A stretch of 64,000 bases of DNA from assembly GCF_001428845.1 (NCBI RefSeq), contig NZ_LMIU01000003.1, positions 67,243 through 131,242 of the forward strand, given 5' to 3'. Below, piece by piece: positions 1 through 64,000 of this stretch (its first letter is position 1; the number at the start of each line of letters is the position of its first letter). The position numbers were made by a program, and so were the translations under genes. The notes below the pieces were generated by a model, which saw nothing but the letters and a program-made list of their open reading frames with translations, was not told the origin of the DNA and did no database searches. The DNA comes from Achromobacter sp. Root83 (GTDB lineage: Bacteria; Pseudomonadota; Gammaproteobacteria; Burkholderiales; Burkholderiaceae_B).

Positions 1-134
1 AGGACATGCTGGAAGACCTGGTTGCCGCCGCGTTCAACGACGCGCTGCGCAAGGCCGAGGCGACTTCCCAGGAAAAGATGGCATCGGTGACCGCCGGCAT
101 GCCGCTGCCCCCGGGCATGAAGCTGCCGTTCTGA
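1..134 (+). CDS. ybaB: Nucleoid-associated protein YbaB/EbfC, C-terminal end (partial)
   Basis: Only the last 43 codons are present; the gene enters from the left edge and stops at 132-134. The visible tail begins [19 protein letters not shown] and ends in a Met/Pro/Gly-rich stretch ([11 protein letters not shown]), as in YbaB/EbfC proteins. The family forms small DNA-binding dimers coating the nucleoid. The call rests on this tail plus position: ybaB directly precedes recR in most proteobacteria, often behind dnaX, and recR starts 21 bases downstream here. Confidence 0.85.
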
Positions 135-155
135 TCGCCGCAGTCCTAGGCCGCC

Positions 156-764
156 ATGGATCCGTTACTGCCTGAACCCGAGCCGCTGGTATCGCTGATC
201 GAGGCGCTGCGGCGGCTGCCCGGCGTGGGCGTGCGTTCGGCCCGGCGCATGGCCTATCACCTGTTGCAGCATGACCCGCAAGGCGCGGACATGCTGGGCC
301 GGGCGCTGGCGGGCGCGGTGCGCGATCTGAAGCACTGCGCGCGCTGCAACAGCTTCGCGGAAGAAGAGGTCTGCGGCACCTGCTCCAATCCCAAGCGCGA
401 TCCCTCCTTGCTGTGCATCGTGGAAACGCCGGCCGACCAGAACATGATCGAGTCCAGCCACGGCTACCGTGGCCTGTACTACGTGCTGATGGGCCGGGTG
501 GCGCCGCTGGAAGGCATCGGTCCGCGCGAACTCGATTTCGACCGCGTGATCAAGCGGGCCACCGACGGCGTGGTGCAAGAGGTCATCCTGGCGACCAACT
601 TCACCGCGGAAGGCGAGACCACCGCCCACTTCCTGGGCGAAGCCCTGGGCGAGCGCGGCCTGCGGGTCACGCGCCTGGCGCGCGGCGTGCCGGCCGGCAG
701 CGAACTGGAATACGTCGACGCGGGCACCATCGCCTGGGCGCTGATGGAGCGCAAGACCACCTGA
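156..764 (+). CDS. recR: Recombination mediator protein RecR
   Basis: RecR helps load RecA at gaps during RecFOR-dependent repair. The 202-residue length is typical (about 200). It has an N-terminal helix-hairpin-helix region ([20 protein letters not shown]), a four-cysteine zinc finger around residues 60-80 (CARCNSF, then [11 protein letters not shown]) and a C-terminal Toprim domain starting at [15 protein letters not shown]. It lies 21 bases behind ybaB and the two are probably cotranscribed. Confidence 0.97.
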
Positions 765-833
765 CGTCCGCGGTATCGGAACGTCTTGCCGGCAACGTAC
801 CGGCAAGGCAAGAGAACGAGAGGAAGACAAACC

Positions 834-2093
834 ATGTCAGCGCTGACCGGACTGAAGGTCCTGGAACTCGGCACGCTCATCGCCGGCCCCTTCGCCGCGC
901 GCATCTTCGGCGAATTCGGCGCCGACGTCATCAAGGTGGAAACGCCGCACGGGCCGGACGGCACCGGCGGCGGCGATCCCATCCGCAGTTGGCGCCATCT
1001 GCACGAGGGCAATTCCCTGTGGTGGACGGTGCAGGCCCGCAACAAGCAATCCATCGCGCTCAATCTGAAAGACCCGCGCGCGCAGGAGATCGCCCGCAAG
1101 CTGGCGCTGGACGCCGACGTCGTGGTCGAGAACTACCGCCCCGGCGTGCTCGAGAAGTGGGGCTTGGGCTATGAGGCGCTGCGCGCCGTCAATCCCGCGC
1201 TCATCATGGTGCGCCTGTCGGGCTATGGACAGACCGGTCCGATGAAGGACCAGCCCGGCTTCGGCGCCATCGGCGAATCCATGGGCGGGCTGCGCTACGT
1301 GTCGGGCCACCCCGACCGTCCGCCGCTGCGGGTCGGCATATCGATCGGCGATTCCATCGCGGCGCTGCACGGCGTGATGGGCGCCATGATGGCGCTGCGC
1401 CATCGCGACGCCACCGGCGGACGCTGGAATGGCAAGGCCGGCGAGGAATCCCGGGCGGGGCAGGGCCAGATGGTGGACGTGGCGCTCTACGAAGCCGTGT
1501 TCAACATGATGGAAAGCCTGGTCCCCGAGTACGACGTGGCCGGCGTGGTGCGCGAACGCACCGGCGGCGCGCTGCCCGGCATCGTGCCCTCCAACACCTA
1601 CACCACCCGCGATGGGCAGAACATCGTGATCGCCGGCAACGGCGACGCGATCTTCCATCGCCTGATGCGCGCGATCGGCCGCGACGACCTCGCCGAAGAT
1701 CCGGATCTGGTGCGCAACGATGGCCGCGCGCGCCGCGTCGACGAGATCGACGGCGCCATCCAGCAATGGTGCGCGGGGCGCGGTATTGAAGCGGCGCTGG
1801 ACGTGCTCAAGAGCGCCGATGTGCCCGTGGGCAAGATCTACAGCGTGGCCGACATGTTCAGCGATCCGCAGTTCCTGGCGCGAGGCATGATCGAGCAGCA
1901 TCGCCTGGCCGACGGCAGTCCGGTCAAGCTGCCCGCGGTGGTTCCCAAGCTGTCGGAAACCCCTGGCCAGACGCGCTGGGTGGGCCCGAAATTAGGGGAA
2001 CATACCGAGGAAGTCCTGAAATCGCTAGGGTATGATTCAGCGGCTATCGACGAGCTGGCAAAGACCGGCGCTATCGGTAAACCCGACAACTAG
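834..2093 (+). CDS. CaiB/BaiF family CoA-transferase
   Basis: A type III CoA-transferase, which moves CoA between carboxylic acids. The ATG at 834 follows an AGGAAGA ribosome site and gives 419 residues; an in-frame upstream start at 786 has no such site. The N-terminus (LKVLELGTLIAGPFAARIFGE, ADVIKVE) and the segment IGDSIAALHGVMG, which should carry the catalytic Asp, are characteristic. A short glycine-rich insertion (about residues 198-214) interrupts the usual sequence before the GQMVDVALYEAVF motif. The binding protein of an ABC importer starts 11 bases downstream, so the imported substrate may be activated by this enzyme; that substrate is unknown. Confidence 0.88.
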   Translation: MSALTGLKVLELGTLIAGPFAARIFGEFGADVIKVETPHGPDGTGGGDPIRSWRHLHEGNSLWWTVQARNKQSIALNLKDPRAQEIARKLALDADVVVENYRPGVLEKWGLGYEALRAVNPALIMVRLSGYGQTGPMKDQPGFGAIGESMGGLRYVSGHPDRPPLRVGISIGDSIAALHGVMGAMMALRHRDATGGRWNGKAGEESRAGQGQMVDVALYEAVFNMMESLVPEYDVAGVVRERTGGALPGIVPSNTYTTRDGQNIVIAGNGDAIFHRLMRAIGRDDLAEDPDLVRNDGRARRVDEIDGAIQQWCAGRGIEAALDVLKSADVPVGKIYSVADMFSDPQFLARGMIEQHRLADGSPVKLPAVVPKLSETPGQTRWVGPKLGEHTEEVLKSLGYDSAAIDELAKTGAIGKPDN

Positions 2094-2104
2094 GAGACAA
2101 ACCA

Positions 2105-3145
2105 ATGTCAGTCACCCGCCGTGAACTGCTCAAGATGGCCGGCGCCGCCGGCGTCATGGGCATGGCCCCCGCCATCGTGCGCGCGCAGAAGCTCGAAAAG
2201 ACCAAGGTCCAGATCGCAGTCGGTGGCAAGCCGCTGATCTATTACCTTCCGCTCACCATCGCCGAAGCGCGCGGCTACTTCAAGGACGAAAAGCTGGAAG
2301 TCAGCATCGCCGACTTCGCGGGCGGCTCCAAGGCCCTGCAGGCCGTGGTGGGCGGAAGCGCCGACGTCGTGTCGGGCGCCTTCGAACACACGCTGTCCAT
2401 GCAGTCCAAGGGCCAGGCCTATCGCGCCTTCGTGCTGCAGGGCCGCGCGCCGATGATCGGCGTGGGCGTGTCCAAGAAAAACATGCCCGACTACAAGGGC
2501 CCGGCCGACCTGAAGGGCAAGAAGATCGGCGTGACCGCGCCCGGTTCGTCCACCAACATGGTGGTCAGCTTCTTCCTGGCCAAGCATGGTCTTAAGGCGT
2601 CCGACGTCTCCTTCATCGGCGTGGGCGCGGGCGCCGGCGCGGTGACCGCGGTGCGCAGCGGCCAGATCGACGCCATTTCCAACACCGACCCCGTGGTGTC
2701 GATGCTGGAAATGCCTGGCGAGATTCAGATCATCGTCGACACGCGCACGCTCAAGGACACCCAGGAAATCTTCGGCGGCAACATGCCGGCCGGCTGCCTG
2801 TATGCGCCGCAAGCGTTCATCGACGCCAACCCCAACACCACCCAGGCGCTGACCAACGCACTGGTGCGCGCCAACAAGTGGATCCAGAAGGCCGGGCCCG
2901 ACGAAATCGCCAAGGTCGTGCCGGAAGCCTATCTGCTGGGCGATCCGGCCGTGTACAAGGCCGCGCTTGCCAAGAGCATGGAAGGCCTGTCGCCCGACGG
3001 CATGATTCCGGAAGACGGCGCGGCCACCGCGCTGAAGGCCCTGGCCGCTTACCAGAAGGACTTTGACGGCGCGAAGATCGATCCGTCCAAAGTCTGGACC
3101 AACGATTTCGCGCGCCGCGCCAACGAGAAGTATGCCAATGGCTGA
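2105..3145 (+). CDS. ABC transporter substrate-binding protein, NitT/TauT (SsuA/THI5-like) type
   Basis: Periplasmic binding component of an importer for a small organic molecule. The N-terminus carries an apparent twin-arginine signal (TRRELLKMAGAAG, cleavage probably near IVRAQ). The body has the family layout: YYLPLTIAEARGYFKDEKL near residue 45, GGSKALQAVVGGSADVV near 75, and a LKGKKIGVTAPGSSTNMV stretch. It sits between the CoA-transferase and the ATPase, whose start overlaps its end by 8 bases. Substrate specificity (sulfonate, nitrate, pyrimidine-like or aromatic acid) cannot be read from the sequence. Confidence 0.88.
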   Translation: MSVTRRELLKMAGAAGVMGMAPAIVRAQKLEKTKVQIAVGGKPLIYYLPLTIAEARGYFKDEKLEVSIADFAGGSKALQAVVGGSADVVSGAFEHTLSMQSKGQAYRAFVLQGRAPMIGVGVSKKNMPDYKGPADLKGKKIGVTAPGSSTNMVVSFFLAKHGLKASDVSFIGVGAGAGAVTAVRSGQIDAISNTDPVVSMLEMPGEIQIIVDTRTLKDTQEIFGGNMPAGCLYAPQAFIDANPNTTQALTNALVRANKWIQKAGPDEIAKVVPEAYLLGDPAVYKAALAKSMEGLSPDGMIPEDGAATALKALAAYQKDFDGAKIDPSKVWTNDFARRANEKYANG

Positions 3146-3947
3146 AGCCGCGCTGTCGCTGGAAAACATAAGTTGCACCTTTGTCTCGCGTGACGACCGT
3201 TCGCAGCGCTACACCGCCGTCAGCTACACGACCCTGGCCATCGCGCCAGGGGAGTTCGTGTCGGTGGTGGGCCCGACGGGCTGCGGCAAGTCCACCCTGC
3301 TCAACGTCGGCGCCGGATTGCTGGCGCCGTCGACGGGGCAGGTGAAGGTGTTCGGACAGCCTCTGTCCGGCATCAACGCCCGCGCAGGCTATATGTTCCA
3401 GGGCGAGGCCCTGCTGCCCTGGCGCAGCGCGCTCGACAACGTGGTGGCGGGCCTGGACTTCGCCGGCGTGCCCCGCGTGCAAGCGCTTGAGCAAGGCCGG
3501 GAATGGATGCGCCGCGTCGGCCTGGGCGGGTTCGAAGGCCGCTATCCGCACCAGATGTCGGGCGGCATGCGCAAGCGCGCCATGCTGGCCCAGACCCTGA
3601 TCCGCGACCCCGACATCATCCTGATGGACGAGCCCTTTTCCGCGCTCGACATCCAGACGCGTCAGCTCATGGAAAACGAGGTCCTGGACCTGTGGATGGC
3701 CAAGCGCAAGGCCGTGCTGTTCATCACGCACGACCTGGACGAAGCCATCGCCATGAGCGACCGCGTCGTGGTGCTGTCGGCGGGACCGGGCACGCATCCC
3801 ATCGGCGAATTCGCGATCGACCTGCCGCGTCCGCGCGACGTGGCCGAGGTCCGCACCGATCCGCGTTTTGTCGAGCTGCATGCCGCGATCTGGGGCGTGC
3901 TGCGCGAAGAAGTGCTTAAGGGCTATGCCCAACAGAAGCGAGCCTGA
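3138..3947 (+). CDS. ABC transporter ATP-binding protein, NitT/TauT type
   Basis: Energises the importer formed with the flanking binding protein and permease. The ATG at 3138 is preferred because GAGAAG at 3125-3130 is well placed; the in-frame ATG at 3132 is too close to it. This gives 269 residues overlapping the previous gene by 8 bases. Walker A is GPTGCGKST, the signature is MSGGMRKRAMLAQTL, Walker B is IILMDEPFSALD and the switch His is in LFITHDLDEA. The MSGGMRKR signature is typical of TauB/SsuB/NrtD-like ATPases. Confidence 0.93.
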   Translation: MAEAALSLENISCTFVSRDDRSQRYTAVSYTTLAIAPGEFVSVVGPTGCGKSTLLNVGAGLLAPSTGQVKVFGQPLSGINARAGYMFQGEALLPWRSALDNVVAGLDFAGVPRVQALEQGREWMRRVGLGGFEGRYPHQMSGGMRKRAMLAQTLIRDPDIILMDEPFSALDIQTRQLMENEVLDLWMAKRKAVLFITHDLDEAIAMSDRVVVLSAGPGTHPIGEFAIDLPRPRDVAEVRTDPRFVELHAAIWGVLREEVLKGYAQQKRA

Positions 3948-3950
3948 CCC

Positions 3951-4745
3951 ATGCCGAAATTGATCAAACCCGGCAACGCCAGCCTGCGCTTCTGGCAATT
4001 GCTGCTGCTTGTCGTCATTCTTGCCGTCTGGCACTTCGCCTCGCGCGATCCCAAAGTGGCATTCTTCTTCGGTGAACCCCTGAAGGTATGGGGGCGGATC
4101 TGGGCGTGGTTTGTCACCAACGCGGACATCTACAACCATCTGGTCGTCACCCTGACCGAGACCGTCCTTGCCTTCTTCATCGGCACCATCGCCGGACTGG
4201 CCTTCGGGCTGTGGCTGGGGCTGTCGCCGCGCGCAAGCTCGATCCTGGATCCCTACATCAAGGCGGCCAACTCGATGCCGCGCGTGATTCTGGCGCCCAT
4301 CTTCGGCATGTGGTTCGGCCTGGGCATCTGGTCCAAGGTGGCGCTGGCCGTGACGCTGGTGTTCTTCATCGTGTTCTTCAACGTCTATCAGGGCGTGCGG
4401 GAAGTCAGCCCGACCTTGCTGGACAACGCCCGCATGCTGGGCGCGCGCCAGCGCCAACTGCTGCGCCACGTCTATCTGCCGTCGGCCACCAGTTGGGTAT
4501 TCTCCAGTCTGCACACGTCGGTCGGCCTGGCCTTCGTCGGCGCGGTGGTGGGCGAATACCTGGGGTCCGCAAGCGGGGTGGGCTACTTGATCCTGCAGGC
4601 CGAAGGCACGTTCGACGTCAACACCGTGTTCGCGGGCATCATTGTCCTGACCGCCTTTGCGCTGGTCCTGGACATCATCGTCGGGGTCGGCGAAAAGCGC
4701 CTGATGAAGTGGCAACCCAAATCGGGCGAAACCGAAAAGCTGTAG
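3951..4745 (+). CDS. ABC transporter permease, NitT/TauT type
   Basis: Inner-membrane channel of the importer, 264 residues with about six hydrophobic segments. The cytoplasmic coupling loop (VSPTLLDNARMLGARQRQLLRHVYLPSA, around residues 155-180) matches the BPD_transp_1 EAA region. It starts 3 bases after the ATPase stop. The four-gene set CoA-transferase, binding protein, ATPase, permease reads as one operon. The gene is followed by the convergent bphO gene with a 25-base gap. Confidence 0.93.
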   Translation: MPKLIKPGNASLRFWQLLLLVVILAVWHFASRDPKVAFFFGEPLKVWGRIWAWFVTNADIYNHLVVTLTETVLAFFIGTIAGLAFGLWLGLSPRASSILDPYIKAANSMPRVILAPIFGMWFGLGIWSKVALAVTLVFFIVFFNVYQGVREVSPTLLDNARMLGARQRQLLRHVYLPSATSWVFSSLHTSVGLAFVGAVVGEYLGSASGVGYLILQAEGTFDVNTVFAGIIVLTAFALVLDIIVGVGEKRLMKWQPKSGETEKL

Positions 4746-4770
4746 CCAGCCCGGGGGCGCGCCGCGAGCA

Positions 4771-5346
4771 TCAGGCCCGTAGCGCGTCCCGGCTGCGCAG
4801 CCAGGCGGTCAGGCTGTCGAAGGCGTCGAGCGCGCCTTGCAGGGCATGCGCCTCGCGGCCCTTCGCACCGGCCTCGCTGTCCAGGTGCAGCAAAAATTCC
4901 TTCCAGAGCGGCCCCACCTGTTCGCCATAGCCCCGCAAATAGCGCAAGGGCAGCGCGGGGGTGGCGTCCTGCAGCCGTTTGGCCAGAAAGCGGCCACCCA
5001 GTTGCGAGCCTTCCACCACGTAGGCCACGCCCAGCGCATAGGCGTCAGGGGATATCAACATGGGGATTTCCGCGCAGCGAGGCACGGGCGCGGTGTCGCG
5101 GGCGTCGGCCAGGTCCTCGCGCAGCCAGGCGCTCTTGCCGGCGCGCGCGGGGGCCTGCAGGCTGTCCGGCCAATCCAGCCGCCATAGCCGATGTTCCAGC
5201 GGTTCGAGCCAACCCAGCAGGGCGCGCAGATAGTTCAGGTAGCTGGCGCGGTCGATGTCGCCGCCGCTCAGTGCCAGGCCCTGGTCCAAGGTTTCGTGAC
5301 GTTCCCGCGTGCCGTTGCGCAGCGCCTGATGAATCCGCGAGATCAT
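4771..5346 (-). CDS. bphO: Bacterial heme oxygenase, biliverdin-producing (BphO)
   Basis: Opens heme to biliverdin, the chromophore of bacteriophytochromes. The start is the ATG at 5346, overlapping the stop of the upstream gene as ATGA, and gives 191 residues, normal for bacterial heme oxygenases. The predicted proximal heme ligand is His17 in GTRERHETLD. The distal helix is represented by AYVVEGSQLGGRFLAKRL (about residues 105-125), and the final third is a helical heme-oxygenase tail. It is the last gene of the bphP operon, matching its biosynthetic role. Confidence 0.9.
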   Translation of the reverse strand: MISRIHQALRNGTRERHETLDQGLALSGGDIDRASYLNYLRALLGWLEPLEHRLWRLDWPDSLQAPARAGKSAWLREDLADARDTAPVPRCAEIPMLISPDAYALGVAYVVEGSQLGGRFLAKRLQDATPALPLRYLRGYGEQVGPLWKEFLLHLDSEAGAKGREAHALQGALDAFDSLTAWLRSRDALRA

Positions 5347-6005
5347 GCGGGCAGCTCTCCAGAGGGCCGGGAATCGGGCAGGTGGAGCGACCAGCACTGG
5401 TCCTGCCGTTCCAGGCGCCAGCCCGCGGAGGCCGCAAGAAGCTCGATCTCCCGCGGTTCGAACACCGGCGCCGGCGCGTCGGCGGCAGCGGCGCCATCGG
5501 GGAAACGCGCGCGCCAGACGCCGGGTTCCGAGGTGTCCAGCACCAGCTCCGCGTCAGCGGGAAGCATGGGCAGCAGGCACAGCAGCCAGGCCAGCATCAG
5601 ATAGCGCGAATCGAACCGAGGCAGTTCGGCGGGGGCGATATATTCCGGCCAGCGCACGCTGTGCCGCGACAGCAGCAGGTGCGAGAACATCAGCAGGCGG
5701 CACTCCTGAAACAGGTCGTCCGCCATGGCGGTGCCACCGCTATCGCTCATCCACTGGTCCAGGTCCCGGACGACGCCGACGCTGTCTTCCAGCATGCCGG
5801 TCAGGTCGCCGGCCAGCCGCTGGCAGCGTTGCTGCGCGGCGTCGGCGTCGGCGCCTTCGGGTGGCTGCCGCAGCATCGCGGCGGCCAGCGAGGCGTTGGA
5901 CAGCGGACCCAGGATCTCGTGGCGCAGCACGGGAAAAATCTGCCCCAGAACCTTGAACTGCACGCCTTTTACCGCCAGTGCGATGAAGGGATCGGGAATC
6001 GTCAT
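5343..6005 (-). CDS. H-box protein of the phytochrome operon, candidate ChpT-like histidine phosphotransferase
   Basis: A 220-residue protein between the receiver and bphO. It begins MTIPDPFIALAVKG. Near residue 29 there is an H-box resembling kinase dimerisation helices (FPVLRHEILGPLSNASL). No clear N-, D- or G-box for ATP binding follows, although the C-terminal half (LVLDTSEPGVWRARFPDG and the end) could be a degenerate ATPase fold. That layout, DHp-like helices plus a non-binding kinase fold, is what ChpT-type histidine phosphotransferases show, and length agrees. The alternative is an orphan protein that lost kinase activity. It starts 10 bases after the receiver stop and overlaps bphO by 4 bases, so coupling is likely. 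Confidence 0.6.
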   Translation of the reverse strand: MTIPDPFIALAVKGVQFKVLGQIFPVLRHEILGPLSNASLAAAMLRQPPEGADADAAQQRCQRLAGDLTGMLEDSVGVVRDLDQWMSDSGGTAMADDLFQECRLLMFSHLLLSRHSVRWPEYIAPAELPRFDSRYLMLAWLLCLLPMLPADAELVLDTSEPGVWRARFPDGAAAADAPAPVFEPREIELLAASAGWRLERQDQCWSLHLPDSRPSGELPA

Positions 6006-6015
6006 GGGCACGCGA

Positions 6016-6381
6016 TCAGCCTGCCTGGCACAGGATGGCGACCAGCGCGTCGGGGTCGGCCGGCTTTTCGATCCAGCCGGTGAACATGCTGTCGGTGCCA
6101 TCCCGCCGGTCGTGCCGCGCCAGCCCGCTCAAGGCGTAGATACGCGGCGGCATCGCGCAGTCGCGCAGGCGGGCCGCCAGTTCATAGCCATCCATGTCGG
6201 GCAGCAGGATGTCCAGCAGCACGGCATCGGGCGCGAAGGTCTTCGCCAGTTCCAGCGCCTGCCCGGCCGTGGCGGCGCAGCGTGTTTCCAGGCCGGAAAG
6301 CGACAGGAATTCCGCCAGCAGTTCCGATCCCATTTCGTTGTCGTCGACCAGCAGGACCCGACTCGCGCGCACGCCGATCAA
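6016..6381 (-). CDS. Single-domain response regulator of the phytochrome operon
   Basis: A stand-alone receiver with no output domain. It has the acidic pair in VLLVDDNE, the phosphoacceptor Asp in VLLDILLPDMDG, the switch Ser in YALSGLA and the conserved Lys in WIEKPAD. Two TTG starts are possible: at 6402, overlapping the bphP stop as TTGA, and at 6381. The 6381 start is preferred because GGAGA sits 7 bases upstream on the coding strand, giving 121 residues; the upstream choice adds MNLRRHK. It probably accepts phosphate from BphP and may pass it to the H-box protein. Confidence 0.9.
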   Translation of the reverse strand: MIGVRASRVLLVDDNEMGSELLAEFLSLSGLETRCAATAGQALELAKTFAPDAVLLDILLPDMDGYELAARLRDCAMPPRIYALSGLARHDRRDGTDSMFTGWIEKPADPDALVAILCQAG

Positions 6382-6398
6382 TTTATGTCTCCGGAGGT

Positions 6399-8588
6399 TC
6401 AAGAAGGCCGAGGCTCATGCATGCCGCGCGGCAGCGTCACCGTGAAGATGACAAGTCCATCGCGGCAGTCGACCGCGATCTGGCCGCCGTGGTCGCGCAC
6501 GACCTGCTCGGCGATGTACAGGCCCAGTCCCAGGCCGTTGCGGTTACGCGGCTGCCCCATCGATTCCGGCTTGAAGGGCGAAAAAAGATGCGCCAGCAGG
6601 TCTTCGGCGATGGGCCCGCCGTGATTGACGACGCGCAGTTCGATGGTGTCGTCCGCCTGCGCGGCCCTGACGATGATAGGCTGGCGCGGCGCGCCATGCT
6701 GGCGCGCGTTGCTCATCAGGTTGGTGATGACTTGCGCCATGCGGTCGGTGTCGGCCATCAGGGTCAGGCCGGGGGGCACGTCGGGCTCGATGCGCAGGCC
6801 CGGATAGGCCTGGCGCTTTTCCTCGATCAGGCTGTTGATCAGCCCGGACAGGTCGCACAGCCGCTTTTCGATGCCCAGCCCGAGCCCCCCTTGCAGGCGG
6901 GACAGGTCCAGCACTTGCGAAATCAGCCGCTGCATCCGGCCGCTGGAGTAGCGGATGCGTTCGCCCATGCGGGCGCCCGAGTCTGTCTGGGACAGCAGGG
7001 TGGCGGCCATCGAGATGGACTGCAGCGGGTCGCGCAGATCGTGGCCCAGCATCGCCAGCAGGGCGGTGCGCGCCCGATCCACGTCGACGGCGCGGCTGGT
7101 GGCGATGTGGGACAGTTCGTCGCGCAGGTTGTCGGCGGCTTCCAGTTCGGCGGGCAGCCAAGGCGTGCAGATACCCCGCACGACTTCCTGCCAGGCCTCG
7201 AACGAACCCCGAGGCGTCAGCCGCGGCCCCAGGCTGCCCACGGCATACTGTTTTTCAGGCTTGCCGCCCCATACGACGGTTTCGATCTGCTCCTTGCGCA
7301 GCCAGATCAGCCAGCCGTTGTTCATGGGGTCGAACTTGCACGCCAGCAGGCCCGCGTACGGCACCAGATCGGTTTGCAGTTCTGGATAGTCGCGAGCGAT
7401 GTTGGTGGTGTGGACCAGGCGCTGGCCGCTCTGGTCCAGGGCGCAAAGAATGCCGGCCAGTTCACCGCGCGGCGCGATGCCGCCGAACACCGTCACGCTG
7501 TTGCCCCAGAGGCAAAGCGCGGCATCGCTGGGGATCAGCGACGCAGGGGTCTCTTGTCCGAGGGACAGCGCCTGAGGCACGTTTTCCGAGGCGGACACGC
7601 GCTCGGCCAGCTGGCTGACCAGCCCGGCGCTCTGGCGGGCCTGTTCGGCGCGTTCGCTGCCTTCGATATTGGCCAGGGCGGCGGACAGCACCTGCGCCAG
7701 CGCCTCGCATGCCAGGCGGACGGGGTAGGGGATGGGCCGGGGCGTGTGGTGATGGCAGGCGATCATTCCCCAGAGCCGGCCGCCGATCACCAGCGACAGG
7801 CTCATCGATGCCCGCACGCCCATGTTCGCCATGTATTCCAGATGGATGGGCGATACGCTGCGCAGCACGCAGAAGCTCATGTCGAGCGGGTGCGGATCGG
7901 AGGACGGCGCGGCCAGCACCCGGACCGGCTGGTAGTTGGCGTCGGCGATCTGGCGCAGCGTGTTCACCGTATACAAGCGGCGCGCCTGCGCGGGAATGTC
8001 CCCGGCGGGATAGCGGCGGCCCACCCAGTCATCCAGCGAGTCCCGGTGCTGTTCGGCGACGATCTCGCCGCTGTCGTCGGGATGGAAGCGGTAGGCCATC
8101 ACCCGGTCGAAGCCCGTGGCGCGCTGCACTTCGCGGACCATGCTGTCCAGCAGGCCCTGGATGTCGCGCTGCCTGCGGACCCGCTCTATGCTGCGATAGA
8201 TGCGCTCGGGCTCCGCGATGCCGGTGCTGTCGGCGCGCTGTTCCAGCTCGATGATGGTCAGGCCGTTGGCGTTGCGGTGGCCGATCACGTCATAGGTGAT
8301 GGCGCCCAGCGCCATGGTCAGCGGGTCGAAAATGGGGTCGGAGTTATCCAGCCAGGTGGAAAGGTAATCCGCCAGGACCGCGGGCAGCGCCCCGGGCAGG
8401 CAGGGCGCGCCGAGCGCAAGGGGGGCATTCAGCGCCTGGGCCGCATTTTCGCTGGCATACCGCAGCGTTCCGTCCGCGCCGAAGGCGAGCAGCACGCCCA
8501 GGGGCTGGATGGCGCCCGGCACGTGGATCGGTTCGCTATCGCAGTTCGCGAGCGTGACCGGCGGATGGGATTGGGTAGGCGCATTCAT
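6399..8588 (-). CDS. bphP: Bacteriophytochrome sensor histidine kinase BphP
   Basis: Red/far-red photoreceptor kinase of 729 residues with the classical PAS-GAF-PHY-HisKA-HATPase order. Cys16 in TLANCDSEPIHVPGAIQPLG is the expected thioether site for biliverdin. The GAF domain has YPAGDIPAQARRLY (Asp197) and RSVSPIHLEYMANMGV (His249). The PHY tongue keeps PRGSF at 459-463. The kinase has H-box His516 (MLGHDLRDPLQS), N-box NLMSNARQHG (about 623-632) and G-box GLGLGLYIAEQVV. Every residue expected for a working photoreceptor kinase is present. It is the first gene of a reverse operon ending in bphO. Confidence 0.96.
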   Translation of the reverse strand: MNAPTQSHPPVTLANCDSEPIHVPGAIQPLGVLLAFGADGTLRYASENAAQALNAPLALGAPCLPGALPAVLADYLSTWLDNSDPIFDPLTMALGAITYDVIGHRNANGLTIIELEQRADSTGIAEPERIYRSIERVRRQRDIQGLLDSMVREVQRATGFDRVMAYRFHPDDSGEIVAEQHRDSLDDWVGRRYPAGDIPAQARRLYTVNTLRQIADANYQPVRVLAAPSSDPHPLDMSFCVLRSVSPIHLEYMANMGVRASMSLSLVIGGRLWGMIACHHHTPRPIPYPVRLACEALAQVLSAALANIEGSERAEQARQSAGLVSQLAERVSASENVPQALSLGQETPASLIPSDAALCLWGNSVTVFGGIAPRGELAGILCALDQSGQRLVHTTNIARDYPELQTDLVPYAGLLACKFDPMNNGWLIWLRKEQIETVVWGGKPEKQYAVGSLGPRLTPRGSFEAWQEVVRGICTPWLPAELEAADNLRDELSHIATSRAVDVDRARTALLAMLGHDLRDPLQSISMAATLLSQTDSGARMGERIRYSSGRMQRLISQVLDLSRLQGGLGLGIEKRLCDLSGLINSLIEEKRQAYPGLRIEPDVPPGLTLMADTDRMAQVITNLMSNARQHGAPRQPIIVRAAQADDTIELRVVNHGGPIAEDLLAHLFSPFKPESMGQPRNRNGLGLGLYIAEQVVRDHGGQIAVDCRDGLVIFTVTLPRGMHEPRPS

Positions 8589-8619
8589 TCGTGTAGGTAC
8601 CCGGCGGCGCGCAGTTGTG

Positions 8620-8634
8620 TTGTCATTATGTCAA
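8620..8634. promoter_or_regulatory. Quasi-palindrome in the bphP / carboxymuconolactone-family divergent region
   Basis: TTGTCATTATGTCAA reads as two 7-base arms (6 of 7 paired) around a central T. It lies 31 bases upstream of bphP and 53 bases upstream of the divergent gene. On the + strand a possible promoter, TTGTGT and TATTGT with 17-base spacing, overlaps it. It may be an operator, but no known factor is recognised. Confidence 0.3.
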
Positions 8635-8687
8635 AGATATTGTGCGAATGTGTGCGTTTGCAGCCTTTTCACCTTTCTGGAGTTCCC

Positions 8688-9215
8688 ATGGCCCGTCTAC
8701 CCTACGCTGATCTGACTCATCCCGATGCACGGCCCCTGGTCGACCGTATCGTCGCCGAACGCGGCAGCGTGCTGCACCTGTACCAGATGCTGCTCCACAG
8801 CCCGGCCGTGGCGGGGGGCTGGCTGAACTACCTGACGTCCATCCGCCAATTGAGCACGCTGCCGGGAGACCTGCGGGAATTGGTGATCATGCGGGTGGCC
8901 GCGATCAACGGCGCGCCCTACGAGGCCGATCAGCACGCCCCGATCGCCCTGAAAGAGGGCGTGTCGCAGGCCCAGCTGGACGCGCTGGACGCCTGGGAAG
9001 GCTCAAGCCTGTTCAACGAGCGCGAAAGGGCCGTGCTGGCCTATACCGATGCGATGACGCGCCACGTGCAGGTGCCCGAAGCCGTGTTCCAGGCGGCAAG
9101 GGCGGCCTTGGGGTCGGAAAAGCTGACCGTCGAACTGACCGCTACGGTCGCGGCCTACAACATGGTGTCGCGCTTCCTGGAAGCGCTGCAGGTGCATTCG
9201 CACGACCATCGTTGA
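8688..9215 (+). CDS. Carboxymuconolactone decarboxylase (AhpD-like) family protein
   Basis: The ATG at 8688 with GGAG 5 bases upstream gives 175 residues. The helical CMD fold is recognisable from RELVIMRVAAINGAPYEADQH and the later LTVELTATVAAYNMVSRFLEA. The usual AhpD CxxC pair is replaced (NGAPYEADQH), so peroxidase activity is unlikely; relatives are annotated as CMD-family proteins of unknown substrate. It is divergent from bphP, and a link to light signalling is possible but unproven. Confidence 0.85.
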   Translation: MARLPYADLTHPDARPLVDRIVAERGSVLHLYQMLLHSPAVAGGWLNYLTSIRQLSTLPGDLRELVIMRVAAINGAPYEADQHAPIALKEGVSQAQLDALDAWEGSSLFNERERAVLAYTDAMTRHVQVPEAVFQAARAALGSEKLTVELTATVAAYNMVSRFLEALQVHSHDHR

Positions 9216-9264
9216 GGCCGCGCGCGCCCCTGAGGCGCGCGCGGGCAATCCGGGGCGCCGCGCC

Positions 9265-10218
9265 TCAGGCGCGCTGGGCCTCGATCAGCGCGTCCAGCTT
9301 GACGGCGTCTGCCACGAACAGGCGGATGCCCTCGGACAGCTTTTCGCTGGTCATCGCATCGTCGTTGAGCAGCGTGCGGAACGTGACTTCGTCGGCGCCG
9401 ATGCGGGCGATGCCGCCCGTTTCCGCACCTGCGCGCAGTTGCGCCGGCGCATCGCCCTCGGTGGCGGCCAGCTTGTTCAGCAAGTCCGGGCTGATCGTCA
9501 GCAGATCGCAGCCCGACAAGGCCAGGATCTGGCCCACATTGCGGAAGCTCGCGCCCATGATTTCGGTGGGGATGCCGAAATGCTTGTAGTAGCGGTAGAT
9601 CCCGGTGACGGACAGCACGCCCGGGTCGCGGGCGCCGGTGTTGTCGGCTTCCACCCAGGAGGCCCCGGCCGATTTCTTGTGCCAGTCGTAGATGCGGCCG
9701 ACAAAGGGCGAGATCAGTTGCACGTGCGCATCCGCGCAGGCCACGGCCTGGGGCAGCGAGAACAGCAGCGTCAGGTTGCAGCGTATGCCTTCGGACTGCA
9801 GCGCGCGGGCGGCCTGGATGCCCTCCCAGGTCGACGCGATCTTGACCAGCACGCGTTCGCGCGGAATTCCCGCGGCCTCGTACAGGGCGATCAGCCCTCG
9901 GGCGCGTTCGATGGTGGCGCGGGTGTCGAACGACAGGCGCGCGTCCACTTCGGTCGACACGCGGCCAGGCACGATATCCAGGATGGCGCGGCCAAAGGCC
10001 ACAAGCAGGCGATCCACGAGTTCGGGGGTGGACGCGCCGCGGTGTTCGCGCGCGGTCTTTTCCAGCAGCGGCCGGTAAGCGTCCTGCTGGACGGCCTTCA
10101 GAATAAGGGACGGGTTTGTGGTGGCGTCCGTGGGACGCAGCGCCTTCATGGCTTCGAAATCCCCGGTATCGGCGACAACGGTGGTGTGATCACGCAGGGC
10201 GTCAAGTTGGCTGGACAT
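9265..10218 (-). CDS. tal: Transaldolase
   Basis: Transfers a dihydroxyacetone unit in the non-oxidative pentose phosphate pathway. The ATG at 10218 gives 317 residues, the same length as E. coli TalB; a longer in-frame reading upstream crosses low-complexity intergenic sequence. Visible motifs are the N-terminal [12 protein letters not shown], the Schiff-base Lys in [30 protein letters not shown] and GRIYDW. It is monocistronic and faces away from carA. Confidence 0.97.
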
Positions 10219-10320
10219 GGGCGTATACGGCTCGCAGCTCGCTAGGGTGGAAGGTGTTCCTAGCGTATCACCGACCTCGCGTGCCCGCCGTCGGCCGGAC
10301 GAGCGAGAGGGCTCGGGCGG

Positions 10321-10352
10321 GAGCCCGCCATGGCGGGGAGCCCGCCATGGCG
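10321..10352. repeat. Tandem 15-base repeat with palindromic cores upstream of carA
   Basis: GAGCCCGCCATGGCG occurs at 10321-10335 and again at 10338-10352. The first copy lies in the perfect palindrome CCCGCCATGGCGGG at 10324-10337. A further partial repeat, GAAAAACGGCCGC, occurs twice between about 10354 and 10417. This is in the 251-base tal/carA divergent region, upstream of the carA -10. Confidence 0.6.
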
Positions 10353-10424
10353 CCGAAAAACGGCCGCAACCATCGATTTCGGCCTTATTTGGCGCGGTTC
10401 GCCGGGAAAAACGGCCGCTCAAGG

Positions 10425-10430
10425 TATAAT
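10425..10430 (+). promoter_or_regulatory. carA promoter, -10 element
   Basis: A perfect TATAAT lies 40 bases upstream of the carA start. No convincing -35 hexamer is seen 16-18 bases before it, so activation or the repeats upstream may matter. Confidence 0.55.
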
Positions 10431-10469
10431 CCGAAGGTTTGATTATCGATTCTAAAACCGGGGTTTACT

Positions 10470-11624
10470 GTGCTGCCGCAACTTTTTCCCGAGGGGATCA
10501 ACCGCTTCCCTCCTGCAATTCTGGCTCTGGCGGACGGTACCATTTTTCGAGGCGTGTCGATCGGTGCGCCTGGCCATACCGTTGCCGAAGTGGTGTTCAA
10601 CACCGCGATGACCGGGTACCAGGAAATTCTCACCGATCCCAGCTATAGCGGCCAGATCGTCACGCTGACCTATCCGCACATCGGCAATACCGGCATCAAC
10701 GCCGAAGACGTGGAAGCCAATCGCGTCTATGCCGCTGGCCTGGTGGTCCGTGACTGTCCCGCCCGCGTGTCGAACTTCCGTTCCACGCAATCCTTGCCCG
10801 AGTATCTGTCCGAGCAGGGCATCGTTGCCATTTCCGGCATCGACACCCGCAAGCTCACGCGCATTCTGCGCGAGAAGGGCGCTCAGGGGGCATGCATCTT
10901 CGTGGGCACCGACGCCGAGCGCGCCGTCGAACTGGCCCGCGGCTTTCCCGGCATGACCGGCCAGGATCTCGCCAAGGTGGTGTCCACCAAGTCCAGCACC
11001 AACTGGACCCAAGGCACCTGGGACCTTGAAGAAGGCTATACGTCGCCCGAGCAGTCCAAGTTCCATGTGGTCGCCTACGACTACGGCGTGAAGAGCAACA
11101 TCCTGCGCCTGCTGGCCGACCGCGGCTGCCGCATCACGCTGGTGCCGGCGCAGACCACCGCCGAAGACGTCTTCAAGCTCGACCCCGACGGCGTGTTCCT
11201 GTCCAACGGCCCGGGCGACCCCGAGCCCTGCGATTACGCCATCGACGCCACGCGCGCCTTCCTGGACAAGAAGCTGCCGGTGTTCGGTATCTGCCTGGGC
11301 CACCAGATCATGGGCCTGGCGGTGGGCGGCAAGACCGTCAAGATGAAGACCGGCCATCACGGCGCCAACCATCCCGTGCAGGACCTCCAGTCCAAGCGCG
11401 TGTTCATCACCAGCCAGAACCACGGCTTCGCGGTCGATGCGGCCAGCCTGCCCGCCAATACGCGCGTGACGCACGTCTCGCTGTTTGACGGCACGCTGCA
11501 GGGCTTCGAGCTCACCGACCGCCCGGCCTTCTGCTTCCAGGGTCACCCCGAAGCCAGCCCGGGTCCGCATGACATCCTGGAACTGTTCGACAAGTTCATC
11601 AGCCTGATGTCCGGCCAAAAGTAA
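10470..11624 (+). CDS. carA: Carbamoyl-phosphate synthase small (glutamine amidotransferase) subunit
   Basis: Hydrolyses glutamine and feeds ammonia to CarB for carbamoyl phosphate, used by arginine and pyrimidine synthesis. A GTG start (GTGCTGCCGCAA) gives 384 residues, normal for CarA. The N-terminal domain has LADGTIFRG and [16 protein letters not shown]. The class I amidotransferase domain has the nucleophile Cys in [13 protein letters not shown] and the His/Glu dyad in [14 protein letters not shown]. carB starts 10 bases after its stop. Confidence 0.97.
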
Positions 11625-11634
11625 AGATTGCATC

Positions 11635-14600
11635 ATGCCAAAGCGTACAGACCTAAAAAGCATACTCATCATCGGCGCCGGCCCCATCATCATCGGGCAG
11701 GCCTGCGAATTCGACTACTCCGGCGCGCAGGCGTGCAAGGCCCTCAAGGCCGAGGGCTACCGCACCATCCTGGTGAACAGCAACCCGGCCACGATCATGA
11801 CGGACCCGGAAACGGCCGACGTCACCTACATCGAGCCCATCACCTGGCAAGCCGTCGAAAAGATCATCGAGCGTGAAAAGCCCGATGCGCTGCTGCCCAC
11901 CATGGGCGGCCAGACCGCGCTGAACTGCGCACTGGACCTGGCCCACCACGGCGTGCTGAAAAAGCACAACGTGGAACTGATCGGCGCCAACGAGCACGCC
12001 ATCGAAAAGGCCGAAGACCGCCAGAAGTTCAAGCTGGCCATGACCGACATCGGCCTGGAATCGGCCAAGTCGGGCGTCGCCCACAGCATGGACGAAGCCT
12101 GGGAAGTGCAGCGCCGCATCGCCGCGGAAGTCGGCACGTCCGGTTTCCCCGCCGTGATCCGCCCCAGCTTCACGATGGGCGGCTCGGGCGGCGGTATCGC
12201 CTACAACGCCGAAGAATTCGAAACCATCTGCCGCCGCGGCCTGGAAGCCTCGCCCACCAGCGAACTCCTGATCGAAGAATCGCTGCTGGGCTGGAAGGAA
12301 TTCGAGATGGAAGTGGTCCGCGACAAGGCGGACAACTGCATCATCGTCTGCTCCATCGAAAACCTGGATCCGATGGGAGTCCACACCGGCGACTCGATCA
12401 CCGTGGCGCCGGCGCAAACGCTGACCGACAAGGAATACCAGATCATGCGTAACGCATCGATCGCGGTATTGCGCGAGATCGGCGTGGATACGGGCGGCTC
12501 GAACGTGCAGTTCGCCGTCAATCCCAAGAACGGCCGCATGATCGTCATCGAGATGAATCCGCGCGTGTCGCGTTCGTCGGCGCTGGCATCCAAGGCCACG
12601 GGCTTTCCCATCGCCAAGGTCGCCGCGCGCCTGGCCGTGGGCTACACGCTGGACGAGCTCAAGAACGAAATCACCGGCGGCGCCACGCCCGCCTCGTTCG
12701 AACCGTCGATCGACTACGTCGTCACCAAGGTGCCGCGTTTCGCCTTCGAAAAATTCCCCACCGCCGACGCGCGCCTGACCACCCAGATGAAGTCCGTCGG
12801 TGAAGTCATGGCCATCGGCCGCACCTTCCAGGAATCGTTCCAGAAGGCGCTGCGGGGCCTGGAAGTCGGCGTCGACGGCCTGAACCAGAAAACCACCGAC
12901 CGCGAAAAGCTGCAGATCGAATTGGGCGAACCCGGTCCGGAACGTATCTGGTACGTGGGCGACGCCTTCGCGCAGGGCTTTACGCTGGACGAAGTGCACA
13001 ACATCACGCACATCGACCCGTGGTTCCTGTCGCAGATCAAGGAAATCGTCGACATCGAACTGGCGCTGGAACAAAAGACGCTGGCCGACCTGGACTACGC
13101 GACCCTGTGGGAACTCAAGCGCCGCGGTTTCTCCGACCGCCGCCTGGCCTTCCTGCTGGACTCCTCGGAATCCGAAGTCCGCAAGCTGCGCCACCAGTTG
13201 AACGTGCGTCCGGTCTACAAGCGCGTCGACACGTGCGCCGCCGAATTCGCCACCCGCACCGCTTACATGTACTCCACGTACGAAGAAGAGTGCGAAGCCG
13301 CGCCCACCGATCGCAAGAAGATCGTGGTGCTGGGCGGCGGCCCGAACCGTATCGGCCAGGGCATCGAATTCGACTACTGCTGCGTGCATGCCGCGCTGGC
13401 GCTGCGCGAAGACGGGTACGAGACCATCATGGTCAACTGCAACCCGGAAACCGTGTCGACCGACTACGACACCTCGGACCGCCTGTATTTCGAGCCGCTG
13501 ACCCTGGAAGACGTGCTGGAAATCGTCCACAAGGAAAACCCTGTCGGCATGATCGTCCAGTACGGCGGCCAGACGCCGCTGAAACTGGCGCGTGCCCTGG
13601 AAGCCAACGGCGTGCCCATCATCGGCACCAGCCCGGAATCCATCGACGTCGCCGAAGACCGCGAACGTTTCCAGAAGCTGTTGAACAAGCTCGGCCTGCG
13701 CCAGCCGCCCAACCGCACCGCGCGCACCGAAGGCGAGGCCCTGGCCCACGCCACCGAGATCGGCTATCCGCTGGTCGTGCGCCCCAGCTACGTGCTGGGC
13801 GGCCGCGCCATGGAAATCGTGCACGAGCAGCAAGACCTCGAGCGCTACATGCGCGAGGCCGTGAAGGTCAGCAATGACTCGCCCGTGCTGCTGGACCGCT
13901 TCCTGAACAACGCCACCGAAGTTGACGTCGACTGCCTGTCCGACGGCGAAACCGTCTTCATCGGCGGCGTCATGGAACACATCGAGCAGGCCGGCGTGCA
14001 CTCGGGCGACTCGGCTTGCAGCCTGCCGCCTTACTCTCTGTCGGCAGAGGTCATCGCCGAGATCAAGCGCCAGACCACGATGATGGCCAAGGCGCTCAAC
14101 GTCAGCGGCCTGATGAACGTGCAGTTCGCGATCCAGGGCGGCGACGTCTACGTGCTGGAAGTGAACCCGCGCGCCTCGCGCACGGTGCCTTACGTGTCCA
14201 AGGCCACCGGCCTGCAGCTGGCCAAGATCGCCGCGCGCGCCATGGCCGGCCAGAGCCTGGCCGCCCAGGGCGTCACCAAGGAAGTCGTGCCGCCTTACTT
14301 CTCGGTCAAGGAAGCCGTCTTCCCGTTCGTGAAGTTCCCGGGCGTTGACACCATCCTGGGTCCGGAAATGAAGTCGACCGGCGAAGTGATGGGCGTGGGC
14401 ATGAGCTTCGGCGAAGCCTTCGTGAAGTCGCAGCTGGCTGCCAGCGTGCGCCTGCCGGAATCCGGCACGGTGTTCATCAGCGTGAAGAACCAGGACAAGC
14501 CCCGCGCCGTGGAAGTGGCGCGCGGCCTGCATGCACTGGGCTTCAAGCTGGTCGCCACGCGCGGCACCGCGGCCGAGATCGAGGCCGCCGGCATTCCGGT

Positions 14601-14874
14601 GCAGCTCGTGAACAAAGTCACCGAAGGCCGTCCGCATATCGTCGACATGGTGAAGAACGGCGAGATCTCGCTGGTCATCAACACCGTCGAAGAGCGCCGC
14701 AACGCCATCGCCGACTCGCGCACCATCCGCACCCAGGCGCTGGCCGCCCGCGTGACCTTCTTCACGACCATCGCCGGCGCCCGCGCCGCGGTCGAAGGCA
14801 TGCAGTATCTGCGTCAAGGCCTGGGCCTGCAGGTGTACCCGCTGCAAGAGCTTCACGCTTCCCTGCAGAAGTAA
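11635..14874 (+). CDS. carB: Carbamoyl-phosphate synthase large subunit
   Basis: The 1079-residue synthase has two ATP-grasp halves, as expected. The first half opens [20 protein letters not shown] and the second, around residue 560, opens [19 protein letters not shown]. Both halves keep the ATP-grasp lid and metal sites (for example [21 protein letters not shown] and [19 protein letters not shown]). The final ~140 residues form the MGS-like allosteric domain ([20 protein letters not shown]). It forms an operon with carA, ended by a clear hairpin at 14890. Confidence 0.98.
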
Positions 14875-14889
14875 GCCGGCAGTAAACGT

Positions 14890-14920
14890 TAGGGCACGCG
14901 AGAGCGTGCCCTAATTCTTT
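14890..14920 (+). terminator. carAB terminator
   Basis: A perfect 10-base stem (TAGGGCACGC / GCGTGCCCTA) closes a GAGA loop and is followed by ATTCTTT, 15 bases after the carB stop. Confidence 0.8.
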
Positions 14921-14948
14921 GCAACGCGACAACAGGCTTCAGACGACC

Positions 14949-15713
14949 ATGGACAGAGTATTCATCACCGGCGCCAGCAGCGGGCTGGGCCGCGCGCTGG
15001 CACAGCGGTACGCCGCCTCGGGCGCCACCCTGGGCCTGCTCGGCCGCCGCGAAGACGCGCTGCGCGAACTGGCCGCCAGCCTGCCCGGAGAGCACCGCTG
15101 CTATGCCGTGGACGTGCGCGACCGCCCGGCCTTGCATGCCGCGGCGCAGGACTTCATCGCGTTCTGTCAGGGGCGGGTGGACGTCGTCATTGCCAGCGCC
15201 GGCATCAGCGCCGGCACGCTGACCGACCATGGCGAGGACTACGACGTCTTCAAGGCCATCGTCGACACCAATCTGCTGGCCACCGTTTCCACGTTCGAAC
15301 CCTTCATCGCGCCGATGCGCGCGGCGGGCTCGGGGCGCCTGGTGGGCATCGCCAGCGTGGCGGGAGTCAGAGGGTTGCCGGGGGCGGGCGCCTACAGCGC
15401 GTCCAAGTCGGCGGTGGTGACCTACTGCGAAAGCCTGCGGCTGGAACTGGCCGCCCAAGGCATCCGGGTCGTGACGATTGCGCCGGGCTACATCAAAACC
15501 GCCATGACGGCCCACAATCCGTACTCGATGCCGTTCCTGATGGAAGCGGACGCCTTCGCGCTGCGCGCGCAGGCGGCAATCGGCCGGGGCACCAGCTATA
15601 CGGTCATTCCGTGGCAAATGGGCGTGGTCGCCAAGCTGATGCGGCTGCTGCCCAACGCGGTCTATGACCGGCTCGCGCGCAACGCGCCACGCAAGCCTCG
15701 CAAGGCCGCCTGA
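14949..15713 (+). CDS. Short-chain dehydrogenase/reductase
   Basis: A classical SDR of 254 residues starting at the ATG at 14949. It has the nucleotide-binding TGASSGLG at residues 7-14, the NAG-like ASAGISAG, a catalytic Ser in VGIASVAGV and YSASK with Tyr and Lys. IAPGYIKTAMTA follows the active site. The basic C-terminus (RLARNAPRKPRKAA) is unusual and may be membrane-associated or cytosolic. Substrate is unknown. It lies behind the carAB terminator and is probably transcribed alone. Confidence 0.9.
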   Translation: MDRVFITGASSGLGRALAQRYAASGATLGLLGRREDALRELAASLPGEHRCYAVDVRDRPALHAAAQDFIAFCQGRVDVVIASAGISAGTLTDHGEDYDVFKAIVDTNLLATVSTFEPFIAPMRAAGSGRLVGIASVAGVRGLPGAGAYSASKSAVVTYCESLRLELAAQGIRVVTIAPGYIKTAMTAHNPYSMPFLMEADAFALRAQAAIGRGTSYTVIPWQMGVVAKLMRLLPNAVYDRLARNAPRKPRKAA

Positions 15714-15755
15714 GGCCAAGGGCGCCGCCCGGAGCAGCGCCCTGGACCCTATGCG

Positions 15756-16400
15756 TCAAGGCACCACGTCGTCGCCGACCTCGGCGGCCACGTGGCCCAC
15801 GTCGCCCCAGTCCAGCACCTGCCATTCGCGGCCCTGCACCCCCACGCGGTTGATGCTGACATTGAGCAGCGCAGCGTCGCGCGGCGCGTTCAAGGGCACC
15901 CCCGAAGCGCGGCGCCAGATGATGTCCAGCACGCCCCCGTGCGTGAACATGAGGATGCGTTCGCCATCGTGGCGGCTGGCGACATCGTCCACCGTCGACA
16001 CGACGCGGGACTGGAACTGGCCCAGCGTTTCGCCCCCATCCAGGGGTCGCAGCGGGTCGCGGCTTTTCCAGGCGGCCGCGGCCTCGGGCGCCTGCTCGTC
16101 GATGCGGTCGTGGTCCAGGCCTTCCAGCACGCCGAAGCCGCGTTCACGGATGCCAGGCTCGACGCGCACGCGCAGACCAAGCTGCTCGGACACGGGCACG
16201 GCGGTGGCGTGCGCGCGCTGCAGGTCGCTGCTGTAGATCGCGTGTATGGGCGTGTGCTTGGATTCTTCGCGCAGGCGCGCGGCCAACAGGCTGGCCTGGT
16301 TGATGCCGAATTCGTTCAGGGGGATGTCTTGCCAGCCTTGCAGGCGCCGCTGGCGGTTCCAGTCGGTTTCGCCATGGCGGATGAACCAGATTTCAGTCAT
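15756..16400 (-). CDS. Histidine phosphatase (phosphoglycerate mutase-like) family protein
   Basis: A 214-residue branch-2 histidine phosphatase. The phosphoacceptor motif is IWFIRHGETDWN at the N-terminus; the second His lies in RILMFTHGGVLD, and IYSSDLQRAHATA is also typical. Its ATG overlaps the stop of the LysR gene (ATGA), so it is translationally coupled to the ABC-transporter operon upstream. It could dephosphorylate an imported phospho-compound or be a general phosphatase of the GpmB/CobC type; there is no direct evidence for either. Confidence 0.9.
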   Translation of the reverse strand: MTEIWFIRHGETDWNRQRRLQGWQDIPLNEFGINQASLLAARLREESKHTPIHAIYSSDLQRAHATAVPVSEQLGLRVRVEPGIRERGFGVLEGLDHDRIDEQAPEAAAAWKSRDPLRPLDGGETLGQFQSRVVSTVDDVASRHDGERILMFTHGGVLDIIWRRASGVPLNAPRDAALLNVSINRVGVQGREWQVLDWGDVGHVAAEVGDDVVP

Positions 16401-17335
16401 TGCAATCTTGATGCGGGAATTGAGGCTTCGAGCTGGGCGGGCGCGATGGGAACGCGCGGTTTCCAGATGGTTTGAATGATCGAGCTTAACGCGACCAGCG
16501 CGGGCTCGCTAGCACGCTCGTACGGCAGGATGAAACCCAGCACGGCGTCGACGCGCGCCTGGCCCCATACGATGAAGTCGTTGGACGCCGCGCCCGCCAG
16601 TGCGGTCTCCTCGCGCAGCAGCGCGCAGCCGGCGCCCGCGCGCACCAGCGCGTCCAGGTTGGCCTGGTCGTCGTGTTGCATCACGATGCGCGGTGACAGG
16701 CCGTGCCGCTCGAACATGTCGCGCAGCAGCAGGTGGGTGTGGCTGCCGGCGGGGCCGTCCAGCCACGGCAATTGCGCGACCTCGCGCCAGCCGCCGCGCT
16801 TGAGCACCGCCGCATGCTCCTTGGGCAGGGCGATCCGGTAGCGCACGCTGCGCAACGGCAGCCACAGCACGCCGCGCGGCGCGTTGGCGGCGATGGTCAG
16901 GGCGGCCGGCAGGCGGCCGGTGCTGACCTGCTCGGCCAGCGCCGCGGCGGGTTGGGTCTGGGTCTTGAGTTCCACCAGCGGCAAGCGCTGCGTGACGGCC
17001 GCCGCGAGCTCTCCGAGGCGCAGAAAATCGGGCTTTTCGCTGGGCACGCCCAGTTCGACCACCCCGTGCAGGCTGCCCTGCAACTGCTGGGCCTCGGATT
17101 TGAATTGCGCGCCCAGCACCAGCAGCGATTCCGCGGTCGGCAGCAGCACTTCGCCGGCCTTGGCCAAGGCCAGCCGGCCGCCGCTGCGGTCGAACAGCGC
17201 CACGCCCAGGCTCTGCTCGAGCGCCTTGATCTGCGCCGTCACGGCGGGCTGGGTCAGCGACAGCGCGTCGGCCGCCTTCGTCAGATTGCCCAGGCGGGCG
17301 ACCGTGACGAAGGCGCGGATCTGATAGATTTCCAT
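16397..17335 (-). CDS. LysR-family transcriptional regulator
   Basis: 312 residues, with an N-terminal winged helix-turn-helix (MEIYQIRAFVTVARLGNLTKAADALSLTQ region) and a C-terminal effector-binding domain starting near VVELGVPSEKPDFLRLGEL. It starts 17 bases after the ATPase stop and overlaps the phosphatase gene. LysR genes are commonly divergent from their targets; here the regulator is embedded in the operon, so autoregulation through the binding-protein promoter is likely. Confidence 0.93.
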   Translation of the reverse strand: MEIYQIRAFVTVARLGNLTKAADALSLTQPAVTAQIKALEQSLGVALFDRSGGRLALAKAGEVLLPTAESLLVLGAQFKSEAQQLQGSLHGVVELGVPSEKPDFLRLGELAAAVTQRLPLVELKTQTQPAAALAEQVSTGRLPAALTIAANAPRGVLWLPLRSVRYRIALPKEHAAVLKRGGWREVAQLPWLDGPAGSHTHLLLRDMFERHGLSPRIVMQHDDQANLDALVRAGAGCALLREETALAGAASNDFIVWGQARVDAVLGFILPYERASEPALVALSSIIQTIWKPRVPIAPAQLEASIPASRLQ

Positions 17336-17352
17336 GGCGGCGAGTGTAGGCC

Positions 17353-18438
17353 CTATGCCGCCAGCAGACGCACTTGCGTAGGCTCCAGTCCAACCGACAC
17401 CGGGGCCCCCACCGGGAACGGCGACAGTCCGGCCAGGTGCGACTGGTCCGCCGTCAGCCGCTGTTCGCCCACCTGCACCTGATAGCGCGTGAACTCGCCC
17501 AGGAATTCGCTGCTTTCCACGATGCCCGGCAGCCAGACATAGCGCGCATCGCCCAGGCCGTCCGCCATTTCGATCAGCACGGTGTGGGGGCGGAAGCTCG
17601 CGGCCAGCCGCGAGGCGGCCGGCGCTTCGCCGGTCAGGGGCAGGCGCAGGTCGCCCACGCCGTCCACGGCCAGCACCACGCTGCTGCTGGTGCGTTCGCG
17701 CACGTTGCCTTCCAGCACGTTCATCGTCCCCACGAAGTTCGCGACAAACCGGTTCACGGGGTAGTCGAACAGCGTGCTGGGCGCGCCGATCTGCTGGACC
17801 ATGCCGTGGTCCAGCACCGCCATCCGGTCGGCCGTGGTCATGGCCTCTTCCTGGTCGTGCGTGACGAAGATGGTCGTGATGCCCAGGCGGCGCTGCAGGC
17901 TCAGCAGGTCCTGGCGCATCTGCACGCGCAGCTTCTTGTCCAGGTTGGACAGCGGCTCGTCCAGCAGCAGCACCTGCGGCTCGATCACGATGGTGCGGGC
18001 CAGCGCCACACGTTGCTGCTGCCCGCCCGAGAGCTGGTTGGGGCGGCGCTTGGCATACTGGGACAGGCCCACCAGGTCGAGCGCGGCCTCAACCTTGGCG
18101 CGGATCTCGGCGCGCGGCAGCTTGCGCTCGACCAGTCCGAAGGCGACGTTGTCCCACACCGTCATGTGGGGCCACAGCGCATAGTTCTGGAACACCATGC
18201 CGATGTTGCGGTTCCAGGGCGGCGTGCCGCTGATGTCCTTGCCATCGACCAGCAGTTGCCCCGCGCTGTGCCGGTTGAATCCGGCGATCAGCCGCAACAG
18301 CGTGGACTTGCCCGATCCGGAAGGGCCGAGCAGGGCGAAGAATTCGCCGGGCTCGATGCTGATGTTGACGTCCTTGAGCACCTCGGTCTTGCCATAAGAC
18401 AGCCGGATGTTGCGGCATTCGACGCTGACCTTTTTCAT
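17353..18438 (-). CDS. ABC transporter ATP-binding protein, Fbp/Pot type
   Basis: 361 residues from the ATG at 18438, which overlaps the permease stop (ATGA). Walker A GPSGSGKST, Q-loop MVFQNYALWPHMTV, signature [15 protein letters not shown], Walker B VLLLDEPLSNLD and switch FVTHDQEEA are intact. A C-terminal TOBE region follows (GTMNVLEGNVRER onward). The architecture is that of iron(III)-, spermidine- or 2-aminoethylphosphonate-type importers. Confidence 0.95.
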   Translation of the reverse strand: MKKVSVECRNIRLSYGKTEVLKDVNISIEPGEFFALLGPSGSGKSTLLRLIAGFNRHSAGQLLVDGKDISGTPPWNRNIGMVFQNYALWPHMTVWDNVAFGLVERKLPRAEIRAKVEAALDLVGLSQYAKRRPNQLSGGQQQRVALARTIVIEPQVLLLDEPLSNLDKKLRVQMRQDLLSLQRRLGITTIFVTHDQEEAMTTADRMAVLDHGMVQQIGAPSTLFDYPVNRFVANFVGTMNVLEGNVRERTSSSVVLAVDGVGDLRLPLTGEAPAASRLAASFRPHTVLIEMADGLGDARYVWLPGIVESSEFLGEFTRYQVQVGEQRLTADQSHLAGLSPFPVGAPVSVGLEPTQVRLLAA

Positions 18439-20147
18439 GCGGATTCCCCTTCGTTGCGAGCCGGCTGCTGGCGCGTCGACGCGCGCTCCACCAGCAGGTG
18501 CGATACATACGTGCCGATGGCCACGGCGACAACCGCCAGGACGCCAAGCGCCGCGCCCGGGCCTCGGCCCGCGGCGCTCTGCATGTACAGATAAATGCCG
18601 TAGCTCATGGGCGCCTGGCTGTCCTTGGTGACCAGCATGATGGTGGCGGACAGCTCGACCGCGGCCGTCACGAAACTGGTCACGAACCCGGCCAGCATGC
18701 CTCCCGCCATCAGCGGCACCACGACCCGGCGTATCGTGGAGAGACGGGTGGCGCCCAGCGATTGGGCCGCTTCCTCCAGCGATACGTGGATCTGCTGCAG
18801 CGCCGCCACGCACGACCGCAGCGCATACGGCAGCCTGCGCACCGAGTACGCCAGCATGATGATGATCCACGACGAGGTCAGCAGGGTGCCGGTGCCAGGC
18901 AGCTCGATGCCCCGGAAGGTGCGCAGGAACCCGATGGCCAGCACGATGCCCGGAATCGCCAGCGCCGCCGATGCCAGGAAGTCCAGCCATTGCCGCGCCG
19001 GCAGCCGGGTGCGCAGCATCAGGTAGGCAATGGCCGTGCCCAGTATCACGTCGATCCCCGCGGCCAGGCCGCAATAGAGCAGGGTGTTGGCGATCATGCC
19101 CTGCGACTCGGAAAACACCGCGGCGTAGTGCGCCAGCGTGTAGCCGTCGGGCAGCGGCGCGTAGCTCCATACGCTGGCCAGGGACAGCAGCAGCACGCCG
19201 ATGTGCGGCGACAGCACCAGCAACAGCACCAGGATGATCCAGCCGTAGGCCAGCACGCTCTCGGTGGGACGCAGCTTGCGCTTCTGGATGGAATTGCCGC
19301 CCTTCTGCAGGGTGGAATAGTCGCGCCCCTTCAGCACGCGCGCGGACAGCCACAGCGCCAGGATCGAAAAGACCACCATGATCACGCTGATCACGTAGCC
19401 CAGCGGATCCTCCAGGCCCACCTGCGTGATGCGCAGGTAGGCCTGCGGCGCCAGCATGTTGGTCGTGCCCAGCACCAGCGGCGTGCCCAGGTCGTCGAAG
19501 ACCTTCACGAACACCAGCGAGGCGCCGGCCACATAACCGGGCAGCGCCAGCGGGAAGATCACCCGGCGGAACAGCCGGATCCCGCGCGACCCCAGATTGA
19601 AGGCGGCTTCCTCCATGGCGCCGTCTATGTTGCGCAGCGCCACGACCAGGTTCATCAGAATGAATGGGAAATAGTGGATCGTCTCCACGAAGATCACGCC
19701 GTTCAATCCTTCCATGAAGGGGATCGTGAAGCCGAACCAGTCGTTGAGCAGCAGGTTGACGCTGCCCGAGCGGCCGAAGATGAGCTGCATGGCCACCGCG
19801 CCCACGAAGGGCGGCATGATCAGCGGCAGGACGCCAAGCGTCTGGATCAGGAGCGCGCCGCGAAAGTCGAAGCGCACCGTGAAGTACGCCAGCGGCACCG
19901 CGATCACCGAGGCCAGCAGCGCCGACCAGCCCGCGACATACAGGCTGTTGAAGAACGCCTCGCGCATCAGCGGCTGGTTGAAGAAAGCGCCGAAGTGGCC
20001 CATCGTGAAACTGCCGTCCGCATTGACGAAGGCGGTGTGGAACACGGTGCCGACCGGCACGGCCAGAAAGAGCAGCAGAAAGCCGAACACCAGAAGCGCC
20101 GTCAATACGGGTCCGGCGGGCAGGCGTGAATGGCCCGAATAATTCAT
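18435..20147 (-). CDS. ABC transporter permease with two fused membrane domains (FbpB-like)
   Basis: 570 residues and about twelve hydrophobic segments, made of two BPD_transp_1 domains in one chain. Each carries its own EAA loop: MEEAAFNLGSRGIRLFRRVIFP in the first half and LEEAAQSLGATRLSTIRRVVVP in the second. Such fused permeases are typical of iron(III) and phosphonate or phosphoglycerate-type importers. It lies between the binding protein (87 bases upstream) and the ATPase. Confidence 0.95.
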   Translation of the reverse strand: MNYSGHSRLPAGPVLTALLVFGFLLLFLAVPVGTVFHTAFVNADGSFTMGHFGAFFNQPLMREAFFNSLYVAGWSALLASVIAVPLAYFTVRFDFRGALLIQTLGVLPLIMPPFVGAVAMQLIFGRSGSVNLLLNDWFGFTIPFMEGLNGVIFVETIHYFPFILMNLVVALRNIDGAMEEAAFNLGSRGIRLFRRVIFPLALPGYVAGASLVFVKVFDDLGTPLVLGTTNMLAPQAYLRITQVGLEDPLGYVISVIMVVFSILALWLSARVLKGRDYSTLQKGGNSIQKRKLRPTESVLAYGWIILVLLLVLSPHIGVLLLSLASVWSYAPLPDGYTLAHYAAVFSESQGMIANTLLYCGLAAGIDVILGTAIAYLMLRTRLPARQWLDFLASAALAIPGIVLAIGFLRTFRGIELPGTGTLLTSSWIIIMLAYSVRRLPYALRSCVAALQQIHVSLEEAAQSLGATRLSTIRRVVVPLMAGGMLAGFVTSFVTAAVELSATIMLVTKDSQAPMSYGIYLYMQSAAGRGPGAALGVLAVVAVAIGTYVSHLLVERASTRQQPARNEGESA

Positions 20148-20234
20148 CGAGATTCCCGAAATCGTTGCCAGGAGACAGGCGGGGACGGCGGCGGGCGGGG
20201 CTTGCCGCCCGCCGCCGTCCGCGAGTCTTGCCGT

Positions 20235-21560
20235 TTAGAGCGCCGAGGCCTGTTTGGCCAGCTTTACAGCTTCTTCGTAGTTGGCGCGGGCGCGGCCATT
20301 CCACTCGCCCTCGAGCTGAGTGATCTGCTGGTTCACGGCGGCGTCCTTCTTGTTGCCGGCGAAGATCGCCAGGAAGGCCGGGTCCGCCGCCTTCTTGCCG
20401 TCGACCAGCGGAGCCCAGGCCAGCGTGCGGGCACGGTCCAGCAGTTCCGCGGCGGGACCGCTCTTGGCCTTGTCGCCCAGCTTGGCTTCGGCGTCGTAGA
20501 TGGCCTTGGTGGCGGCCTGCAGTTCCTTCAGGCGGAACGTGACGGTCTGGTCATACAGCGACTGCACGACGTAATAGCGCGTCTGGGACAGGTCGGCGTC
20601 GAACTGGACCTTGCTGCGCTTGGCGATTTCGGCCGGGTCGGGATAGCCGGGCGGGATCTTCCCGGCCAGGGCAGAGTAGGGTAGTACCGGCAGACGCGAG
20701 ATCTTGGGTTCCAGCAGCAGTTCCTGGCCTGCCTGGCTCAGCGTGAAGGCGATGAACTTCTTGCCTTCCTCGGTGTTCTTCGCGCCTTCGATCAGCGCGA
20801 TGTTGGCCGGCACGATGGCGGTTTCGGACGGGTAGACAAATTCGACCGGGAACTTGGAGTACTTGCTGGACAGGCCGAAGAAGTCGATGACCGGACCGGC
20901 GCCGAACTGCCCGTTGTTCACGCCGTCCGGCACGCCGAAGGAGCGTTCGGTGACGGCGCTGCTGTTGCCCGACATGCGCAGCAGCGTGCGCCAGCCTTCG
21001 TCCCAGCCTTCGCCCTGCAGGATGGTCTCGACCGTCAGGTGCATCGTGCCCGAACGCGACGGCGAGGTGATGCCCACGTGGCCGAACCACTTGGGCGACA
21101 GCAGATCCTTCCATTCCACCGGCGCGGGAATCTTGTGCGCCGCGATGTAGCGCGTGTTGTAGATGATGCCGTAGCCGGCGAGCGCCTGGCCCAGGTACAT
21201 GCCGCCGGGATCGTTGATGGGGTAGTTGCCGATCTTGTCGGGCACGTTCTTGTTCGCCACGTCGGACGACTTGGCCAGCAGCTTGTCGCGGCCCAGCACC
21301 TCGAAGGCGTCGGGCGCGCTGGCCCAGAACACTTCGGGTCGCTGGCCCGCCGGCGTCTCGCGCACGAAGGCAATGCCGGACACCGTGTTCTTGTTCAGGA
21401 TCTCCAGCGTGATGCCGGGGTTGGCCTTTTCAAACGCGGTCTTGTAAGCCTGGGTCAGGTCCTTGGGGAACGACGTGATCACCGTGACGGTGCCGGCCAG
21501 GGCGGGCGCCGTGCAGACGGCCAGCAGCGCCCCGGCAAGGGCTGTGCGCATTGCGTGCAT
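20235..21560 (-). CDS. Extracellular solute-binding protein of an Fbp/Pgt-type ABC importer
   Basis: 441 residues with a Sec signal peptide (MRTALAGALLAVCTAPALAG). The mature part begins TVTVITSFPKDLTQAYKTAFEKA, as in AfuA/PgtC/PhnS-like proteins. At 441 residues it is longer than iron-binding FbpA (~340), because of a helical C-terminal extension (LKELQAATKAIYDAEAKLGDKA onward). The conserved FbpA Tyr-Tyr pair is not obvious, which argues against iron and toward an organic or phosphorylated ligand. It is the first gene of a five-gene operon. An in-frame ATG three codons later (21551) is an equally possible start. Confidence 0.88.
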   Translation of the reverse strand: MHAMRTALAGALLAVCTAPALAGTVTVITSFPKDLTQAYKTAFEKANPGITLEILNKNTVSGIAFVRETPAGQRPEVFWASAPDAFEVLGRDKLLAKSSDVANKNVPDKIGNYPINDPGGMYLGQALAGYGIIYNTRYIAAHKIPAPVEWKDLLSPKWFGHVGITSPSRSGTMHLTVETILQGEGWDEGWRTLLRMSGNSSAVTERSFGVPDGVNNGQFGAGPVIDFFGLSSKYSKFPVEFVYPSETAIVPANIALIEGAKNTEEGKKFIAFTLSQAGQELLLEPKISRLPVLPYSALAGKIPPGYPDPAEIAKRSKVQFDADLSQTRYYVVQSLYDQTVTFRLKELQAATKAIYDAEAKLGDKAKSGPAAELLDRARTLAWAPLVDGKKAADPAFLAIFAGNKKDAAVNQQITQLEGEWNGRARANYEEAVKLAKQASAL

Positions 21561-21564
21561 GGTT

Positions 21565-21623
21565 TGTCTCCGTGGTATTAGATTTGTCTGGAGACAGTAC
21601 CGGGTGGTCCGCTAGGCGTCCAA
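21565..21623 (-). promoter_or_regulatory. Candidate promoter and operator of the five-gene ABC operon
   Basis: On the reverse strand, TTGGAC (21623-21618) and TACTGT (21599-21594) are separated by 18 bases. The inverted repeat TGTCTCC / GGAGACA (21565-21571 and 21590-21596) overlaps the -10 and the leader, so a bound factor could block transcription. The LysR protein of the operon is a candidate. Confidence 0.4.
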
Positions 21624-21685
21624 TCAGAAATTTTGATGCGCGCCATCAGCGCGGACGCCGCGAACGGGGCGTCCGTGCGCGCGGT

Positions 21686-22105
21686 TTACGCGGTGGCGGA
21701 CACGCCGCCCTGCGCCGCGCGGGCCTGCTGCGCCAACACCTGCGCGATCTGCCCCTGGATCTGCACCGCCTGGGCATTGAGCGCCATCACTTGCTGCGCC
21801 TTCATTTCGGCCGACATGCCGCTGGCCTTGACCTTGGCGATCTGGTCCATGATCCGCTTGAGCTGCTTCTGCAATTCCTTGATCTGGCGGGTGTATTCGT
21901 CGTCGTTGTCCGACGCTTCGGGGGCTTCGGCGCTGGCGACTTTCATGCCGGCCGGATTGTTGATGCGGACTTTGCCGTCGGCGGACACCGAGACCGCCTC
22001 CTGGCCCGAGGCATTCCGGGCTTCCTTGTTGGCTTGGATCTTCTCTGCCCAGAGGTCGGCAAGGCTGCCGATCCGGGAGGTGCCGCTGATGGAATTGATC
22101 GCCAT
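21686..22105 (-). CDS. FlxA-like protein
   Basis: 139 residues. The N-terminus is MAINSISGTSRIGSLADLWAEK. A long helical, coiled-coil-like stretch follows (EYTRQIKELQKQLKRIMDQIAKVKASG, residues ~72-98), and the tail is Gln/Ala-rich (VQIQGQIAQVLAQQARAAQGG). This matches the FlxA-like family, named from a sigma-28-regulated E. coli gene of unknown function. No flagellar genes are in this window, so function remains open. It is monocistronic and divergent from the permease at 22262. Confidence 0.65.
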   Translation of the reverse strand: MAINSISGTSRIGSLADLWAEKIQANKEARNASGQEAVSVSADGKVRINNPAGMKVASAEAPEASDNDDEYTRQIKELQKQLKRIMDQIAKVKASGMSAEMKAQQVMALNAQAVQIQGQIAQVLAQQARAAQGGVSATA

Positions 22106-22245
22106 GGGATGCTCCTGGGTCCTCGGTGGATTTCGGGGTTTCCACTAATACGGCAGGTTCATCGGGAAACTTAAACATTGCCGCCTGTTCATGGCCCCCT
22201 TTACACTGGCGCCCGCTCGCAGTCTGAAACCTCCGTTCGTATCAC

Positions 22246-22259
22246 ATTCCCCGGGGAAT
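22246..22259. promoter_or_regulatory. Perfect 14-base palindrome over the ribosome site of the uracil/xanthine-type permease
   Basis: ATTCCCCGGGGAAT ends two bases before the ATG at 22262, and its right half (GGGGAA) is the likely ribosome binding site. It could act as a protein-binding site or fold when two transcripts pair. Confidence 0.45.
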
Positions 22260-22261
22260 CC

Positions 22262-23572
22262 ATGTCCAATTCCTATTTTCCGCGCTGGCGCCTGGCGGAC
22301 GACGCCGAGCCTGGCGTCATCATCGCGCCCGACGAAAGGCTGTCCTGGCCCAAGAACGTGGCCATGGGCGCCCAGCATGTGGTGGCAATGTTCGGCTCGA
22401 CCGTCCTGGCCCCGCTGCTGATGGGCTTCGACCCGAATGTCGCCATCCTGATGTCAGGCATCGGCACGCTGATCTTCTTTCTGTTCGTGGGCGGGCGGGT
22501 GCCCAGTTATCTGGGATCCAGCTTCGCTTTCATCGGCGGGGTGATCGCGGTGACCGGCTATGCGGGCGCGGGCGCCAATGCCAATATCGGCGTGGCGCTG
22601 GGCGCCATCATTGCCTGCGGCCTGGCTTACACCCTGATCGGCGCGATCGTCTGGATCGTCAACGCGCGCGCCGGCGGCGGCGCAAACTGGATCGATGCCC
22701 TGATGCCGCCCGTCGTGACGGGCGCGGTGGTCGCAGTGATCGGCCTGAATCTGGCGCCCATCGCGGCCAAGGGCGCAATGGGCGCCTCGGGCTTCGACAG
22801 CGTCATGGCCATGGTCACCATCGTGTGCGTGGGCGGCATCGCCGTGTACACCCGCGGGATGGTGCAGCGCCTGCTGATCCTGGTGGGGCTGATCCTGGCC
22901 TGCGTGGTGTACGCGGTGCTGGCCAACGGCATGGGCCTCGGTAAACCCATCGATTTCTCGGCCGTCTCGGCGGCCGCCTGGATCGGCCTGCCGCAATTCG
23001 CCGCCCCCGTCTTCAAGGCGGAAGCCATGGGCCTGATCGTTCCGGTCGCCATCATCCTGGTGGCCGAAAACCTGGGCCACGTGAAGGCCGTCAGCGCCAT
23101 GACCGGCCAGGATCTGGACCGCTACCTGGGCCGCGCCTTCGTGGGCGACGGGGTCGCCACAATGGTGTCCGGCGCCGTGGGCGGCACGGGCGTTACGACC
23201 TATGCCGAAAACATCGGCGTGATGGCGGTCACCCGCATTTACTCGACGCTGGTTTTTGTCGTGGCCGCGCTGATCGCAATCGTCCTGGGCTTTTCGCCCA
23301 AGTTCGGCGCGCTGATTCAGACGATTCCCGCGCCTGTGCTGGGCGGCATGTCGGTGGTGGTGTTTGGATTGATCGCCATCGCCGGGGCCCGCATCTGGGT
23401 GGTCAACCAGGTGGATTTCAGCGACAACCGCAATCTCATCGTGGCCGCCGTCACCCTGGTGCTGGGGGCGGGCGACTTCACCGTCAAGCTCGGCAACTTC
23501 CAACTGGGCGGCATCGGCACCGCCACGTTCGGGGCCATCATCCTGTATGCCTTGCTGCGCCGCAGAAAATAA
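22262..23572 (+). CDS. Uracil/xanthine (NCS2) family permease, UraA/RutG-like
   Basis: Nucleobase:proton symporter of 436 residues with about fourteen hydrophobic segments. The start at 22262 follows GGGGAATCC. Family hallmarks are VAMFGSTVLAPLLMGFDP near residue 45, the short beta-strand region VAENLGHVKAVSAMTG and GGTGVTTYAENIGVMAVTR, which favours uracil-type NCS2 members. Length and motifs resemble RutG (about 440). Its place between carAB and greA suggests pyrimidine salvage next to pyrimidine synthesis, but no shared transcript is implied. Confidence 0.9.
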   Translation: MSNSYFPRWRLADDAEPGVIIAPDERLSWPKNVAMGAQHVVAMFGSTVLAPLLMGFDPNVAILMSGIGTLIFFLFVGGRVPSYLGSSFAFIGGVIAVTGYAGAGANANIGVALGAIIACGLAYTLIGAIVWIVNARAGGGANWIDALMPPVVTGAVVAVIGLNLAPIAAKGAMGASGFDSVMAMVTIVCVGGIAVYTRGMVQRLLILVGLILACVVYAVLANGMGLGKPIDFSAVSAAAWIGLPQFAAPVFKAEAMGLIVPVAIILVAENLGHVKAVSAMTGQDLDRYLGRAFVGDGVATMVSGAVGGTGVTTYAENIGVMAVTRIYSTLVFVVAALIAIVLGFSPKFGALIQTIPAPVLGGMSVVVFGLIAIAGARIWVVNQVDFSDNRNLIVAAVTLVLGAGDFTVKLGNFQLGGIGTATFGAIILYALLRRRK

Positions 23573-23758
23573 GGGCGCAATCCGGCCGGGGCGCGCGGCA
23601 CGCCTTGGCCGGACCCGGCGGAAATCCATGATGCCGCCGCGCACATAACGTCAAATGACCGGTTTTAGCGGGTTACAGAGGCGAAATGCGCCGAAAACGA
23701 CGTTTTCTCCGGTGGCTTGCAATTCCCGTCGACTTTGACCACAATATGACCTTGATTG

Positions 23759-23792
23759 CCCCGGTTCCGACCCGAGCCGGGGTTTTGTTTTG
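23759..23792 (+). terminator. First terminator hairpin before greA
   Basis: A 9-base stem (CCCCGGTTC / GAGCCGGGG, one G-T pair) with a 6-base loop is followed by TTTTGTTTTGG. It ends about 190 bases after the permease stop and could terminate that gene or a short greA leader transcript. A weak promoter (TTGCAA at 23717, ACAATA at 23741, 18-base spacing) precedes it. No coding sequence is seen in the 333-base gap 23573-23905. Confidence 0.65.
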
Positions 23793-23861
23793 GTCGTCCG
23801 CGCCGCCCGTCGCCTGCAAGCATCCGACGGCAAGCGCGCCAGTGCTGCGACCTTCACCGAG

Positions 23862-23888
23862 AACGCTCCTTCGGGGCGTTTTTCTACT
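23862..23888 (+). terminator. Second terminator-like hairpin in the greA leader
   Basis: An 8-base stem (AACGCTCC / GGGGCGTT, one G-T pair) closes a TTC loop and runs into TTTTTCTACTTTT. It ends about 20 bases before the greA ATG. In E. coli the greA leader is prematurely terminated to give the GraL RNAs, so a leader attenuator here is plausible. Confidence 0.55.
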
Positions 23889-23905
23889 TTTGTTTGGGAA
23901 ACGAC

Positions 23906-24382
23906 ATGTCTGCCATTCCTTTGACCGTGCGCGGGGCCGAGCGCTTGCAAGAAGAGCTCCAGCGGCTGAAAACCGTGGAACGTCCTGCCGTGATTAACGC
24001 CATCGCTGAGGCGCGCGCGCAGGGTGATCTGTCGGAAAACGCCGAATACGACGCTGCTCGCGAGCGCCAAGGCTTTATCGAGGGCCGGATTGCCGAACTT
24101 GAAGGCACGCTTTCCAATGCCCACCTGATCGACCCTTCCTCCCTGGAAGCCGAAGGCCGCGCCGTGTTTGGCGCCACCGTCGACATCGAGGACCTGGATT
24201 CGGGCGATCGCGTCACTTATCAAATCGTCGGCGACGTCGAAGCCGACATCAAGTCGAATCTGATCTCCGTGTCCAGCCCCGTGGCGCGCGCATTGATCGG
24301 CAAGAGCGAAGGCGATGTCGTCGAGGTCAAGGCCCCGGCTGGCGTTCGCGAATATGAAGTCCTGGGCGTGCGTTACATCTGA
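23906..24382 (+). CDS. greA: Transcription elongation factor GreA
   Basis: Rescues backtracked RNA polymerase by stimulating transcript cleavage. The ATG at 23906 gives 158 residues, exactly the E. coli length. The N-terminal coiled coil carries the tip acidic motif in [20 protein letters not shown] (Asp and Glu contact the polymerase active site). The C-terminal FKBP-like domain includes [25 protein letters not shown]. It is followed by a strong terminator at 24479 and convergent yhbY. Confidence 0.98.
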
Positions 24383-24414
24383 CGCAAACGTCTCAAGCGG
24401 TAAAACTATCAAAA

Positions 24415-24475
24415 CACCATAGCCCGAACCCTGCGTTCGTCTGAATTCCGCGGTACATTGCGGATCGCTATGGTG
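24415..24475. repeat. Long-range inverted repeat downstream of greA
   Basis: CACCATAGC (24415-24423) and GCTATGGTG (24467-24475) pair perfectly over 9 bases with 43 bases between them, just before the greA terminator. It may form the base of a larger 3' structure. Confidence 0.4.
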
Positions 24476-24478
24476 GGC

Positions 24479-24502
24479 CGGGCGCGTAAGGCGCCCGTTT
24501 TT
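24479..24502 (+). terminator. greA terminator
   Basis: A 7-base perfect stem (CGGGCGC / GCGCCCG) with a GTAAG loop is followed by TTTTT. It lies between convergent greA and yhbY. Confidence 0.8.
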
Positions 24503-24512
24503 GTGCCTGGCC

Positions 24513-25115
24513 TTACCTTTTCGACGACTTGCGGCTGGTGCCGCTGCGTGCTCCGGCCCGCAAGCTGAGCGCACTGCCCGCGCGGCGGGGAATGCCATGG
24601 CCGCCCGAGGTTGCGCGCTTGTTGCTGGGACGCATGGGCTTGCCGTTCTTGTTGAGCTCGTCCTGGGGCACGTAGCGCGTCTTTGCCGGCTTGGGCTCTT
24701 CGGATTCGCTGCGGCGCGGACGCTTCGACAGCGACTTGCCTTCGGCGGCCAGCTTTTTGGGCGTGTAGGGCTCCGAGGTGCGGCGCTTTGCGGGGCGCTC
24801 GGGCTCTATGGCGGCCAGTGCGGCGGGCTTGATGTTGCCGGCCAGCGGGCGGAAAAGAATCAGGGTCTTGCCCAGGTGGTGGACGGGCGCGCAGGATAGC
24901 GTGTCGCAGATGCTGGACAGCATGGCATCGCGGGCTTCGCGGTCGTCGCCGCCGGCACGGACCTTGATGAGGCCGTGCGAAGACAGTGCAAGGTCGATTT
25001 CCTTGAGCACGGCTTCAGTGAGGCCATTGTCGCCAATCAGGACGACGGGGCGCAGAGGGTGAGCGGCGGACCGAAGGTCGCTGCGCTCACGAGAGGTAAG
25101 TTCTAATATAGGCAT
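24513..25115 (-). CDS. yhbY: YhbY-family CRM-domain RNA-binding protein with basic tail
   Basis: 200 residues from the ATG at 25115. The first ~95 residues match the YhbY/CRM fold: [31 protein letters not shown], then [11 protein letters not shown] and GKTLILFRP near residue 85. YhbY binds pre-50S ribosomes. E. coli YhbY is only about 97 residues; here a ~100-residue Lys/Arg/Ser-rich, probably disordered tail follows ([20 protein letters not shown] onward), ending [11 protein letters not shown]. It is divergent from rlmE with only 18 bases between starts, so promoters must overlap coding sequence. Confidence 0.9.
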
Positions 25116-25133
25116 GCGTGGAATTGTACGGTA

Positions 25134-25766
25134 ATGGCCAAGAATAAATTCTCTAAAGACTGGATTCACCAGCACATCAACGATCCCTATGTGAAGCTGG
25201 CGCAACAGAAGGGCTATCGCGCCCGCGCCGCTTTCAAGCTGATCGAGATCCTGGACACCGAAAAGCTGATGCGCCGGGGAGACCTGGTCATTGACCTGGG
25301 TTCGGCGCCCGGCAGTTGGTCCCAAGTGGCGCGCGAGCGCCTGGCCGGGCCTGGCGGGGTCGTGGATGGACGCATTATCGCGCTGGACCTGCTTCCAATG
25401 GAACCCGTCGCGGGCGTCGAGTTCATCCAGGGCGACTTCCGCGACGATGATGTTCTGCAACAATTGGAAGACATGGTCGGCGAGCGCGCGGTGGACCTTG
25501 TTATTTCCGACATGGCCCCCAACTTGTCAGGCGTGGGTATTGCCGATTCCGCGCGCATCCAGCATGTGTGCGAGCTGGCAATGGAATTTTCCTGCGCCCA
25601 TCTGAAGCCCAACGGGGCGCTGATCGTCAAGGCCTTCCACGGCAGCGGTTTCTCGCAGATCGTGCAGTCCTTCAAACAGCGCTTCAAGCGGGTGGTCGAG
25701 CGCAAGCCAAAGGCATCCAGGGATAAATCCTCTGAAACCTTTCTGGTGGCGCGCGATCTGAAGTAA
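25134..25766 (+). CDS. rlmE: 23S rRNA (uridine-2'-O)-methyltransferase RlmE (FtsJ/RrmJ)
   Basis: Methylates U2552 of 23S rRNA in the 50S subunit using S-adenosylmethionine. 210 residues, usual length. Visible are [12 protein letters not shown] with the first catalytic Lys, the SAM loop [13 protein letters not shown], the catalytic Asp in [11 protein letters not shown] and the last catalytic Lys in [11 protein letters not shown]. It lies 213 bases ahead of ftsH, as in many proteobacteria. Confidence 0.97.
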
Positions 25767-25979
25767 CCCTGGCCCAGGGCATGTTGCCCGGGGCCCGGAA
25801 AAACCATCGCCTGCCGAGACAACGACCAGAAAACTAAAGAATCAAATGTAATTAAATGGGCCCCACGGCTGCCAGGACGCAAACGGTCCGACAGGGTAGA
25901 ATGGGCTATTGACATACTTGTGACTGTGCCATACGCGGGTGCGCAGTCGCCGGTCGGAATCGAAAGCAGGAGATCGACC

Positions 25980-27866
25980 TTGAATAATTCATTTTCCAAA
26001 GTCGCTGTCTGGATGGTGATAGCCCTTGTGCTGTTCACCGTTTTCAAACAGTTCGACGGACGCGCTCAAACCCAGGACGGCGTGACCTACACGCAGTTCA
26101 TGGACGACGCCAAGGCGGGACGTATCCGCAAGGTCGACGTTCAAGGTGACGTGCTGTACGTCACCCCTGACGCGGGCCGCGCCTATACGCTGACTTCTCC
26201 CGGCGACCTCTGGATGGTTTCCGATCTGCTGAAGTTCGGCGTGCAGGTGTCGGGCAAGCCGCGCGAAGAGCAGTCGCTGCTGATGAGCATCTTCGTGTCG
26301 TGGTTCCCCATGCTGCTGCTGATCGGCGTCTGGGTGTTCTTCATGCGCCAGATGCAGGGCGGGGGCAAAGGCGGCGCGTTCAGCTTCGGCAAATCGCGCG
26401 CCCGGATGCTCGACGAAAACACCAACCAGATCACGTTCGCCGATGTTGCCGGCTGCGACGAAGCCAAGGAAGACGTCCAGGAACTGGTCGATTTCCTGCG
26501 CGACCCCAGCAAGTTCCAGAAGCTGGGCGGCCGTATCCCGCGCGGCGTGCTGATGGTCGGCTCGCCCGGTACCGGCAAGACGCTGCTGGCCAAGGCAATC
26601 GCCGGCGAAGCCAAGGTGCCGTTCTTCAGCATCTCGGGTTCGGACTTCGTTGAAATGTTCGTCGGCGTGGGCGCGGCCCGTGTCCGCGACATGTTCGAAA
26701 ACGCCAAAAAGCACGCTCCCTGCATCATCTTCATCGACGAAATCGATGCGGTGGGCCGCCAGCGCGGCGCCGGCCTGGGCGGCGGTAACGACGAACGCGA
26801 ACAGACCCTGAACCAGATGCTGGTGGAAATGGACGGCTTCGAATCCGGCCAGGGCGTGATCGTCATCGCCGCGACCAACCGTCCCGACGTGCTGGATCCG
26901 GCGCTGCTGCGTCCGGGCCGTTTCGACCGGCAGGTCGTTGTGCCGCTGCCCGATATCCGCGGCCGCGAGCAGATCCTGAAGGTCCACATGCGCAAGGTTC
27001 CGCTGTCGCCCAACGTCGACGCGACCATTCTTGCGCGTGGCTGCCCCGGCTTTTCGGGCGCCGACCTGGCCAACCTGGTCAACGAAGCCGCGCTGTTCGC
27101 CGCCCGCCGCAATGGCCGCACCGTGGATATGTCCGACTTTGAAAAGGCCAAGGACAAGATCATCATGGGCGCCGAGCGCCGTTCCATCGTGATGCCCGAA
27201 GAGGAACGCAAGAACACCGCGTACCACGAATCCGGCCACGCGATCGTTGCCCGCCTGCTGCCCAAGACCGACCCTGTCCACAAGGTCACCATCATCCCGC
27301 GCGGCCGTGCGCTGGGCGTGACGATGCAGCTTCCCGAAACCGACCGCTACAGCATGGACAAGGGCCGTCTGCTGTCCACCATCGCCGTGCTGTTTGGCGG
27401 CCGCATCGCCGAAGAACTGTTCATGGACCAGATGACGACGGGCGCCTCGAATGACTTCGAACGCGCCACCGCCATCGCCCGTGACATCGTCACCCGCTAC
27501 GGCATGACCGACGAGCTGGGCCCCATGGTTTACGCCGAAAACGAAGGCGAGGTCTTCCTGGGCCGCAGCGTCACCAAGACGACGCACATGTCCGAAGCCA
27601 CCATGCAGAAGGTGGACACCGAGATCCGCCGCATCATCGACGAGCAGTACGGCGTTGCGCGCAAGATCCTGGAAGACAACCGCGACAAGGTCGAAGTCAT
27701 GACCGCCGCGCTGCTGGAATGGGAAACCATCGACGCCGACCAGATCAACGACATCATCGAGGGCCGCCCCCCGCGTCCCCCGAAGACGCCTCAAGGCCCG
27801 TCGGATACGTCCGATACGCCGCCGACCGGCCTGGCCACGGGTGGCAGCACGGCAGCCGCGGTCTGA
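25980..27866 (+). CDS. ftsH: ATP-dependent zinc metalloprotease FtsH
   Basis: Membrane-bound AAA+ protease for quality control and regulator turnover. The TTG at 25980 is preferred (AGGAGA at 25968-25973, 6-base spacing) and gives [19 protein letters not shown], the usual N-terminus, and 628 residues. An upstream GTG at 25920 would add 20 atypical residues. Two membrane helices flank a small periplasmic domain (~residues 30-105). Walker A is GSPGTGKT at 194-201, Walker [12 protein letters not shown], the SRH contains [18 protein letters not shown], and the zinc site is HESGH. Confidence 0.98.
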
Positions 27867-27884
27867 GGTTCTTCGTTCTGGTTT

Positions 27885-28730
27885 ATGGCAAATAACTTTC
27901 TTTGCGGGCGCTTCGAGTTTGATCTCGAGCGCCCGCTTGTCATGGGCATCGTCAATGTCACGCCGGATTCCTTTTCCGACGGCGGCCTGCACGGCGATAC
28001 CGATTCCGCGGTGGCGCATGCGCGCCAATTGATCCAGGAAGGGGCCAAGATCCTGGATCTGGGCGGCGAGTCCACGCGCCCGGGGGCCGACCCCGTATCC
28101 GTGGCGGACGAACTTGCCCGGCTGTTGCCCGTGGTGGAGGCGTTGCGCGATTGCGGCGTGCCGCTGTCCATCGATACCTTCAAGCCGGAAGTCATGCGCG
28201 CCACGCTGGACGCCGGCGCCGACATGATCAACGATGTCTACGGCTTCAGGCAGCCGGGCGCGATCGAGGCCGTAGCCCAATCGCGTTGCGGCCTGTGTGT
28301 CATGCATATGAAGGGCGAGCCCCGCACCATGCAGGCTGCACCACCCGAATACACCGACCTGATCGGTGAAATCGGACTATTCCTGGGGGCGCGCGCGCAG
28401 AAGCTGCGCGCGGCCTGGATCGATCCTCGCCGTATCGTGCTTGACCCGGGCTTTGGCTTTGGCAAGACCGGCGACCAGAACTTTCAATTGCTGCGCCGGC
28501 TGTCCAGCCTGCGCAGCACCGGTTATCCATTGCTGATCGGCTTGTCGCGCAAAAACATGATCGGTCAGGCCACCGGCCGGCCCGTCGGCGACAGGCTGCC
28601 CGGCAGCATTGCCGCCGCCCTTGCCTGCGTAGCGCGTGGCGCCTCCATCGTGCGAGTGCACGATGTTGCCGCCACGGTGGATGCGCTTAAGGTATGGCAG
28701 GCGGCTGAACAAGGAGTTATCAGTTCATGA
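27885..28730 (+). CDS. folP: Dihydropteroate synthase
   Basis: Joins p-aminobenzoate to hydroxymethyl-dihydropterin pyrophosphate in folate synthesis; target of sulfonamides. 281 residues. Signature sequences are [15 protein letters not shown] near residue 25, [13 protein letters not shown] near 60, and the SRK loop as GLSRKNMIG near 220. It begins 18 bases after ftsH and overlaps glmM by 4 bases (ATGA), so ftsH-folP-glmM form an operon. Confidence 0.97.
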
Positions 28731-30070
28731 TTCGACGCAAGTATTTCGGTACCGATGGGGTGCGTGGTGAAGTAGGCGGTCCGGTGATCAACGCCGAATT
28801 CGCCTTGCGCCTGGGTTATGCGGCGGGCCGCGTGCTGGCGCGCGAGCACGCCGTGCGCGGCGCAAGCCGTCCGCAGGTGGTGATCGGCAAAGACACCCGG
28901 ATCTCGGGCTATATGCTGGAGTCCGCCTTGGAAGCCGGCCTGTCGGCCGCGGGCATCGACGTGCTGCTGGCCGGCCCGATTCCCACGCCGGCCGTGGCCT
29001 ACCTGACCCGTGCCCTGCGCCTGGTGGCCGGCATCGTGATCAGCGCGTCGCACAATCCCTACCAGGACAACGGCATCAAGTTCTTCTCGGCGCAGGGCAT
29101 GAAGCTGCCTGACGACATCGAGGCCGACATCGAAGCCGCGCTGGACGAGCCGCTGGGTTGCGTCAGCTCGGAAGGGCTGGGCCGCGCGCGCCGCATGAGC
29201 GATGCCCAGGGCCGTTATATCGAATTCTGCAAAAGTACGTTCCCCAACGATCTGGACCTGAACGGCATGAAGATCGTGGTGGACGCTGCTCACGGCGCCG
29301 CCTACAACATCGCGCCGCATGTGTTCCGCGAGCTGGGCGCCGAGGTCCACGCGATCGGCGTGCACCCGGACGGCTTCAACATCAACAAGGGCGTGGGTGC
29401 GCTGCATCCCGAACTGCTGGCCAAGGAAGTGAAGGCCCGCGGCGCGCAGTTGGGCGTGGCGCTGGACGGCGACGCCGACCGCCTGCAGATGGTGGACGGG
29501 GACGGCCGTATCTACAACGGCGACGAACTCATGTACGCCATCGTGCGCGAACGCATGCAGCGCGGCAAGGTCAATGGCGTGGTGGGCACGCTGATGACCA
29601 ATTTCGGCTTCGAGCGCGAAATGAAGCGTCTGGGCGTGGGGTTCGAGCGCGCCAACGTGGGCGACCGCTATGTGCTGGAGCAGATGCAGTCGCGCGGCTG
29701 GCTGTACGGCGGCGAGAGCTCCGGCCATCTGCTCTGCCTGGACTGCCATTCGACCGGAGACGGCATCGTGGCGGCCTTGCAGGTCTTGACCGCGCTACGC
29801 CGCAATTCGGTGCCGCTGGCCGATTGGGTAAGCGACCTGCGCATGTATCCGCAGACGATGATCAATGTGCCGCTGACGCCCGGCCAGGACTGGAAGACGC
29901 ACGCCGGGCTGACCGCCGCGCGCCAGGCGGTCGAGGCCGAACTGGACGGCCGCGGCCGGATTCTCATCCGGGCCTCCGGCACCGAACCCAAGCTGCGGCT
30001 GATGGTTGAGGCCGAAGATGAGGCCCTGGCGACAAGTTCTGCTGAAAAGCTTGCGGCAAGCCTGGGGTAA
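28727..30070 (+). CDS. glmM: Phosphoglucosamine mutase
   Basis: Converts glucosamine-6-phosphate to glucosamine-1-phosphate for peptidoglycan and LPS precursors. 447 residues, typical length. The phospho-serine is Ser108 in [17 protein letters not shown]; the metal loop is [11 protein letters not shown] (about 246-256), the sugar loop GGESSGHL (~331) and the phosphate-binding loop [14 protein letters not shown] (~423). Confidence 0.98.
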
Positions 30071-30094
30071 ACCCTGGGTTTTCGATTTAATATG

Positions 30095-30133
30095 AAGGCC
30101 ACGCGTCGGGTATCGATGCGTGGCCTTCGTTTT
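30095..30133 (+). terminator. ftsH-folP-glmM terminator
   Basis: A perfect 10-base stem (AAGGCCACGC / GCGTGGCCTT) with a 13-base loop is followed by CGTTTTGC, 25 bases past the glmM stop. Confidence 0.75.
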
Positions 30134-30286
30134 GCATGGATGGTATTGGTCTGTAAGGTTTTGTCGATATTGGCGGAAAGTGAATCGATCCGCCCCGATC
30201 TAAACTTCATAGTCACGTAACATATTGGTCAAGTCTTTGACATACAGGGCGTCCACACTGGCTGGACTCTCTAGGAGCTTCGCGCA

Positions 30287-31093
30287 ATGCTGGAACTAGC
30301 ACGCATCAACCCGAGCCGTACTCCCACAGAACCTTGGACGGGCGCTGCCCCGAAGGTGCTGGCGGTAGGCCTGGCGCGCACGGCCGAAGAAATCGAGCAG
30401 ATCCAACGCCTCCGTTACGACGTCTTCACGGAAGACATGGGCGTGGTCTTTCCCGACGCCCAGGACGGCGTCGACCACGATCGCTTCGACCCGTTCTGCG
30501 AACACCTCATGGTCCGCGAGATCGACACGGACCGCGTGGTCGGAACCTACCGGATCCTGACCCCGGAGAAAGCGCGGGAGGCGGGCGGGTACTACTCGCA
30601 GTCCGAATTCGACCTGTCCGGCCTGGGCGCCATCCGCGACGAACTCGTGGAAGTCGGCCGCTCCTGCACGCACGCCGACTACCGCGGCGGCGCCGTCATC
30701 ATGCTGCTGTGGTCCGGCCTGGCCGAGTATCTGCGCCGGGGCGGCTATGAATATGTGCTGGGTTGCGCCAGCGTGAGCCTGCGCGACGACGGTGTCACCG
30801 CCGCCGAAGTGTGGCGCACCATCTCGAAGCAATTGCCCCGGGCCGGTGAGCCCCACGTTGCGCCGCTGCACCGCTATCCGGTCGAAAAGCTCAACAGCGC
30901 CTTGCCGGCGCGGGTTCCGCCGCTGATCAAGGGCTATCTGAAGCTGGGCGCGAAAGTCTGTGGCGAACCCGCATGGGACCCTGATTTCAACGCCGCCGAT
31001 TTCCCGGTGCTGCTCAAGATGGACCGCATGGATGAGCGCTATCGCCGCCATTTCGGCCTGGATCAGCCCGCCGCCGTCACCGGCCAGCGCTGA
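30287..31093 (+). CDS. olsB: L-ornithine N(alpha)-acyltransferase, ornithine lipid synthesis (OlsB)
   Basis: Transfers a 3-hydroxyacyl chain from ACP to ornithine, making lyso-ornithine lipid. 268 residues of the GNAT-like autoinducer-synthase fold: IEQIQRLRYDVFTEDMG near residue 40, VVGTYRILTP near 85, and VEVGRSCTHADYRGGAVIMLLWSGL near 125. The C-terminal part (LPARVPPLIKGYLKLGAKVCGEPAWDPDFNAADF) is also characteristic. Ornithine lipids replace phospholipids when phosphate is scarce, which fits its place next to ppx, ppk and pst. The partner acyltransferase olsA is not adjacent. No convincing Pho box was found upstream. Confidence 0.9.
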   Translation: MLELARINPSRTPTEPWTGAAPKVLAVGLARTAEEIEQIQRLRYDVFTEDMGVVFPDAQDGVDHDRFDPFCEHLMVREIDTDRVVGTYRILTPEKAREAGGYYSQSEFDLSGLGAIRDELVEVGRSCTHADYRGGAVIMLLWSGLAEYLRRGGYEYVLGCASVSLRDDGVTAAEVWRTISKQLPRAGEPHVAPLHRYPVEKLNSALPARVPPLIKGYLKLGAKVCGEPAWDPDFNAADFPVLLKMDRMDERYRRHFGLDQPAAVTGQR

Positions 31094-31214
31094 ACATCAT
31101 GCGCCGCCTGTTCCGCCGGATGACAATCAGACTGATACGGCGGGCTACAAGGCCTTTGCGCATGGAGCTCAGGCAGCTCGAGCGCGAAACCGATCTGTCG
31201 CCGTTTTAATTCGC

Positions 31215-31252
31215 AGGCAGGCAAGGGGCAAGCCCTTTGCCTGCCTTGTTTC
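31215..31252. terminator. Shared terminator between olsB and ppx
   Basis: The arms AGGCAGGCAA (31215-31224) and TTGCCTGCCT (31237-31246) pair over 10 bases, followed by TGTTTCG. It lies between convergent genes and may serve both. Confidence 0.65.
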
Positions 31253-31253
31253 G

Positions 31254-32741
31254 TCAGAACTCCAGCAGTTCGAACGAAAAGCCCACCTTGTTCCATTCCG
31301 CTTCTTCGGCGCGCAGCGTGAAGTCGCTCAGGGGGTGCTCGGCCAGCCATTCGCGGTTGACGCGCACCACGATGGAGTTCTCGCGCACCGAGGCGGTCAG
31401 CGGCAGCGGTTCGATTTCGCCGCGGCGGCGGAACAGCAGCACGGCCAGGCGCAGGCTCAAAATGGCTTTCCATTGCGCACGGCTGCGGGTCAAGGGTTCC
31501 AGCTTGCTCAGCTTGCCCTGATGCCCCAGCGCCAGCAGCGCCAGCAATTGCTGATCCGCGCGCGAAAAACCCGGCATGTCGGCGTTTTCCAGCACGTAGG
31601 CAGTGTGCTTGTGATACGCGTTGTGGGCGATGGACAGGCCCACTTCGTGCAGATCGGCTGCCCAGCCCACTGCGGGCCGAAGTTCGGCGCGTTCCGGACC
31701 GTCCGCGATCATGGCGTCGAACAGACTCAGCGCGGCGTGGCGCACGCGGCGGGCCTGGTTGGGATCGACGTGGTAACGCTTCATGAACTGGCGCACGGAT
31801 TCGTCGCGCTTGTCATGTTCGTCGTCGCGGCCAAGCAGGTCATACAGCACGCCCAGGCGCAGGGCGCCGTCGCCGGTGTGCATGACGTCGATGCCCAGCT
31901 CGTCGAAGAGCGCGCTCATGATGGCCAGGCCGCCAGGCAGCACGTCGGAACGTTCGACCTTGATGCCGGGCAGCTCGGACGGAATGACGCGGCCGGAGCG
32001 CACGATGCGGTCTTTCAGCTTGGACAGGCCCGCGCGTGTGATGCCCCGGTCGGAATAGCCGCCCTCGGTCAGGATGGCGAACAGCGCCTTGGCGGTGCCG
32101 GAAGATCCGTAGGCTTCTTTCCAGCCCATCTTGCGGTACTGCTTGGCAATGACTTCGATTTCGCGGCGGGCGGCCAGTTCGGCCTGCTTCATCTGGTGGG
32201 CATCCACCACGCCGTCCGAGAAGAACTGGCGGCTGTAGCTGACGCAACCCATGTAAAGCGATGACATCAGGCCAGGTTCATGGCCCTTGCCGATGATGAC
32301 CTCGGTGGACCCGCCGCCAATGTCGATCACCAGCCGCTTGTTGGGAGACGGGGGCAGGGTGTGGACCACGCCCGAGAAAATCAGACGGGCTTCTTCGCGG
32401 CCGGCGATGACTTCGATGGGAAAGCCCAGCGCGGCTTCGGCCCGGGGCAGGAAGTCGCGGGTGTTGCGGGCAACGCGGAACGTATTGGTTGCGACCGCCC
32501 GGACCCGGTTGGGATGGAAGCTGCGCAGGCGGTCGCCGAATCGCTCCAGCACCGCGATGGCCCGGTCGATGGCGTCATCGCCAAGCCGTTTTTCTGCGTC
32601 CAGGCCGGCGGCGAGCCGGACGGTTTCCTTGAGGCGGTCGATCTGATAGATCTGTGGCGTACCGTCCTGTTGAACGATGCGTCCGATGGAGAGGCGGAAG
32701 CTGTTGGACCCGAGGTCCACCGCGGCCAGAAGTTGATCCAT
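31254..32741 (-). CDS. ppx: Exopolyphosphatase (Ppx/GppA family)
   Basis: Removes terminal phosphate from polyphosphate and possibly hydrolyses pppGpp. 495 residues. The actin-like ASKHA fold shows AAVDLGSNSFRLSIG at the N-terminus, AVATNTFRVARN near 90, the catalytic-Glu region AGREEARLIFSGV near 135 and IDIGGGSTEVIIG near 165. The C-terminal half is an HD-like helical domain (GWAADLHEVGLSIAHNAYHKH). It is divergent from ppk, the usual partner. Confidence 0.96.
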   Translation of the reverse strand: MDQLLAAVDLGSNSFRLSIGRIVQQDGTPQIYQIDRLKETVRLAAGLDAEKRLGDDAIDRAIAVLERFGDRLRSFHPNRVRAVATNTFRVARNTRDFLPRAEAALGFPIEVIAGREEARLIFSGVVHTLPPSPNKRLVIDIGGGSTEVIIGKGHEPGLMSSLYMGCVSYSRQFFSDGVVDAHQMKQAELAARREIEVIAKQYRKMGWKEAYGSSGTAKALFAILTEGGYSDRGITRAGLSKLKDRIVRSGRVIPSELPGIKVERSDVLPGGLAIMSALFDELGIDVMHTGDGALRLGVLYDLLGRDDEHDKRDESVRQFMKRYHVDPNQARRVRHAALSLFDAMIADGPERAELRPAVGWAADLHEVGLSIAHNAYHKHTAYVLENADMPGFSRADQQLLALLALGHQGKLSKLEPLTRSRAQWKAILSLRLAVLLFRRRGEIEPLPLTASVRENSIVVRVNREWLAEHPLSDFTLRAEEAEWNKVGFSFELLEF

Positions 32742-32773
32742 GCGGCTCGTGATATTGGCTGAGAGGTGCCCTG

Positions 32774-32796
32774 ATTATAGATACCCCATATGACAA
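32774..32796 (-). promoter_or_regulatory. ppx promoter with possible Pho half-site
   Basis: On the reverse strand a perfect TATAAT (32779-32774) lies 32 bases upstream of ppx. Exactly 10 bases before it is TTGTCAT (32796-32790), 6 of 7 matches to a Pho box repeat unit; the preceding unit is absent. No ordinary -35 is visible. Confidence 0.4.
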
Positions 32797-32895
32797 CGCC
32801 CCAGACTTCGGGTTTTCGCTTATGGAACAGGGGCTTGGGCGAATCACGGCGATATGCTGCATGTCCCTTCTTTGGCGTACGCTACGGTTTTGGCG

Positions 32896-32929
32896 TTGTC
32901 ATAGAACCGTCACTATTTTGCAGTAAAAC
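32896..32929 (+). promoter_or_regulatory. Pho box and -10 of ppk
   Basis: TTGTCATAGAACCGTCAC (32896-32913) matches the PhoB site CTGTCAT-N4-CTGTCAC at 12 of 14 repeat positions. Ten bases later is TAAAAC (32924-32929) as the -10, the spacing known for PhoB-activated promoters. ppk starts 34 bases after the box. Confidence 0.8.
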
Positions 32930-32947
32930 TCCACGCTCTCCCTTCGT

Positions 32948-35035
32948 ATGGAATCCGGTATGACCACACGCCCGCCTGGCGAGCCCTTGCTCCTGAATCG
33001 CGAGTTGTCGCTGCTCAAATTCAACGAACGCGTGCTGGCGATGGCGGAGAATCCGAAGACGCCCTTGCTGGAGCGTTTACGCTATGTGTGCATTGTCAGT
33101 TCCAATCTGGACGAATTCTTCGAGATCCGGATATCCAGCCTGAAAGAGCAGCAGCGCCAGTCGCCCAACCTGGTCGGGCCCGATGGCCTGACGCCGGACC
33201 AGGCGTTTGAAAGCGTCCAGCAGGCCGTGCATGAGCTGGTCGGACGCCAGTACAACCTGCTCAATGACGAAATCCTGCCGGCCATGCACGCCGAAGGCAT
33301 CACGCTGCATCACGCGTCCGAATGGAACCCACAGCAGCAGGAGTGGGCGCGCGACGTGTTCCACCGCGATGTGATGCCGCTGCTGACCCCGATCGGGCTG
33401 GATCCGGCGCACCCGTTCCCCCGCGTCTACAACAAAAGCCTGAACTTCATCGTCTCGCTGTCGGGGGCCGACGCGTTCGGCCGCCAGGCGTCCATCGCCA
33501 TCGTGCAGGCCCCCCGGGCCTTGCCGCGCCTGATCAAGATGCCGTCGGAGCTCTCCGGCCAGCCGGAAGGCTACATCCTGCTGACGTCCTTGCTGCGCGC
33601 CTTCGTGGGCGAGCTGTTCCCGGGCCTGGAGATGCTGGGCTGCTACCAGTGGCGGGTGACGCGCAACAGCGACCTGTTCGTGGACGAGGAAGAAGTCACC
33701 AACCTGCGCCACGCGCTGCAAGGCGAACTGTCTCAGCGCAATTTCGGCGCCGCCGTGCGCCTCGAGATCGACAAGCTGACACCCGTCGAACTGGAAACCT
33801 TCCTGCAGCGCGAGTTCTCGCTCAAGCCGGACGACACCTACCGGGTGCCCGGGCCGGTCAATCTGTCGCGCCTGATGCAGCTATGCGATTCGGCCGCGCG
33901 CCCGGACCTGCTGTTCTCCAACTACCGCGCGCCCGTGCCGGCGCCGTTCGACCGCGTCGGAGACAAGCCGGCCGACCTGTTCGAGGCCGTCGCCGAACAG
34001 GACCGCCTGCTGCACCACCCTTATCAGTCGTTCCAGCCGGTCATCGACTTCCTGACCGCCGCGGCGCTCGATCCCGACGTGATGGCCATCAAGCAGACCA
34101 TCTACCGCACCGGCGAGGACTCCGAGCTGATGAAGATCCTGCTGGCCGCCGCGCGCGCCGGCAAGGAAGTGACGGTGGTGGTGGAACTGATGGCGCGCTT
34201 CGACGAGCAGACCAACATCAACTGGGCCTCCAAGCTCGAGGAAGTGGGCGCGCACGTCGTCTACGGGGTGGTGGCGCACAAGACGCACGCCAAGATGGCG
34301 GTGGTATTGCGCCGCGAAAAAGGGCGCTTGCGCCGTTACGCCCACCTTGGCACGGGCAATTACCATCCGCGCACGGCGCGTCTCTACACGGATTTCGGGC
34401 TTCTGACGGCGGATCCGAAGCTGTGCGAGGACATGGACAAGGTGTTCGCGCAACTGACCGGGCTGGGCGCTCGCCGTTCCCTCAAGGCCTTGATGCAGTC
34501 TCCGTTCACCATGCACGACGGCATGGTGGCGCTGATCCGCGCCGAAGCGCGCGCCGCCAAGGCGGGCAAGCGTTCGCGCATCATGGCCAAGATGAACTCC
34601 CTGCTGGAAGAGCAGATCATCGAAGAGCTGTACAAGGCCGGGCAGGCGGGGGTGAAGATCGACCTTATCGTGCGAGGCGTCTGCGCGCTCCGCGCGGGAG
34701 TTCCCGGCCTGTCCGAGAACATCCGCGTGCGCTCCATCGTCGGCCGCTTCCTGGAGCATTCCCGGGTCTTCTATTTCTATGCGGATGGCGAAGAGACGGT
34801 TTATTTGTCGTCCGCCGACTGGATGGACCGCAATTTCTTCCGCCGCGTGGAAATCTCCTTCCCCATCTACGACAAGACGCTCAAGAAGCGCGTCATAGAC
34901 GAGGCCTTCACCTACGCGTTGCGCGACAACCAACTGGCCTGGCAACAGCAGCAGGACGGCGACTACGCCCGAGTAAAAAGCCGCCGCGAGCCCTTCAACC
35001 TGCACCAGTTCCTGATGCAAAAGCTGGGCGTGTAA
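32948..35035 (+). CDS. ppk: Polyphosphate kinase 1
   Basis: Makes polyphosphate reversibly from ATP. 695 residues, near the usual 690. The N-domain opens LLNRELSLLKFNERVLAMAE and contains SNLDEFFEIRISSLKEQ. The two phospholipase-D-like catalytic domains hold the autophosphorylated His within VAHKTHAKMAVVLRRE (about residues 440-455) and GTGNYHPRTARLYTD just after, then VRGVCALRAGVPGLSENI and LEHSRVFYF. A second in-frame ATG at 32960 (MTTRPPGEP) is a possible start; neither has a strong ribosome site. A Pho box precedes it. Confidence 0.97.
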   Translation: MESGMTTRPPGEPLLLNRELSLLKFNERVLAMAENPKTPLLERLRYVCIVSSNLDEFFEIRISSLKEQQRQSPNLVGPDGLTPDQAFESVQQAVHELVGRQYNLLNDEILPAMHAEGITLHHASEWNPQQQEWARDVFHRDVMPLLTPIGLDPAHPFPRVYNKSLNFIVSLSGADAFGRQASIAIVQAPRALPRLIKMPSELSGQPEGYILLTSLLRAFVGELFPGLEMLGCYQWRVTRNSDLFVDEEEVTNLRHALQGELSQRNFGAAVRLEIDKLTPVELETFLQREFSLKPDDTYRVPGPVNLSRLMQLCDSAARPDLLFSNYRAPVPAPFDRVGDKPADLFEAVAEQDRLLHHPYQSFQPVIDFLTAAALDPDVMAIKQTIYRTGEDSELMKILLAAARAGKEVTVVVELMARFDEQTNINWASKLEEVGAHVVYGVVAHKTHAKMAVVLRREKGRLRRYAHLGTGNYHPRTARLYTDFGLLTADPKLCEDMDKVFAQLTGLGARRSLKALMQSPFTMHDGMVALIRAEARAAKAGKRSRIMAKMNSLLEEQIIEELYKAGQAGVKIDLIVRGVCALRAGVPGLSENIRVRSIVGRFLEHSRVFYFYADGEETVYLSSADWMDRNFFRRVEISFPIYDKTLKKRVIDEAFTYALRDNQLAWQQQQDGDYARVKSRREPFNLHQFLMQKLGV

Positions 35036-35049
35036 CCCCACAAGCCACG

Positions 35050-35280
35050 GCCGCACCGATCTGTCCCCCCGACCCGCCACCGACGCCATTCGAGGCGTTC
35101 ATCCCCAGGCGGGTCGCAGATCCGTCCCCCGACCCGCCACTAACGCATTCGGGACATCCCCTCCCCAACGAGGGCCGCACGGACTTATCCCCCACCCCAC
35201 CACCAACGCCATTCGAGGCACCCCCTCCCAATCCAGGCCGCGCGGATCCGGCTCCGCCGGTCCGCCACCGGCGCCCCCTG
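35050..35280. repeat. Four degenerate tandem repeats of ~62 bases between ppk and pstS
   Basis: Units begin at about 35050, 35113, 35174 and 35237 (spacing 63, 61, 63) with GCCGCAC or a variant. Each continues with a purine-poor stretch like TCCCCCGACCCGCCACC, and copies 1 and 3 share ACGCCATTCGAGGC. The copies differ by substitutions and small indels. There is no coding sequence in the 390-base gap 35036-35425; the repeats fill most of it. Confidence 0.75.
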
Positions 35281-35310
35281 GGGGGGAAGCGCGTAGCGCT
35301 TCGGGGGGGG
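35271..35310. repeat. GC-rich palindromic intergenic element
   Basis: CCCCCTGGGGGG (35274-35286 region) is followed by GAAGCGC-GTA-GCGCTTC (35286-35302, 7-base perfect stem) and a run of eight G (35303-35310). Elements of this pattern recur between genes in Achromobacter and Bordetella as I recall; only one copy is in this window. Confidence 0.6.
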
Positions 35311-35317
35311 AATATGA

Positions 35318-35351
35318 CTGTCACTATCCTGTCACGTTGGGCTTCTAAGAT
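35318..35351 (+). promoter_or_regulatory. Pho box and -10 of pstSCAB
   Basis: CTGTCACTATCCTGTCAC (35318-35335) consists of two identical CTGTCAC units 4 bases apart and matches the PhoB consensus at 13 of 14 repeat positions. TAAGAT (35346-35351) follows after exactly 10 bases as the -10. The start of pstS is 90 bases downstream of the box. Confidence 0.92.
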
Positions 35352-35425
35352 GCGAGGGTCGCTGAAAGACAGGCAGTAACCAAAGCCTGCCAAGACTCCT
35401 CTTAACGAGCACAGAAGGAACCCAG

Positions 35426-36466
35426 ATGTTCAAACGTGTCTTCAAGCAAGTTTCCGTGGGCGTCGCGCTGAGCGCCGCCGTGTTTGCCGTCCAGGCCGCC
35501 AATGTCACCGGCGCCGGCGCATCGTTCCCGTACCCCATCTACGCCAAGTGGGCATCCGACTACAAGGCCGCCACCAACAACGCGGTCAACTACCAGTCCA
35601 TCGGTTCGGGCGGCGGCCAACAGCAGATCATTGCCAAGACCGTCGACTTTGGCGCCTCGGATGATCCGATGAAGGCAGCCGACCTGGAAAAGCACGGCCT
35701 GCTGCAGTTCCCCGCCGTGATCGGCGGCACCGTGGCCGTCGTGAACATCGACGGCGTCGAGCCGGGCAAGCTGAAGCTCTCGGGCAAGGTCCTGGGCGAC
35801 ATCTTCCTGGGCAAGATCAAGAAGTGGGACGACGCCGCCATCAAGGCGCTGAACCCCGACGTCAAGCTGCCCTCGGCCGACATCATCGTCGTGCACCGTT
35901 CGGACGGCTCGGGCACCACCTTCGGCTGGACCAACTACCTGTCCAAGGTCTCGCCTGACTGGAAGTCGCAAGTTGGCGAAGGCAAGGCCGTCAAGTGGCC
36001 CACCGGCCAAGGCGGCAAGGGCAACGAAGGCGTCGCCGCCTACGTCGGCCAGTTGAAGAACTCGATCGGCTACGTCGAATACGCCTACGCCAAGCAGAAC
36101 AAGCTGGCCTGGACGCAGTTGCAGAACAAGGACGGCAAGTTCGTCCAGCCCGAGCAGAAGGCATTCGCCGCCGCGGCCGCCAACGCCGACTGGAAGAGCG
36201 CGCCTGGCATGGGCGTGGTCCTGACCGACGAACCGGGCGCCGACTCCTGGCCCGTCACCGCCGCCACCTTCATCCTGGTCCACAAGTCGCAAGACAAGCC
36301 GGATCAAGGCAAGGCAGTTCTGGACTTCTTCGACTGGACGTTCAAGAACGGCGCCAAGTCGGCCGAAGCCCTGGACTACGTGCCGCTGCCGGAAGCCGTG
36401 ACCAAGGAGATCCGTGCTGCCTGGGGTGAAGTGAAGTCCGCGGACGGCAAGGCCGTCTGGAAGTAA
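35426..36466 (+). CDS. pstS: Phosphate ABC transporter substrate-binding protein PstS
   Basis: Periplasmic high-affinity phosphate receptor of 346 residues with a Sec signal peptide ending near AVFAVQAA. The mature protein opens NVTGAGASFPYPIYAKWASDYK. Phosphate contacts are represented by GAGASFP, SDDPMKAADL and HRSDGSGTTFGWTNYLSKVSP. It is the first gene of a Pho-box-driven operon. Confidence 0.98.
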   Translation: MFKRVFKQVSVGVALSAAVFAVQAANVTGAGASFPYPIYAKWASDYKAATNNAVNYQSIGSGGGQQQIIAKTVDFGASDDPMKAADLEKHGLLQFPAVIGGTVAVVNIDGVEPGKLKLSGKVLGDIFLGKIKKWDDAAIKALNPDVKLPSADIIVVHRSDGSGTTFGWTNYLSKVSPDWKSQVGEGKAVKWPTGQGGKGNEGVAAYVGQLKNSIGYVEYAYAKQNKLAWTQLQNKDGKFVQPEQKAFAAAAANADWKSAPGMGVVLTDEPGADSWPVTAATFILVHKSQDKPDQGKAVLDFFDWTFKNGAKSAEALDYVPLPEAVTKEIRAAWGEVKSADGKAVWK

Positions 36467-36476
36467 GGCGGGCATG

Positions 36477-36513
36477 GCGCGCTGGCGTAGGCATCGCCGA
36501 CCGCCCAGCGCGC
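36477..36513 (+). other. Hairpin between pstS and pstC
   Basis: A perfect 9-base stem (GCGCGCTGG / CCAGCGCGC) with a 19-base loop lies 11 bases after pstS and lacks a T-run. It probably protects the pstS mRNA end or attenuates read-through, keeping PstS in excess over the membrane proteins. Confidence 0.6.
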
Positions 36514-36618
36514 AACCCATAAGACTGGCTGCCCCCGACGCCCGATCTCAGGCTGACGGGGCCGCCTGCAACATGATCCTCCTGTCTTCCCCCCAGATTT
36601 CCTAAGGAAAGTCCATCC

Positions 36619-37635
36619 ATGAGCGCGGTAATGGATAATAGTGTGCCGCTTCCGTCCAGCGGGGCGGATTCCGTGACTACCGGCACGCCTTCGCCTATGA
36701 AGCAAAACAAAAACGCGCTGATGGATGCGCTGTTCAAGAATCTGACCCGCCTGTTCGCCTTCCTGGTGTTCATTTTGCTGGCGGCGATCCTTATCTCCCT
36801 GATCTACGGCAGCCGCGAATCGCTGGCCAAATATGGCCTGTCGTTCCTGTGGCTCAACGATTGGGACCCCGTCAATTCGAATTACGGCGCCGTCGTGCCG
36901 ATCATCGGCACGCTGCTGACGTCGGCGATCGCGCTGATCATCGCCGTGCCGGTGTCGTTCGGCATCGCCATATTCCTGACCGAGCTGTCGCCGACCTGGC
37001 TGCGCCGCCCGCTGGGCACCGCGATCGAAATGCTGGCGGCCATCCCGTCCATCATCTACGGCATGTGGGGCCTGTTCGTCTTCGTTCCCGTGTTCCAGCA
37101 ATACGTGCAGCCTTTCCTGATCGCCACGCTGGGCAACGTGCCCATCATCGGCGGGCTCTTCGCGGGGCCGCCGTTCGGCATCGGCATCTTCACCGCCGGC
37201 CTGATCCTGTCGATCATGATCATCCCGTTCATCGCGGCCGTCATGCGCGATGTGTTCGAACTGGTGCCGGCGATGCTGAAGGAATCGGCCTACGGCCTGG
37301 GCAGCACGACCTGGGAAGTGATGTGGCGCGTGGTGCTGCCCTTCACCAAGTCGGGCGTCATCGGCGGCATCATGCTCGGCCTGGGGCGCGCCCTGGGCGA
37401 AACCATGGCCGTGACCTTCGTGATCGGCAATGCGTTCAAGTGGTCCGGCTCGCTGTTCTCGCCGGGCAACTCGATCGCCTCGGCGCTCGCCAACGAATTC
37501 AATGAGGCAGGCGGCATACAGAAGGCGGCGTTGCTGGAGCTGGGCCTGATCCTGTTCCTGATCACGACGATCGTGCTGGCCCTGGCCAAGACACTACTGG
37601 TTCGCCTGTCCGCCGGCGAAGGCAAGAAAACCTGA
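36619..37635 (+). CDS. pstC: Phosphate ABC transporter permease PstC
   Basis: One of the two inner-membrane channel subunits for phosphate, 338 residues. An N-terminal cytoplasmic segment of about 45 residues precedes the first membrane helix. [21 protein letters not shown] and the coupling loop [22 protein letters not shown] are typical of Pst[19 protein letters not shown] near the end is a phosphate-permease signature. Confidence 0.97.
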
Positions 37636-37661
37636 CGCGCCCGGAGCACAAGGAAATAACC

Positions 37662-38516
37662 ATGGCTGAATCCGTCCTCAACATGCAGAACGGCATCTAT
37701 CGCCGGCGCCGCGCGGTCAACCGCGTCATGCTCGCCGTGTCGATGGGAACGCTGGTGTTCGGCCTGTTCTGGCTGTTCTGGATCATCCTCACGCTGTTGC
37801 TGAGGGGCGCGCCCGCGCTGTCGTACACGCTTTTCACCGAAATCACCCCGCCGCCGGGGCAGGGCGGAGGCCTGATCAACGCCATCATCGGCAGCGTGAT
37901 GATGGCGGGCGTGGGCACGCTGATCGGCACGCCGGTCGGCATCCTGGCCGGCACCTACCTGGCCGAATACGGCCACCGGGGATGGCTGGCGCCCGCCACG
38001 CGCTTCCTGAACGATGTGCTGCTGTCGGCCCCCTCCATCATCATCGGCCTCTTCATCTACGCCGTGTACGTGGCGCAGGTGGGGCATTACTCGGGCTGGG
38101 CGGGCGCCATCGCGCTGTCCATCCTGGTGATCCCGGTGGTGGTGCGCACGACCGACAACATGCTGCTGCTGGTGCCCAACAGCCTGCGCGAAGCCACGGC
38201 GGCGCTGGGATGCCCCAAGTGGCGCATGATCACCCTGGTGTGCTATCGCGCCGCCAAGTCCGGCATCATCACCGGCGTGCTGCTGGCCATCGCCCGGATC
38301 TCCGGTGAAACCGCGCCGCTGCTGTTCACCGCACTGTCCAACCAGTTCATGTCGTGGAACATGAATGGCCCGATGGCCAACCTGCCGGTCGTGATCTACC
38401 AATACGCCGCCAGCCCGTTCAAGGACTGGAACAACCTGGCCTGGGCCGGTGCCACGCTGATTACGCTGCTTGTGCTGGGCATCAACATCATTGCCCGCAA
38501 CATGTTCCGCAAGTAA
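37662..38516 (+). CDS. pstA: Phosphate ABC transporter permease PstA
   Basis: Second channel subunit, 284 residues and six hydrophobic segments. It begins 26 bases after pstC. Motifs are [37 protein letters not shown], the coupling loop [24 protein letters not shown], and [14 protein letters not shown]. Confidence 0.97.
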
Positions 38517-38527
38517 AGATCGCTTTG

Positions 38528-38548
38528 CCGGCGCGCTGGGCGCGCCGG
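38528..38548 (+). other. Hairpin between pstA and pstB
   Basis: A perfect 9-base stem (CCGGCGCGC / GCGCGCCGG) with a TGG loop and no T-run sits 11 bases after pstA and 16 bases before pstB. It may stabilise or process the mRNA. Confidence 0.6.
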
Positions 38549-38564
38549 AGCCAAGGGAAACCAA

Positions 38565-39341
38565 ATGGAAAATACCGCTACCGCCGTCAAGAACAAGATC
38601 GAGGTCAAGAACCTGAACTTCTACTACGGCAAGTTCCATGCGATCCGCAATGTGAACATGTCGATCCAGGAGAAGAAGGTCACCGCCTTCATCGGCCCGT
38701 CGGGCTGCGGCAAGTCGACGCTGCTGCGCACGTTCAACCGCATGTTCGAGCTGTATCCCGGCCAACGCGCCGAGGGCGAGATCATCCTGGACGGCGAGAA
38801 CCTGTTGACGGCCAAGACCGACATATCGCTGATCCGCGCCAAGGTCGGCATGGTGTTCCAGAAGCCCACGCCGTTCCCCATGAGCATCTACGACAACATC
38901 GCCTTCGGCGTGCGCCTGTTCGAACGCCTGTCCAAGGGCGAGATGGACGAGCGCGTGGAATGGGCGCTGAGCAAGGCGGCGCTCTGGAACGAAGTGAAGG
39001 ACAAACTGCACCAGAGCGGCAACAGCCTGTCGGGCGGGCAGCAACAGCGCCTGTGCATCGCGCGCGGCGTGGCCATCAAGCCGGAAGTGCTGCTGCTGGA
39101 CGAGCCCTGCTCGGCGCTGGACCCGATTTCCACCGCCAAGATCGAAGAACTGATCGCCGAACTGAAGAACGACTACACCGTCGTGATCGTGACGCACAAC
39201 ATGCAACAGGCCGCGCGCTGCTCGGACTACACCGCCTACATGTACCTGGGCGAACTCATGGAATTCGGCCAGACCGACCAGATCTTCGTGAAGCCCTCGC
39301 GCAAGGAAACCGAAGACTACATCACCGGCCGCTTCGGCTGA
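38565..39341 (+). CDS. pstB: Phosphate ABC transporter ATP-binding protein PstB
   Basis: ATPase of the phosphate importer, 258 residues. Walker [11 protein letters not shown]-loop [22 protein letters not shown], signature [15 protein letters not shown], Walker [14 protein letters not shown] and switch IVTHNMQQA are intact. [11 protein letters not shown] and [10 protein letters not shown] are PstB hallmarks. In most proteobacteria phoU follows; here a terminator and a convergent transporter follow. Confidence 0.98.
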
Positions 39342-39370
39342 CCGCAGCCTGATTTTTCGCGGATTTCAAG

Positions 39371-39402
39371 AACGGCGCGCCTCGATGGCGCGCCGTTTTT
39401 TC
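39371..39402 (+). terminator. pst operon terminator
   Basis: An 11-base perfect stem (AACGGCGCGCC / GGCGCGCCGTT) with a TCGAT loop and T-run (TTTT) lies 29 bases after pstB. It can also serve the convergent MFS gene. Confidence 0.9.
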
Positions 39403-39403
39403 G

Positions 39404-40756
39404 TCAGGACCGCTGCAGGGCGGGTTTGGCGTCAGGCTCGCGCGCCGTCCGCGGATTGCCCGCGTAGCGGCCCGGGATCAGCATGACAAAGACCGCCGCC
39501 AGCAGCGCCGCGCACGAAAACGCAATGAAGTTCCACGCCAGCGGCAGTTTCAGGCTGGCCAGGTAACCGCCGACGATGGGGCCGCTCATCGCGCCGATAC
39601 GGGCGAACGACAGCGCCCAGCCGGCCGCGGCGCCGCGCGCATGCGCCGGGTAATAGCCGGTCAGGTAGCCCGTGAGTATCAGCGACGTCGAGATGCTGCC
39701 CACGCCGGCCAGCGCCACCCAAAGATAGTTCACCGCCAGCGGGTTATTGAAGGTCAGGCAATAGATACCCGCTCCGCCCGCCAGGAAGAACACCGCCACG
39801 ATCCTGCGCGGCTCGGTCTTGTCGGCGAACCGGCCCAACACCAGTCCGCCGATGGCGGATGCCAGGCTGAACACCAGCAGGAAGGAAAGGCTTGAGCCCA
39901 GGTCATGGCCATTTTTGCGCATGATCTGCGGCAGCCAGGTGCTCAGGCCATACACCAGCATCAGGCCCAGGAACAGCGCGCCCCAGAAGCACAGGGTGGC
40001 GCGCAGGTGGCGGGGCGCGAACACCGCCGTCATCACGTCGCGCCAGGTCGCTTTTTCTCCGGCAACCTCGCGCGGCCGGAAGGACTCCAGCGAGGCGATG
40101 CCCAGGCGCTGAGCCTGCGCCCGCGCGCCGGCCTCGTCGCCCTTGGACAGCAGGTACTCCAGCGACTCGGGCAGCAACCGCGCCAGCAACGGCACCAGCA
40201 GCAAGGGCAGCGCGCCCACCGCGATCACCGAGCGCCACCCCAGTTGGCTGAGCAGAACCATGGCCACGGCCGCGGAGCACAGGATGCCCAACGAATAGCC
40301 CGAGTACATCACGCCGTAGTTGAAGCCGCGCTTGGCCGGCGGAGAATATTCGATGGTCAACGCCGCCGCCACGGGAATCAGCCCGCCCAGTCCCAGGCCG
40401 CCGATGAAGCGGAACGCGCCGAACCAGGCGGGCGTGGGCGCCCACGCCGCGCCGATCATCGTGACCGAAAACAGGGTCACGCAGCCCAGCAGCATGCGCC
40501 GCCGCCCGAACAGGTCGCTCAATGTGCCCACGACGAAGGAGCCCACGAACATGCCCCCCAGCGCGTAGCTGCCCAGCACGCCAAGTTCTATCGACGACAG
40601 GTTCCAGTTCTTGTCGTCGGCCAGCGCCGGCAGGACGGCGCCCATGACGCCGACGTCATAGCCTTCGAAGAGGATGGCCAGCCAGCAGACGAACAGCACG
40701 GTATAGGTGGTGCGCGCGGGCGTGGCCCAGGCGGACGGAGAGGAGGCGTTTGCCAT
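39404..40756 (-). CDS. MFS transporter, aromatic acid:H+ symporter (AAHS) type
   Basis: 450 residues with twelve predicted membrane segments. The N-terminus (LFVCWLAILFEGYDVGVMGAVLPAL) has the AAHS D-containing first helix, followed by GMFVGSFVVGTLSDLFGRRRMLLG (loop 2-3) and the helix 4-5 region RFIGGLGLGGLIPVAAALTIEYSP. Relatives such as PcaK, BenK and MhpT carry aromatic acids; no catabolic genes are adjacent. A strong sigma-70 promoter lies upstream at 40845-40873. Confidence 0.92.
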   Translation of the reverse strand: MANASSPSAWATPARTTYTVLFVCWLAILFEGYDVGVMGAVLPALADDKNWNLSSIELGVLGSYALGGMFVGSFVVGTLSDLFGRRRMLLGCVTLFSVTMIGAAWAPTPAWFGAFRFIGGLGLGGLIPVAAALTIEYSPPAKRGFNYGVMYSGYSLGILCSAAVAMVLLSQLGWRSVIAVGALPLLLVPLLARLLPESLEYLLSKGDEAGARAQAQRLGIASLESFRPREVAGEKATWRDVMTAVFAPRHLRATLCFWGALFLGLMLVYGLSTWLPQIMRKNGHDLGSSLSFLLVFSLASAIGGLVLGRFADKTEPRRIVAVFFLAGGAGIYCLTFNNPLAVNYLWVALAGVGSISTSLILTGYLTGYYPAHARGAAAGWALSFARIGAMSGPIVGGYLASLKLPLAWNFIAFSCAALLAAVFVMLIPGRYAGNPRTAREPDAKPALQRS

Positions 40757-40844
40757 GTTTTTCCCGATGAGTGTTGTTTACAGGCAAACGGGCAAGGCCG
40801 TCGGCCCTCCAGCGGCTATTCATCACTGCGCAAAAACCGTATTT

Positions 40845-40873
40845 AATTTAGGCTTGAACTATATAGGTGTCAA
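40845..40873 (-). promoter_or_regulatory. Sigma-70 promoter of the MFS gene
   Basis: On the reverse strand TTGACA (40873-40868), a 17-base spacer and TAAATT (40850-40845) lie about 90 bases upstream of the MFS start. Confidence 0.7.
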
Positions 40874-40946
40874 CAAATTGATTGGGAATACCGGACGGCG
40901 TGACGCTTCGCCCATTCGGGAGCGGGCCGGGCGGGCGGGATTCTGG

Positions 40947-40952
40947 TATAGT
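40947..40952 (+). promoter_or_regulatory. tRNA-Pro promoter, -10 element
   Basis: TATAGT lies 10 bases before the mature tRNA 5' end. No good -35 is seen in the GC-rich sequence upstream. Confidence 0.45.
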
Positions 40953-40962
40953 TGCCACCCTT

Positions 40963-41039
40963 CGGGGCGTAGCGCAGCCTGGTAGCGCATCTGCTTTGGG
41001 AGCAGAGGGTCGTGAGTTCGAATCCCACCGCCCCGACCA
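40963..41039 (+). tRNA. tRNA-Pro (anticodon TGG)
   Basis: 77 bases including encoded CCA. The acceptor stem pairs CGGGGCG with CGCCCCG. The D-arm contains AGCGCAGCCTGGTAGCGC, the anticodon arm is TCTGC-TTTGGGA-GCAGA with anticodon TGG, and the T-arm has GTTCGAATC. Discriminator base is A at 41036. A terminator follows within 10 bases. Confidence 0.98.
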
Positions 41040-41047
41040 ATAAAATC

Positions 41048-41086
41048 AAAGGGTTAGCTCATTAATGAGCTAACCCTTTTGTTTTT
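41048..41086 (+). terminator. tRNA-Pro terminator
   Basis: A 32-base perfect palindrome (arms AAAGGGTTAGCTCAT / ATGAGCTAACCCTTT) is followed by TGTTTTT, starting 9 bases after the tRNA. Confidence 0.9.
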
Positions 41087-41170
41087 GGCGGCAGCAGAGA
41101 GAACTGGCCCGGAATACTTGAGTGCGGCGGTGGAGGCGTCCAGGTCGGACCCGCCTCGTTGGCCGGAAGC

Positions 41171-41809
41171 TCAATAGCAGGGGGGCAGGGGGTAATACCC
41201 ACAGCGTGGGCGCGCATAGTAGGGCGCCGCGGCGTGCGCAGCCCCTGCGTACCATGCGCTGCGGTAGGCCGTGCGCCGGGCCGCCCCGGCAAACGATAAA
41301 GGCGTAAACGGCATGCCGATGATGTCGATGAAGATCGACGCGGGGCCGTCCGCGCCTGTCAGGTCGCCTTCCAGCACGTCCACCGCAAAAACGAGGTTAT
41401 CGCCTTCGAGCTTGGGCGACTTCAACGTGACGACCGCATCGAGCACCGCCGACCCGTTCTTGCTCAGGACGGAAACGGTAGCGTTGGGCGGGTCAATGGC
41501 GAAGCTGTTCGCTCCGTCAGCCCATTCTTCGAGCAAGTGCGCTGTCAGTACATGGCCGGCCGCTCGCACGGGTCTGTCCGCGAACATGATGGAATTCGCC
41601 GAAACGCCCGAGAGTACGAGTTTTCCGTCTGCCAATTGGGCGCCGCGTGAGTTGAGCACGATGAGTGCGGGTTCGATCCGGGGCTTGCCGACGCCGATCT
41701 GCTTGGCAACTGGCGATGTCATGGCGTTCTGGGCGAAGCTCGCTCCCGCGGCCGACAGGCCGACGCCGCACAGCACCATCGCCGACACCAACAGCTTTTT
41801 GATACGCAT
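41171..41809 (-). CDS. Exported protein of unknown function
   Basis: 212 residues from the ATG at 41809, chosen because AAAGG lies 9 bases upstream on the coding strand; an ATG three codons earlier (41818) is also possible. A clear Sec signal peptide (MRIKKLLVSAMVLCGVGLSAAGASFA, then QNAMTS) is followed by a beta-rich middle with regularly spaced hydrophobic residues (LADGKLVLSGVSANSIMFADRP). The last ~40 residues are Ala/Tyr/Pro-rich, ending CGYYPLPPCY with two Cys. I do not recognise the family. It is probably periplasmic or surface-exposed. Confidence 0.7.
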   Translation of the reverse strand: MRIKKLLVSAMVLCGVGLSAAGASFAQNAMTSPVAKQIGVGKPRIEPALIVLNSRGAQLADGKLVLSGVSANSIMFADRPVRAAGHVLTAHLLEEWADGANSFAIDPPNATVSVLSKNGSAVLDAVVTLKSPKLEGDNLVFAVDVLEGDLTGADGPASIFIDIIGMPFTPLSFAGAARRTAYRSAWYAGAAHAAAPYYARPRCGYYPLPPCY

Positions 41810-42293
41810 GGTGTTCATCCTTTGTTCAGGGAAACCGGGAAGTTCGATCAAAGATGTCAGCGATAAGCCCAGCGGCTCGACTGCCAAGGCAAGCGTAGCG
41901 AGAGGCCTGGCGGCGGCGCCACTCATTTCACGCCAGATCCCGTTGGGGAAAACGTCAACACCTCTCGGGCCGAACCCGTCGGGCCATCGGACGTGCAGAT
42001 CTGATCCACTTGCGCCGCCCGGTCCCAGTCGTGATTTCCACCGTCATGGCGCAAAATGAGTGGCGGCGCGTTTCAGTCGTCATTAGTCTCTTCTCCAAGC
42101 GATTGCACCTCGGCCCGCATCGCGATGCGTGGCGCCGACATGAACCCAGAAGAACGGGCGGGACAGCTCGTGCGAAGCGCTTTGGCTTCGCATCGAATGG
42201 GTGGTGGATCGATCGATTCGAATCAGTAGCTTGGCAATACTCCCTGACGCTTCTCCAAATTGGCTTTACCACCTTAATTGTCGGAGCATTCGA
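41810..42293. other. 484-base intergenic region
   Basis: This gap separates the divergent exported protein and the DUF1254-type gene and must hold both promoters. Short open frames exist on both strands but lack ribosome sites and normal composition. No repeat, hairpin or promoter stands out. GGAG at 42283-42286 is the ribosome site of the following gene. Confidence 0.5.
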
Positions 42294-43733
42294 ATGAAGC
42301 TATCACGTCGAAAGTTCAACACCGCGGGGGTCGCTTTACTGACGGTGGGCTCGCTGCCCGCTTCGGCACGTGCCGACGGTCTCGTGACGGATTTTCCCGA
42401 GGCAGGTGACCAGTACACGACCGCGATCGATGCCTACGTCTACGCCTACCCTCTTGTCACGATGGAGATGACCAGGAGGGTCATCACCAACGTCGAGGCG
42501 CCGAAAGGCACCCGGGCGCCCATGGGAACTCTGATCAAATTGCGGCACTATCCGGACGCCAAATTCCGCGACGTGACCGCGCCGAACGCCGACACCCTGT
42601 ACACCACCGCGTTCTTCGACGTGGGCGACGAGCCGTGGGTGGTGAGCCTGCCGGACATGCAGGACCGCTATGCGCTGTTTCCGATGCTGGACGGGTGGAC
42701 CACGGTGTTCGACGTGCCCGGCAAGCGCACCACCGGCACGGGCGCGCAGACCTTCGTCGTGACCGGTCCGCGTTGGGAAGGCACGGTTCCGCAGGGCATG
42801 GTGCAGTACAGATCACCGACCAGCATCGTCTGGCTGCTGGGCCGTATCTACTGCGCGGGCACGCCGGAAGATTACGCCAAGGTCCACAAGCTTCAGGATG
42901 AAGTAAAGCTCTGCCCGCTTAGCGCTTGGGGCAAGGACTGGCAGCCGCCCAAGGGCAAAGTGGACCCCGCAATCGACATGAAGGCGTCCGTGCGCGAGCA
43001 GGTCAACCGGATGGACGCGGTTGAGTACTTCACGCTGTTTTCCGAGTTGCTCAAGCGCAATCCGCCGCCGGCTGCGGATGCGCCCATGCTGGAGCGGCTT
43101 GCGTCGATCGGCATCGTGCCTGGCAGGGACTTCGACAGGCGCAAATTCGACCCCGACCTTGCCAGGCGCGTGCCGCCGGCCGCGTTCGGGCGGATCATGG
43201 GCCATTTCAAGGATAGCAACGGCGATATCCAGGAAATCGACGGCTGGGGCTTCACTACCAAGACGGGAATCTACGGCACCAACTACATCCAGCGCGCCCT
43301 GGTCACCGCTATCGGGCTGGGCGCCAACCGCCCGCAGGACGCGATCTACCCGACCTCGCTCAGGTCCGACAACGGGCCGGTCAAGCGCGCGTACGACGGT
43401 TCTGAGAAATACGTGCTGACGTTCCGCAAGGGGCTGACGCCGCCCGTTTCCGGATTCTGGTCGCTGACGATGTATGACGGGGATTATTTCTTTGTCGACA
43501 ACCCGCTGAACCGCTACTCCATCAGCCCCCGCCAGCCGCTGAAGGCGAAGGCGGACGGGTCGATCGACCTGCTCATACAGAACGAGTCGCCGGGCCCTGA
43601 CCTGGAGTCGAACTGGCTGCCGGCGCCCAAGGGCAAGTTCGTCCTGATGATGCGGCTGTACTGGCCCAACGAGAGCGATCCGTCGATCATCAATGGCTCA
43701 TGGCTCATCCCGCCGGTCAGACGTATCTCCTGA
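42294..43733 (+). CDS. DUF1254/DUF1214-domain exported protein
   Basis: 479 residues from the ATG at 42294 with GGAG 7 bases upstream. A twin-arginine-like signal (MKLSRRKFNTAGVALLTVGSLPASARA) leads the chain. The DUF1254 part shows DAYVYAYPLVTMEMTRRVITN near residue 45 and APNADTLYTTAFFDVGDEPWVV near 100. The C-terminal DUF1214 part shows GFWSLTMYDGDYFFVDNPLNRYSI and ends SWLIPPVRRIS. The biochemical role of this family is unknown. It is 92 bases upstream of an outer-membrane protein gene on the same strand. Confidence 0.85.
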   Translation: MKLSRRKFNTAGVALLTVGSLPASARADGLVTDFPEAGDQYTTAIDAYVYAYPLVTMEMTRRVITNVEAPKGTRAPMGTLIKLRHYPDAKFRDVTAPNADTLYTTAFFDVGDEPWVVSLPDMQDRYALFPMLDGWTTVFDVPGKRTTGTGAQTFVVTGPRWEGTVPQGMVQYRSPTSIVWLLGRIYCAGTPEDYAKVHKLQDEVKLCPLSAWGKDWQPPKGKVDPAIDMKASVREQVNRMDAVEYFTLFSELLKRNPPPAADAPMLERLASIGIVPGRDFDRRKFDPDLARRVPPAAFGRIMGHFKDSNGDIQEIDGWGFTTKTGIYGTNYIQRALVTAIGLGANRPQDAIYPTSLRSDNGPVKRAYDGSEKYVLTFRKGLTPPVSGFWSLTMYDGDYFFVDNPLNRYSISPRQPLKAKADGSIDLLIQNESPGPDLESNWLPAPKGKFVLMMRLYWPNESDPSIINGSWLIPPVRRIS

Positions 43734-43825
43734 TTCAAACGACGGACTGCCGCGAAGGCCGCCGGCTTGTATCCTGCGGACACGGCGCATGACGCCCGCC
43801 ATGCCTGCGTATCGGACGAGTGCAC

Positions 43826-44632
43826 ATGAAAAAGAAGATCGTGAGCTGCCTGATCTGCGGGCTGGCTTATGCGATGCCCGGCGTGGCGGCCGAAGGGGAT
43901 GGGGCCGTGGCAGGCGCCATCTCCGGCGGGCCGGCGTTGGCCGCGTCCGCGCCCGTGCAGGACGAATGGGCGTTCTCGGTAACGCCGTATTTCTGGGCGG
44001 CGGGACTGTCCGGCAAGGTCTCGCAGCCTCGTTTGCCGGCCATCGACATCCACGCGGACTTCGACAAGCTGTTCGATAATCTGGACTTCGGCGCCATGCT
44101 GATTGGCGACGCGCGCAAGGGGCGCTATAGCATCTTCGGGGACCTGATCTACACGAAGATCGGCTCGCAGGGCGACACCCCGCGGGACATCCTTGCCACC
44201 AGCGCGGACGTGAAGACGTCCACCTTCGCGGGGCTGCTGGGCGTGGGCTACTCCGTGCTGGAGAATTCGCCGCACCAGTTGGACGTCGTGGCGGGATTGC
44301 GGGTCTGGTCGGTGGATACGGACGTGACGCTGAAGGGCGGGTTCCTGGAAGGCCGCAAGCGCAGCGATAGCGCGACGTGGGTCGATGCGCTGGTGGGCGT
44401 GCGCGGCAACTACAACCTGAGCCAGAAGGTCTACCTTACCGGCTGGGGGCTGGTCGGCGCCGGCGGGGCCGAGGCGGACTGGGACGTCGGGCTAGGCCTG
44501 GGCTACAACTTCAGCAAAAGCATCTCCGCGGCAATCGGGTATCGCGCGGTGGGCGTGGACTACGACCGTGGGGGTTTCAAGTTCGACGCGGTGCTGCAAG
44601 GGCCCATGGCCGGCCTGACGATACGCTTCTAG
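43826..44632 (+). CDS. Outer-membrane beta-barrel protein
   Basis: 268 residues from ATG 43826; a GTG two codons earlier is weaker. A Sec signal peptide (MKKKIVSCLICGLAYAMPGVAAE) is followed by a low-complexity Ala/Gly segment and alternating amphipathic strands (WAFSVTPYFWAAGLSG, YSIFGDLIYTKIGS, TFAGLLGVGYSVLENS, GLGLGYNFSKSISAAIGYRAVGVDY). The last residue is Phe (GLTIRF), the classical barrel C-terminus. It is likely linked in expression to the DUF1254-type gene. Confidence 0.8.
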   Translation: MKKKIVSCLICGLAYAMPGVAAEGDGAVAGAISGGPALAASAPVQDEWAFSVTPYFWAAGLSGKVSQPRLPAIDIHADFDKLFDNLDFGAMLIGDARKGRYSIFGDLIYTKIGSQGDTPRDILATSADVKTSTFAGLLGVGYSVLENSPHQLDVVAGLRVWSVDTDVTLKGGFLEGRKRSDSATWVDALVGVRGNYNLSQKVYLTGWGLVGAGGAEADWDVGLGLGYNFSKSISAAIGYRAVGVDYDRGGFKFDAVLQGPMAGLTIRF

Positions 44633-44675
44633 TGATCCGGACCGGCCCGGGGCCGAAGCGGCCACGCCGGCAAGC

Positions 44676-45758
44676 TTACTTTTCAAGCAGTTTTTGCCGG
44701 TATTCATTCGGGGCCAGCCCGCAGGCCTTTCTGAACGCACGCGCAAAATTGGCGGGCGATGAATAGCCGAAATCCGTGGCGATCTGCGTGATGGAAACGC
44801 TGGTTCCGCGCAGCAGTTCTTCGGCCCGTCTTAACCGGACCGCGTTCGCAAGCTCACGAAAATCGACGCCGTTGTCGCGTCGCAGCACTCGCTGCAGCGT
44901 GCGCACGCTGGTGCCCATGGCCCTGGCGGTGCTGTCGATGGACACGACCCCGGCCTCGACCTGGGAGCGGATATACGAGGCGACGACGCCCAGGTAGCTG
45001 CCCATGCCCAGCGGGTCGGCCTGCGCCCGAGCGACGTCTTCGATCGTGATGAGCGTGGGCCGGGCGGGAGCGCGGACCGCACGCTTCAGCAGGCCAGCTT
45101 CGATGCATACCGATACGGCTGGCGCGTCGAAGACGACGGGGCAGAGAAACGCGTCCTCGAATGGCGTGCCGGTAGGCGGACGGGGAACGTCTATTTCAAT
45201 CCGGAAGGGAAGAAAGCCGGCGCCCAGGTATGCGCGCAAGACGCTGAGCACGACGGCCACCGTGCCGGTGGCGACGTGCAAATAGCCTCGCCGGCCCCGC
45301 GTGGCATGGATGAAGCTGATTTTCGCGACGTGCCCGTCGAGCGTCATCTGCATGCTGTCGCCTGTGCTGTGGTAGCTCAGGGACGACGCGGCTCGGGCAA
45401 GCGCCTCGCCCAGGCTGTCAGCGGCGAGGACATACTTGCCCCAACGGCCATAGTTCGCCAGTGAAAGATGAGGGGCGGCCAGCAAACCCAGATTGGCGTC
45501 CTTTGCGCGCCTTTCGATTTCCCAAAGATAGTCGGTCACGACGAGCTGGGGGATGAAGCACTCCCGGTGCTCGATCATTTCGATGTCCAGCATCACCGCC
45601 TGCTTGGCCTGCCGCAGGATTCTGTCCCCAAAAGCATCCCGCACCATTCCGGACACCCCGGCCAACACCATGACCGATTTCACCGGCGGACCCTGCACGC
45701 CGAAATTTCTTTCCGCCCGTCCCGGCAATGGCGTCATATGAGTGGTGGCCGTGTTCAC
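44676..45758 (-). CDS. AraC-family transcriptional regulator
   Basis: 360 residues from a GTG at 45758 (an ATG at 45737 is also in frame). The N-terminal ~210 residues resemble the Arabinose_bd-type sensor of OruR/ArgR-like regulators (VTDYLWEIERRAKDANLGLLA). The C-terminal AraC DNA-binding domain has ARAMGTSVRTLQRVLRRDNG for the first helix-turn-helix and ITQIATDFGYSSPANFARAFRKACGLAPNEYR for the second. It is convergent with the outer-membrane gene (43-base gap) and divergent from the OmpA-like lipoprotein. Confidence 0.93.
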   Translation of the reverse strand: MNTATTHMTPLPGRAERNFGVQGPPVKSVMVLAGVSGMVRDAFGDRILRQAKQAVMLDIEMIEHRECFIPQLVVTDYLWEIERRAKDANLGLLAAPHLSLANYGRWGKYVLAADSLGEALARAASSLSYHSTGDSMQMTLDGHVAKISFIHATRGRRGYLHVATGTVAVVLSVLRAYLGAGFLPFRIEIDVPRPPTGTPFEDAFLCPVVFDAPAVSVCIEAGLLKRAVRAPARPTLITIEDVARAQADPLGMGSYLGVVASYIRSQVEAGVVSIDSTARAMGTSVRTLQRVLRRDNGVDFRELANAVRLRRAEELLRGTSVSITQIATDFGYSSPANFARAFRKACGLAPNEYRQKLLEK

Positions 45759-45903
45759 TTGTGTCTATTCTGCGCCTGTAGTTGCGAGAATCTGCTGGCG
45801 CTGGCGCCCGGCAGAGTGAGATATGACGTGCCTTGGGATATTACACAGGCCTGAACGGGGCGAGGTCTCGTCCTTTCGGGCTACAACCTGGCGGAGAACG
45901 GAC

Positions 45904-46455
45904 ATGAGGCTACACAAAATTGCATTGGTGCTGTGCGCGGTGCTGGCGGTCTCGGGGTGTGTGACAAAGCAGACCTACGATAAAGAGGCACAGCTGGAGG
46001 CTGAATATGCCGCCCTCAATAAAAAGCTCTCGGCTGAACTGAGCGGCGACCGTGCGCAGATCACGCAACTCCAGAACGAATTGAAAGTGACGATGGTGAA
46101 CGAGATCCTGTTCCCCGAGGGCGGGTGGAGGCTCAGTCCGAAAGGCGAGCAGACGCTGGCCAAGATCGCTCCCACGCTTTCGAATCTGCCGGGCAAGCAG
46201 GTCGTCGTCCAAGGGTTTACCGACAATGAGCCCATCGGACCGGCGTTGAGGGCGCAATTCCCCTCCAATCTCGAGCTGTCATCGGCCCGGGCGGACGATG
46301 TGGCGCGCTACCTGACTGCCAAGGGCGTGCCGGCCAATTCGATCTCGGCGCAGGGGTTTGGCGAGGCCCGACCCGTGGCCAACAATTCGACCCCCGAGGG
46401 CAGGGCGAAGAACCGGCGCGTGGAAATCGTGATCACGGCGGCGGGACGTCCCTAG
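45904..46455 (+). CDS. OmpA-family lipoprotein
   Basis: 183 residues from ATG 45904 with GGAG upstream. The lipoprotein signal ends in the lipobox LAVSGC with the acylated Cys at residue 19. A short coiled-coil-like helix (KEAQLEAEYAALNKKLSAELSGDRAQ) leads to a C-terminal OmpA domain: VVVQGFTDNEPIGPALRAQFPSN, LSSARADDVARYL and GRAKNRRVEIVI, which bind peptidoglycan. No barrel is present, as in PAL-like or YiaD-like proteins. Confidence 0.92.
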   Translation: MRLHKIALVLCAVLAVSGCVTKQTYDKEAQLEAEYAALNKKLSAELSGDRAQITQLQNELKVTMVNEILFPEGGWRLSPKGEQTLAKIAPTLSNLPGKQVVVQGFTDNEPIGPALRAQFPSNLELSSARADDVARYLTAKGVPANSISAQGFGEARPVANNSTPEGRAKNRRVEIVITAAGRP

Positions 46456-46536
46456 TCCACCCGTGGGGCGTATCAAAAACTGACATTTCAATACATTGGT
46501 AACATTGGGGTATTCCGCAATTATTCTCCGATACCA

Positions 46537-46896
46537 ATGCAGGCGCTCCGTCCACCCCTTCCAGAAATATATAGGTATTTGTTTTCCCCGCCGATGCGTC
46601 AGACTCCCGCGCTGGTGGCCGCGGGTCTGGCCGACGCCATTCCGGACCACATCAAGGCCTGCCGCCCGCCCTATTCGTTTGAACGGTTGCAGCCGAGCGA
46701 CGTGCTCACCGCCTTGCACGGCGCCGGCTGGTCGTTCGGCAGCGACCGCATGGGACAACTGCTGATCAGCAAGGGCGCCGACCATCTGACCATACGGCCT
46801 GGCGTGCAGGTCGCATCCGGATGCATCACGGAAGCGGATGTCCGATATCTGGATGGATATGTGGCGGTCGTCACCGGCGATGAGGTGCATGAATGA
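46537..46896 (+). CDS. Small protein of unknown function coupled to a glycosyltransferase
   Basis: 119 residues if started at 46537; ATG 46594 (MRQTPALV) is an alternative. The stop overlaps the next start as ATGA, which argues for real translation and coupling. The sequence contains FERLQPSDVLTALHGAGWSFGSDRMGQLLISKGADHLTIRPG in its second half and has no signal or membrane segment. I do not recognise a family. It may be a partner of the glycosyltransferase or only a translated leader. Confidence 0.5.
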   Translation: MQALRPPLPEIYRYLFSPPMRQTPALVAAGLADAIPDHIKACRPPYSFERLQPSDVLTALHGAGWSFGSDRMGQLLISKGADHLTIRPGVQVASGCITEADVRYLDGYVAVVTGDEVHE

Positions 46897-47999
46897 CCGG
46901 CGAAACCCGGCGCCCGCTGCGCGTCATCCACTCGGAAGCCGCTACCAGCTTTGGCGGGCAGGAGCATCGCATCCTGAAAGAAATGCGGGGCATGCGGGAT
47001 CGCGGCCATGTCATGGAAGCCATTTGCCAACCCGGCAGCGGGCTGGCGCTGCGGCTGACGGACGAAGGATTTGCCGTGCACACGATGCCGATGGACGGGG
47101 CGGCAAATTATCTTCGGGCGATTCATCGCATCCGGCGGCTTCTGGCCCGCGGCCGGTACGATGTGCTCAATACGCATAGCCGCCGCGATACCGTCATCGC
47201 CGCGGTGGCGGCGCGCCTGGCTGGCGTGCCGCTGATCGTGCGCAGCCGGCATCTGGCAAAGCCGCCGGGCTCGCTCTGGAGCTACACCGGCCTTCCGCAC
47301 AAGGTGATTGCCGTCAGCGAGTACGTCGCGCGGCAACTTCTCGACCGTGGCGTGAAACCCGGCGACGTTGATACGGTGTTTGACGCGGTCCAGCCCCTGG
47401 CGCGCGCGGCCCGGTCGACCTTGCGCGACGAACTGGGCATCGGCCACGATGCCGTGGTGATCGGATGCGTCGGACATTTGCGGCCTCAGAAGGGGCATGG
47501 CCTGTTGCTGGCCGCGGCCGCGCCGCTGCTGAATCGTGGACCCGACCTGCATCTGGTCGTTGCGGGCGAAGGGTCGCAGCTCGATAGTCTGCAGGCGCAG
47601 GCACGCAGCCTCGGATGCGAGGGGCGGGTTCACTTCCTGGGACGCCGGAACGATATCGAAAATGTCCTGTCCGGCTGCGACGTCTTCGCGCTTGCTACCG
47701 AGTTCGAGGCGCTCGGCACGTCCTTTATCGAAGCCGCTGCCTGCGGCCTACCCATCGTAGGCACGGCGGTGGGAGGCGTGCCCGAGATCGTCAAGCACGC
47801 AGAGACCGGCCTGCTGGTCCCGTATGGCGATGTCGAGGCGCTACGCGGCGCCCTGGCCGCGTTGGTGGCGGACAAGGCGCTGCGAGAACGCATGGGCAGG
47901 GCTGGGGAGGCCTACGTTCGCGGGGAAAAGAAATTCAAGATCACCGGAATGGCGGAAGGCATGGAATCCGCTTACAGACGCTGGCTGGCGCGTACCTAG
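46893..47999 (+). CDS. Glycosyltransferase family 4 protein
   Basis: 368 residues with the GT-B fold. The N-terminal half opens RVIHSEAATSFGGQEHRILKEM, typical of GT4 acceptor-domain starts. The C-terminal half has VIGCVGHLRPQKGHGLLLAAA, LVVAGEGSQL, and the nucleotide-sugar motif EFEALGTSFIEAAACGLP (E-x7-E). It probably acts at the cytoplasmic face on a lipid- or polysaccharide-linked acceptor. It is isolated from other polysaccharide genes and ends at a strong terminator at 48021. Confidence 0.92.
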   Translation: MTGETRRPLRVIHSEAATSFGGQEHRILKEMRGMRDRGHVMEAICQPGSGLALRLTDEGFAVHTMPMDGAANYLRAIHRIRRLLARGRYDVLNTHSRRDTVIAAVAARLAGVPLIVRSRHLAKPPGSLWSYTGLPHKVIAVSEYVARQLLDRGVKPGDVDTVFDAVQPLARAARSTLRDELGIGHDAVVIGCVGHLRPQKGHGLLLAAAAPLLNRGPDLHLVVAGEGSQLDSLQAQARSLGCEGRVHFLGRRNDIENVLSGCDVFALATEFEALGTSFIEAAACGLPIVGTAVGGVPEIVKHAETGLLVPYGDVEALRGALAALVADKALRERMGRAGEAYVRGEKKFKITGMAEGMESAYRRWLART

Positions 48000-48020
48000 C
48001 AAGCGATTACGCGGATCAGC

Positions 48021-48044
48021 AACCGGCCCAGGGCCGGTTTTTTT
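48021..48044 (+). terminator. Glycosyltransferase terminator
   Basis: An 8-base perfect stem (AACCGGCC / GGCCGGTT) with a CAG loop followed by a run of T (TTTTT) begins 22 bases after the stop. Confidence 0.88.
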
Positions 48045-48063
48045 GCGCCTGCTCCAGGAGGGC

Positions 48064-48102
48064 GGGGTTTTCGTAATTCTTCTAAATACGTACGAAAACC
48101 CC
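48064..48102. promoter_or_regulatory. 12-base perfect inverted repeat upstream of the APC permease
   Basis: GGGGTTTTCGTA (48064-48075) and TACGAAAACCCC (48091-48102) are separated by 15 bases, about 104 bases before the permease ATG. The arms are A/T-rich in the middle and not followed by a T-run, so an operator is more likely than a terminator. Confidence 0.55.
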
Positions 48103-48205
48103 AACGTTAGAGTCTCGCCTGGAATGAAGTTGCGGCTTTGGGCCGCGGTTGGCAACGGCTTGCGTTTGCCGCGCCGGTACCGACTTCGGCAAAGCAAAAA
48201 TCTAT

Positions 48206-49615
48206 ATGAACACACTGAGTCACATCGTGCGCAGAGAATCCGGGCTGCCCGCGGTTCTTAGCGGAAGGCAGATGTCGATGGTCGCCTTCGGCACCGTCAT
48301 CAGCTACGGACTCGTCTCCGGTAGCGCCTTCCCGCTGCTGGCGGCTGGTCCCGCCGCGGTGCTGGCCTATCTGGCCGCGGCGCTGATAGCGATATCGCTG
48401 ATGGCCTGCCTGAGCCGTATCGCCAGCGCTCATCCGACGCCCGGCGCTTTTGGCTCCCTTGCCGAAGGCTATCTGGGCGCCACCGCGGGGTTCATGGTCC
48501 GCGCGGCGTACTTCGTTTCGCTCGTGCTGATCATGGGCACGGAAGTGACGCTGCTCGTGCCCGTGCTGAATGCCTGGTTGCCGAATGTTCACACCGGTCC
48601 GCTGCTTGTCGCCGTATTCGTGGGGCTCGCCCTGGTGAACCTGCACGGAGCCAGAACTTTCGCGCGTAGCGAAGTTGTGCTGTCGGCGCTGAAGATCCTG
48701 GCCCTGGCGGGGCTCATCGCCATGGCGTGCTACTACGCGGCGTTTGGCACGCCATCGCGGGCGCAGGCGCAGTTTGATGTCGTGGCCGCCATTCGGGCCG
48801 CGCCCTTGCCCGGCGTCTGGCAAGCCTTTGTTCTTGCTGTGCTGGGCTACGTCGGTATCGAGTCACTGGCCATCGTGGCGGGCGAGACCAACGCGTCCGC
48901 GCAGGCGCTGCGGCGCAGGATGCGGGTCACGTCCCTGGCGGTCGTGGCGCTGACCATTCTGGCCGTGACGGCGTCCGCCGCCCTGGTGTTCAGCGGCACG
49001 GTGTCCCTGTTCGAGATTCCCTTCAGCGCTTTGCTTGGCGTGGCGGGTTTGCCGTGGCCGAAAACGCTGTTTGGCGCATTGCTGCTCGTCACCGTGCTTT
49101 CGGTGCTCAACAGCCAGATGTATTGCGCGTCGCGAATGCTGTTCAGCCTGGCGCGCGCGGGGCAGGCCCCGTCGGCGTTCGGCCGAGCGTCGCCGCGCGG
49201 TCCCGCGCCGGCCGTTCTTGCGACCGCCGTGCTGGCGCTCCTGGTGGTCCTTGCCGGCGCGTGGTTTCCCGGCCAGACCTATGCGGTTGCAACCTCGATC
49301 GCGACAGCCGGCCTGCTGTTCGTCTGGCTGGCGATATTCCTGACCTATATCGGATATCGCCGCGGGCAGGCCGCAACGGCGAAGTTCCATCCGGCAGGGC
49401 ATCTGGACTCGGCGGCGGCGGTGGCGGGCGCGCTGGTGGTAGCGACGATAGCGGCGTCGACGTGGGTGATCGAGTCCTTCTCCCTGACATTGCGCATTGG
49501 CCTTCCGTTCATGGCGCTTCTGTGGATCGGCCATGCGCTGCGGGGGCGTCGCGGATTGCCCCGTGTAGAGCGGGCAAACACAAACCGCCTCTGCGCGGAT
49601 CAACTGATTGGGTGA
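48206..49615 (+). CDS. APC-family amino acid permease
   Basis: 469 residues with about twelve membrane segments. The start region (MSMVAFGTVISYGLVSGSAFPLLAAGPAAVLAYLAAALI) matches the first APC helices, and QAFVLAVLGYVGIESLAIVAGETN is the helix-6 region. The substrate is not readable; relatives carry amino acids such as GABA, proline or aromatic ones. No ribosome site precedes the ATG; the nearest upstream sequence holds a 7-base inverted repeat (TTTGCCG / CGGCAAA). The next gene follows after 5 bases. Confidence 0.88.
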   Translation: MNTLSHIVRRESGLPAVLSGRQMSMVAFGTVISYGLVSGSAFPLLAAGPAAVLAYLAAALIAISLMACLSRIASAHPTPGAFGSLAEGYLGATAGFMVRAAYFVSLVLIMGTEVTLLVPVLNAWLPNVHTGPLLVAVFVGLALVNLHGARTFARSEVVLSALKILALAGLIAMACYYAAFGTPSRAQAQFDVVAAIRAAPLPGVWQAFVLAVLGYVGIESLAIVAGETNASAQALRRRMRVTSLAVVALTILAVTASAALVFSGTVSLFEIPFSALLGVAGLPWPKTLFGALLLVTVLSVLNSQMYCASRMLFSLARAGQAPSAFGRASPRGPAPAVLATAVLALLVVLAGAWFPGQTYAVATSIATAGLLFVWLAIFLTYIGYRRGQAATAKFHPAGHLDSAAAVAGALVVATIAASTWVIESFSLTLRIGLPFMALLWIGHALRGRRGLPRVERANTNRLCADQLIG

Positions 49616-49620
49616 CCCGT

Positions 49621-50067
49621 ATGAGCAAGCTAGGCATCTGGGCCGATTTTGAAATGAAGATCGTGTGCAACGAATTGCGCCGGCAGAACCTCCTGTCTTT
49701 TCGGGATTGGGTCTACGACGCGAGCCATTGCGCAAAGACGTTCTCGCCGACGAGCTACCTGGGGTATCGCGTCTGGGCGATTCCGTGTCTGCGGCTGATG
49801 CGCAAGTATCCGCCTTTGGCCGCGGGCCTTGCGGTGGTGGTTCGATGGATGGTCGCCGATTTGAAGTACGAAATCGGCGTCAGCGCGCAGCCTCACCTGC
49901 CAGGCCGCATCGTGCGGCGCGGGCTGTTCTGGCCGGGAAACTGGCTCCTGGGCAGTCTTGCGCGCTTTGCTCGAATGCAGGTTGGCGCTCCGTCATGCCG
50001 AATGCGGACGCCAGATTACCGGCTGTCCGTCGGACCGCCATCGTCAGTATTTTTTTCCTCAACATAG
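49621..50067 (+). CDS. Protein of unknown function downstream of the permease
   Basis: 148 residues. The opening MSKLGIWADFEMKIVCNELRRQN and the central SPTSYLGYRVWAIPCLRLMRKYPPLAAGLAVVVRWMVADLKYEI look like real protein, with one possible hydrophobic helix near residue 75. The last ~30 residues (ARMQVGAPSCRMRTPDYRLSVGPPSS) look low quality, as if the natural end had been lost. The start lies 5 bases after the permease stop, so translation may be coupled. The stop is only 15 bases before the first pilin gene. No family recognised. Confidence 0.55.
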   Translation: MSKLGIWADFEMKIVCNELRRQNLLSFRDWVYDASHCAKTFSPTSYLGYRVWAIPCLRLMRKYPPLAAGLAVVVRWMVADLKYEIGVSAQPHLPGRIVRRGLFWPGNWLLGSLARFARMQVGAPSCRMRTPDYRLSVGPPSSVFFSST

Positions 50068-50082
50068 ATAGGTTTGAAAGAC

Positions 50083-50613
50083 ATGAAAAAACACCTCTTG
50101 AATGCCCTGGTCGCCGCCAGCTTTGCCGCGATCGCCGGCACCGCCGCCGCGGATACGGGCAACATCTCCTTCCAAGGCGAGATCACCACGTCGCCGTGTT
50201 CGATTGGCGGTGGCCAGCAGGGCACCGACATGGTGGTTCCGCTGGGCAGCATCTCCACCAATAACTTCAGGGCCATTGGCGACAAAAGCCCGGAAGCGCC
50301 TTTCACCATCTCGCTGCTGAACTGCGACACGGCGGTCGCGCAATCGGCTGCGATCTCTTTCCGCGCCGGCGCGGGCAGTGTCGTCAGCAGCCGCCTGCTT
50401 GGACTGGAAAACGGCAGCGGCGCGCAAGGTGTTGCCATCGGCCTGATCGACGAAGCCGGCAATGCCGTGGTTATTGGCGGCGCGGCGACCAGCTACGCGC
50501 TGATCGACGGCACCAACAACTTCAATTTCAAGGCGTTCTACGAATCCACCGCGGCAACCGTTACCGCGGGTCCGGCCAACGGCCGCGCGGTATTCGAAGT
50601 CACCTACTCGTAA
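50083..50613 (+). CDS. Type 1-like fimbrial major subunit (pilin)
   Basis: 176 residues from ATG 50083. A Sec signal peptide (MKKHLLNALVAASFAAIAGTAAA) precedes the pilin domain. The donor-strand region DTGNISFQGEITTSPC is followed by the disulfide pair (SPCSIG and LLNCDTA), and the C-terminus GRAVFEVTYS has the penultimate Tyr and terminal strand read by the chaperone. A hairpin after the gene (50681-50703) may make it the most abundant subunit. Confidence 0.93.
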   Translation: MKKHLLNALVAASFAAIAGTAAADTGNISFQGEITTSPCSIGGGQQGTDMVVPLGSISTNNFRAIGDKSPEAPFTISLLNCDTAVAQSAAISFRAGAGSVVSSRLLGLENGSGAQGVAIGLIDEAGNAVVIGGAATSYALIDGTNNFNFKAFYESTAATVTAGPANGRAVFEVTYS

Positions 50614-50680
50614 ATTGCCCGCCTGCCTGTGGAAGACGGGCCAGGCAAGCGCCGAGCCCAGCAGTAAACCGCAGCAGCAC

Positions 50681-50703
50681 GGAGCGGCGCCATGCGCCGC
50701 TCC
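50681..50703 (+). other. Hairpin between the two pilin genes
   Basis: A perfect 10-base stem (GGAGCGGCGC / GCGCCGCTCC) with a CAT loop and no T-run lies 67 bases after the first pilin. It likely protects that mRNA or limits read-through. Confidence 0.65.
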
Positions 50704-50771
50704 GCCTCCCCCCTTCGCGGCGGTTGCCGCTTGCCGCGAACGGGAGCAAAGCGGGGGCACCGGATGACGAT

Positions 50772-51314
50772 ATGAATCTCAACACTGGAAATGTCGCCGT
50801 CGCCACGGTTCTCCTTGCCGCGGCTTGCGCGGCGTATGGCCAGACGGCCACCTTAAACATACAGGGAAGAATCACGAGCACCCCGTGCACCATTTCGGTC
50901 GGCTCGGTTTCCATGGGCGATGTGCCCATTTCGGAATTCAGCGGATCGAACACGCCGGATCAGAAGTACTGGAAGAATTTCACGGTCTCTTTGCAGAGCT
51001 GCGAGATGTCGACCCTTCAAGCCGCCAGCCTTCGCTTCAACGGCACGACGGCGTTCGGAGACGCCAGCATTCTTGCGCTGACACCCGGCTCGGACAACGC
51101 GACCGGATTCGGCGTGCAGGTGCAGACCAGCGACACGACGCATGGCTCCGGCGTCAAGGTGCGAATGGACGGTAGCCAGTCGTACGCCTTCAACGTGAAT
51201 TCGGCGCAGAACACGTTCCAGTTCACGAGCTACTACATCAGCGCGCCGGGCGCGGCGCAAATCAGATCGGGAACGGCCAACGCCACCGCGACGATAACGC
51301 TGTCGTATTCCTGA
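50772..51314 (+). CDS. Fimbrial subunit, second pilin
   Basis: 180 residues from ATG 50772. A signal peptide (NVAVATVLLAAACAAYGQ) is followed by the pilin fold: ATLNIQGRITSTPCTISVGSVSMGDVPISEF, a second Cys in SLQSCEMST, and the C-terminus ATITLSYS with penultimate Tyr. It is only distantly similar to the first pilin and may be a minor or adaptor subunit. Confidence 0.9.
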   Translation: MNLNTGNVAVATVLLAAACAAYGQTATLNIQGRITSTPCTISVGSVSMGDVPISEFSGSNTPDQKYWKNFTVSLQSCEMSTLQAASLRFNGTTAFGDASILALTPGSDNATGFGVQVQTSDTTHGSGVKVRMDGSQSYAFNVNSAQNTFQFTSYYISAPGAAQIRSGTANATATITLSYS

Positions 51315-51415
51315 TTCAGGTCCGGCCCCCTTCGGGCAATGCGCCAGCGAACCGGCCATGCCTTTCACTTTCACTCTTAAGCCGGATCGCTGGTAGCGAA
51401 CCGCAGGTTAGCCCC

Positions 51416-52153
51416 ATGAACAGCATTATCAAACGCTTACTCCCCGTGGTTGCCGCGATCGGCGTATTGGCGGGCAATGCCGCCGAAGCCGCCGTGCAGC
51501 TCTCCACCACCCGCGTCATCATCAACGAGAAGGACAAGAACGTTTCGGTTTTTGCCAAGAATCATGGCGCCGATCCCTTCGTCGTTCAAGCCTGGATCGA
51601 TGGCGACTCCGAAGAAATGGAAACGCCATTCTTCGTCACGCCGCCCTTGAGCCGGTTCGACGGCAATGCCGAGCGCAGTCTCAATATCACTCGGGTGGGC
51701 GCGGGCCTGCCTGGCGATCGGGAAAGCTATTTCTGGTTGAACGTGCTGGAGATTCCGCAGAAGAAGGCGGGCGGCGACAACAGCCTGACCCTTGCCACGC
51801 GCACGCGCATCAAGCTGTTCTATCGGCCGGAAGCGATCCAGAAGATGCCGCGCGGCGCCGATCTGGTGCAGTGGTCCTGGGGGAAGGACGGCAAGCAATG
51901 CCAGCTTGCCATCAAGAATGCCTCGGCGTTCACCGTCAATTTCGCGGCCATCGACATTCCCGGCGAGGCCGCCGGCTTTGGGCGCACGATCGTTGCCAAG
52001 CCGCTGGCCACGACCCAGGTGCCGCTTGGCAAGTGCCCAAGCGGCGAGGTCCGTGCGAAGGCGCACGTCGTCAACGATTACGGCGTGGTTGAAACGTGGG
52101 CCGAGGTTTCCGTGCAACCCGAGGCCGGCGGCCCGGAGGGGAGCCGCAGGTGA
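51416..52153 (+). CDS. Periplasmic pilus chaperone (PapD-like)
   Basis: 245 residues with a signal peptide ending near GNAAEA. The first Ig-like domain has AVQLSTTRVIINEKDKNVSVFAKNHG with an Arg in the subunit-anchoring position and PFFVTPPLSRFDGNAERSLNITRVG. TRTRIKLFYRPEAI marks the G1 strand and linker. The second domain follows. The stop overlaps the usher start by GTGA. Confidence 0.94.
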   Translation: MNSIIKRLLPVVAAIGVLAGNAAEAAVQLSTTRVIINEKDKNVSVFAKNHGADPFVVQAWIDGDSEEMETPFFVTPPLSRFDGNAERSLNITRVGAGLPGDRESYFWLNVLEIPQKKAGGDNSLTLATRTRIKLFYRPEAIQKMPRGADLVQWSWGKDGKQCQLAIKNASAFTVNFAAIDIPGEAAGFGRTIVAKPLATTQVPLGKCPSGEVRAKAHVVNDYGVVETWAEVSVQPEAGGPEGSRR

Positions 52154-54654
52154 AAGGAATAGGGAATCGCGCGACGGTCAGCCTGATGGCGGCCGCGATT
52201 CTTGTCTTTCCCGCATGCAGCTTTGCCGGCGAGCCGGGCCTGGACGCGGCCACCTTCGACAGCAGCTTTCTGCATCGGAGCAAGCCGGGCACCGACGTGG
52301 ACTTGTCGGTGTTCGCCTATTCGAATCGGACATTGCCGGGCAAAAAATCGGTCTTGATTAATTTGAACCGGCAGGCGTTCGGCATGCGCGAAATCGAGTT
52401 CGTCGCCGTCGAGGGAATGGACGACGGGCAGCCCTGCCTTCCCGTTTCCGTGCTGAAAGAGATGGGCGTGAAGGTCGATGCCTTTCCCGCCCTGCAGGCG
52501 CTGGATTCCGCCAACTGCCAGGACGCATTGAAGGCGCTGCCGTCGGCCGGGACGCGCTTCGATCAGGACAGGAACGTGCTGGACGTGTCCATCCCGCAGG
52601 CGGCGCTGGACCGCAAGGCCCGGGGCACGGTCGCGCCGGCGCTGTGGGATAACGGCACGACCGCATTGTGGTCGTCGTACCGGCTTACGCACAATGCCGT
52701 TCGCGCGCCTGGCGGGCAGGGCGGCGGCACGGCCAGCACTACATTCGCCAATTTTCGCAATGGTTTGAACCTGGGCGCGTGGCGCCTGCGGGCGAATGGC
52801 AGCTATTACGACAGCGCGGAACGATCGGATTGGGACTGGAGCGATCTCTACGCCGAGCGCGATGTCGCGCCGTGGCGCGGCTGGCTGCGACTGGGAGACA
52901 GTTCGACGCCGGGCAATATATTCAATGCCTCCCGTTTCCGCGGAGCGCTGCTGCAATCGGATGACGGGATGCTGCCGGATAGCCTGCGCGGTTACGCGCC
53001 GGTGGTTCGAGGCATCGCGCCTTCCAGCGCCAAAGTGACCGTGCGCCAGAACGGCCATGCGATCTATACGACGTTCGTGCCCGCGGGCCCGTTCGTTATC
53101 GACGATCTCTATTCCACGCCGGGCGGCGGGGATCTGGAAGTCATCGTCGAGGAACTCGGCGGCCGGACGACACGCTCCGTTCAGCCGTTTTCGGCCCTGC
53201 CGACGATGTTGCGCGAGGGCACCTGGAACTACAGCCTGGCGGCGGGCGAGCATCGCCCGGCCTATCTGGACGAGCGTCCGCTGATGGCTCAACTGACGTT
53301 CGCGCATGGCCTGCCTTGGGGCATCACGGCCTATGGCGGATGGACGAGCGCCGAGGGCGCCTATCATGCGGGCGCCGCGGGCATGGCCCTCAACCTGCGC
53401 CGGATGGGCGCGGTGTCCGTCGACGTGACGAGTTCGCGTTCACAAGGCGCCGCCGGCGAAAAGCTGGTCGGGGCGGCCGCCAGGGTTCAATACGCCAAGA
53501 CCTTTCCAGGGATGGGCACCGATCTGACGCTGGCGGGGTACCGGTACAACTCCGATGGCTATCGCAGTCTGAACGACGCCATGCGCGACCGCTCGCGGCG
53601 CGACTCGTACCCGGGTTACGAGCGGCAGCACGAGTATCAGCTCTGGCTATCGCAGCGGATCGCGGATATGGGTTCGCTGTCCTTCAACTATTACGGCATT
53701 GCCTATCGGAACGCGCCGCGCAATGCCTCGTTCCTGCAGGTTTCGTATTCCAGCGCGATCGGCCGGGTGGGCTATGCGCTGAACTATGGCGTGAACCGGA
53801 GTCCCTGGCAGGACCGCGAGTCGACCGTCATGCTGACGCTGAGCATACCGCTGGGTAGCAGGCACACCGCCAGCTATACGATGAGCCGCACCCAGGGTCA
53901 GGGCACGAGCCACGACGCGAACGTCAGCGGTGCGCTGACCGATGACTACTCCCTGACGTATGCCGTCCAGGGAGGCGTGACGAATGGTTCTCAGGCCGGC
54001 AACAGCCGGCGAGGCTATGCCTCGATGGGGTACGCGTCGCCGGTGGGGCTTGCCAATCTGAGCCATGCGTCCAATTCGGGGGCTTCCAACACGAACATAG
54101 ACCTTAGCGGCGCCGTGGTGGTGGATCGCAAGGGCGCGCTGTTCGGACAGTCCATCGGAGAGACGGCGGTCATCGTGGAGGCGCCGGGCGCCGCTGGCGT
54201 GAAGGTGGATTCCTATCCGGGCGTTCGCACCGACGGGTCGGGCCGGGCACTGGTGCCCTATGCGACGCCCTATCGCGAAAACCGCATTTCGTTGTCGCCC
54301 GATTACGACGATCCAAATGCGACGCTTGCGGAGAACGTCGCCACCGTCGTCCCGACGCGCGGCGCGATCGTGGTCGCGAAATTCGAGACGGAACTGGGCC
54401 GCACGCTACTGGTCGTGCTCAAGAACGCGTCCGGCGCGGAATTGCCTTTCGGGGCGTCGATCTACGCTTCCGACGGCGAGCAGCGCGGTGTCGTTGGGCC
54501 CGTCGGACGGGCATGGCTGACCGGGCTGCAGGGGGCCAGCCGCTACACCGTGAAGTGGGGAGGCGAGCAAGCACAGCACTGCACATTTGATATCGATGTT
54601 TCGGCGGCCCAATCCGGCGTTGCGGAAACCATGAAGGAACTGACATGCGCCTAA
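52150..54654 (+). CDS. Outer-membrane usher protein of the chaperone-usher pilus
   Basis: 834 residues from GTG 52150, which overlaps the chaperone stop (GTGA) and follows GGGGAG; an upstream frame start would lie inside the chaperone gene. It has a signal peptide (VSLMAAAILVFPACSFA), N-terminal domain (DLSVFAYSNRTLPGKKSVLINLN), a 24-stranded barrel with the plug (VRQNGHAIYTTFVPAGPFVIDDLY is the plug-edge motif) and C-terminal domains with RGAIVVAKFETELGRTLL. The final Cys pair (HCTFDIDV and LTCA) matches usher C-termini. Confidence 0.96.
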   Translation: MKGIGNRATVSLMAAAILVFPACSFAGEPGLDAATFDSSFLHRSKPGTDVDLSVFAYSNRTLPGKKSVLINLNRQAFGMREIEFVAVEGMDDGQPCLPVSVLKEMGVKVDAFPALQALDSANCQDALKALPSAGTRFDQDRNVLDVSIPQAALDRKARGTVAPALWDNGTTALWSSYRLTHNAVRAPGGQGGGTASTTFANFRNGLNLGAWRLRANGSYYDSAERSDWDWSDLYAERDVAPWRGWLRLGDSSTPGNIFNASRFRGALLQSDDGMLPDSLRGYAPVVRGIAPSSAKVTVRQNGHAIYTTFVPAGPFVIDDLYSTPGGGDLEVIVEELGGRTTRSVQPFSALPTMLREGTWNYSLAAGEHRPAYLDERPLMAQLTFAHGLPWGITAYGGWTSAEGAYHAGAAGMALNLRRMGAVSVDVTSSRSQGAAGEKLVGAAARVQYAKTFPGMGTDLTLAGYRYNSDGYRSLNDAMRDRSRRDSYPGYERQHEYQLWLSQRIADMGSLSFNYYGIAYRNAPRNASFLQVSYSSAIGRVGYALNYGVNRSPWQDRESTVMLTLSIPLGSRHTASYTMSRTQGQGTSHDANVSGALTDDYSLTYAVQGGVTNGSQAGNSRRGYASMGYASPVGLANLSHASNSGASNTNIDLSGAVVVDRKGALFGQSIGETAVIVEAPGAAGVKVDSYPGVRTDGSGRALVPYATPYRENRISLSPDYDDPNATLAENVATVVPTRGAIVVAKFETELGRTLLVVLKNASGAELPFGASIYASDGEQRGVVGPVGRAWLTGLQGASRYTVKWGGEQAQHCTFDIDVSAAQSGVAETMKELTCA

Positions 54655-55817
54655 GCGCCAAGCCCATTCTTTGGGCGCTCGCCGGTCTCGGCTCGCCAAG
54701 CCGGAGATTCGCCGGACTTTGCCTCGCGCTTCTGGGCGCCGTGGCCGCCCCGCAGGCGGCGCTTGCGGGGCCGCTGGATTCCCGGGCGGTCAAATGCTCC
54801 GTCAACACGTCGGGCGGCAACGGGCCGAGCGGCATGCGCTATGAACCCTTTTCCTCGTATCAGTTCGCGCTGCCGTCGGGCAGGAGCTCCTTTGCCGCGC
54901 CCGCCCAGGCGGCCAGAGGCGAGGTGCTCTTTGCCGTGGAACGGTATCTTCCCGCGTTTGCCGCGGGCCAGCAGGGCAGGGTGGCTCCCTTGTACAACTG
55001 TCCGCCGGGGGCGATGGAGTATTTCTCCGGCAATGGAACGCTGGTGCCTGGAAGCGGCGACATCTACCGCACCAACATCGCGGGGATCGGCTACCGGGTG
55101 TTCTATTACCGGAATAGCCAGAGCAGCCAGACCGCCCCGGCGGTCTACACCAACAATTACGCAAAGGGCGTGCTGGTGTTCCCGTTCGATAACCCGAGTT
55201 TTGGCGCGAACACCAGAACCCGGATCGAGATCGTCGCCACGGGAGAGCCCATCGGCACCGGCACCCTGAATGCCGGCACCATCTACGCGCAGACCTGGAT
55301 AAGCGGCACGGGAGGGACGATACCGCCCGCCGGCCTGTACCGGGTTGCCCTGCAGGGCAACGTGCAGATCACGCGGCCCACCTGCACGGTGTCCAACCCG
55401 AGCGCGCTGAATCTGACGCTGCCGGATGCAACGCTTGCCGCCCTGAAGGGCGGGAGCGCCGCCGACGTGACGGCGACCACGCTTCAGGTGACATGCGCCG
55501 CCACGAGCACGGCGGCGCCCACCCTGTCGATTTCTGGAACGACGGTCACCGGCTATCCGTCGACGCTGGCCAATCAGGACACGACGTCAGCCGGAGCCAA
55601 GGGGGTGGGCGTGAGGCTGTGGGTGCACGATCCCGTGACCGGGAGCTTCCGGCTGCCGGAAATGGGGGTGGCCGAGAAGAACCTGGGTTCGGCGGTCGGC
55701 GCCGTGCCGACGACGACGTGGTCGTACCGCTTGGGAGCGAGCTACCTGCAGGTGGCGCCGGCTCCCACCGCCGGGGTGGTGCGCGCCACGGCGACGCTGA
55801 CGCTGTCCTATAGCTGA
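54645..55817 (+). CDS. Two-domain fimbrial tip adhesin
   Basis: 390 residues overlapping the usher end by 10 bases. It has an unusual long N-terminal region (MRLSAKPILWALAGLGSPSRRFAGL) before a signal peptide ending LAGPLDS. A receptor-binding domain spans about residues 45-215, followed by a linker and a pilin domain from QITRPTCTVSNPSALNLTLP to the C-terminus ATATLTLSYS. Two-domain adhesins cap chaperone-usher pili. Ligand specificity is unknown. Confidence 0.85.
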   Translation: MRLSAKPILWALAGLGSPSRRFAGLCLALLGAVAAPQAALAGPLDSRAVKCSVNTSGGNGPSGMRYEPFSSYQFALPSGRSSFAAPAQAARGEVLFAVERYLPAFAAGQQGRVAPLYNCPPGAMEYFSGNGTLVPGSGDIYRTNIAGIGYRVFYYRNSQSSQTAPAVYTNNYAKGVLVFPFDNPSFGANTRTRIEIVATGEPIGTGTLNAGTIYAQTWISGTGGTIPPAGLYRVALQGNVQITRPTCTVSNPSALNLTLPDATLAALKGGSAADVTATTLQVTCAATSTAAPTLSISGTTVTGYPSTLANQDTTSAGAKGVGVRLWVHDPVTGSFRLPEMGVAEKNLGSAVGAVPTTTWSYRLGASYLQVAPAPTAGVVRATATLTLSYS

Positions 55818-55833
55818 CGGGCCGGCGCCGCGC

Positions 55834-55864
55834 TTGGACCATTTTGCGCCCGATGCCTTATAGT
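55834..55864 (+). promoter_or_regulatory. Possible promoter before the acyl carrier protein gene
   Basis: TTGGAC (55834-55839) and TATAGT (55859-55864) are 19 bases apart, longer than optimal. If used, it would start transcription about 65 bases before the acyl carrier gene, separating it from the pilus operon. Confidence 0.3.
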
Positions 55865-55937
55865 GGTTTGGTTCGGTGCCCAGAGGGTTCATTCGTCGCT
55901 GCCCCCATAGATAGTTCTATTTTTTGGGAATTCGATC

Positions 55938-56321
55938 ATGCAAACCCAGCAGACCACGCCGGTTCTTCCGGCCCCCGGGATCCTGCGCGAAAAGCTCGCC
56001 GCCATCATCGCCAATGTGTGCCGATGCGAACCTGGACCGCTGCTTGAAGACCAGGAGTTCGCCGCCGTCATCACGCAGTTCGACTCGTTGGCGATTCTTG
56101 AGATCCTTCTCGAGATCGAAACGGAATTTCATATCCAGACCGACGACATGCTGCCCACCGACCACGCGGTCGGCGCTCAGGAAATCACAAGCATCTTTCC
56201 CACCAATCTCTCGGCCTTGATCGCCTATATGCACGTAGTCGTCGAGCGGGTCGCGGCGGGCCCCGCCGAGGGCAGCGCGGCGGCGCGCATGGCGCTCGCG
56301 GCCGCTCGGCGCAAGGACTGA
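55938..56321 (+). CDS. Acyl carrier protein-like protein
   Basis: 127 residues. The phosphopantetheine Ser is expected at Ser50 in ITQFDSLAILEILLEIETEF, which keeps the DSL motif and helix II of carrier proteins. It is longer than FabD-pathway AcpP (~78) because of an N-terminal leader and an Ala/Arg-rich tail (GSAAARMALAAARRKD). It lies 120 bases after the adhesin and 14 bases before a ketosynthase, pointing to a dedicated acyl-chain pathway. Confidence 0.82.
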   Translation: MQTQQTTPVLPAPGILREKLAAIIANVCRCEPGPLLEDQEFAAVITQFDSLAILEILLEIETEFHIQTDDMLPTDHAVGAQEITSIFPTNLSALIAYMHVVVERVAAGPAEGSAAARMALAAARRKD

Positions 56322-56335
56322 AGCGGGGACGGCTC

Positions 56336-57568
56336 ATGATGCAGCGCAGGAAAGTCGTCATCACCGCCATCGGCATGGTCACCCCGGTGGGCGGCAACGC
56401 CACGCAGACTTTCGACGCCCTGGTGGCGGGGAAGTGCGGCGTGGATGTCCATCGCGACAGCGGCATCGGGCGGCGCGTGGGCTATGTGCGCGCCGATATC
56501 GCCGCTGGCGTTCACCCGGCGCAGGTGCGCATGATGGACCGCGTCACGCTGATGGCGCAGTGCGCGGCCGGCCAGGCGATGGCGCAGGCGGATCTGGACG
56601 AGGCACAAAGGGCCAATTGCGGCGTCTTCGTGGGCACGGGTATCGGCGGTGTGTCGACCTTGTGCGAGGCGGTCGAGGCCTACCATGGCATCGTCCCGAA
56701 GCGGCCCCTGCTGGTGGTGCCTGCCACCATGCCGAACGCGCCGGCCGCGCATATCGCGCAGCAGCTCAAGTCCCTGGCGGAAGCGCAGACCTACACCACC
56801 GCATGCTCGGCGGGCGCCGTTGCCATCGGCGAAGCGTTCCGCCGCATTCGCGACGGCTACCTGGATATCGCCCTGGCTGGCGGCGTGGAGGCCATGCTGA
56901 CCCCGACGATCGTGGCGGCGTGGACCCAGCTGCATGTGCTCTGCGCGGACCCGGAAAATGGCGACGCGGGGAGCTGCCGGCCTTTCAGCCATCGGCGCAC
57001 GGGATTCGCCCTGGCGGAGGGAGCCGCGATGCTGATGCTGGAGTCGGCCGACCACGCCGCTGCCCGGGGTGCCGCGCCCATCGCGGAGCTCTGCGGCTAT
57101 GGCGTCAGCAACGATGGCACGCATCCCCTGCGTCCCGACTCCGATGGCCAGTCCCTGGCCATGTCGCGCTGCCTGGCCGATGCGGGCCTGTCGCCTGCGC
57201 AGGTGGACTATGTCAACGCGCACGCGACCGGCACGCTGGTGGGCGATCGCATCGAGACCGCCGCCATCAAGCGGGTGTTCGGCGAGCACGCGCGCAGCTT
57301 GCCGGTCAGCAGCATCAAGGGGGCGATCGGGCATACGATCGGCGCCGCCGGCGCCATCGAAGCCGCCGTGACCGCCATGGCGGTATCGCGCGGGATCGTG
57401 CCGCCCACGCTGTTCTTTGAATCCGGCGATGCCCAATGCGACCTGGACTACGTGCCTGGGACGGCGCGCGCGCTGCCGGCGCTGACGCTGGCGCTCAGCA
57501 ATTCGTTTGGCATGGGTGGCAACAATGCCGTCCTGGCGTTCCGCAAGGACGGGCACGGCATTTGCTGA
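56336..57568 (+). CDS. Beta-ketoacyl-ACP synthase (KAS I/II type)
   Basis: 410 residues, thiolase fold. The catalytic Cys157 is in TYTTACSAGAVAIGEA; the two His are His296 in NAHATGT and His333 in KGAIGHTIGAAGA, so the condensing triad is complete. FGMGGNNAVL near the C-terminus is conserved. It is coupled to the ACP upstream and differs from housekeeping FabF in context: no fabG/fabH/acpP neighbours. It probably extends or starts a special acyl chain. Confidence 0.92.
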   Translation: MMQRRKVVITAIGMVTPVGGNATQTFDALVAGKCGVDVHRDSGIGRRVGYVRADIAAGVHPAQVRMMDRVTLMAQCAAGQAMAQADLDEAQRANCGVFVGTGIGGVSTLCEAVEAYHGIVPKRPLLVVPATMPNAPAAHIAQQLKSLAEAQTYTTACSAGAVAIGEAFRRIRDGYLDIALAGGVEAMLTPTIVAAWTQLHVLCADPENGDAGSCRPFSHRRTGFALAEGAAMLMLESADHAAARGAAPIAELCGYGVSNDGTHPLRPDSDGQSLAMSRCLADAGLSPAQVDYVNAHATGTLVGDRIETAAIKRVFGEHARSLPVSSIKGAIGHTIGAAGAIEAAVTAMAVSRGIVPPTLFFESGDAQCDLDYVPGTARALPALTLALSNSFGMGGNNAVLAFRKDGHGIC

Positions 57569-57600
57569 CGGCCTGGGCCCCAGTCCGCAGGCAGGTTGCC

Positions 57601-58683
57601 ATGACCAAACCGAAGCTCGACGTTCGCACCGGACAGTACACCGGTCCGCTGGCGCGGGACGTTTTCCGGGTGCGCTTCATGCGCCGCTTCTACGATCCTG
57701 CCTTCCAGGCCGAGGGCGATGCGCTGGACCGGCTGGAAGCCATCGCGTGGGATGCCTACGAAGGAAGCCGCAAAGCGCCCATCACGGTGAAAGCCGGACC
57801 GGGGTATGCGGATCCCGAGTACGACCTGTCGGTGGAGTGGAAAGAAGCGCACGACCGCCTGGCGCGCGCGGCGGAGATCCAGAGCCAGCCGGAGACGCGC
57901 TCGCGGGTGCTGGTGGTCATCGCCGCGGCGCGCAACGATGGCACCTGTCCGGGGGAAGTCTCCAAGAGCTGGCGGCTTGCGCAGATCGTGCGGCACGAGC
58001 TGGAGTCGGCGGGCATGCTGGCCGACATGCTGGACCTGAGCCGTTTGACTTCCGAATACCAATACCAGATCCATCCTTGCAAGGGTTGCGTGTCCACGGC
58101 GATGCCGCTTTGCCATTGGCCGTGCAGTTGCTATCCCAATCATTCGCTGGGGCAGGACAACGACGCGATGAACGACATCTACGAGCAATGGGTTTCCGCG
58201 CACGGCGTGGTGCTGGTGGCGCCAACCTATTGGTACCAATCGCCGAGCGGCTTGAAGCTGATGATAGACAGGCTGGTGTGCGCCGATGGCGGCAACCCCG
58301 ATCCGACGTCGACCGCGGGCAAGGATGCGATGAAGGCCAAGCAGATCGAGATGGCAGGCTGGCCCTACCCGAAGCACCTGGCGGGCCGGGCCTATGGCCT
58401 GGTGGTACATGGCGACGTGGCGGGCATCGAGGATCACCGGCGCGCCCTGGGCGACTGGCTGGACTGGATGGGGCTGGTCGACGCGGGCGCATCGTCCCGG
58501 CTGGATCGCTATATTGGCTACTACGAGCCTTATGCCACCAGCCACGCCGAGCTGGATCAGGATCAGGCGGTGCAGGAAGAGGTGCGCAACGTGGCCAAGG
58601 CGGTCGCCCATTGCGTGCCGCTGCTGCGGGCCGGTCGGTGGGCGCCGGGTGCAGACGGCGTGCGCTCGCCCCGGCCGAAGTAG
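57601..58683 (+). CDS. Flavodoxin-like NADPH-dependent FMN reductase with cysteine cluster
   Basis: 360 residues from ATG 57601, 32 bases after the ketosynthase. The first ~100 residues are a unique leader. A flavodoxin-like fold follows: SRVLVVIAAARNDGTCPGEVSKS at the phosphate loop and VVLVAPTYWYQSPSGLKLMIDRL near 205-225, both FMN-binding motifs. Between them is a Cys-rich insertion with Cys160, 163, 171, 175 and 177 (HPCKGCV, PLCHWPCSCYPN), resembling iron-sulfur flavoproteins. It may supply electrons to the pathway of its neighbours; the link is inferred from position only. Confidence 0.78.
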   Translation: MTKPKLDVRTGQYTGPLARDVFRVRFMRRFYDPAFQAEGDALDRLEAIAWDAYEGSRKAPITVKAGPGYADPEYDLSVEWKEAHDRLARAAEIQSQPETRSRVLVVIAAARNDGTCPGEVSKSWRLAQIVRHELESAGMLADMLDLSRLTSEYQYQIHPCKGCVSTAMPLCHWPCSCYPNHSLGQDNDAMNDIYEQWVSAHGVVLVAPTYWYQSPSGLKLMIDRLVCADGGNPDPTSTAGKDAMKAKQIEMAGWPYPKHLAGRAYGLVVHGDVAGIEDHRRALGDWLDWMGLVDAGASSRLDRYIGYYEPYATSHAELDQDQAVQEEVRNVAKAVAHCVPLLRAGRWAPGADGVRSPRPK

Positions 58684-58690
58684 GCCGCGG

Positions 58691-59605
58691 TCAAGGCGCG
58701 GACGGCGGCAGCAGCTTCATGCCTGTCCGCCGCACGAATTCCTCGTAGCCGATGGGCGCTCCCACCGTCGTGCTGGCGCTGTTTGCCTGCCAATGGACCC
58801 ACGAGCGGCCCGTGGCCGCGTCGTACACGACCTTGTAGATGTGGCTGGGCACGGCCACACCCGACCCGATCTCTTTCGGCTTTTCCGCATAGAACGGCCC
58901 CGTGAAGACGTAGACGTCGCCTGCGGCGCGCATCACGTACTTCCGGGTGTCCTGTTCGATGCGGCTCCAGGCGCCGGCGTTCTGGGTCTGGTCCTGGGGC
59001 ACCATATTGGCCAGCGAGAAGCTCTGCGCCATGGCGTCCGGGGTGGACATGTCCCCTGCCGGGGCCATGTGGCCGCGCGAGTAGCCCGAACCCCGATAGT
59101 CAGGCAGTTCTGCCCGTTCGGCGCGCGGGATGCGCGCCTCGGCGTAGAACCGGTCCGCTCGCTGCATCCCCTGGGCCTGCGCCAGCGTTTTCCGGTTCAG
59201 CCGCTCCGCGACGAAAACCGGCGTCTTCGTCTGGCCGTTGTGCAAGATGGCGAACGATGAAAAGCACAGTTCCCGCAGCGCCTGGCTGGCGGGAACGACC
59301 GGCGGGCTTTCGCGCGGAAAGAACTGAGGACAATCCGCGAATCGGGTGTGAGCGAAGCCGCCGGCCGGCGCCGGCGCGGGCGCGAACTGCTGCTCCTGGG
59401 CCGGCCAACCCAGCCGCGCCAGGATGTCTTCCGGCGAGAAGTGAACCCGCCATTGGGGATTCAGCGCGTAGGTGGCCGCGCCAAAGCTGGCAAGCGAGGT
59501 AAGGGCGAACGTACGCAGGAATCGATAAATGCGGCCACTTCGGGTGGCCTTGTTCCTGCTTACCGGGGTTCTCTTTCTGGGGGCTGATTTCTTCGCGCGC
59601 GTCAT
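58691..59605 (-). CDS. DNA/RNA non-specific endonuclease family protein
   Basis: 304 residues from ATG 59605. A basic N-terminus and a hydrophobic segment (RFLRTFALTSLASFGAATYAL) suggest export or membrane anchoring. The nuclease core has YSRGHMAPAGD (usual motif DRGH, here SRGH, with the general-base His at about 179), then FSLANMVPQDQTQN containing the metal Asn, as in NUC1/Serratia nuclease. It is convergent with the flavoprotein gene with only 7 bases between stops. Confidence 0.9.
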   Translation of the reverse strand: MTRAKKSAPRKRTPVSRNKATRSGRIYRFLRTFALTSLASFGAATYALNPQWRVHFSPEDILARLGWPAQEQQFAPAPAPAGGFAHTRFADCPQFFPRESPPVVPASQALRELCFSSFAILHNGQTKTPVFVAERLNRKTLAQAQGMQRADRFYAEARIPRAERAELPDYRGSGYSRGHMAPAGDMSTPDAMAQSFSLANMVPQDQTQNAGAWSRIEQDTRKYVMRAAGDVYVFTGPFYAEKPKEIGSGVAVPSHIYKVVYDAATGRSWVHWQANSASTTVGAPIGYEEFVRRTGMKLLPPSAP

Positions 59606-59753
59606 GCTGCCTATGTGTTGCAGGCCGGCGCATCTGCTCGCCCGGCACGTCGACGCATTGTAGATGACCGCAAAATTCGGGTGACGGCGGGGTATTCTAT
59701 GGTCGCTCGCGTTCCGGGAGGCGGACCGCGGCTTACAAGATCGGGGTAGTTGA

Positions 59754-60080
59754 ATGAGAATGTCATTGCTTTTCGTGGCCGCCATCGTCACCGGCTGCGC
59801 CGCCACCAACTCTGGGGACTTGATCACCCAGGCCAAGGTTGAAGGCATCAAGATCAATGCCACCACCTTTGACGAGATGGTCCGGGACTTCGGGCCGCCA
59901 CGGTCCCAGCACGTCAATTCGCAGGGCCTGCGGACCGCGACCTGGTTCTACTTCAATAACAGCGAATTCGGGGCGGTGCAGGATCAGCGCACGCTTACCG
60001 TGGTCTACAACAAGAATCTCACGGTGAAGGAATACATGAACGCCTCCGCCGGAGAAAAGGACGCGAAGACCGTCCGGTAG
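59754..60080 (+). CDS. Small outer-membrane-type lipoprotein
   Basis: 108 residues. The signal ends in the lipobox VTGC (Cys at residue 15). The mature part includes KINATTFDEMVRDFGPP and TATWFYFNNSEFGAVQDQRTLTVVYNKNLTV, resembling SmpA/BamE-like small lipoproteins. No known partner nearby. Confidence 0.75.
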   Translation: MRMSLLFVAAIVTGCAATNSGDLITQAKVEGIKINATTFDEMVRDFGPPRSQHVNSQGLRTATWFYFNNSEFGAVQDQRTLTVVYNKNLTVKEYMNASAGEKDAKTVR

Positions 60081-60117
60081 CGCGCAACGGTCAAGCGGCC
60101 TCGCCCGCCGCCACCAG

Positions 60118-60311
60118 ATGTTCCAGCAGCACGAAATGTACGTGCAGCAGGCGGGAGTGAGGGCCAGGCACATCCCGTACAAGGGCGTGGGGCCGACGCT
60201 GCGCGAACAGGGGCTGGCGGTCTACGAAATTCGCAGACGGTGGCGTACTTCCGTTCTGAAATGGCGAAGTACGCGGCCGTCGTCAAAGGCGCGGGGCTGG
60301 AACTGATGTAG
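60118..60311 (+). pseudogene. Remnant of a Bug-family (TctC-like) binding protein
   Basis: Two fragments in different frames are recognisable. The first (60118 on, frame +1) contains ARHIPYKGVGPTL, the ligand-loop motif of Bug proteins. The second (60240-60311, frame shifted) reads VAYFRSEMAKYAAVVKGAGL and ends in TAG, matching the Bug C-terminus. Between them about 100 residues of the usual protein are missing and LREQGLAV is joined directly. The signal peptide and N-terminal domain are absent. It is an internally deleted, frameshifted relic. Confidence 0.7.
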
Positions 60312-60326
60312 CCCGGCCCGGGCGCG

Positions 60327-60551
60327 TCAGCTGCCGTTCTGGTCGGCCGCCCGCAGCAGCCCATACAGCTTGTCCTTGAGCTGCAGCTTTTCTTTTTTCA
60401 GCACTTCGATGTTGGTGCCCGAGGACGGCACGATGCCGTCTTCCATGTTCTTGATCTCCTGGTCCAGGTCGTTGTGCCGCTGGAACAGTGCCGAAAAATG
60501 GGCGTTTTCGGATTTGAGCTGGGTAATGAGTTGACGGTATTCAGGGAACAT
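60327..60551 (-). CDS. YdcH-family (DUF465) small protein
   Basis: 74 residues from ATG 60551 with GAGG upstream on the coding strand. It is an amphipathic helical hairpin: MFPEYRQLITQLKSENAHFSALFQRHNDLD, then EDGIVPSSGTNIEVLKKEKLQLKDKLYGLLR. Proteins of this family are common in proteobacteria and of unclear function. It overlaps no neighbour. Confidence 0.88.
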   Translation of the reverse strand: MFPEYRQLITQLKSENAHFSALFQRHNDLDQEIKNMEDGIVPSSGTNIEVLKKEKLQLKDKLYGLLRAADQNGS

Positions 60552-60726
60552 AGGGGCCTCTTTAGGAACCGGTTGACGGGACCGATGATGCGCCATGCAA
60601 GACGCTTCATCAGCGTCGATTCCATGACACGCCAACCCCCGCGCCTTGTCAACCTTGCGGGCCGCCGTCGCGGATACCCGATTGACCGCGCGCAAAGGCC
60701 GCCGCGAAAGAGTCATTCTGTCGCGC

Positions 60727-61950
60727 ATGCTCACGTTTCTTTACAGGGTGTTCCGTCCCCAGCGATACACTCGCTTCCCCGTGGATAGCCATCAAAGTGA
60801 AATGAAACAGCGCGCGCCCATCTATCGGCAGGTTTTCGACCTTTTCAGGCAGGACGGCCGTATTCATCCGGGCACCGGCATGATGAGCGGCGTGATTGCG
60901 CTGTTCCTGGCCATCCTGGCGGTGCTGGGAGTCCTGGCGTTTCACTTTCCCGCCTATCTGACCACGCCCGAGCTGCGCGCGTTCTATTCCGTGGACGCGA
61001 TGCGCAGCCTGCTGTTCGGCGCGCTGCTGGTGTCAGGCACCATTGCGTTGGCCAACACGGTGCTGGGCCGTCAGCGGTGGCTCAATATATCGGCCTTCTT
61101 GCTGGTCTGCTGCGCGGTGGCCGCCGGTGGCAGCCAGATCGCGGTGACCCCATCCAACGCGGGCAGCCATCCCTATCTGGGCCTGGACTGGTTCATCCTG
61201 GACCTGCTGGCGTCCAGCACGGTCTTCATCATTTTCGAGAAGCTGACGCCGTTGTATCCCGGGCAGCCGGTGTTCCGCGGCGAATGGCAGGTCGACATGA
61301 AGCACTTTCTGTTCAACCACCTGTCGGTGGGTGCGGTGCTGCTGTGCATCAACTTCTTCATCCACCGCCTGTTTTCCTGGGCGGCCTATGAGCCGCTGCA
61401 GGCGGCCATCCAGTCGATGCCTTATCTGCTCGAGCTGTTCGTGGCGGTGCTGGTGGCCGACCTGGCGCAGTACGCGGCCCATCGGATCTATCACGAGGTG
61501 CCGTTCATGTGGCGCTTCCACGCCGTGCATCACAGCACGCGCACGCTGGACTGGCTGGCGGGTTCGCGCCTGCACATCGTCGAACTGCTGATCACCCGCG
61601 TGGCGGTGCTGGGCGTGCTGTTCGTCCTGGGGTTTTCCAAGTCGGTGCTGGACGCCTACATCATCATCGTGGGATTCCAGGCGGTGCTGATCCACTCCAA
61701 CGTGAAGCTGCCCTGGGGCTGGCTGCGCTACATCATCGTGACGCCGGACTTTCATCACTGGCATCACTCGTCGGACACCGAGGCCATCGACCGGAACTAC
61801 GCGGCGCACTTCTCGTTCATCGACTACCTCTTCGGCACCGCCGTGCTCGGGGTCGGCAAGCGCCTGCCGGAGAACTACGGCATTCTGGACAACGACATGC
61901 CCGGTACCTTCCTGGCGCAGCAGGCGTATCCCTTCCGCAGGAAGTCGTAG
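60727..61950 (+). CDS. Sterol desaturase/fatty acid hydroxylase family protein
   Basis: 407 residues from ATG 60727, with about eight hydrophobic segments. The di-iron histidine boxes are HRIYH (252-256), HAVHH (265-269) and HHWHH (343-347); His323 lies in LIHSNV. These make an integral-membrane hydroxylase or desaturase; the substrate may be a lipid or carotenoid-like compound. The N-terminal ~50 residues are cytoplasmic and family-atypical. Confidence 0.9.
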   Translation: MLTFLYRVFRPQRYTRFPVDSHQSEMKQRAPIYRQVFDLFRQDGRIHPGTGMMSGVIALFLAILAVLGVLAFHFPAYLTTPELRAFYSVDAMRSLLFGALLVSGTIALANTVLGRQRWLNISAFLLVCCAVAAGGSQIAVTPSNAGSHPYLGLDWFILDLLASSTVFIIFEKLTPLYPGQPVFRGEWQVDMKHFLFNHLSVGAVLLCINFFIHRLFSWAAYEPLQAAIQSMPYLLELFVAVLVADLAQYAAHRIYHEVPFMWRFHAVHHSTRTLDWLAGSRLHIVELLITRVAVLGVLFVLGFSKSVLDAYIIIVGFQAVLIHSNVKLPWGWLRYIIVTPDFHHWHHSSDTEAIDRNYAAHFSFIDYLFGTAVLGVGKRLPENYGILDNDMPGTFLAQQAYPFRRKS

Positions 61951-61951
61951 A

Positions 61952-61985
61952 CGTTACGGCCCAGGCAAGCGCCTGGGCCATAACG
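61952..61985 (+). other. Strong hairpin after the hydroxylase gene
   Basis: The stem GGCCCAGGC / GCCTGGGCC (61958-61979, AAGC loop) extends by five further pairs to 61952 and 61985 with one mismatch. There is no T-run, but it lies directly after the stop and before convergent ycaC, so it may end transcription. Confidence 0.6.
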
Positions 61986-62013
61986 GTCACTTGCAAACCC
62001 GTGCGTGCAACGC

Positions 62014-62640
62014 TTACCTGGAACCCTTGACCGTCGAGTACGACGCCATCAGGTTGCGGTAGTCCGGGATGTGATTGGCGAACAGGGTGCCCAGGCCTTC
62101 CACATCGTTGCGCCAGTCGCGGTGCAGTTCGCACGCCACGCCGAACCACGACATGAGCTGCGCGCCGGCCTGCTCCATGCGGCTCCAGGCCGCATTCCGG
62201 GTCACCTCATTGAACGTGCCCGACGCATCCGTCACGACGAACACATCAAATCCCTCTTCCAGGGCCGACAGCGCCGGGAAGGCGACGCAGACTTCGGTCA
62301 CCACGCCGGCGATGATCAATTGCTTCTTGCCGGTGGCCTTGACGGCTTTGACGAAGTCTTCGTTGTCCCAGGCATTGATGTTGCCGGGGCGGGCGATGTA
62401 AGGAGCCTGCGGGAACTTGTCTTTCAGTTCCTGGACCAGGGGGCCATTAGGACCGTCTTCGAAACTGGTGGTCAGGATGGTGGGCAGCTTGAAGTATTCC
62501 GCCAGGTCGGCCAGGGCCAGCACGTTGTTCTTGAACTGGTCGGGTTGAAAGTCGCGCACCAGGGACAGCAGGCCGGCCTGGTGATCCACCAGCAGAACGG
62601 CGGCTTGGGTCTTGTCGAGCTTTACGTAGGGCTTGGTCAT
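62014..62640 (-). CDS. ycaC: YcaC-like isochorismatase-family hydrolase
   Basis: 208 residues from ATG 62640. The triad residues are Asp19 (VLLVDHQAG), a Lys in the middle and Cys118 (AGVVTEVCVAFPALSALEEG), the position used in E. coli YcaC. It belongs to the cysteine hydrolase superfamily with an unknown natural substrate. A LysR regulator precedes it on the same strand, as is common for this hydrolase. Confidence 0.9.
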   Translation of the reverse strand: MTKPYVKLDKTQAAVLLVDHQAGLLSLVRDFQPDQFKNNVLALADLAEYFKLPTILTTSFEDGPNGPLVQELKDKFPQAPYIARPGNINAWDNEDFVKAVKATGKKQLIIAGVVTEVCVAFPALSALEEGFDVFVVTDASGTFNEVTRNAAWSRMEQAGAQLMSWFGVACELHRDWRNDVEGLGTLFANHIPDYRNLMASYSTVKGSR

Positions 62641-62761
62641 GACTAGTTCCTTGTTGGGTCGCACCGGGCAGGGCGGCACTGAGTACACGCTGATTGCGTA
62701 GACAGAAATCCTAAATTCAAGGTGATTTCAGCGCTAGACGGGCAATATGAGCTTCAGCGTT

Positions 62762-63733
62762 CTATAAATCGGACAATGCATGGGCTGGCAGCAACGTGGG
62801 GATGCCATGGCGCGTCTGGGTATCGGCTTCGCGCCGGGCGTTTTCACGATACGCCGCGCTCATGAAATCCAGAAGTTCTCTGACGGCGGGCAAGAGGCCG
62901 CGGCGGGAAGGGAACACGGCATGCACGCTGCCCGGTTCCGGTTGCCAAGGGGCTCCCACCGTCGATAGCGAGCCGGCGTCCAGTTCGTCGCGGATCATCA
63001 GCAGGGGCAGGGCGACGATGCCCACGCCTCGCAGGGCCGCCTGCTTGAGCGCCAGCATGTCGTCGGTCACCAGCCTGGGCGCGAAGGGCACGACCTGGCG
63101 GGCGTTGCCGGGCCCATGCAGCCGCCATTGGCATTCGCGCTGTTCCGTGCCCAGCGCCAGCGTAGGCTGCTGGGCGATACGCTGCAGATCGGCGGGATCG
63201 GAGAGGGATCGCGCCAGCGCGGGGCTGGCGACCAGGGCCTGGCAGCTCATGCCCAGGTGCTTCATGACCAGGTCGCTGCTTTCGATCGGGCCAAACCGCA
63301 CCCGTACCGCCAGATCGAACCCTTCGCGCAGCACGTCCACCGGACGGCTGTAACTCTTCAGGTAGACGTTCACCTTGGGGCACTTCTCCATGAAGCGCGC
63401 CACCACATCGCCCAGAAAGTAATAGATCAGCGCGGGCGGGGCCGCAATGCGGATCGTGCCCTGCGGCTCGGCGTGCGTACGGTCGATGACCTCTTGCGCC
63501 GCTTCCGCGCCCGCCAGCATCGCCAGGCATTGATCGAAATATTCCTGGCCCAGTTCGGTCACGGCGAACGTGCGCGTGGAGCGCTGTATCAGGCGCACGC
63601 CCAGGCGCTCTTCCAGCAATGCGATGCGCCGGCTGAGCCGCGATTTGGGGATGTCCAGTGCCCGGCCGGCGGGTGCGAAGCCGCCGCTTTTGACCACCTG
63701 GACAAAGTAGTAGAGATCATTCAAGTCGTGCAT
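62762..63733 (-). CDS. LysR-family transcriptional regulator
   Basis: 323 residues. The N-terminal helix-turn-helix (NDLYYFVQVVKSGGFAPAGRALDIPKSRLSRRI) and the effector domain from GTIRIAAPPALIYYFLGD are clear. It belongs to the LysR type with a DALVRVRFG-like cofactor domain, often regulating an adjacent oxidoreductase or hydrolase. It is 121 bases upstream of ycaC and divergent from the hydratase gene, so it may control either. Confidence 0.93.
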   Translation of the reverse strand: MHDLNDLYYFVQVVKSGGFAPAGRALDIPKSRLSRRIALLEERLGVRLIQRSTRTFAVTELGQEYFDQCLAMLAGAEAAQEVIDRTHAEPQGTIRIAAPPALIYYFLGDVVARFMEKCPKVNVYLKSYSRPVDVLREGFDLAVRVRFGPIESSDLVMKHLGMSCQALVASPALARSLSDPADLQRIAQQPTLALGTEQRECQWRLHGPGNARQVVPFAPRLVTDDMLALKQAALRGVGIVALPLLMIRDELDAGSLSTVGAPWQPEPGSVHAVFPSRRGLLPAVRELLDFMSAAYRENARREADTQTRHGIPTLLPAHALSDL

Positions 63734-63855
63734 GGACCGTCCGTGCTTGCGTCAATAGGCTTGTTGCGAGGAGGATATAACGCGCGCGGGCCCGGGCACG
63801 CGCTTTTTCCTCTACAGTCGTGCGCATCGAGTCCACGCGTTACGGAGACGCAGAC

Positions 63856-64000
63856 ATGTCCGCATTCGACCCGGAATCCCTCGCCCGCCAGGTGCTGGCC
63901 GCCCAGGACGGCGTCCACCCGCTCACGCCGTTCACCGCTCGATATCCGGGCTTCAGCCTGGAGGCGGCTTATGACGTGGCCGCGCGCGTCCGCCGGACGC
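63856..64000 (+). CDS. 2-keto-4-pentenoate hydratase-like protein, N-terminal part (partial)
   Basis: The ATG at 63856 with GGAGA upstream opens a frame that runs off the right edge. The visible 48 residues include ARQVLAAQDGVHPLTPFTAR and PGFSLEAAYDVAARVRR, matching the N-terminus of MhpD/DmpE-like hydratases (fumarylacetoacetase superfamily). The catalytic part lies outside the window, so the product call is provisional. It is divergent from the LysR gene. Confidence 0.6.
   Translation, partial: MSAFDPESLARQVLAAQDGVHPLTPFTARYPGFSLEAAYDVAARVRRT

Follow-up and report, generated by a model that had tools for sequence, protein, structure and literature searches.

A conserved chaperone–usher pilus locus with a dedicated acyl carrier protein and ketosynthase in Achromobacter and its relatives

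Chaperone–usher pili are commonly regarded as protein fibres that are sufficient in themselves. Type II acyl carrier protein (ACP) and ketosynthase genes devoted to one envelope product are known, in turn, from the aryl polyene and rhizobial AcpXL clusters. The locus described here lies in a stretch of 64,000 nucleotides from Achromobacter sp. Root83 (the window) and contains a complete chaperone–usher operon followed by an ACP and a ketosynthase (KAS), an initial reading of the sequence that is borne out by Pfam matches and conserved residues. The eight genes named at that stage have the coordinates and the + strand orientation given to them; directly upstream lies another conserved gene, termed X, which had been missed. 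The features are as follows:

48149..49615, + strand, amino-acid permease (PF00324), optional first gene, stops 5 bases ahead of X
49621..50067, + strand, X, 148 aa, predicted all-helical, kept in 18/18 complete loci
50083..50613, + strand, first pilin (Fimbrial PF00419, 82.9 bits)
50772..51314, + strand, second pilin (Fimbrial PF00419, 60 bits)
51416..52153, + strand, periplasmic chaperone (PapD_N PF00345, 127.9 bits)
52150..54654, + strand, outer-membrane usher (PapC_N PF13954, Usher PF00577, PapC_C PF13953)
54645..55817, + strand, two-domain adhesin (MrkD-like receptor domain PF22003 and Fimbrial PF00419)
55938..56321, + strand, ACP with a C-terminal tail (Asp49-Ser50, weak PF00550 match, ACP fold)
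56336..57568, + strand, FabF-like KAS (ketoacyl-synt N and C domains; Cys157/His296/His333; GMGG gate)
57601..58683, + strand, flavoprotein of the FMN_red type (Pfam), judged to lie outside the system

The Pfam evidence for a chaperone–usher system includes a PapD-type chaperone together with Fimbrial-domain subunits and an usher whose PapC_N (127.6 bits), barrel (537.7 bits) and PapC_C (56.5 bits) scores each exceed the cut-off; for the second pilin, several relatives gave no separate match. The usher and chaperone genes share 4 bases and the adhesin and usher genes share 10; the fibre that their products would assemble on the cell surface is a predicted one. A glycosyltransferase gene (46893–47999) is also found near the set in the window and is not kept with it in other loci. 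The reported lack of standard fatty-acid genes nearby holds for the 20 neighbouring window products scanned, and neither a dehydratase nor a ketoreductase, by which an aryl polyene cluster would be recognised, occurs among them. The 120-base gap between the adhesin and ACP genes, for which a weak promoter had been proposed, is real; sites resembling promoters are about as frequent in this region as chance predicts (2 observed against 1.6 expected).

The linkage of this pilus with ACP and KAS is beyond chance. Among 268 genomes of the window's bacterial family, ACP relatives are present in 19, and in 17 of these (18 loci) the ACP–KAS pair stands directly behind a pilus of one usher clade; of the remaining two, one has a cut contig and the other holds a different kind of cluster. 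Gene order is identical in all 18 loci, the fixed unit X–pilin(s)–chaperone–usher–adhesin–ACP–KAS being kept together across six genera that include Achromobacter, Bordetella and relatives, and the window genome holds two copies (at C3 and C22). Seen from the usher side, all 19 ushers at least 44% identical (44–100%) are in ACP–KAS genomes: 18 adjoin the pair, and one, from a fragmented assembly, lies on another contig than the pair. Neither ACP, KAS nor X was detected at E 1e-3 in any of 20 more distant usher loci (15–16 kb each), fetched out of 30 listed at 41% identity or below. Chaperone–usher loci with an ACP/KAS pair of their own, a type that the initial annotation had considered undescribed, are real and conserved (18/18 complete loci). 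The literature searched, a body that leaves most subscription journals outside its coverage, yielded no description of an X–pilus–ACP–KAS set.

The option that the acyl genes are merely neighbours of the pilus is unlikely, since ACP–KAS directly follows the adhesin in 18/18 complete loci, with short adhesin–ACP gaps (−4 to 26 bases, i.e., at most 26, in 7/18) and with overlapping ACP and KAS genes in 11/18; the gap figure of 413 for locus L124 is spurious, a result of the broken KAS there. Moreover, purifying selection acts on ACP, KAS and X. Over five pairs, in which some dS values exceed 1, dN/dS amounts to 0.09–0.27 for ACP and 0.11–0.15 for KAS, against 0.11–0.18 for the usher; ACP is below the usher in four of the five pairs, and so is KAS.

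A related view, that ACP and KAS ride along as passengers of a mobile pilus island without any function in connection with the pilus, can appeal to the KAS broken in two of 19 copies (genomes G036 and G081), from which it follows that the set survives the loss of KAS there, at least for a time. It can also appeal to locus L134, where KAS and ACP are placed elsewhere in the tree than the usher and X (16-row trees, omitting L135, L138 and the broken-KAS loci L124 and L125); the pilus half and the ACP–KAS half of this locus have different histories, and therefore the two halves can be exchanged. Still, the retention of the pair in every complete locus, the strong purifying selection, the fact that in 7/18 loci the pair nearly touches or overlaps the adhesin gene, and the constancy of the block amid changing outer neighbours (loci L135–L137 lie outside this comparison) make the passenger view very improbable. 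We are nearly certain that X, the pilus genes, ACP and KAS form one functional unit.

The flavoprotein does not belong to this unit. It had been counted as a member of the set, and its position on the + strand 32 bases after KAS in the window, as well as its same-strand placement after KAS in L120, would suit an enzyme reducing or oxidising the KAS product. These two, however, are the only ones among the 18 loci where it adjoins the set (some flanks are short), so in the comparison of gene order among relatives the pilus–ACP–KAS part was upheld and the flavoprotein part was not. The gene occurs in 80 named loci elsewhere, most of them from Burkholderiales, in whose surrounding stretch neither a pilus nor an ACP was found; L030 and L096 keep the order flavoprotein–nuclease–lipoprotein without the set, and in G171 it shares a contig with the set but lies some 340 kb away. 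Of the three non-pilus genes of the initial annotation, the flavoprotein alone turned out to be present in many genomes without a pilus. We rejected it as a part of the system, and its membership is exceedingly improbable.

X, present in 18/18 complete loci, has no informative Pfam or NCBIfam match and no sequence relative in PDB. Its AlphaFold model (mean pLDDT 82.9) gave a Foldseek match at E 8e-4 to S4S2E0, a protein of 762 residues, which is the length of gp49, and about 100 residues of X align with a phage-type domain in hhalign (probability 98.9, E 2e-17). In all phage ORFs that are not truncated by the start of their contig (64/64), this domain ends a larger protein. Judging from these profile and model comparisons, X is a freestanding form of the helical C-terminal domain of phage and exported proteins. 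Its alignment omits L135 and L138; G169 contains broken pieces of X, the 9 kb fetched there showing none of the remaining genes, and the search of G154 yielded no X. As to a role of X as a toxin acylator of the HlyC type, no fitting Pfam match appeared at E up to 1, and the fold search was uninformative. To our knowledge, there is no involvement of acyl groups among the phage kin of X.

The window ACP scores 18.6 bits against PF00550, below the cut-off of 20.8, and the profile matches 19 of the 20 aligned members at E up to 1. The attachment motif Asp49-Ser50, with the Ser following the Asp at the start of helix II, is invariant in 20/20 aligned ACPs. In the fold search with the AlphaFold model of the protein, 45 of the 50 matches listed carry ACP in the title and the top ones are ACPs (probability 1.00, TM 0.69–0.70 by target), the best E being 0.03, so that no match reached E 0.001.

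In KAS, the three catalytic residues claimed at the outset, Cys157, His296 and His333, are confirmed as invariant in all 17 intact copies, a count that omits L138 and the broken copies L124 and L125. The gate loop reads GFGG in six family FabFs and GMGG in 17/17 KAS, i.e., the gate Phe is replaced by Met. GFGG is a conserved gating-loop motif of FabF, and replacing the gate Phe of E. coli FabF had a modest effect, the F400A mutant being reported to crosslink about as well as the wild type and better with C8 (PMC7138838). The window KAS falls below the curated fabF cut-offs (TIGR03150, 359.9 against 493.75; PRK07314, 363.6 against 387) and is 38% identical to the presumed FabF of the same genome, located apart at G000:C12. 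The solved structures nearest to it are chain-elongating FabFs, whose loop-2 Asp it retains. Because of the conserved residues and purifying selection, ACP and KAS quite probably carry out active acyl-chain synthesis.

We lean, with some confidence, to the reading that this clade of chaperone–usher operons possesses a dedicated ACP–KAS pair making a special acyl-ACP used during pilus making. The ACP would be loaded by the phosphopantetheinyl transferase of the cell, and KAS would condense malonyl-ACP onto an acyl group taken in via the altered gate. The block lacks genes of the FabG, FabZ and FabI kind, so the ordinary enzymes of the cell could complete the cycle, and the resulting special acyl-ACP would be consumed while the pilus is made. 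As to the acceptor, our first choice would be that a component of the pilus or envelope is acylated and anchors or coats the fibre; a pilus or envelope acceptor is plausible, at somewhat less than even chances. More specifically, a subunit, the adhesin or X itself might be acylated by the private chain, X, the sole other operon-specific protein, being a possible transferase, partner or recipient; this is unlikely. No persuasive acyl-acceptor site was seen in the pilin and adhesin alignments, inspected by eye without control pilins, and the conserved block has no gene for an acyltransferase, thioesterase, reductase or dehydratase.

Alternatively, the pair may make a membrane lipid or fatty acid of a special kind that is required by the usher or for anchoring the fibre, with no covalent modification of the pilus. 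ACP/KAS sets extending envelope acyl chains are known from the rhizobial AcpXL region, and the structural proximity of KAS to elongating FabFs agrees with such a function. However, the block lacks a lipid acyltransferase, and other ushers in six set-bearing genomes (G000, G053, G156, G171, G183 and G233) have no such pair adjacent to them, so this possibility is rather unlikely.

A diffusible small molecule or signal, e.g., a 3-oxoacyl compound co-regulated with the pilus and never touching it, is distinctly unlikely. ACP and KAS alone would suffice for 3-oxoacyl-ACP, the gate of KAS is altered, and the permease preceding X in 9/18 complete loci (window included) could feed an amino-acid conjugate. 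Yet, a free signal need not track one usher clade, the block contains neither a synthase nor a release enzyme, and in the ACP search the pair was met without this pilus clade once in 268 genomes, in a divergent and differently placed form.

Returning to the use of the acyl product in pilus making, the set suggests that a pilus and a special fatty-acid product are connected in a way not described before: at least one kind of pilus would depend on, or accompany, a private acyl product, and the set may bring to light a surface lipid, a pilus modification or a ligand that is new. It shares with the type 1-like chaperone–usher pili bearing MrkD-type adhesins the same pilins, PapD-type chaperone, three-part usher and two-domain adhesin, and differs from other chaperone–usher pili in the addition of X, ACP and KAS, seen in none (0/20) of the distant usher loci of the family. 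With FabF/KAS II, its KAS shares the fold family, the Cys-His-His triad and the loop-2 Asp, whereas the GMGG gate, the private ACP and the sub-cut-off fabF scores set it apart. The aryl polyene and AcpXL clusters have no pilus, and the block lacks the reductase, dehydratase and acyltransferase genes that they contain. The best non-pilus match of the KAS in the seven genomes searched for it (44% identity) is in G163 (L138), where the neighbours of the adjoining ACP and KAS genes are a C39 exporter, HlyD, a small ORF bearing a double-glycine motif and a protein that weakly matches an acyltransferase; the ABC exporter and HlyD stand there in place of the pilus, and the gate reads AFGG. Hence, such a pair accompanies another exported product too. 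Finally, X resembles the C-terminal domain of the HMO-2011 gp49-type phage proteins, but in phages this domain ends a larger protein, whereas in 18/18 pilus loci it stands alone; X thereby ties pili to a domain, so far without a name, at the end of many phage proteins.

The chaperone-usher pilus genes of the window (C3:67243-131242 of the 6.2-Mb genome G000) are flanked by genes for an acyl carrier protein (ACP), a FabF-like ketosynthase (KAS) and a 148-aa protein termed here X. Re-checking the window bore out the gene description and coordinates of the initial annotation; all the genes it named were confirmed, but X had been overlooked.

Genes of the window locus
48149-49615, + strand, amino-acid permease
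49621-50067, + strand, X, 5 bases after the permease and 15 bases before the first pilin
50083-50613, + strand, first pilin
50772-51314, + strand, second pilin
51416-52153, + strand, chaperone
52150-54654, + strand, usher
54645-55817, + strand, two-domain adhesin
55938-56321, + strand, ACP
56336-57568, + strand, KAS
57601-58683, + strand, flavoprotein (360 aa, with a Cys-rich stretch)

The short stretch at 60118-60310, which we take from its sequence to resemble the end of a periplasmic solute-binding protein, is possibly a gene remnant. The same genome harbors a second full permease-X-pilus-ACP-KAS copy (L122, G000:C22:83000-101000) with an additional pilin gene between chaperone and usher.

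The X-pilus-ACP-KAS unit is itself demonstrated by its recurrence. Among 268 genomes of the family, the ACP was matched in 19, at 20 places (two of them in the window genome); the surroundings of the 19 non-window places were fetched and the window's genes sought there. Counting the window, 18 loci proved complete, spread over 17 genomes and six genera; one is that of G171 (L129), which corresponds to Bordetella sp. BOR01 (L020). Conservation of the gene order in related genomes, put forward earlier as a check, was found in all 18: pilin(s), chaperone, usher, adhesin, ACP, KAS. Another place, L135 in G154, is a 4-kb contig carrying ACP and KAS, the usher of this genome being located on another contig. 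The ACP occurred without a pilus in one case only (G163, see below). A search with the usher returned 19 places at 44-100% identity, which are those of the ACP genomes, G163 excepted, along with at least 30 places at 41% identity or less belonging to other pili (three candidates per genome scored). Neither ACP, KAS nor X was found at E 1e-3 in the 15-16 kb stretches fetched around 20 of these distant ushers. The 18 loci are non-independent samples; the strength of the linkage lies in the six genera, ACPs as little as 37% identical, the two copies in one genome and the changing outer neighbours, which vary between loci while the block itself is kept.

The set is likely transcribed as one unit, judging from its spacing. 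With gene starts chosen automatically, adhesin and ACP lie at most 26 bases apart in 7 of the 18 loci and 40-218 bases apart in the other 11, so the 120 bases of the window fall within the range; ACP and KAS overlap in 11/18. As to the weak promoter initially placed in this gap, promoter-like sites in the region are no commoner than expected by chance.

The flavoprotein, formerly grouped with the acyl genes, is a neighbour of the set. It is present in 15 of 200 family genomes and in at least 80 named loci, mostly of Burkholderiales; none of the window's pilus or ACP genes was detected at E 1e-8 within those 80 stretches (some of them short), and one contained a 42% KAS 8 kb away. Its membership was rejected since it recurs without the set (the flavoprotein-nuclease-lipoprotein order exists on its own in L030 and L096), sits some 340 kb away from it in G171, and is missing from between KAS and the nuclease in L121, where the nuclease directly follows KAS. 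No NCBIfam match was found for it.

Both acyl genes look functional from their sequences. All 20 aligned ACP members keep Asp49-Ser50, and 19 of them match PF00550 with E values no higher than 1; the ACP model (pLDDT 81.1) retrieved 50 listed structural hits, 45 with ACP in the title, the other five being four mitochondrial desulfurase complexes and one designed scaffold. The catalytic Cys157, His296 and His333 of KAS are invariant in all 17 intact copies. Five pairwise comparisons, some with dS >1, gave dN/dS of 0.09-0.27 for ACP, 0.11-0.15 for KAS, 0.11-0.29 for X and 0.11-0.18 for the usher. The closest solved proteins to KAS are FabFs, and it shares 38% identity with the presumed FabF of the window genome. 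The GFGG gate loop of six presumed family FabFs reads GMGG in 17/17 KAS; loop 2 retains the initial Asp, and DAHHIT of FabF is replaced by DGTHPL in 13/17. These two loops are described as the substrate gate with Phe400 as the key residue, which is swapped for Val or Ile in a type I polyketide synthase, and the F400A mutant crosslinks about as well as the wild type, and better with C8 (PMC7138838). Hence, the acyl selectivity of KAS is presumably altered.

Most likely, the acyl pair would work for a pilus or envelope component. We infer the following chemistry: AcpS would load the private ACP, KAS would lengthen the acyl chain, with any reductive steps carried out by housekeeping enzymes, and the acyl group would pass to the pilus or envelope component. 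A special membrane lipid or a free small molecule as the product of ACP and KAS are the rival readings. Two more ketosynthase genes lie close together elsewhere in the genome (G000:C24:93027-96218), presumably an aryl polyene-type pair. The initial annotation considered such a locus not a described type; among the open-licence papers listed by the literature searches, most subscription journals being outside their reach, none describes pilus genes that share an operon with a private ACP and ketosynthase.

A further rival regards ACP and KAS as hitch-hikers of the pilus genes. KAS is broken in 2 of 19 copies (the complete loci and L135), by a frame change in L124 (G036) and an internal stop in L125 (G081), while the pilus genes and ACP remain; this speaks against full health of the acyl genes. 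Gene trees for 16 of the 18 loci (usher, KAS, ACP, X) indicate that the halves of the set can recombine yet stay together. All four trees share the pairs window/L120, L132/L133, L128/L131 and L136/L137. L134 (G031) clearly departs from the rest: by usher and X it joins L132/L133, one Achromobacter-genus lineage (100/100 and 71/60), and by KAS and ACP it stands apart from them, on the L136/L137 side (100/100 and 97/97). With outgroups included, the L134 KAS branches off first, next to the other 13 (89/68). On this tree evidence, L134 is a case of exchange between the pilus half and the ACP-KAS half. For the second copy of the window genome the conflict is milder: its usher clusters with L128/L131 (61/51) and its KAS with the group of the window (88/89). 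Going by these conflicts, X moves together with the pilus half of the set, and ACP together with KAS.

X is present in 18/18 complete loci. A profile search of the 268 family genomes yielded these 18 places, two broken pieces near the end of one G169 contig (L228, G169:C45) and one marginal partial match in G001; X was not found in the fragmented genome G154. The 9-kb surroundings of the G169 pieces contained no other gene of the set, which may have decayed or been cut off there. In samples of 399 genomes of the order and 369 of the class, with about 10 candidates scored in each genome, X turned up in its own genome only. Searches of Pfam and NCBIfam gave X no informative match, and sequence relatives in the PDB were not found; its AlphaFold model is all-helical (mean pLDDT 82.9), with no informative PDB match in the structural search. 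The X-type domain comprises ~110 helical residues (window 49621-50067; L215, L216, L221, L229-L308), and its scanned members lack Pfam or PHROG matches.

In a plasmid search, 10 records from Rhizobium and Vibrio turned out to encode distant X relatives (27-29% identity), proteins in which the X-type domain is the C-terminal part, and the domain was traced from these proteins to gp49 of phage HMO-2011 and viral contigs. Among the best 80 of 87 viral-contig relatives, 16 ORFs are cut at the contig start; 64/64 of the uncut ones encode a larger protein that ends in the domain, with a median of 327 residues ahead of it. Profile comparison of the pilus X set vs the phage-type set (probability 98.9, E 2e-17) and structural search of viral models with X (best E 6e-6 and 8e-4; TM 0.66 and 0.65 by query) agree with this placement; therefore, the pilus X is a freestanding form of a C-terminal domain of phage and exported proteins. 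The plasmid genes adjoin HlyD and an ABC exporter with a peptidase domain (C39), and their products begin with what we read as a double-glycine leader, a clear one in Vibrio and a less clear one in Rhizobium.

The nearest ACP-KAS pair found without a pilus is that of G163, corresponding to Bordetella genomosp. 5 (L032).

G163 cluster
L138:1934-8200, minus strand, short ORF, ACP, FabF-like KAS, protein weakly matching an acyltransferase, C39 ABC exporter, HlyD

This pair is divergent (ACP 32%, KAS 44% identity), and its KAS forms a long branch of uncertain placement. It is preceded by the short ORF, bearing a double-glycine motif, and followed by the protein with the weak acyltransferase match (17.5 bits, cut-off 209), with the C39-peptidase ABC exporter and HlyD further along. 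Such a cluster possibly makes an acylated exported peptide; by analogy with the pilus loci, a private acyl pair would accompany an exported product in G163 too.
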